Source: a virus | IMG/VR virus record: IMGVR_UViG_3300048508_000564 | Location: 1 to 20,551 of that record | Length of the DNA: 20,551 bases | Direction: 5' to 3' (one strand) | Shown: positions 1 to 20,551 of the stretch, piece by piece | Layout: each line of letters begins with the position of its first letter | How positions within the stretch are numbered: position 1 is the first letter of the stretch | The notes under the pieces: model-generated | What the model saw: only the letters and a program-made list of their open reading frames with translations | Databases searched by the model: none | Told to the model about the DNA's origin: nothing | Position numbers and translations under genes: made by a program

Positions 1-814
1 CTGCCTGGATGTTAGCAGTTGCACTAGATCCGTTATAATTAATGGTAGTCGCAGCTCTAGTATACTGTAAGTTGTTCTCTACAGAACCGCCAGTGACTGT
101 ATGATTATGTGTAATATTTGCACCACTATGAGTGACCGTAGTTGTACTAGTTTGATACTTCACAATGTCAATTGAAGTACTATCCTGAAGGTCATTATCA
201 AAACCTTCATCTCTCATATCAGATTCATACCACACGTCATTGTGAGTGTGAGCAGCAGTTTTTCCAATATCAATTGTATTTGTTGTCGATGTCCCGTTAT
301 TTTCAATGGCAAAAGTTGGTTGCCCAGAAATATTAGCTGTATAAACACTATCTTCAATGGTTCCGCTCATTGTTGTAGTAACCACTGATGCTATGCTAGC
401 AACATATCCTATACCAGCTCTTTCATAAATGCCGCCAGAAACATTGTTGCCCATAAATTCCTGCCCAGCTGAACTGTTAGGAACTAAGACTTTAGCACCT
501 AGATTAGGAACTGCAAAACTACCTCCAGTAAAGTTGCCATCCGAATCAAACGTAGGGTTAATCAAAACTGAAGAATCTATTCCAGGATTAAAAGCACATC
601 CAGGAACACCAGATCCTCCTGATGGACCAACCCCAATAACTCTAGCTAAACCAGGAAAATCTTGAGCTTGATAAACTTTGCCATCGCAACGTAAGTATCC
701 ACCAGGGACACGTTCTAATAAGTTTGCATCAGATTGACATTCCTTTGAAAAAGGAACAATCACTCCAGGTGCAACACCTTGAGCTCCTCTAATATTAGCA
801 TATACTTTCGCCAT
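1..814 (-). CDS. Tail-collar-like tail fibre/tip protein, partial (C-terminus beyond left edge)
   Basis: Reading the minus strand from ATG at 814, the frame stays open for 271 codons to the window edge, so the C-terminus is missing. Residues about 17-112 match the phage tail-collar pattern: a hydrophobic start (GVIVPF), then PGGYLRCDGK at 37-46, FPGLARVIG at 53-61 and FAVPNLGAKV at 100-109. This resembles the neighbouring collar protein but has a longer Gly/Pro-rich insert between the halves. Downstream the sequence is Thr/Ser/Asn-rich and beta-prone, with HxH motifs at 189-191 (HTH) and 236-238 (HNH), as in metal-binding tips of T4-type fibres. The gene lies 22 nt after the preceding collar gene, so it is probably in the same late operon as the 2161-residue fibre. 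I see no strong Shine-Dalgarno sequence. Likely role: distal fibre or baseplate tip involved in host contact. The collar assignment is fairly secure; the exact part of the virion is inferred. Confidence 0.75.
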   Translation of the reverse strand, partial: MAKVYANIRGAQGVAPGVIVPFSKECQSDANLLERVPGGYLRCDGKVYQAQDFPGLARVIGVGPSGGSGVPGCAFNPGIDSSVLINPTFDSDGNFTGGSFAVPNLGAKVLVPNSSAGQEFMGNNVSGGIYERAGIGYVASIASVVTTTMSGTIEDSVYTANISGQPTFAIENNGTSTTNTIDIGKTAAHTHNDVWYESDMRDEGFDNDLQDSTSIDIVKYQTSTTTVTHSGANITHNHTVTGGSVENNLQYTRAATTINYNGSSATANIQA

Positions 815-836
815 TGGTTGTGATGCCCTAAGATAT

Positions 837-1649
837 TTAGTAAGCTTTAATCATATAAACTGCTGTTTGATGCGGTTGAGTAAAGTCCAAAACGGCATTA
901 CCCATACTATCATAATTATTAACCGACATATTATCAGAATTATAAGTATCAGAGTACGAATTAATTGCCATACTTCCCTTATCAATTACAATCTGCATTG
1001 ACTCGTGACCGTGAGCTTGGGGTGGTTTAGTCATTCTATTATTTTCAAAATCATTAGGACCACCAATTTTAACACCAGCACCCTGTCTGTTGATAATAGA
1101 TCTAGCAGTTTGAAATGTAATATCACTACCACTTTCACCAGAAGGGTTTCCAGTATGCTGAGAATTTAACGCTTTAATATTAGGATTATGCCCGTGACCA
1201 GGAAGGTTTTCGAGACTCATCATCCTACTTTGATAATGAATTTGTTTTCTAAAAATCGAATTAGAACTTGTCATCTGACCAGTAGCATTTCCAGTTAAGG
1301 TCGATGAACTATATTGAATTACTTTATTGGGTCTACCATTAATAGACCAATCTGCATTCAAACTCACATTTCCGCTATTATTATTTGAATCGCCAACGTA
1401 AGTAGATCCCTTATGGAAAGGTATCTTACCATTGTTTAAATCAGGGACTTGAAATTGACCTGATGCATCAGAACCACCATAAGTGTATCCAATAACAGCT
1501 TTAAGTAAAGGATAATCATCATTGGCGTTGGCACCACCATCACACGCCAACCATCCAGGAGGAAGATCTGAACTACCTCCACCCCACGCCATAATTGTAC
1601 CGATCGCGGCATTTTTGAAGCCGCGAATTTCTTCTAGATTTTTTGACAT
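837..1649 (-). CDS. Phage tail collar domain protein (270 aa)
   Basis: This is a clear tail-collar domain at residues about 16-80: AIGTIMAWGG, then PPGWLACDGG (30-39), YPLLKAVIGYTYGG (46-59) and FQVPDLNNGK (66-75). Such domains occur in T4 gp12-like short tail fibres and many adhesin tips. Two HGH motifs (152-154 and 213-215) fall in a Gly/Asn-rich region and could bind metal as in T4 fibre tips. I chose ATG at 1649 because its A is the last base of the preceding gene's TAA (TAATG), implying translational coupling; the frame also holds an upstream TTG at 1670, which would overlap the fibre gene by 22 nt and has less support. The C-terminus ends in a short hydrophobic strand (TAVYMIKAY). It sits between a giant fibre gene and a second collar protein, so a role in tail fibre or baseplate tip assembly is likely. 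Confidence 0.85.
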   Translation of the reverse strand: MSKNLEEIRGFKNAAIGTIMAWGGGSSDLPPGWLACDGGANANDDYPLLKAVIGYTYGGSDASGQFQVPDLNNGKIPFHKGSTYVGDSNNNSGNVSLNADWSINGRPNKVIQYSSSTLTGNATGQMTSSNSIFRKQIHYQSRMMSLENLPGHGHNPNIKALNSQHTGNPSGESGSDITFQTARSIINRQGAGVKIGGPNDFENNRMTKPPQAHGHESMQIVIDKGSMAINSYSDTYNSDNMSVNNYDSMGNAVLDFTQPHQTAVYMIKAY

Positions 1650-4600
1650 TAGAGTTCGATTATACGCCAACCAATAACAGAGTTGATATAAAGCAGACCG
1701 AAACCTGCGCCAGGTGTCTGAATAATTAATTCTCCACCAGCATCTCCTTGAATAGGATTGCTGCTGCCAGATCCTGTAGTAATCTTAATTTGCTTATTGT
1801 AAGTCAAAGCATCAGTAACATCCAAGAAACGAATCTGATCACCTTTTTGAGGTGATGTAGGAAGTGTAACCACAACTTGCGTTCCAGTAAATGTAGTAAC
1901 ATAGTAATTAACGTTACTGACTACCGTGATGTCCGAATCAATTTCTTCCCACTTACGACCAGCAGTAGGTGTAAAGTAACCAGTAACTTGATTTATGTCA
2001 ATACTACCATCAGTATTAACTTTAAAGTTATTAGAGCCACCACTATTTACATCTAGTTGTCCGCCCTCAAGTTCAATATTGCCAGTGACAATTTGATTTC
2101 CACCGACATTTAAGTCACCGAAGATACCAGCACCACCATCAACAATCAGAGCTCCAGAAGTAGAATTTGATGACGCTGCATTACTATGAACTCTAAGTGT
2201 ACCAGTATTATCACTGTCGTTACCAACAGCGGTATTACCAGTTGCAGAATCAATATAGAATGTTGTGTCTGTGGAAATATCTGCTTTCTTGACAGTAAAG
2301 TCATCTCCCAGAGTTAGGGATCCAGTAGAACCAATTCTAGAATTAGGAACACTAGCAGTACCATCACCAACAAAGTCAACCTGACCAGTAGGTGTTACCT
2401 TCAGTCGAAGATCACCGTCATCAAAGATAGTGAAGACTTCAGTAGCACTGATCTCAATTTTAGTAGAACCATTGACCCATAGTTTCTCCGTGGCGCTAGG
2501 AGTTGCTTCACCGATAGACACATTGCTATTGGCATCCATCTGGATACCACCGCTAGCATTACCGATACGAGCAGAACCATCTGCCTTAACAACTAGCTTC
2601 GCAGTAGAAGCATCGTCAAAATGATCATTGCCCCAAACTGCATCGCCAACAACAATGTTTTGACCAGCATATGTCACATAGTTTAGTGAATCATCTGCTT
2701 GTCTCTGATCAATGTCACTCTTAAGAGTAGAACCAGAGTCAATCTGGTACATCTTATTAAGACCGCCTCTTACATAGAGTGCCTTAGTGACTGTCAGATC
2801 ACCAACCATCTCGTGTTGACCACCACTGAGGGCAGTGAATGTGCCATCGATAGTTAAGCTACCACTAGATTGACCACCACCGACTGCCTCGCTCTCTCCA
2901 CTGCCTACAGCACCAGCTCGGGCAATGATATCACCACCAACCCAAAGACCGATGGATCCAACAACTTCAGCTGTATCACCCGTGTTGATAGAGACACGAC
3001 CCACGCCGTTGCCATCATCATCGAAAGCACGGAAGGTGTGGATACCAGTTGGGTTAAGGTTATCGCCACCAGCCCATAGAGAGTTGCGGAAGATACCAGA
3101 ACCCTCAACGTCCAGAGTCTGCAGAGGAATCACGCTACCGTTGGTAACGCGAGTATTCTTCAGGTTGACCCCCAGACGCATATCGTTGCCTGTAGCAATC
3201 GAAGTAGAACCAGTGCCAGTGGTGTACGTGGTTAGTGCGTCCGCACCAATAACACCCCACTCTCTCCATCCATAGGAGGGAGTCTCACCTTGCTGGAATC
3301 CATCAGTCTGACACCAGATCCAACCCACCGTGGTGTTATAGTTGACATTAGCAATTCTATGTGCTTCACCAACAGTTTCAGTACCACGCAGTTCAATTGT
3401 ACCCTCTTGCTTAAAGCTTTCGGATGCAGGAACTGTCTTGTCTTTCGATGTCTTGATCGAATAATTAAGACCAGAGGAAATGTTTCTGGGGTTAAGTTCC
3501 CAAACAGCGAACTGAATAGTGTTTGGTTTAAATGGAGGGTTGAAGACCATATCAGTCTCAACCAGTGCAGGGTCAACACCAGCAATACCAGTGTTAGCAA
3601 CTGACTTAATTGTCAGAGAACCAGGGTCATCGGAGCTGTCAGCAAACTGATCACCAACCTCAATCGTAACAGGGGTAGAGAAGAATGTACCACCAGGTGC
3701 AGAGATCTGGAAGTCATTGATCAAGTCAAACTTAACTTTGTTGTTGACAGTTAGAGTGTCAACTGTGACATCGTTAGTGTTGGACTCTTCATCTTGGTTC
3801 TCACCAGCGACTCGCAGCACGGAGTCATCAATCTTAGTCTCTTCACCAGAGATAGCGTTGATACGCTGGTTACCCACGAACAGGTCACCGTTAGCGTTCA
3901 GACCAGAGTAGAAGACCACACCGCCGTCTTGACGCTTCGCCTGAGAGAACAGGACTTCATCGTCAGAGAGCACATACTCCTGTCTAGAGGGGAATGCAGT
4001 GGAGTAGTTACCAGGACCGAAACCAGTGTATTCAAAAGTATGGTTGCCAGAACGTGCCTGTGAAGGACGACGCAGCTCCATATAGATTCGTCTATCAGCA
4101 ACAGCACTACTAGTACCCTCAACACCGATTAGACGATCTTCGCGAGAAGCAACCGCCTTACCATCCATTGCACTGAGAGTAACAGTCGTATTTCTCTCTA
4201 CGTTGAGAAGGAGAGATTCAACTGCTTCTTTTGTGACACTGTTCTTGTTATCATCAGCAACCACGAGACCGTGGACATAGTTATCAGCAACAGAATTACT
4301 GGCAGGAGCATCTTTAATCTGCGATCCATCACCATCAGGGTCAAACCACAGAGGATCGTCAGCAAATAGCTCAGGATACAGTCTTTCGGTAGGATGTCCG
4401 AACTTGAATGTATTAAACTCAGAAACTGAAGGCGAGAAGTCACCACGTAAACAAGTCAGGTAGTAAATACCATCCTGTTGGTTATAGATTCTGCGGCGCA
4501 GAGTCTTAACGCGATACACATAGTAAGTGTTTTCAACTTCCTCAACATCAGTAACACTGACAATCTTATAATCTTTCTGGTTACCGTCAGCTTCATCACG

Positions 4601-7600
4601 AACAAAGTCTCCAGGAGTCAGCGTGTAAGCAGGGGCATTACGGATAACATACTGTTTGCCGAGATCAGATTCGTAATCTTTAAAGTCGTCACGACCACCA
4701 TTGGGTTTCTCAGCGAGAATACCAGTTGCAGAACCACTAGCAAAAATAGTAGTGGTACTATCATTATACTTCAGAGTAGGCAGTAGAGGGAAATCACTAC
4801 GAAGGACTAAACGAGTAGTACCACCCTCAATATAAACTTTATGAACGACAGGCAAGTTGCCACTAATCTCACTGCTATCAGAGAAACCAGACCAAGCAAC
4901 TGCAAGTCCTAGCGTGAAAGTACCTGTAACACTGGAGAGTTTAACCTCAGTTAAAATTGTACCTGATGCTAAAGCTGTACCAGCAGCAATATTAGTATTA
5001 ATTGTGTGATCGAAGACCGTCAATTCAATGCGATCGGTACCACTAATATTCTTTAGTCTGGCAGATTCGATGGTAAATTTGATACCACAATCAGACACCA
5101 AAGACTTGCTGTTGCCAGTCAGATAGGGATCGTAATTATAATCTGCTTCAATTGCGAGGTTGTCTCCACTAGCAGGATCAACAGTCGGAGAATCACCAAA
5201 GAAGACGGGAATATCAGTAGTTGCATCAACAGCTTCCAGAACAATCTTCTGAGGTCTTAGTCTTCTATTCTCGTCAGTTCTGACCTTAAGGACATAACCG
5301 AGCAAGGGTTCTCTAACGTTGTCAATTTCCTTTGGTACAACGTATCTGAGTCTATAGATACGGTCATCTTCCCTACGGCGATCGTTGACACGCTTGATAT
5401 AGGTGTTGGAAGTTGTGATGACTTCTTCATTAACATACTCCGCAAGAGTGGAAACACGTTGATAGATTTGGTTTGGTTGCTGAGCTGTGTTTAGTACATT
5501 CAGATACCACAGACCATTACGACCAGGAGATGCAGTCATCTCAGGGTCATATTTTAGAGGATGCCTAGTATTACAGGAGAAGATAAAGACTTCATCTTGA
5601 TTGGTAACACCAACAGTACCACTAGATGTAAATGAATATGGAACACCACCACCTTGAATAGCAAGTGCTGATGACAATGCAACCTTTAACTTATTAGTAT
5701 TACCAGCAGTATTATCGTAAATGGCATAATACATCTTGTTCGCATCAATACCACCAGGCAGTTGCGAACCAGGCTTAGCACGGAAGAAAACAGGAGTTGC
5801 TGCTTTAGTAGCAAAACCTTTATCAAAAACGTGAGAAGATTCTAAAGTAAATTCATTAGTAGCAGGGTCAGCATTGACGACCTTGTACTTAAATGGAGTT
5901 GGGTTGACATCAAAGATGTACTGCTGCATCGAGATCTGAACGCCAGCGTTCAATGCCTCGGGGATATTAATTGCGTTACCCGCAGCTGCATCATCCTCAG
6001 ATGCTGCCAGAAGGAATGTGTTGAGGTCTTCTGTAGGGAAAGTCTGATCGGGCGGTACAGGCGCTGTATGGCGACCAGGAGCAATTACATAATAAACAGT
6101 GTTTGCTTCCAGACCTTTAGGTAGTCTGACTAGTTCGTTGCCAATATTAGGATTGACCCGTGTTGGAACTAAACGAACAGGTGTGCCTGTATACAGACCG
6201 TGTGCTTCAGGGCAGGAGAAGATCGTAGCACGATATACAATAGTCTCACCCAGAGCATTCTGCACTGACTGAGTAGCAGTTGCCAGACTGCTCACCGTAA
6301 AGGTGTCGAAACCAGATGGAGTAAGTTGTGCTGACCTTTCCTGAGGACCAGATTCACCAGCAGAAATATCAGGATCTAGCTTAGCATAAATTCTATCTTC
6401 ACGCTTAGAACCAACTTTATAATCCTGCAGAATGTAAGTTGGTGTGCTATCAGGATCAGCAATTTCCTCAGGTTCGCCTGAAAGGTAAACACGAGTAGAA
6501 CCAGCTGGTTCCTTAGAACCAAGAATATCAATACCGTAGTATGGAGGTTGGGTAGTATCGTCTAGATCAATTGTTTGTGGAGGAACAATATCAGTAACGA
6601 AACCGTGCTTGTCTTGGAAGAAAGCAAATCCCTTAAATCCGATAGCATCCAGAGCGGTGTTACCGAAGTTAGAGTTAGAGTTGGTGATTGAAATGTCAGC
6701 ACCAGACTCAATCAGGAAGTGATCTGCAAAACCCACCGCGAAGATGGACACAGCCTGAATGAACGCATCATTCGACAATCTAACGTGAGCGTTTCTCCAC
6801 TCATTCTTAAAGTATGCTCTACCATCTGTGTGATAAGGAGTGGTAGCAAACGAACCAGTTGCCAGTTCTTCAGGGTCAGTAACAGCAACACCGTTCCAAG
6901 CAGATTCAAACTGCGCAGTTTCTTCGTTGAACTTAGTAAACGCACGATCGTCTTTCTGCAACGAAACGCCCGTGTACTGAGCACACACCATCGACTTGAA
7001 TCCAGTAACCTTGGATCCATCAGCGTGCATACCTGCCAGACCCCAAGTAGAACGGATCGACAGGTTAAAGATATAAGGAGATGCAGAGTCAACAGTATCA
7101 ATCTCTGCCTGAACAACAGCGTTCTCATTCAGTCTGTTAGGAGGAAGAGAAGCTGTCGTATATGTCTGACCAGAGATCAATGTCGGAATTGACTGGTTGA
7201 CACGATAGTAGAAAAGAGTGTTATCTGCGGGATCCAGACGTGTAATCAGGAATGAACCGTGCAGATCATTAGTTAGTCCAGTATCATCGATGGTAACAAA
7301 TTGAGCTACGAAATAACCGTGAGGTGCTTTCGTTTTAACTCTAATTTCAGTTGCATTACCACCCAATGCCTGTGGAGTGATCGACTCAATAACCTTTTTG
7401 TCAGAGAGTGGACCCACAATACGGTTTTCAAGATCCGTCTCTTGAATAGCACCGTCAACGTTAATATCGACGACCATATTTTCATATGCGTCACCAATTT
7501 TGTCGTAGTAGAGTTGCAGATCTTCAGCATCTGCAAACTCAAAGTTTGTAATCTTGTGGTGAGAAAAAGTTGGGTCAGCTTTATTTCCAGAAGCATCAAA

Positions 7601-8134
7601 GTATACCTTCTGCTTACCATCAAAGATAGAGAATTGCCAGAAGTAACACCCACCAGTTACATTAAAAATAGATGTCTTTGGAACCGACACATCTGTTGGG
7701 TTTGGCACATACAGAGGACGAATCTTTGTCTTCCTGAGGTCCATACCCACCAAGGAGGTACCTCTAGGAACAATAACACCACCAGTTGTTGAGTTAAACT
7801 TGTAGAGATCGTTTTGGGAGTTGCCTAAGTCAAAGTTCACATTAGATGTGAAATCTGCGATATCGTTAACAGAAAGAACACCAGGACGGTTGTCAATATA
7901 GTGGTCTCCAGGAGACAACACGACTGTAAATTCGTCAAATCGATCGTTATCAGGACCCGATTTATACGAAAATCTAGCAACTTCGAGAAAAGCTCGCTGA
8001 ATACTCTTAAATGGTCGAGTTGGGGAGTTGCCCCTGTTGTTCACATCATCCGACGCATTAAAGTCATCAGGAGAAACATAAACAAAACGCCCAGTTTTAC
8101 TGGAAATTAGATTCTCTAGTCTGGTAAGTGCCAT
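1649..8134 (-). CDS. Giant tail fibre / virion structural protein (2161 aa)
   Basis: This very long structural protein opens with a segment resembling parallel beta-helix tailspikes: residues about 33-95 contain RGNSPTRPFKSIQRAFLEVA and a GDHYIDNRPG turn. The middle is rich in beta-prone Asp/Thr/Gly/Val sequence without enzyme motifs I recognise. From about residue 1500 on it becomes fibre-like, with short Gly-terminated repeats such as SGALIVDGGAGIFGDLNVGG near 1980. The last about 105 residues look like a separate compact beta domain ending GWRIIEL. A chaperone or capsid role is unlikely; an adhesive fibre or baseplate-attached spike fits best. A T4-type late promoter lies 37 nt upstream of the ATG. 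AGG only 3 nt before the start is a poor ribosome-binding site. It is followed directly by two collar-domain genes. Being a structural protein of a T4-like cyanophage is well supported; the position in the virion is not shown by sequence. Confidence 0.8.
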   Translation of the reverse strand: MALTRLENLISSKTGRFVYVSPDDFNASDDVNNRGNSPTRPFKSIQRAFLEVARFSYKSGPDNDRFDEFTVVLSPGDHYIDNRPGVLSVNDIADFTSNVNFDLGNSQNDLYKFNSTTGGVIVPRGTSLVGMDLRKTKIRPLYVPNPTDVSVPKTSIFNVTGGCYFWQFSIFDGKQKVYFDASGNKADPTFSHHKITNFEFADAEDLQLYYDKIGDAYENMVVDINVDGAIQETDLENRIVGPLSDKKVIESITPQALGGNATEIRVKTKAPHGYFVAQFVTIDDTGLTNDLHGSFLITRLDPADNTLFYYRVNQSIPTLISGQTYTTASLPPNRLNENAVVQAEIDTVDSASPYIFNLSIRSTWGLAGMHADGSKVTGFKSMVCAQYTGVSLQKDDRAFTKFNEETAQFESAWNGVAVTDPEELATGSFATTPYHTDGRAYFKNEWRNAHVRLSNDAFIQAVSIFAVGFADHFLIESGADISITNSNSNFGNTALDAIGFKGFAFFQDKHGFVTDIVPPQTIDLDDTTQPPYYGIDILGSKEPAGSTRVYLSGEPEEIADPDSTPTYILQDYKVGSKREDRIYAKLDPDISAGESGPQERSAQLTPSGFDTFTVSSLATATQSVQNALGETIVYRATIFSCPEAHGLYTGTPVRLVPTRVNPNIGNELVRLPKGLEANTVYYVIAPGRHTAPVPPDQTFPTEDLNTFLLAASEDDAAAGNAINIPEALNAGVQISMQQYIFDVNPTPFKYKVVNADPATNEFTLESSHVFDKGFATKAATPVFFRAKPGSQLPGGIDANKMYYAIYDNTAGNTNKLKVALSSALAIQGGGVPYSFTSSGTVGVTNQDEVFIFSCNTRHPLKYDPEMTASPGRNGLWYLNVLNTAQQPNQIYQRVSTLAEYVNEEVITTSNTYIKRVNDRRREDDRIYRLRYVVPKEIDNVREPLLGYVLKVRTDENRRLRPQKIVLEAVDATTDIPVFFGDSPTVDPASGDNLAIEADYNYDPYLTGNSKSLVSDCGIKFTIESARLKNISGTDRIELTVFDHTINTNIAAGTALASGTILTEVKLSSVTGTFTLGLAVAWSGFSDSSEISGNLPVVHKVYIEGGTTRLVLRSDFPLLPTLKYNDSTTTIFASGSATGILAEKPNGGRDDFKDYESDLGKQYVIRNAPAYTLTPGDFVRDEADGNQKDYKIVSVTDVEEVENTYYVYRVKTLRRRIYNQQDGIYYLTCLRGDFSPSVSEFNTFKFGHPTERLYPELFADDPLWFDPDGDGSQIKDAPASNSVADNYVHGLVVADDNKNSVTKEAVESLLLNVERNTTVTLSAMDGKAVASREDRLIGVEGTSSAVADRRIYMELRRPSQARSGNHTFEYTGFGPGNYSTAFPSRQEYVLSDDEVLFSQAKRQDGGVVFYSGLNANGDLFVGNQRINAISGEETKIDDSVLRVAGENQDEESNTNDVTVDTLTVNNKVKFDLINDFQISAPGGTFFSTPVTIEVGDQFADSSDDPGSLTIKSVANTGIAGVDPALVETDMVFNPPFKPNTIQFAVWELNPRNISSGLNYSIKTSKDKTVPASESFKQEGTIELRGTETVGEAHRIANVNYNTTVGWIWCQTDGFQQGETPSYGWREWGVIGADALTTYTTGTGSTSIATGNDMRLGVNLKNTRVTNGSVIPLQTLDVEGSGIFRNSLWAGGDNLNPTGIHTFRAFDDDGNGVGRVSINTGDTAEVVGSIGLWVGGDIIARAGAVGSGESEAVGGGQSSGSLTIDGTFTALSGGQHEMVGDLTVTKALYVRGGLNKMYQIDSGSTLKSDIDQRQADDSLNYVTYAGQNIVVGDAVWGNDHFDDASTAKLVVKADGSARIGNASGGIQMDANSNVSIGEATPSATEKLWVNGSTKIEISATEVFTIFDDGDLRLKVTPTGQVDFVGDGTASVPNSRIGSTGSLTLGDDFTVKKADISTDTTFYIDSATGNTAVGNDSDNTGTLRVHSNAASSNSTSGALIVDGGAGIFGDLNVGGNQIVTGNIELEGGQLDVNSGGSNNFKVNTDGSIDINQVTGYFTPTAGRKWEEIDSDITVVSNVNYYVTTFTGTQVVVTLPTSPQKGDQIRFLDVTDALTYNKQIKITTGSGSSNPIQGDAGGELIIQTPGAGFGLLYINSVIGWRIIEL

Positions 8135-8170
8135 TACCTAAAAATTATTATGATGGTGGTCCTGTCTTGG

Positions 8171-8178
8171 TATTTATC
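8171..8178 (-). promoter_or_regulatory. T4-type late promoter for the giant fibre gene
   Basis: The minus strand reads GATAAATAC here, matching the T4 late consensus TATAAATA in seven of eight positions. It overlaps the TGA stop of the glutaredoxin-like gene and ends 37 nt before the ATG of the fibre gene. The same ATAAATAC core occurs only twice more in this window, both times just before an operon start. In T4 such sites are read by the gp55 sigma factor with the sliding clamp. Function is inferred from motif and position. Confidence 0.75.
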
Positions 8179-8431
8179 AGACGAACATTCCTTTGTCTGA
8201 CATATATCGAAGTGTAGTCTTCATATCGCCAATGTGCGTCATACCAATTGCACATTGAGGATAAGTTGCTTCATTTCCAAATTCATTTCTGAATTGATAA
8301 TCTTCAAAGTCTTTTCCTAGCTCATATCTATGAAAGTCTTCAACACCTTCAATTTTCTTCAAAAGTTGTGCCATACGATCACACTCTTGACTACTGTTAG
8401 AGTATATAACTGCGGTTTTAGTTAGTACCAT
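8177..8431 (-). CDS. Glutaredoxin-like small protein with SxxC active site (84 aa)
   Basis: The fold pattern is that of a glutaredoxin: strand TAVIYSN (6-12), an active-site loop, a helix DRMAQLLKKIEG, then YPQC with the cis-Pro (57-60) and HIGDMKTTLRYM (66-77), which corresponds to the family's HIGG plus last helix. The usual CPYC is replaced by SQEC at 14-17, so the nucleophilic first Cys is Ser while the second Cys (C17) remains. A standard dithiol cycle is therefore not possible with this motif alone; C60 next to the cis-Pro is an unusual extra thiol. I chose ATG at 8431, which overlaps the end of the thioredoxin gene by 14 nt and has GGGG a few bases upstream. The frame runs further up to a TTG at 8479, but that would overlap by 62 nt. 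Redox, scaffold or inhibitor roles are all possible. Confidence 0.65.
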   Translation of the reverse strand: MVLTKTAVIYSNSSQECDRMAQLLKKIEGVEDFHRYELGKDFEDYQFRNEFGNEATYPQCAIGMTHIGDMKTTLRYMSDKGMFV

Positions 8432-8714
8432 ATTGACCCCAAAGTTTACGAACAGATTGAGTAATTGGCAAACCACCAATTCGTTTTTCCAGCAATAGTC
8501 CTGAGGGAGAAATAACTAGAAAAACAGGAGTAGCAGTTACGCCATATTTTTTAGCAAGAGCAAGATTTTCTTCTGGAATAGGAGTATCACTGAAGTCTTC
8601 CAACTCTATTTGTTCAATCAGACTCTCTCTTTCATCGTGAAGAGCTTTGATGTATTTTTTAACCAAACCACAAGGACCACAGGAGTCCTTGGTAAACAGC
8701 AAAAATCGGTTCAT
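8418..8714 (-). CDS. Thioredoxin (98 aa, CGPC active site)
   Basis: The protein has a classical thioredoxin active site, CGPC at 12-15, directly after the strand RFLLFTKDS, and the conserved cis-proline in TATPVFLV (P63). The strand-turn FLVISPSGLLLEKRIGG (65-81) is also typical. It would reduce disulfides of phage or host proteins, with electrons from host thioredoxin reductase or ferredoxin-thioredoxin reductase. At 98 residues it is slightly shorter than host thioredoxins (about 105-110). Its ATG shares a base with the TAA of the 48-residue gene upstream (TAATG), and AAGGAG stands at good distance, so it should be well translated. Its own 3' end overlaps the glutaredoxin-like gene. The two thioredoxin-fold genes are thus translationally linked. 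The target is not shown. Confidence 0.88.
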   Translation of the reverse strand: MNRFLLFTKDSCGPCGLVKKYIKALHDERESLIEQIELEDFSDTPIPEENLALAKKYGVTATPVFLVISPSGLLLEKRIGGLPITQSVRKLWGQYGTN

Positions 8715-8860
8715 TACTTCTCCTTGTGATCGTAGGTAATTACAATTTTCTGATGTTGGGTCTTTTTATCAGTGCAAATATAGTGAGTTGCTTCACCACC
8801 CAATATTTTGCATATGTTATCTAGTTGGATTTCGAGTGCGAATTTAGCAGCATCTTTCAT
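8714..8860 (-). CDS. Hypothetical protein, 48 aa
   Basis: A short frame starts with ATG at 8860 and runs 48 codons to TAA. Evidence that it is real: its start overlaps the preceding gene's stop as ATGA, and its own stop overlaps the thioredoxin start as TAATG, so it fills the gap between two genes exactly. The AAGGAG that serves the thioredoxin gene is encoded by its last codons (KEK). The protein begins MKDAAKFALEIQLDNICKIL, an amphipathic helix, followed by two short strands (HYICTD and QKIVITYDH), with two Cys and three His. No family recognised. Confidence 0.7.
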   Translation of the reverse strand: MKDAAKFALEIQLDNICKILGGEATHYICTDKKTQHQKIVITYDHKEK

Positions 8861-9099
8861 AAGTCAAGCTCAAGTTGCAGTTTGCGTTCTTCTTCTATTC
8901 TATTGTGCTCTGCCCACATTTCAGCAACCATATCTATTGGTGGGGGTGTCTGATAAGGTGGTGATGGTTGTGATTGCCACTTATCAATCGTTTCCTGTGT
9001 AGGGACAGTAATTCGGAAGGGATAATCTTCCTCCTCAAACTCCTTATTCATATCAATATATGTTTGAGGAGTGATCTCAACTCTTTCCATTTTGTTCAT
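8857..9099 (-). CDS. Hypothetical acidic protein, 80 aa
   Basis: Not recognised. The protein is strongly acidic, with EFEEEDYPF near residue 19-27, a Pro-rich middle (PSPPYQTPPP at 45-54) and a C-terminal charged helix (MVAEMWAEHNRIEEERKLQLELDL region). It has no Cys pair, signal peptide or membrane segment. The ATG at 9099 overlaps the upstream gene by 23 nt; a second ATG at 9090 would shorten both overlap and protein (77 residues), and neither has a clear Shine-Dalgarno sequence. Its stop overlaps the 48-residue gene as ATGA. Membership in the tight minus-strand chain is the main support that it is expressed. Confidence 0.65.
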   Translation of the reverse strand: MNKMERVEITPQTYIDMNKEFEEEDYPFRITVPTQETIDKWQSQPSPPYQTPPPIDMVAEMWAEHNRIEEERKLQLELDL

Positions 9100-9304
9100 A
9101 CCAAGGGTGTTGATACAGCTTCAGAATTGAATCTTCTCCGTTTTCATAATGTTTGACCAATCTGTCAACTTGCTTTCGGTCAGCTCCACAAGGAGCGTTC
9201 TTCAAACACATAATAATTAAATCTGTATCACTGATAGCGGGTTTAATCGTAAACCCCCACTTATCAACTTCACCTTCAATAGGTGCTTCTGGACTATCGA
9301 ACAT
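9077..9304 (-). CDS. Hypothetical protein, 75 aa
   Basis: Not recognised. It starts with ATG at 9304, seven nucleotides after the TAG of the membrane-protein gene, and its end overlaps the next gene. The sequence has a short N-terminal acidic stretch, KWGFTIKPAISDTDLIIMCL at 15-34 suggesting strand then helix, two cysteines (33 and 39), a basic helix DRKQVDRLVKHYEN, and ends with HPWYEQNGKS. No membrane segment or enzyme motif is visible. Its position in a compact chain suggests co-expression with the thioredoxin pair. No function proposed. Confidence 0.65.
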   Translation of the reverse strand: MFDSPEAPIEGEVDKWGFTIKPAISDTDLIIMCLKNAPCGADRKQVDRLVKHYENGEDSILKLYQHPWYEQNGKS

Positions 9305-9311
9305 CGTTTTT

Positions 9312-9527
9312 CTACGACAATAATTTGGACAATGAAATAACTAAGAGGAATGTAACCATAATAACGATGTCCCAAGATTTTGTCATTACAAAGTAAGGGA
9401 GTGTAGCACAGTCACCCAAGAAATTGAGTGCGACACCGAACGTTGTATTGATATGGAGGATAGTAAAATAAGCAATGATCACGAGACCACTGCCCAATAC
9501 TCTCATAGGGACAATCACATTTGTCAT
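9312..9527 (-). CDS. Small membrane protein, 71 aa, two predicted helices
   Basis: The sequence is highly hydrophobic. One likely membrane helix covers about residues 10-26 (VLGSGLVIIAYFTILH) and a second about 52-67 (WDIVIMVTFLLVISLS). Between them, TTFGVALNFLGDCATLPYF is moderately hydrophobic and could be a re-entrant or peripheral stretch, followed by the MTKSW turn. There is no cleavable signal peptide. The ATG overlaps the stop of the preceding gene as ATGA, and GGAAAG lies just upstream. It would sit in the host inner or thylakoid membrane. It is not an obvious holin: there is no charged C-terminal tail and no lysin gene beside it, although the M23 protein is in the same window. Family unknown. 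Confidence 0.7.
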   Translation of the reverse strand: MTNVIVPMRVLGSGLVIIAYFTILHINTTFGVALNFLGDCATLPYFVMTKSWDIVIMVTFLLVISLSKLLS

Positions 9528-9811
9528 AATGTTCTTTCTAATCTGTTTGTAGCTTGATCTGGAAAGTCTCTTGGTCTACTATCAGTGGCATTATCAGTTT
9601 TAGGAGAACCTTCGTTCGCCTTCATTGTATGCTGATAGTTTGGTCTCGGATATCTCATATAGAATGGATCAGGCATCCAATAGGTAACTTGCCATTCTTG
9701 TTCGGGACACAGCTCAAGATGTTTATCTACACTATGGCAGAAACTACCGAGTTGAATGTATCCATCGTGAGTGATGCATTTGTTGTCGCCATTAGCAACT
9801 AAGAACATCAT
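9524..9811 (-). CDS. Hypothetical protein, 95 aa
   Basis: Not recognised. I chose the ATG at 9811 (MMFLVANGDNKC), 8 nt after the preceding stop; the frame extends to a TTG at 9838, which would overlap the upstream gene by 19 nt. The N-terminal half looks folded, with strands MMFLVANGD, YIQLGSFC and WQVTYWMPD and four Cys/His positions (CITHDG, FCHSVDKH, LCPEQ). The second half is low-complexity, polar and Pro/Arg-rich (RYPRPNYQHT onward), probably disordered. Its stop is fused to the membrane-protein start as ATGA. It is part of the small-gene chain between the tRNA and the fibre operon. Confidence 0.6.
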   Translation of the reverse strand: MMFLVANGDNKCITHDGYIQLGSFCHSVDKHLELCPEQEWQVTYWMPDPFYMRYPRPNYQHTMKANEGSPKTDNATDSRPRDFPDQATNRLERTL

Positions 9812-9819
9812 CTTACTAC

Positions 9820-10134
9820 TCAATCTCGCTGCCTCCAATCATCAGGTTTGTCTCGTTGAAACCAATCTTTAATGTCATCAGCACTGTTGAACCCCGTTTT
9901 ATGATTGGATGGATCGGGGTCTCCTAAACCCATCCTATTCAGAAAATCGTCGGTACTACCTTCTTCAATGTCTTGTGCTGCTTGGCGTCGTGCTTGCTTT
10001 AACCAATCCCTAGCAAGTGTGTGAGATTTAGCAAGCTTTTCTGCCCAGATCATATCGTCTAATTGTACTTCCTCCTTGTTTGCGATCTTTTTACAAATAC
10101 CTTCTAGTCGAAGGCGATAGGCGGTAGAAAGCAT
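9820..10134 (-). CDS. Hypothetical helical protein, 104 aa
   Basis: No function recognised, though the N-terminal pattern (MLSTAYRLRLEGICKKIANK, then DDMIWAEKLAKS) looks like the small conserved proteins common in T4-like cyanophages; I cannot confirm this without a search. Residues 1-60 should form two or three amphipathic helices rich in Arg/Lys (LARDWLKQARRQAAQDI). The C-terminal 45 residues are acidic and polar and end DDWRQRD. ATG at 10134 is 5 nt after the preceding stop, with AGAGAC upstream as a modest ribosome site. No membrane segment or Cys pair. Confidence 0.7.
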   Translation of the reverse strand: MLSTAYRLRLEGICKKIANKEEVQLDDMIWAEKLAKSHTLARDWLKQARRQAAQDIEEGSTDDFLNRMGLGDPDPSNHKTGFNSADDIKDWFQRDKPDDWRQRD

Positions 10135-10139
10135 AAGAT

Positions 10140-10340
10140 TTAGTCTCTAAAATCTAGTTTTAGCTCAAGATCCTCTAATTTGAGGTATTCAGCGTGTGCA
10201 GTCTCTTGACGCTCACACACAATATTTAGAATATCAGTCATTATTGTGTCATTGTCAACATAGTCATCGATATACTTGTATATCGCTTCTTTCAAGTACC
10301 GATATCGATGCCATTCTGGCGAATAAGGTTTGTAAGACAT
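10140..10340 (-). CDS. Hypothetical protein, 66 aa
   Basis: Not recognised. The protein starts MSYKPYSPEWHRYRYLKEAI, is rich in Tyr and aromatic residues near the N-terminus, then forms what should be two acidic helices (YIDDYVDNDTIMTDILNIVC and AEYLKLEDLELKLDF). The ATG at 10340 is 15 nt downstream of the tRNA 3' end, and no Shine-Dalgarno sequence is visible in the AT-rich spacer. It is the first gene after tRNA-Asn and leads the chain of small genes, 5 nt before the next start. No enzyme motif. Confidence 0.7.
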   Translation of the reverse strand: MSYKPYSPEWHRYRYLKEAIYKYIDDYVDNDTIMTDILNIVCERQETAHAEYLKLEDLELKLDFRD

Positions 10341-10355
10341 AATTAAAATAATAAA

Positions 10356-10427
10356 CTCCTGAGGCAGGATTTGAACCTGCGACCAAACGATTAACAGTCG
10401 TCCGCTCTGCCACTGAGCTACTCAGGA
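10356..10427 (-). tRNA. tRNA-Asn (anticodon GUU)
   Basis: A full cloverleaf can be folded by hand on the minus strand: acceptor stem TCCTGAG with CTCAGGA, discriminator G; D stem GCTC/GAGC with loop AGTGGCA; anticodon stem GACGA/TCGTT (one G-U pair) with loop CTGTTAA, giving anticodon GTT; variable TGGTC; T stem GCAGG/CCTGC with loop TTCAAAT. The length is 72 nt. CCA is not encoded (the next bases are TTTA), so host enzymes would add it. It reads Asn codons AAC and AAU, and the neighbouring fibre and collar proteins are Asn-rich. It lies alone in a late-gene region, 30 nt after the ParB-like gene. Confidence 0.95.
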
Positions 10428-10434
10428 TTGAGAA

Positions 10435-10449
10435 GGGGGCAGTGCCCCC
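10435..10449 (-). terminator. GC-rich stem-loop after the ParB-like gene
   Basis: A perfect six-base-pair inverted repeat GGGGGC/GCCCCC with a 3-nt loop lies 8 nt after the stop of the 391-residue gene and 7 nt before the tRNA 5' end. Downstream on the minus strand comes TTCTCAA, not a solid T run, so it is a weak intrinsic terminator at best. It could instead protect the mRNA 3' end or mark processing that releases the tRNA. Confidence 0.5.
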
Positions 10450-10457
10450 ATATTATA

Positions 10458-11633
10458 TCAGAAGAACCTTTGTTCTGCAATGTTTTGCAGTTGAGGGCGA
10501 ATCAGTGAATTAGCAGACGAAATGAACTTAACCCAACAGCTGTTGTCAGACCCGTTGAACGGAATTGCCGTCTGTTGATTCCCAGGAAATTCAAGACCTG
10601 TAGAATCTACATATGCATTATAAAGACAGACGAAACGTGCAACAGCAGGTTCCCACTTCTTATAATCAGTAGTTGCTCCAGTAATATCCTCTTGAGTAAC
10701 GTTACGTGCTTTCTTACCGTAAATAGGACGAGACTTATCACCCCAGTCACAGAAATAGTAACGTAGGCAACCTGCAAAAGAGTCGCAGCTGTTCAATTCA
10801 TCAACTTTGTTGATGTACTTAGAGAAATACTTTAGGAACATTGCACCAGCAAGAGTACAACTACCACCAATTTCTTTAGAACAATCGTTCTCAGTAAACG
10901 CCTTTAAATAGCGTTCCGTTTGTCCTTGAGCGTCCTTTACCGCATTAGCGATATAGGTGTGACGAGGAGCGTGGAACGCAGCGTCAGGAAGTGTTCCAGC
11001 GATACCGATGTTAAACTTGGCGCAGAACTCATATAGAGCAACTGCTTTCGGGTCGCGAGCATAAAATGCGGACTTAAATCGGTGATCACCAGTTTGATTG
11101 GTGCGATAGTTCGCATCAACATTGTGATCATTAGATTCGACGCGAATCATCTCTTCCACAGAGAGATCACGTGAATGGAATTTTAGTGAAATCGCAATAC
11201 GGGCATCGAGATCTTGAGTAACTCCGTAGAGCATAGAAACACGATTGTTTCCTTTAGTTACAGATACAAACTTCTGTCCAGGGCGATAAAACCCAGAAAG
11301 AGTATCAGCTGAACCATAAGAAAACCCGCCACGATTAGCGAGATGGACACGATGATTTCCGTACTTCAATTCGAGAATACGGTTGTAATAAGGCGAACTC
11401 ATAAGATCGCCAATTCGTGCTAATACAATAACAATATCGTTGTCGAAATAATTGTTTCCGCTTTCATAATCGCGGATAACATCCTCCATTAGGGGGAGGT
11501 TTTCAGGACAACGGTCAAGTACAGTGAAATTGGAAAAATAATCCCTATCTGTACCTTTTACCTTTTGGTCGAACACATCAACGATGCGTACCAATTCATC
11601 CATACGGATGATTTCGGACATTGTAATAGACAT
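10458..11633 (-). CDS. ParB/DGQHR-like domain protein of unknown function, 391 aa
   Basis: This is not a structural protein by composition: it has 10 or so Cys, many His/Arg and mixed secondary structure. Residues 122-170 resemble the ParB/sulfiredoxin or DGQHR fold: FVSVTKGNNRVSML, where GNNR stands in place of the family's GxHR box, then a strand ARIAISLKF, then a helix SVEEMIRVESNDHN like the E-A-R-LF-N element of DGQHR proteins. Next comes HRFKSAFYARDPKAVALYEF (184-203), like the F-x-A-x-x-x-GDP-x-A segment in such proteins. A second GNHR occurs at 92-95. The C-terminal half (230-391) is helical with several Cys and no motif I know. ATG at 11633 has TAAGAG about 8 nt upstream; ATG 11621 is an alternative. 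It stands alone between a 101-nt leader and the tRNA. DNA binding, nuclease or nucleotide hydrolysis are possible; assignment is tentative. Confidence 0.6.
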   Translation of the reverse strand: MSITMSEIIRMDELVRIVDVFDQKVKGTDRDYFSNFTVLDRCPENLPLMEDVIRDYESGNNYFDNDIVIVLARIGDLMSSPYYNRILELKYGNHRVHLANRGGFSYGSADTLSGFYRPGQKFVSVTKGNNRVSMLYGVTQDLDARIAISLKFHSRDLSVEEMIRVESNDHNVDANYRTNQTGDHRFKSAFYARDPKAVALYEFCAKFNIGIAGTLPDAAFHAPRHTYIANAVKDAQGQTERYLKAFTENDCSKEIGGSCTLAGAMFLKYFSKYINKVDELNSCDSFAGCLRYYFCDWGDKSRPIYGKKARNVTQEDITGATTDYKKWEPAVARFVCLYNAYVDSTGLEFPGNQQTAIPFNGSDNSCWVKFISSANSLIRPQLQNIAEQRFF

Positions 11634-11734
11634 TTAATTTTACTCTTAGTGACGGATTCCCGTCGTGAATAGGGCTAGACAATCTAGAAGTTGAGAGTCT
11701 AGGAGCAGTTTAGAGTCATACTCGGGACTTTTAA
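11634..11734 (-). promoter_or_regulatory. 101-nt non-coding leader of the ParB-like gene
   Basis: No frame spans this gap. It contains a small hairpin, GACGG-GAAT-CCGTC on the minus strand (11651-11664), 17 nt before the ATG, and an inverted repeat CTAGAC/GTCTAG (11675-11680 and 11697-11702). There is no ATAAATA late promoter, and I find no convincing -35/-10 pair. The gene may be read through from the oxygenase operon, or from a promoter type I cannot recognise. Confidence 0.45.
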
Positions 11735-11899
11735 TTAATGAGAGTACTCTTGCAAGTGCTTCAATACTTCACTCAAAGCGTGATGTGCGCCATCGTGCCA
11801 TTGACCTGTTTTATCTTGATGTTTACCATCATACAGCTCTGTCTTGAGTTTGTAAACCTTTGCCTCAAGATCAATTTTAGACAATCTAGTACGTGGCAT
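11735..11899 (-). CDS. Small protein, 54 aa, coupled to the oxygenase gene
   Basis: The ATG at 11899 shares a base with the oxygenase stop (TGATG), and the frame runs 54 codons to TAA. The protein begins MPRTRLSKIDLEAKVYKLKT, a basic amphipathic helix, then ELYDGKHQDKTGQWHDGAHH and ALSEVLKHLQEYSH, a second helix. The His/Asp/Trp/Gly-rich middle (GQWHDGAHH) is distinctive and could bind metal or ligand. I believe such short RLxKIDLE proteins occur in T4-like cyanophages, but cannot verify that here. The coupling suggests linked expression with the oxygenase, perhaps as an accessory factor. Function unknown. Confidence 0.75.
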   Translation of the reverse strand: MPRTRLSKIDLEAKVYKLKTELYDGKHQDKTGQWHDGAHHALSEVLKHLQEYSH

Positions 11900-12738
11900 C
11901 AGAACCAGTCAGAAGACCACTCTTCCTTACCAGCTGCTGACTGAGGAGCTTGGGTAGTTCCCTCTAGAGGAATGCTGTTGTCATCAGGATTAGTCTGAGG
12001 AGCATTTGCCATCTGGTCTCCCATACGCTCAGTTGCTTCCTGTTCACTAACTAGATCAACGTTAAAAGAGAATGTGATACGAATTGTACCATCAGGATTC
12101 TTATCAATTCCAGGTTGCCTATGAACAAGATGATCAAGCTGAGAAGGGAAGAGAACAACGTCACCTTCTTCAATAGAAAGTGTCATTTCCTCTTTATAGC
12201 AACCATAACCCATCATATCAGGATCAAAGAATTGCTTCGCATAACGAGGTCCTTCCGTGTACATACGGTCAGGATTTAGGAAACTAGTTCCCTTATGGAC
12301 CTTTGGATCAAAGTTAATATAATAGATTCCAGACAGATGTGATGGAATATGGTTATGGGACTCTTGATTCTGCCCAGGTCCATATGCATTGAACCACTGC
12401 TGCGAAACCATAAAAGCGTGAGGATAAAACTCCGCAAGCTTGATAGATTCTTGAATATTGATTGAAAGATCTTGCAGAAGACCTTGAATGTCGATTTCTG
12501 TTTCTTGAGTATGGTCTTGTAGACTATTATCGAAGAAAGTGGTGTAGCAATCACACTCCCAGCAAGCAGGACCGTCATCAACGTTGCTATTAGACTTAAT
12601 AGCGTTCCAACGTTCTTGAATAACAGGCTCAATCAGGTTCTTCCATTTCTCGTGCGTTTGAAGTCGTCCACGATATACGAACTTTGGAAAAACTGAAAAC
12701 AGACCATACTGGTCTTGCTTGTTTGTTTGTTGTGCCAT
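11899..12738 (-). CDS. 2OG-Fe(II) oxygenase superfamily protein, 279 aa
   Basis: The core carries the double-stranded beta-helix signature of the phage/cyanobacterial 2OG-Fe(II) oxygenase group: QQWFNAYGPGQNQESHNHIP with H128 and H130, HLSGIYYINFDP (134-145), then EEGDVVLFPSQLDHLVH (190-206) with distal metal ligand H203, and RITFSFNVDL (220-229) with R220 as probable 2-oxoglutarate contact. The first ligand pair is HNH, where many relatives have HxD or HxH. It would oxidise a protein, nucleic acid or small substrate with O2, iron and 2-oxoglutarate; the substrate cannot be told. N-terminal residues 1-60 precede the core; the C-terminal 45 residues are polar, probably disordered, and end EEWSSDWF. 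A late promoter lies 33 nt upstream of the ATG, with no Shine-Dalgarno sequence. Expression late in infection suggests action on virion proteins or on late host metabolism. Confidence 0.88.
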   Translation of the reverse strand: MAQQTNKQDQYGLFSVFPKFVYRGRLQTHEKWKNLIEPVIQERWNAIKSNSNVDDGPACWECDCYTTFFDNSLQDHTQETEIDIQGLLQDLSINIQESIKLAEFYPHAFMVSQQWFNAYGPGQNQESHNHIPSHLSGIYYINFDPKVHKGTSFLNPDRMYTEGPRYAKQFFDPDMMGYGCYKEEMTLSIEEGDVVLFPSQLDHLVHRQPGIDKNPDGTIRITFSFNVDLVSEQEATERMGDQMANAPQTNPDDNSIPLEGTTQAPQSAAGKEEWSSDWF

Positions 12739-12771
12739 AACGAAGTTATTACGGAGAAGTGTTCTAGACGT

Positions 12772-12779
12772 ATTTATTG
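12772..12779 (-). promoter_or_regulatory. T4-type late promoter for the oxygenase operon
   Basis: The minus strand reads AATAAATAC, sharing the ATAAATAC core with the two other late promoters in the window. It starts the leader of the oxygenase gene, 33 nt before its ATG, and follows a terminator and a hairpin. The match to T4 TATAAATA is seven of eight. Confidence 0.75.
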
Positions 12780-12789
12780 TACAGTATGT

Positions 12790-12810
12790 GGGCGGTTTTT
12801 ACAACCACCC
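12790..12810 (-). other. Stem-loop just upstream of the late promoter
   Basis: On the minus strand GGGTGGTT and AACCGCCC pair over eight positions around a GTAAA loop, with one U-G wobble. On the plus strand that wobble becomes a C-A mismatch, so the structure favours RNA made from the minus strand. No T run follows, so it is not a standard terminator. A smaller inverted repeat, TGTGA/TCACA (12813-12828), lies next to it. Together they fill the space between terminator and late promoter. Confidence 0.5.
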
Positions 12811-12842
12811 TGTGTGAATAAAATCACAAAACCCTATGGGTC

Positions 12843-12870
12843 AAAAAAATGTCGGAGTTTTTTTTCCGAC
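12843..12870 (-). terminator. Rho-independent terminator after the 69-aa gene
   Basis: On the minus strand GTCGGA and TCCGAC form a six-pair stem around an A-rich 8-nt loop, followed at once by ATTTTTTT. It lies 17 nt after the stop of the 69-residue gene, and this is the clearest intrinsic terminator in the window. On the plus strand the stem is followed by only three T, so it works best for minus-strand transcripts. Confidence 0.75.
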
Positions 12871-12887
12871 TTTCTGGTAACTGGAAG

Positions 12888-13097
12888 TCAATTTTCCACA
12901 GCTTCGAGAAAATCTGTAGGTTCACAGTAGACCATATAATCCTCGCCTTCGCTCTTGCACATCTGCATCAACCTCAGGAACGCTTCGTAATCATCAGAGC
13001 AATCAAGGGTCTTAAACTCACCTTCATCTGACACAAGGTGGATGGCACGGGTTTGCACATCAACGATGATCTTGTCAACGACTGAGTTGTCAGGCAT
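12888..13097 (-). CDS. Hypothetical protein, 69 aa, own transcription unit
   Basis: Not recognised. The protein starts MPDNSVVDKIIVDVQTRAIHLV, two strands of what may be a small beta-sheet, followed by an acidic helix (DDYEAFLRLMQMCKSEG) and EDYMVYCEPTDFLEAVEN. It is acidic, with three Cys and no membrane segment. What stands out is its setting: an extended -10 element (TGCTATAAT) lies 23 nt upstream of the ATG and a good intrinsic terminator lies 17 nt downstream of the stop, so it can be expressed apart from the late operons around it. Small acidic proteins with such control are often regulators or host-interaction factors, but that is only an inference. No Shine-Dalgarno sequence is seen before the ATG. 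Confidence 0.7.
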   Translation of the reverse strand: MPDNSVVDKIIVDVQTRAIHLVSDEGEFKTLDCSDDYEAFLRLMQMCKSEGEDYMVYCEPTDFLEAVEN

Positions 13098-13110
13098 AGG
13101 TCTTTGTTAG

Positions 13111-13133
13111 TACTCCGTTATTATAGCAGAGTA
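13111..13133 (-). promoter_or_regulatory. Extended -10 promoter inside an inverted repeat
   Basis: TGCTATAAT at 13120-13128 on the minus strand is a perfect extended -10 element of the bacterial housekeeping sigma type. The -35 region 17 nt upstream is poor. The element is enclosed by a seven-pair inverted repeat, TACTCTG/CGGAGTA (one G-U), so the -10 sits in the loop of a possible hairpin or operator. The gap between the spike gene and the 69-residue gene is only 44 nt, so this is the only place for its promoter. Confidence 0.55.
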
Positions 13134-13141
13134 TAGAGGGG

Positions 13142-14056
13142 TTAGTTCAGGAAGATGGACGCTCCAGCAATTGTCACATTAGCTGTGGCAGTGATGGTGG
13201 CGTTCACACCTGCAGCTATTGTAGCAGATCCTGCCGCTGCTGTCATCACATTGTTACCAGCGACAACGTTTGTGATCTTATTGCCCACGACCACAGAGCA
13301 TATGTCGTTACCCGTCATAATCTTCTCTACCCTACCAGCACCACCAGAAGCACCGATGATCAGGGTCTTAGCAGGAGCACCAGGAGGAATGCTAGGCAGA
13401 GGAGGGATAGGTGGGATGCCAATGATCTTCTCAGACTCTCGACCACCCACAACCTTCTCGTGGTCACCTTTAATCACAGTGACCATATGCCCTAAACTAA
13501 GCAGAGAGAACGTACCTCTAGGATCAGTCATCGCGATGGTTCTCTCACCAAAGATCTTATCCTCTTGAGGACCAGTAACTGTAGTGTCTGTCATATCAGC
13601 CAAACTAGTCTCCTTAGGTGCTGATCTAACAATTTTAGATTTACTATTCAAGGCGAGTGCTTGATCAGCAGTAAGCGTAAGGTTTTTGCCAGCATTAATA
13701 TTGAAATTGCCCTCTGCTCTGATATTGATGTCCTTATAACACTGAATATCAATGTCATTATCAGCTTCTACCTTTGTTTTACCTGCAACTTCAATAATTG
13801 CATCATTTCCCAATTTAATTGCGGCATCACCTTCACAGTGAACAACCAGCATCCCTCCCTTTTGATTTGTCGAAGGAGACTTAACTGCTTTGATGCAAAC
13901 AGCTCCATCATCGCGTAACCATAAGTGATGCCCTGCTCGGTGCATCATAAGCATATATGGTTTGTCTTCTGAATCGCAGACCTGCCATATGTGACCAGAT
14001 CTGCTGATTGTAGAAGTTGTTGTAGGTTCTGTTGGTTTGCTTTTCGATGATGACAT
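13142..14056 (-). CDS. gp5C-like beta-helix spike (needle) protein, 304 aa
   Basis: The protein resembles the C-terminal needle of T4 gp5 and VgrG spikes. Eight-residue repeats are visible at about 75-140 (IRAEGNFN, INAGKNLT, LTADQALA) and very regularly at 256-304 (VVGNKITN, VVAGNNVM, TAAAGSAT, IAAGVNAT, ITATANVT, IAGASIFL). These octads form the trimeric triangular beta-prism that pierces the outer membrane. A Pro-rich insert (IPPIPPLPSIPPGAP, 214-228) interrupts the repeats. The N-terminal 20 residues are Ser/Thr-rich, followed by IWQVCDSEDKPYMLMMHRAG, which may be the contact to the hub. ATG at 14056 is fused to the hub gene's TAA (TAATG); an upstream TTG at 14065 is in frame but less likely. 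There is no PAAR-type tip after the last octad. It lacks OB-fold and lysozyme parts. Confidence 0.82.
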   Translation of the reverse strand: MSSSKSKPTEPTTTSTISRSGHIWQVCDSEDKPYMLMMHRAGHHLWLRDDGAVCIKAVKSPSTNQKGGMLVVHCEGDAAIKLGNDAIIEVAGKTKVEADNDIDIQCYKDINIRAEGNFNINAGKNLTLTADQALALNSKSKIVRSAPKETSLADMTDTTVTGPQEDKIFGERTIAMTDPRGTFSLLSLGHMVTVIKGDHEKVVGGRESEKIIGIPPIPPLPSIPPGAPAKTLIIGASGGAGRVEKIMTGNDICSVVVGNKITNVVAGNNVMTAAAGSATIAAGVNATITATANVTIAGASIFLN

Positions 14057-17000
14057 TAGGGACAATCCACATAGTTGGCAGGATCTTTGGCGAGACCTTG
14101 CAGAATAAGTTCGGAACGATCTTCAGGAACACATTGAAGATCTGCTTTGGCACGGGCACCAAACCCGTCTCCTCCAGTAATTATAACCTCAGGAATCTCA
14201 ACATATTGCATACCTCCCTTGATTAAAACAATATTATCAACAAATCCCTCCGAACTGAGAGATGCTTTGGCAATAGAGCTATCACCATTTACATAAACTG
14301 TCGGTGCTTTCGTATACAATCCACCTACATTCTGCAAAGAGAATCCAACTAGTTGGCAAATAATACCACCAGGAATTAAATTGCCAGTGTAACCTTGACC
14401 ACCTCTAATAACTCTAACTCGGGTAAGATATCCCTGACTATTCAAAATAGGTTCAACGAATCCACCAAAACCTGTGTTACTTTCAAGAGATATAAAAGGT
14501 AAAGCAGTATATCTAAATCCAGGTTTAGTTACAGGGATGTCAACGATTCCACCGTCGTTGTTGATTATAGGAGTGCCAAACTCAGGTGTCCCGTCACCAA
14601 AACCATCATCATCGTCACCAAAACCATCATCATCATCATCACCGCCGCCAGTACTAGTATCGGTATCGGCATCCTCACTAGCCATAAGAACAGCTGTTGC
14701 ACTAGCACCAAACTCATCGATAGAAAATGTAAGATTCTCTGGAACGTCAGCAAATCGATCAGGGCGAACCGTAATTGTAAATTTCGCTTCACCATCTTCA
14801 AAACAAACTACTCCAGTTAGAGGTTGAACGATATCCTCTGGAGTAATGCCAGCACCAAATATAGTATAAGGAAGACAAAGCCCATCATCAATGGTGCCGA
14901 TGATTGTAACGACAGCCTCGCAACCAGGTTCAGAGCAAATTTCTGGAGGATCAATTGTGATATCGGTAATCACCCCTGTTGGCTCAGGTACCGATGATTC
15001 TCCAGATGGATCCTCAACCAGACACGAAGCAGATATACCCAATCCATTTAGTTGAACGATAACTTGTTCTTGAACCTCAGAATCTGATTCATCTACATCG
15101 TCTTGACGCAATTTAATTTCAACAAAATCAGACCCATCTTCAGCAACTGTGAATGTTCCTGCCAAATCAGCAGCAGAATTCACCATTTGTATTGGACCAC
15201 CGCTTTGCTTAATCCATTCAATGTCTCCAAAAGTAATACCAGTCTCAGCTCTACCAATTGTATAGTTAACTGTCGATCCCGTATCCACATTAACAGTATT
15301 CATTGTAAAGACAACCGTTTCTCCTTCGTTTACTTTCGATTTATCAGCTGATAAAGTATAGAAAGAGTTGTTATCAGGCAACAATGGAGGTACTATAGGA
15401 GGAAGGAAAGGTGGAGTAGTTGGTGGTACTTCTGGTAATGTTGGTGGTGGATTTGTGGGAGGTGGGCAAACTAAAACAATACCAGTTTTCTTTCTGACTT
15501 TTCCACAACCATCATTAAGTTTCATTTTCACATAGAAGTACTTACATTCCTTCTCTTTCTCCTTCAGAGTTCTAGTTTCTCCAGGTCTTCTAAAACCACC
15601 GCCAGAACTTTTATCTTTAGTTGCAAATACAATTAAAGCTTTTCCTGACTGACTAAACTTAGCTTCGCCTCCTTTCACACTAAGGATTCTGATGCGTGCG
15701 TTTTTATCTTTACGATCATCACCTCTATCATCCTTAAGCCAAATTTGACTCTGCTTTAACTTTACCTTGATAGGTTTGTTAGTAGGATTTAAGTTCTCAT
15801 AAGAGATAAGATAACGTCTTCTACCCTTTCTACCCTCTCCAAAAGGAGCTTGAAGTTTTACTTTTTTGATAACACTATTTTCTTCTCTAGTGTTTCTATA
15901 GATCTGACCTTCGCCATCTTTACCAGTTCTTTTCTTTCGCCTCCAAGTTTTGTTACCAACACTAAATGAATCTAAAGCAACTCCGTGTTTTTCAGCATCA
16001 TCATCAGTCCACATCTCAATCTCTACGGTAACTTCACCAGTAGTTTTGTTGCGACTTGAATTATTAATAGTTCGGATAGGAATTACTTTGCTACGATCAC
16101 CCCGACCAAACCCCATAAATCCAGAGGTAGCACAATAGTCTTCACCAGCTTTTGCAGTACCATCAGCCGTGTAAAAAGTAACTGCAGATGAAGTAGTCAA
16201 ATCACCTGATCTAAAGATAGGCATATTTGCAGTTTGACCACCGAAAATGTTAATATCACCTGCTCTAAAGAAGCGACGGAAACAACGTGCTTTTCTTTTA
16301 CCCCTACGGCGAACACCTGTAGGAGTTTTACCTCTCTTATCAGAGTCGAAAGGAAATTTTTCTTTCTTGCCAGTTTTTTTATTTTTCTTTCTTCTTCTTC
16401 TCCTCCTCCTATCATTATTGTTAGGATCGTCATCATCATCTAGATCATTGATGTCATCAAAACTACCTTCTCCTATTTCATCGGGGACTTGTATTCCCCA
16501 AATATTCACATCAGTTTGTGGTGCAGGAGCAACCGTTGCAGCATCACAAACACCATCGATCGGGAACTGATCACCATCTTGTAACGATGCGAGAAGTTCA
16601 TCCAGATCATTGTATCCAGCTTTGAGTCCCGCGAATGTACCAGACTTAGTAGATCTCTTGGGAGGTCCGTCAGAACAAGAAGCAATACCTGTGCAAGAGA
16701 TGCCCAGGAGTTCCATCACTGCACTGATTGCACCACCAACTACATCACCAATCGAACCAATAGCACCAAGGACAGATGAAATACTACCAAAGATGTCGTC
16801 AATAACACCTGTGATTTCCTGCATTACTTTGCCGAGCAGTCCATCAACTAGACGCTTTGTCTGACAAGCAGCCCAGTTAACAACACTACCAATGTAACCC
16901 ATCAAAGTTTCTTCGATGAAGTCTTCCATCCTTTCAAAGATGTCAGTCATCGAACAACCCATTCTTTCTAGGGCCTCAGTAAACCAATCAACAACTTGCT

Positions 17001-17868
17001 TTAAACAACCAGGAAGAGGTTGAAGAACTGCCTTGATTAATTTTTGAATAACTTCCTTCAGTTTTGCCATCAGCATACCGAAAGATCTAGAGATGACAGC
17101 TTCTATAATTGTCTGTATTCTAGTAATGTATCCTTTAGCAATCGTCTGAAGGTCAAATAGTTCACCAGTATACTTACTAACATAGTAAGAACCAATGTTG
17201 CCATTAGTAGACTGAACTGCACCAAAAAATTCAGCTAAAACTATCTCAGTCTTGGTTGCTGGATTAGTTGCGCACTTACCATCAGCTACAGCAACATCAA
17301 CAGCACCCTGTGGATTACCACCAGGAGAATATGCTTCTACCAGACCAGCAATCTTTCTATTGACATCATCATCTCCATAAGCACCAATAGGTTTAGTGCC
17401 AAAGTTTTTATTCTTTTCTTTTTGATCGTCAGTAACGTGAGATGTTGGATCGGGAAGATCGCCTGTCCTACTATCCTGCGAAATATATCTTTGTAGAGGT
17501 GCGTATCCAGCTTCTGGTCTCTTTGCACTGGCATTAGCAACAGCACCTTGTGAACCTACGACTAATCTCTGACGTGAATCACCATTAATAAAGAAGCACC
17601 AAACAATGTCCCCTTTTCTAATGTTGTGACTAGAACAACTAGTGGCAGTACCACCAGATGCATTACTAGGCATCAAAACAGCTGCCCAAGGAAGATCCTG
17701 CGTGGCAGGGACAGGAATAAATTCTCCAGATTGACCAGTACGAAACTCTTTATTAATGATTCGTACTTTGACTCGACCTGAAGCTTTAGGGTCCTTTACA
17801 TCCTCAATAAAACCTTTTTGCATTCCAAAAAGGTCTCTCATTCCAGCAGCGTTGTGAGAGTTATCCAA
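14056..17868 (-). CDS. gp5-like baseplate hub protein with OB fold and Calx-beta domains, 1270 aa
   Basis: Residues about 15-110 match the N-terminal OB fold of T4 gp5: FGMQKGFIEDVKDP, GRVKVRIINKE, DLPWAAVLMPSN, then RKGDIVWCFFINGD and RQRLVVGSQG. No T4 lysozyme domain follows. Instead come a helical, Gly/Ile/Val-rich part (250-400), an Asp cluster followed by an Arg/Lys cluster (471-530), a Calx-beta-like domain (560-660; TFYTADGTAKAGEDYCATSG), a basic stretch, a Pro-rich hinge (801-831), two more Calx-beta-like domains (835-945 and 963-1062), an acidic DDDDDGFG repeat (1076-1092), and a Gly-rich C-terminal domain with RGGQGYTG- and KGGMQYVE-type repeats. TTG at 17868 is preferred as start because GAGGA stands 6 nt upstream; the next in-frame ATG (17841) has no such site. 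It would be the central hub adaptor, with extra domains for binding host or other tail parts. Hub role is well supported; the function of the later domains is inferred. Confidence 0.82.
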   Translation of the reverse strand: MDNSHNAAGMRDLFGMQKGFIEDVKDPKASGRVKVRIINKEFRTGQSGEFIPVPATQDLPWAAVLMPSNASGGTATSCSSHNIRKGDIVWCFFINGDSRQRLVVGSQGAVANASAKRPEAGYAPLQRYISQDSRTGDLPDPTSHVTDDQKEKNKNFGTKPIGAYGDDDVNRKIAGLVEAYSPGGNPQGAVDVAVADGKCATNPATKTEIVLAEFFGAVQSTNGNIGSYYVSKYTGELFDLQTIAKGYITRIQTIIEAVISRSFGMLMAKLKEVIQKLIKAVLQPLPGCLKQVVDWFTEALERMGCSMTDIFERMEDFIEETLMGYIGSVVNWAACQTKRLVDGLLGKVMQEITGVIDDIFGSISSVLGAIGSIGDVVGGAISAVMELLGISCTGIASCSDGPPKRSTKSGTFAGLKAGYNDLDELLASLQDGDQFPIDGVCDAATVAPAPQTDVNIWGIQVPDEIGEGSFDDINDLDDDDDPNNNDRRRRRRRKKNKKTGKKEKFPFDSDKRGKTPTGVRRRGKRKARCFRRFFRAGDINIFGGQTANMPIFRSGDLTTSSAVTFYTADGTAKAGEDYCATSGFMGFGRGDRSKVIPIRTINNSSRNKTTGEVTVEIEMWTDDDAEKHGVALDSFSVGNKTWRRKKRTGKDGEGQIYRNTREENSVIKKVKLQAPFGEGRKGRRRYLISYENLNPTNKPIKVKLKQSQIWLKDDRGDDRKDKNARIRILSVKGGEAKFSQSGKALIVFATKDKSSGGGFRRPGETRTLKEKEKECKYFYVKMKLNDGCGKVRKKTGIVLVCPPPTNPPPTLPEVPPTTPPFLPPIVPPLLPDNNSFYTLSADKSKVNEGETVVFTMNTVNVDTGSTVNYTIGRAETGITFGDIEWIKQSGGPIQMVNSAADLAGTFTVAEDGSDFVEIKLRQDDVDESDSEVQEQVIVQLNGLGISASCLVEDPSGESSVPEPTGVITDITIDPPEICSEPGCEAVVTIIGTIDDGLCLPYTIFGAGITPEDIVQPLTGVVCFEDGEAKFTITVRPDRFADVPENLTFSIDEFGASATAVLMASEDADTDTSTGGGDDDDDGFGDDDDGFGDGTPEFGTPIINNDGGIVDIPVTKPGFRYTALPFISLESNTGFGGFVEPILNSQGYLTRVRVIRGGQGYTGNLIPGGIICQLVGFSLQNVGGLYTKAPTVYVNGDSSIAKASLSSEGFVDNIVLIKGGMQYVEIPEVIITGGDGFGARAKADLQCVPEDRSELILQGLAKDPANYVDCP
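14592..14643 (-). repeat. Tandem 21-bp repeat coding for an acidic DDDDGFG linker
   Basis: Two perfect 21-bp copies (14592-14612 and 14613-14633; unit CGTCACCAAAACCATCATCAT on the plus strand) are followed by a partial CATCATCACC run. On the coding strand they give the Asp-rich and GFGD linker between the third Calx-beta-like domain and the C-terminal domain of the hub protein. The trinucleotide core is prone to copy-number change. Confidence 0.8.
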
Positions 17869-17870
17869 TA

Positions 17871-18098
17871 TTAGTCCTCGTAAATTCTACATTCGTCTGC
17901 TTCTGGTTCCATCTCACAGTATAGTTCCAGAGGAGTGGGATCGTGATGATCTCCTGCTTCAATCTCTGCTTTATGGTTAGTAGCATAGACTTCTAGCTCT
18001 TTCAATTCACCTTCAATGTGACGACGTTGCTGTGGAGATGTAGATGCATTGTCTAGGATCTCTTTGTCTTTTGCGATGTGCTTTTCGATGCTTTCCAT
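17871..18098 (-). CDS. Hypothetical protein, 75 aa, first gene of the hub operon
   Basis: Not recognised. The sequence is very acidic and His-rich; residues 1-45 should make a long charged helix or coiled coil (MESIEKHIAKDKEILDNAST, QQRRHIEGELKELEVYATNH), followed by GDHHDPTPLELYCEMEPEAD and ECRIYED. It starts with ATG at 18098, 63 nt after a late promoter, and its last codons supply the GAGGA ribosome site for the hub gene, whose TTG starts 2 nt after this stop. That tight link suggests linked expression with the hub, perhaps as an assembly factor, but there is no direct sign of function. Confidence 0.7.
   Translation of the reverse strand: MESIEKHIAKDKEILDNASTSPQQRRHIEGELKELEVYATNHKAEIEAGDHHDPTPLELYCEMEPEADECRIYED
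17875..17879 (-). promoter_or_regulatory. Ribosome-binding site that selects a TTG start
   Basis: GAGGA on the minus strand ends 6 nt before TTG at 17868, an optimal distance. It lies in the last codons of the 75-residue gene. Most other genes here lack a clear Shine-Dalgarno sequence, so this site favours TTG over the ATG 27 nt further down. Confidence 0.6.
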
Positions 18099-18120
18099 TG
18101 TTTGGGAAGAAAACTTAAAG

Positions 18121-18161
18121 GGGTAAAATTTTGGCGGGACTTTTTTTCCGAAATTCTGGTG
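18121..18161 (-). repeat. Diverged copy of the 12838-12879 intergenic element
   Basis: Aligned by eye on the plus strand, this stretch and 12838-12879 share GGGT, AAA, GG-A, a long T run, CCGA and TTCTGGT, about 29 of 41 positions with one gap. At 12851 the copy is a clean terminator; here the stem is broken (CGG-A versus TCCCG) and the T tail is AAAATTTT. It lies directly downstream of the late promoter, so it would be in the leader RNA of the hub operon. Confidence 0.45.
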
Positions 18162-18169
18162 TATTTATT
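18162..18169 (-). promoter_or_regulatory. T4-type late promoter for the hub operon
   Basis: The minus strand reads AATAAATAC, again with the ATAAATAC core. It overlaps the TAA stop of the 71-residue gene and lies 63 nt before the ATG of the 75-residue gene, which leads the gp5-like hub and spike genes. Confidence 0.75.
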
Positions 18170-18380
18170 CCGAAATTGCCACGTTTTCGATGACTTCTAC
18201 AACTTCTGTGTCATCATCAGAGTTTTCGATGTTCTTTTTCAGAGCCTCAAGTCCTAAGGCAAGTTGTCCATACAGTTTAGCAAGTACAACTTCATCCTTC
18301 TCTTCAGATAGTTTATCGAGGATCGCGCTGAGTCCACGAGTCATATGAGAAGGGTATTGATCTAGAAATTCTTTGTTCAT
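18165..18380 (-). CDS. Hypothetical acidic protein, 71 aa
   Basis: Not recognised. ATG at 18380 is 2 nt after the stop of the gp27-like gene; a TTG at 18389 is in frame but would overlap that gene. The protein begins MNKEFLDQYPSHMTRGLSAI, forms an Ala/Leu-rich helix region (LAKLYGQLALGLEALKKNIE) and ends in a very acidic tail (DDDTEVVEVIENVAISE). This looks like a small helical bundle with a charged end. It closes the upstream operon (M23, hub, this gene), and its stop overlaps the next late promoter. A chaperone-like or assembly role would fit the setting but is not shown. Confidence 0.65.
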   Translation of the reverse strand: MNKEFLDQYPSHMTRGLSAILDKLSEEKDEVVLAKLYGQLALGLEALKKNIENSDDDTEVVEVIENVAISE

Positions 18381-18382
18381 TG

Positions 18383-19732
18383 TTAACAATTTTTGTTCAT
18401 AGAATCCTTAACGAGTGTCATAGAAGTGAAGCATTCGCGAGGTGTCATACTATATCTATGCGCCAATCTAAAGACTAGATATGCGCCACTCCTACGAAGG
18501 TCTTCATCGTCAGCATCCTTAGCGTGATCAGGTTTAGAAGACTGGATGTGCAATTTAATTTTTTGTCCAGCTCTAAGTTCTGAATTGCCAGGTACGACAA
18601 CGTTAGTTACATTCATTGCCATAGTAGCACGACGTGCGTTGTATTGGCAAATTGTATACGGACCCCAGTCAGGGTACTCTGTTTCTACATCACTACCATC
18701 TCTTCCAACAGTATCTCCTGCAGCTTCTTCTTCATCAAAGAACGCTTCATTAGTTGTGTCAATTTTAAATGTTTTAACTGCTTGAGTATTATTAGATGTA
18801 GAAGTTTGATAGTCCTCCAACCACTGCAACATCCAGATAGGAAATCTGTCTTGTGTACCTATGTGTCCCCATTGTTTCCAATGTTCTTTTAGGTTCCACC
18901 TTTCTTCTTTAAATTCTTGGGTGTCCGTGTTGGTTACTGCCATTATAGCAGAGAAGACTCCTTTGTCTGCCATTGCTTTGAGATCACCATCTCTTTGCAC
19001 ATTATAGTTATTGATAATCAAATGAGCTGGAATTTGATTGGTGTTTGCAGGTGACTGATAGTATTCCCAATGGGGTTTGACACCATCAAACGCATCGTCT
19101 CCTGTAGACAACAGATAATCAATGGAAGCAAAGTTATATCCATCTCTCGTTCCCCAAAGAAAATATCCACAAGTATTAGCTTGCTCACCTGCTTTAGGAA
19201 TCGATTGAGTGCATACTCTCCTCGCCATCTTATCAAGCGAGATACCTTCGCCAGCGATGTGTAGCTTATTAAATGGTGCGGAACCACGTAATTGCACCCT
19301 ACTACTCATCGATGCATCTTGAAATGCTGTGGCAATTACAATATCTCCTGTTCCCTTATAGGTATTCATTGCCTTATAGGTGGAGAAAGACTTACTATCT
19401 TTTTTGATCAGGTTAATTGTAGTAAGCTTACCTTTAAAGTCAACGAAAGGAGTGGAATTTGATCCAACAACAAACTCATACTCAACTTCTTTACCAGAGG
19501 TTTGATCTGTCTCTAGAGTGATGACAAACTCTTCTCCTCCTGCCAAAGGTAAGTCAGTTGATCCTAGATCATTAAGGACTGCCACTGCAGTAGGACAGAT
19601 CCTTTCTAAGTCTTCGTAGTAAGTGAACGATGCTAGGTTAGGGGTAAGATTGATAATTGCACCCGAGGTCATTGTTAATTTAATACCAATTAACTTCCAG
19701 CCAATTTGAGCATCAGAAGAAGGTGCAGCCAT
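18383..19732 (-). CDS. gp27-like baseplate hub structural protein, 449 aa
   Basis: The sequence pattern fits the tube-like hub proteins of contractile tails (T4 gp27, VgrG N-terminal part). It starts with alternating strands (WKLIGIKLTMTSGAIINLTP, FTYYEDLERICPTAVAVLND), has the strand-rich EEFVITLE and YEFVVGSN regions, and ends with a basic strand (LRAGQKIKLHIQ) followed by SGAYLVFRLAHRYSMTPREC and FTSMTLVKDS, the G-x-Y-L-V...H...T-x-L-x-L-x-R/KD pattern of such hubs. There are no enzyme motifs. AAGGAG lies 8 nt before the ATG, which is fused to the M23 gene's TAA (TAATG). Neighbours are the M23 peptidase upstream and the gp5-like OB protein downstream, the expected order for a hub. The gp27 assignment is inferred from pattern and context; membership of the baseplate is quite likely. 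Confidence 0.68.
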   Translation of the reverse strand: MAAPSSDAQIGWKLIGIKLTMTSGAIINLTPNLASFTYYEDLERICPTAVAVLNDLGSTDLPLAGGEEFVITLETDQTSGKEVEYEFVVGSNSTPFVDFKGKLTTINLIKKDSKSFSTYKAMNTYKGTGDIVIATAFQDASMSSRVQLRGSAPFNKLHIAGEGISLDKMARRVCTQSIPKAGEQANTCGYFLWGTRDGYNFASIDYLLSTGDDAFDGVKPHWEYYQSPANTNQIPAHLIINNYNVQRDGDLKAMADKGVFSAIMAVTNTDTQEFKEERWNLKEHWKQWGHIGTQDRFPIWMLQWLEDYQTSTSNNTQAVKTFKIDTTNEAFFDEEEAAGDTVGRDGSDVETEYPDWGPYTICQYNARRATMAMNVTNVVVPGNSELRAGQKIKLHIQSSKPDHAKDADDEDLRRSGAYLVFRLAHRYSMTPRECFTSMTLVKDSMNKNC

Positions 19733-20551
19733 TAAATATCTCCTTGGAATACGTGACCACCATCTCTAACAGGAGAGGTTGTCGGGAACATAGCAACATC
19801 ACCAGATCCTTGCATACCAGGATCTTGTGGAGACATAGTACCTCCACCAGCATTTGAATTTGCAGCTGACATAAGCAACTGCGGAATACTTGCCAGCGGT
19901 GCGAGAGCACCAGCAATACTATCTGCTAATCCACTTTCCATACCTGACTTCTGTAGAGCGTCTGAACGATTAGCAATGTTGGAAGACATACTGCTAGCAG
20001 TACTTGCCATCCCCCGTAGCGCACTAGTGATAGGTGATACTGACAGAGCAGCTGCTGATGCTTCTCGTCCTGGAGTACTACCATCAGCAGAGTAAGAAGA
20101 ACTACTACTATCCAGCGAAGGAGTACCAGGACCATCCTTAGTGAAAGGAGCGTACTTATTATATTTCGATAGAGGTTCAAACAAACTTCGACCAGAGCGA
20201 CCTACGTCACGTTCTTTAGTTGCTGTTTCCCAATGAAGGTGTGGACCATAGGAGTTACCAGTGTTACCAACCTCACCAACTTTTGTTCCTGCTGCATATG
20301 TTTTACCAACTTTCAATTTACTCTGGGACTTCATATGACCGTACATATGAGTAATACCATCTTCTGTAGTAAAGTAAATCGAATTGCCATACCCAGCTCC
20401 GTTTGCGGTAGCACGATTGTCCACAATCTTAGCGCCTAAAGGCAGGAACATTGGAGTTCCTGATCTAGCAGCGATATCTGTACCTTGATGCATCTTCCAC
20501 AATCCTGACCCTGGAGCAGTTCGCATACCACGCTTAGAAGTGACAGTAATA
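19732..20551 (-). CDS. M23 (lysostaphin-type) endopeptidase, tail-associated, partial at N-terminus
   Basis: The frame is open to the right edge (ITVTSKRG precedes the internal Met at 20526), so the N-terminus is missing. The catalytic domain is complete: HQGTD with Zn ligands H13 and D17 (numbered from that Met), GHM at 63-65, and PHLHWE at 95-100 with the H96-x-H98 pair. TSKRGMRTAPGSGLWKMHQG is the family's usual entry motif. It cleaves peptide cross-links of peptidoglycan. A Ser-rich linker (SLDSSSSSYSADGS) joins a C-terminal Ala/Ser/Met-rich region of over 100 residues, probably for attachment to the tail. It stands directly before the gp27-like and gp5-like hub genes, so it probably replaces the lysozyme domain of T4 gp5. 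A free lysis endolysin is less likely given the location and the long C-terminal part. Confidence 0.88.
   Translation of the reverse strand, partial: ITVTSKRGMRTAPGSGLWKMHQGTDIAARSGTPMFLPLGAKIVDNRATANGAGYGNSIYFTTEDGITHMYGHMKSQSKLKVGKTYAAGTKVGEVGNTGNSYGPHLHWETATKERDVGRSGRSLFEPLSKYNKYAPFTKDGPGTPSLDSSSSSYSADGSTPGREASAAALSVSPITSALRGMASTASSMSSNIANRSDALQKSGMESGLADSIAGALAPLASIPQLLMSAANSNAGGGTMSPQDPGMQGSGDVAMFPTTSPVRDGGHVFQGDI

Follow-up and report, generated by a model that had tools for sequence, protein, structure and literature searches.

The gene at 10458–11633 of the window, the whole stretch of 20,551 bases that was analysed, encodes a 391-residue protein that almost certainly adopts a ParB/sulfiredoxin (Srx) fold, and its family very probably consists of mobile single-gene cassettes that move between unrelated genome sites. 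The protein adds a new and divergent branch to a fold class that was already known. It does not belong to the tail, and the place of its gene amid tail genes is a site of insertion. The explanation that we favour, tentatively, is that of a mobile cassette gene for an orphan ParB-type NTP-binding protein that would act in DNA modification or counter-defence; taken as a whole, it falls just short of an even chance. ParB-fold proteins have recently been shown to form a wide class of CTP, ATP and GTP switches, most of which have no assigned role. In this case, a branch of the fold confined to phages can be traced as it jumps among defined sites and pairs with DNA methyltransferase and nuclease genes, so that a “hypothetical protein” of abundant marine phages now poses a question that experiments can address: counter-defence or selfish mobility. 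Its interest lies in the mobile behaviour and in the exchangeable association with restriction-modification (R-M) genes.

The window, a virus record, is a fragment of a T4-like cyanophage; its tail genes, including those for a short tail fibre and a baseplate hub/lysozyme, all lie on the minus strand. The open reading frame (ORF) lies exactly at the stated positions, on that same strand, and is a real gene: in 200 shuffled versions of the window, no stop-free run exceeded 202 codons, compared with the 391 residues of the ORF, and tens of viral loci encode a conserved form of the protein. It is assigned to phrog_15918 (PHROG match, E 8.6e-64), a family annotated as function unknown. On the upstream side lie a 54-aa ORF, a 2OG-Fe(II) oxygenase gene and the baseplate genes, and on the downstream side a hairpin, a tRNA-Asn and the genes of two small proteins, phrog_1461 and phrog_507, which agrees with the placement between baseplate genes and a tRNA that had been described. 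That the gene stands alone in a tail gene region holds for this genome and its nearest kin, and not for the family as a whole. The Cys/His-rich composition that had been read from the sequence was not confirmed, as there are 9 Cys and 7 His in 391 residues and, across 36 aligned relatives, none of the Cys and only one of the His, His170, is invariant; a zinc-binding character was rejected for lack of an invariant Cys. Elsewhere in the tail region, a thioredoxin-like protein (phrog_22) is encoded at 8418–8714 and is overlapped by the next ORF (8177–8479).

Table 1. Features of the gene and its surroundings, with positions in the window, and kinds of genome site occupied by the family (L numbers denote viral loci)
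Feature	Position	Strand	Basis or carriers
Orphan gene, predicted ParB/Srx fold, 391 aa	10458..11633	-	ORF with ATG start; phrog_15918 match; relatives; structure model
Predicted ParB-N/sulfiredoxin-type core, about residues 66–177	11103..11438	-	Secondary structure order of the models; Foldseek of residues 36–216
Predicted helical C-terminal part, about residues 182–387	10473..11090	-	AlphaFold2 model
YNR, residues 83–85, Box I / C motif position	11379..11387	-	Invariant in alignment; hhalign onto YQR of phage ParB-like proteins
GNNR, residues 128–131, Box II / P motif GxxR	11241..11252	-	G128 and R131 invariant; aligned with DGQHR
ESNDHNVD, residues 166–173, ExxxHxxD at Box III position	11115..11138	-	E166, H170 and D173 invariant; helix 159–177
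Leader, ~100 nt, between 54-aa ORF and start codon	11634..11734	-	Sequence; aligned with relatives
Leader hairpin GACGG-GAAT-CCGTC	11651..11664	-	GATGG-GTTAT-CCATC in L024
3' stem-loop GGGGGC-ACT-GCCCCC, between stop codon and tRNA	10435..10449	-	Without T run on coding strand
tRNA-Asn (GTT), downstream and recurrent insertion neighbour	10356..10427	-	ARAGORN; Rfam; also L024–L026, L029
Site: 2OG/tRNA-Asn			Window, L024–L026
Site: another tRNA cluster			L049; L029 also abuts tRNA-Asn
Site: regA-hsp20, beside DNA polymerase			Syn1, S-RIM44, many contigs
Site: downstream of scaffold gp22 and capsid gp23			L006 and others
Site: downstream of psbA			L053, L013, L055
Site: upstream of cobS			L042
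Site: after a tail gene			L032
Site: beside methyltransferases			L010, L039

The AlphaFold2 model of the whole protein has a mean pLDDT of 89.9, and the model of residues 36–216 alone reaches 87.2. A ParB-N/sulfiredoxin-type core is followed by a helical C-terminal part, whose lengths and folds resemble those of the ACG-2014j and S-PRM1 proteins. When the whole model was compared with the PDB by Foldseek, the six top matches were all ParB-N, with weak E values of 0.05–1.4. The 14 top matches of residues 36–216 were all ParB-N or sulfiredoxin, among them Noc (7ol9; E 2.3e-3, prob 1.00), the pNOB8 ParB-N (prob 0.97–0.99) and human sulfiredoxin, including its ADP- and ATP:Mg-bound forms; the PDB matches of both models fall short of E 0.001. 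The viral library returned proteins named ParB, sulfiredoxin, Spo0J, occlusion and sulfur modification protein (prob 1.00), and hhalign against four phage ParB-like proteins gave E 4.9e-5 at a probability of 68%, with KGNNR aligned to DGQHR. A chain of sequence matches also connects the window protein to an annotated ParB-like phage protein, and the family member of Synechococcus phage DSL-LC02 gives a Pfam ParB_N match with E 7e-4, which does not reach the curated cut-off. PDB sequence searches and direct Pfam, NCBIfam and PADLOC searches with the window protein itself yielded nothing useful, and it is named by no library. The predicted ParB/sulfiredoxin fold, which the original prediction had proposed, is taken here as established for practical purposes.

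The motifs that had been pointed out are all present, GNNR at residues 128–131 and the E-rich helix with N-D-H-N in ESNDHNVD (166–173), after which comes the HRFKSAFYARDPKAV stretch. Other invariant residues among the 36 aligned relatives include G103, Q180 and S188, and Box II varies across the family between GNNR and GNHR (KGNNR/KGNHR). With Noc and chromosomal ParB, the window protein has in common the N-domain fold and, by position, Box I, Box II and the Glu at Box III, but its GxxR is not GERR, and no ParB family or HTH profile matches it. Profile searches found neither an HTH nor a C-terminal dimer domain in it, and no parA neighbour is annotated in the relatives' regions examined. DndB and DGQHR proteins belong to the same fold class and are likewise linked to DNA modification; however, the motif here is KGNNR/KGNHR, no dnd genes were seen, and no DndB/DGQHR profile in Pfam, NCBIfam or PADLOC matches the window protein, so that strict membership of this group had to be given up. 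DUF6551 (PF20188) proteins are phage-borne too, with a ParB-N domain, a helical part behind it and a GxxR motif, but Box II differs, and neither the window protein nor the other phrog_15918 members scanned match PF20188; a cousin protein from S-RIM2 reaches E 2.7e-4 (21 bits, below the curated cut-off of 26.8). Binding of CTP or ATP is known for phage ParB fusions of the DUF6551 type and is lost on an R-to-A change in GxxR, while 17 of 28 purified ParB-fold proteins did not bind NTP (PMC12704722). NTP binding by the window protein is predicted and, on balance, probable.

Sulfiredoxin is among the top fold matches, and SerK is an ADP-dependent kinase with a ParB/sulfiredoxin-type fold (PMC5120207); both would suit a small-molecule enzyme, kinase or reductase, of the sulfiredoxin/SerK branch. 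Yet the Box II loop (GNNR/GNHR) has no sulfiredoxin catalytic Cys, and neither the extra helical part of 200 residues nor the methyltransferase neighbours described below suggest metabolism, which leaves this alternative very improbable.

The family was met in cyanomyoviruses only. Its closest named record, Marine virus AG-345-L05, stands at 52% to the window protein, followed by the relatives in Prochlorococcus phage Syn1 and S-RIM44 (35%), S-CREM1 (33%), ACG-2014j (24%) and DSL-LC02 (20%, annotated ParB), and about 45 further loci in IMG/VR carry relatives of the gene. The gene is present in 11 phage records, compared with 460 that hold phrog_507 (~2%), a marker that adjoins the gene in the window and is almost wholly confined to cyanophages in the collection. 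A pattern scan of 84,980 genomes detected no relative in bacteria or archaea, and a plasmid search found none either; a host origin was therefore not found.

The relatives occupy about eight kinds of unrelated genome site (Table 1), so the gene is not always next to this tRNA. On a tree of 43 rows, with site labels assigned by the author of the analysis from clustered neighbours, the site changed at least 13 times, and identical sites are occupied in distant lineages. Copies that are 92–94% alike at different sites have only leader and ORF in common. One such pair, L019 (regA-hsp20) and L006 (gp22-gp23), is 94% identical in DNA from 70 bp before the start exactly to the stop, with nothing else shared, and L049 (tRNA) and L045 (regA) are 93% identical from 53 bp upstream to near the stop. 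By this leader and ORF identity and the 13 site changes, the gene is a moron, a one-gene unit between otherwise unrelated neighbours. The sites that host phrog_15918 genes also receive other accessory genes. Among the cousin phrog_2558 genes, about 54 S-RIM2 sister records have one between phrog_2400 and a Dam methyltransferase gene, and S-RIM2 isolate RW_26_0905 is without it, with both neighbours kept at 99.8% identity; the natural empty site is seen at 1844–1851 of L091 against 3848–5015 of L087. At the window location, an empty site is not demonstrable, since the small genes next to it have also undergone rearrangement in other phages.

These data bear directly on a virion or tail-assembly protein, or one that acts at the packaging stage. 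The window gene does sit between baseplate genes, but its relatives are found at replication, capsid, photosynthesis and tRNA sites, occur in about 2% of cyanomyovirus records and have early-type promoters; such a role is extremely unlikely. The gene is more likely a mobile accessory, of a counter-defence or DNA-handling kind, than a virus tail part.

The mobility itself could be that of a free-standing homing-endonuclease-like selfish gene on the ParB fold, which would cut a conserved phage gene and be copied beside the cut, although we regard this as quite improbable. We know of no ParB-fold protein in a homing-endonuclease role. The gene resembles the free-standing homing endonucleases of T4-like phages (Seg, Mob) in being solitary and patchily present, and it adjoins the highly conserved gp23, regA, psbA and tRNA genes, a type of location typical of T4-like homing genes (PMC2993671). 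Further in line with homing, distant lineages use the same sites, only leader and ORF move between them, and a second leader hairpin in several members includes the ribosome-binding site. Unlike Seg and Mob, however, the window protein has no known nuclease motif, and it matches no homing family; other accessory genes enter the same sites, and copies that are 92–94% alike lie at unrelated sequences, which would need a very loose specificity. In addition, a shuffling route that needs no endonuclease is known in T4-like phages, the PeSLs (Arbiol 2010 and Comeau 2014, as cited in PMC4503421).

The surroundings of the gene in many relatives are consistent with that route. At the regA, gp23 and psbA sites, many copies lie behind a consensus sigma-70 promoter with its -35 element in the loop of a T-tailed stem-loop, a layout that fits the PeSL arrangement of T4-type phages (cited in PMC4503421). 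As in T4-type morons and PeSLs, a single ORF with a promoter-in-stem-loop ahead and a T-tailed hairpin behind is placed between conserved genes; in contrast to them, the shared mobile unit starts at the hairpin downstream of the promoter, and the family re-uses several sites. A host-type early promoter is present in most relatives, and the tail location is only one of many insertion sites, so that the late, pre-packaging action that had been suggested from this location is not supported.

The 5' hairpin that is carried along with the gene follows directly after the promoter stem-loop or, in L029 and L049, abuts the 3' end of a tRNA instead. It is found about 25–70 nt before the start in L006, L007, L019, L029, L030–L038, L044–L050 and L060, and it covaries: over 9 distinct sequences, 7/7 pairs are kept, 6 of them changed on both sides, which was equalled in 0/500 shuffles. 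Its loop is A/C-rich and conserved, and its stems contain G-U pairs. A special stability of the leader hairpin was considered and rejected, as the leaders of other genes fold equally well or better; stability alone is thus uninformative, whereas the covariation and the co-transfer with the gene stand.

In the window copy, the leader and the 3' stem-loop that had been predicted are both present, and the leader contains a hairpin of its own (Table 1). A promoter is not clearly discernible for this copy, and nothing at the window site is recognisable as a sigma-70 promoter like those at other sites. Relatives at the same site keep the pairing of the 3' stem with changed bases. In L026, near 6170–6190, the stem is GGGTCC/GGACCC, compared with GGGGGC/GCCCCC in the window, and the coding strand again shows no run of T. 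The 3' hairpins at tRNA sites lack such a run, while most copies elsewhere have T-tailed terminators; read-through into the tRNA is therefore likely at the tRNA sites.

A role in DNA modification or restriction is considered because related ParB-fold genes adjoin DNA methyltransferase and endonuclease genes. The gene order in ACG-2014j is an R.RsaI-like endonuclease, a DNA methyltransferase and then the phrog_15918-type gene (L010 4566–7137), and in L060 a methyltransferase, behind a 199-aa ORF, directly precedes the gene. Syn19 (L096 108–2575) has a homologous R and M pair, with 40% and 81% identity to that of ACG-2014j, followed by phrog_2615, a family unlike phrog_15918 in sequence; Syn19_155 is linked only by its operon position and by a length equal to that of a weak fold match (prob 0.57). 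The methyltransferases of L039 and S-CAM22 are 85% identical and are followed by ParB-fold genes of phrog_15918 and phrog_2558, respectively, and phrog_2558-type genes also adjoin methyltransferases in S-RIM2, S-IOM18, S-M1 and L090. The S-CAM22, S-PRM1, Syn19 and P-RSM4 proteins were not reached by a profile search of eight cyanophage genomes. No methyltransferase or nuclease gene adjoins the window copy or the majority of its close relatives, and the DNA-modification link therefore comes only from subfamilies and cousin families: as originally proposed, it gains support from their neighbours and finds no counterpart beside the window gene. From the neighbours of the related genes, a DNA-modification or counter-defence role of the window protein is possible, short of probable.

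A ParB-fold gene that comes third after R and M in several phages would also suit a transcription regulator that depends on a nucleotide, in the manner of DndB or KorB, acting over its own gene and over R-M or host genes. The DndB repressor, KorB and VirB are known ParB-fold regulators (PMC12704722), and the conserved leader structure could be a target in the protein's own mRNA. Such regulation is nevertheless unlikely: profile searches found no HTH, the covarying stems, kept loop and G-U pairs point to RNA rather than a DNA operator, and where the gene stands alone, there are no R-M genes for the protein to control.

In the mobile-cassette explanation that we favour, cyanomyoviruses would carry the gene as a moron made of a short hairpin leader, the ORF and a 3' hairpin. 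The N-terminal ParB/sulfiredoxin-fold domain would bind NTP through GxxR, and this binding would switch a DNA-associated activity. Less firmly, this activity may serve DNA modification or restriction, either as counter-defence early in infection or as a partner or regulator of phage R-M genes. Against this explanation stand Box II, which is KGNNR and not GERR or DGQHR, and the altered Box III. A broader reading, a cyanomyovirus radiation of ParB-fold NTP-dependent DNA switches that combine self-promoting mobile genes with an exchangeable third R-M component, is distinctly unlikely; if true, it would make the ParB fold the basis of a novel class of mobile element or R-M accessory.

Finally, in two of the loci, phrog_25220 proteins (L039 1526–2236; L089 2382–3008) precede N6_N4 methyltransferases and, judged by eye from D...QMKGSG, could be uncharacterised restriction endonucleases.
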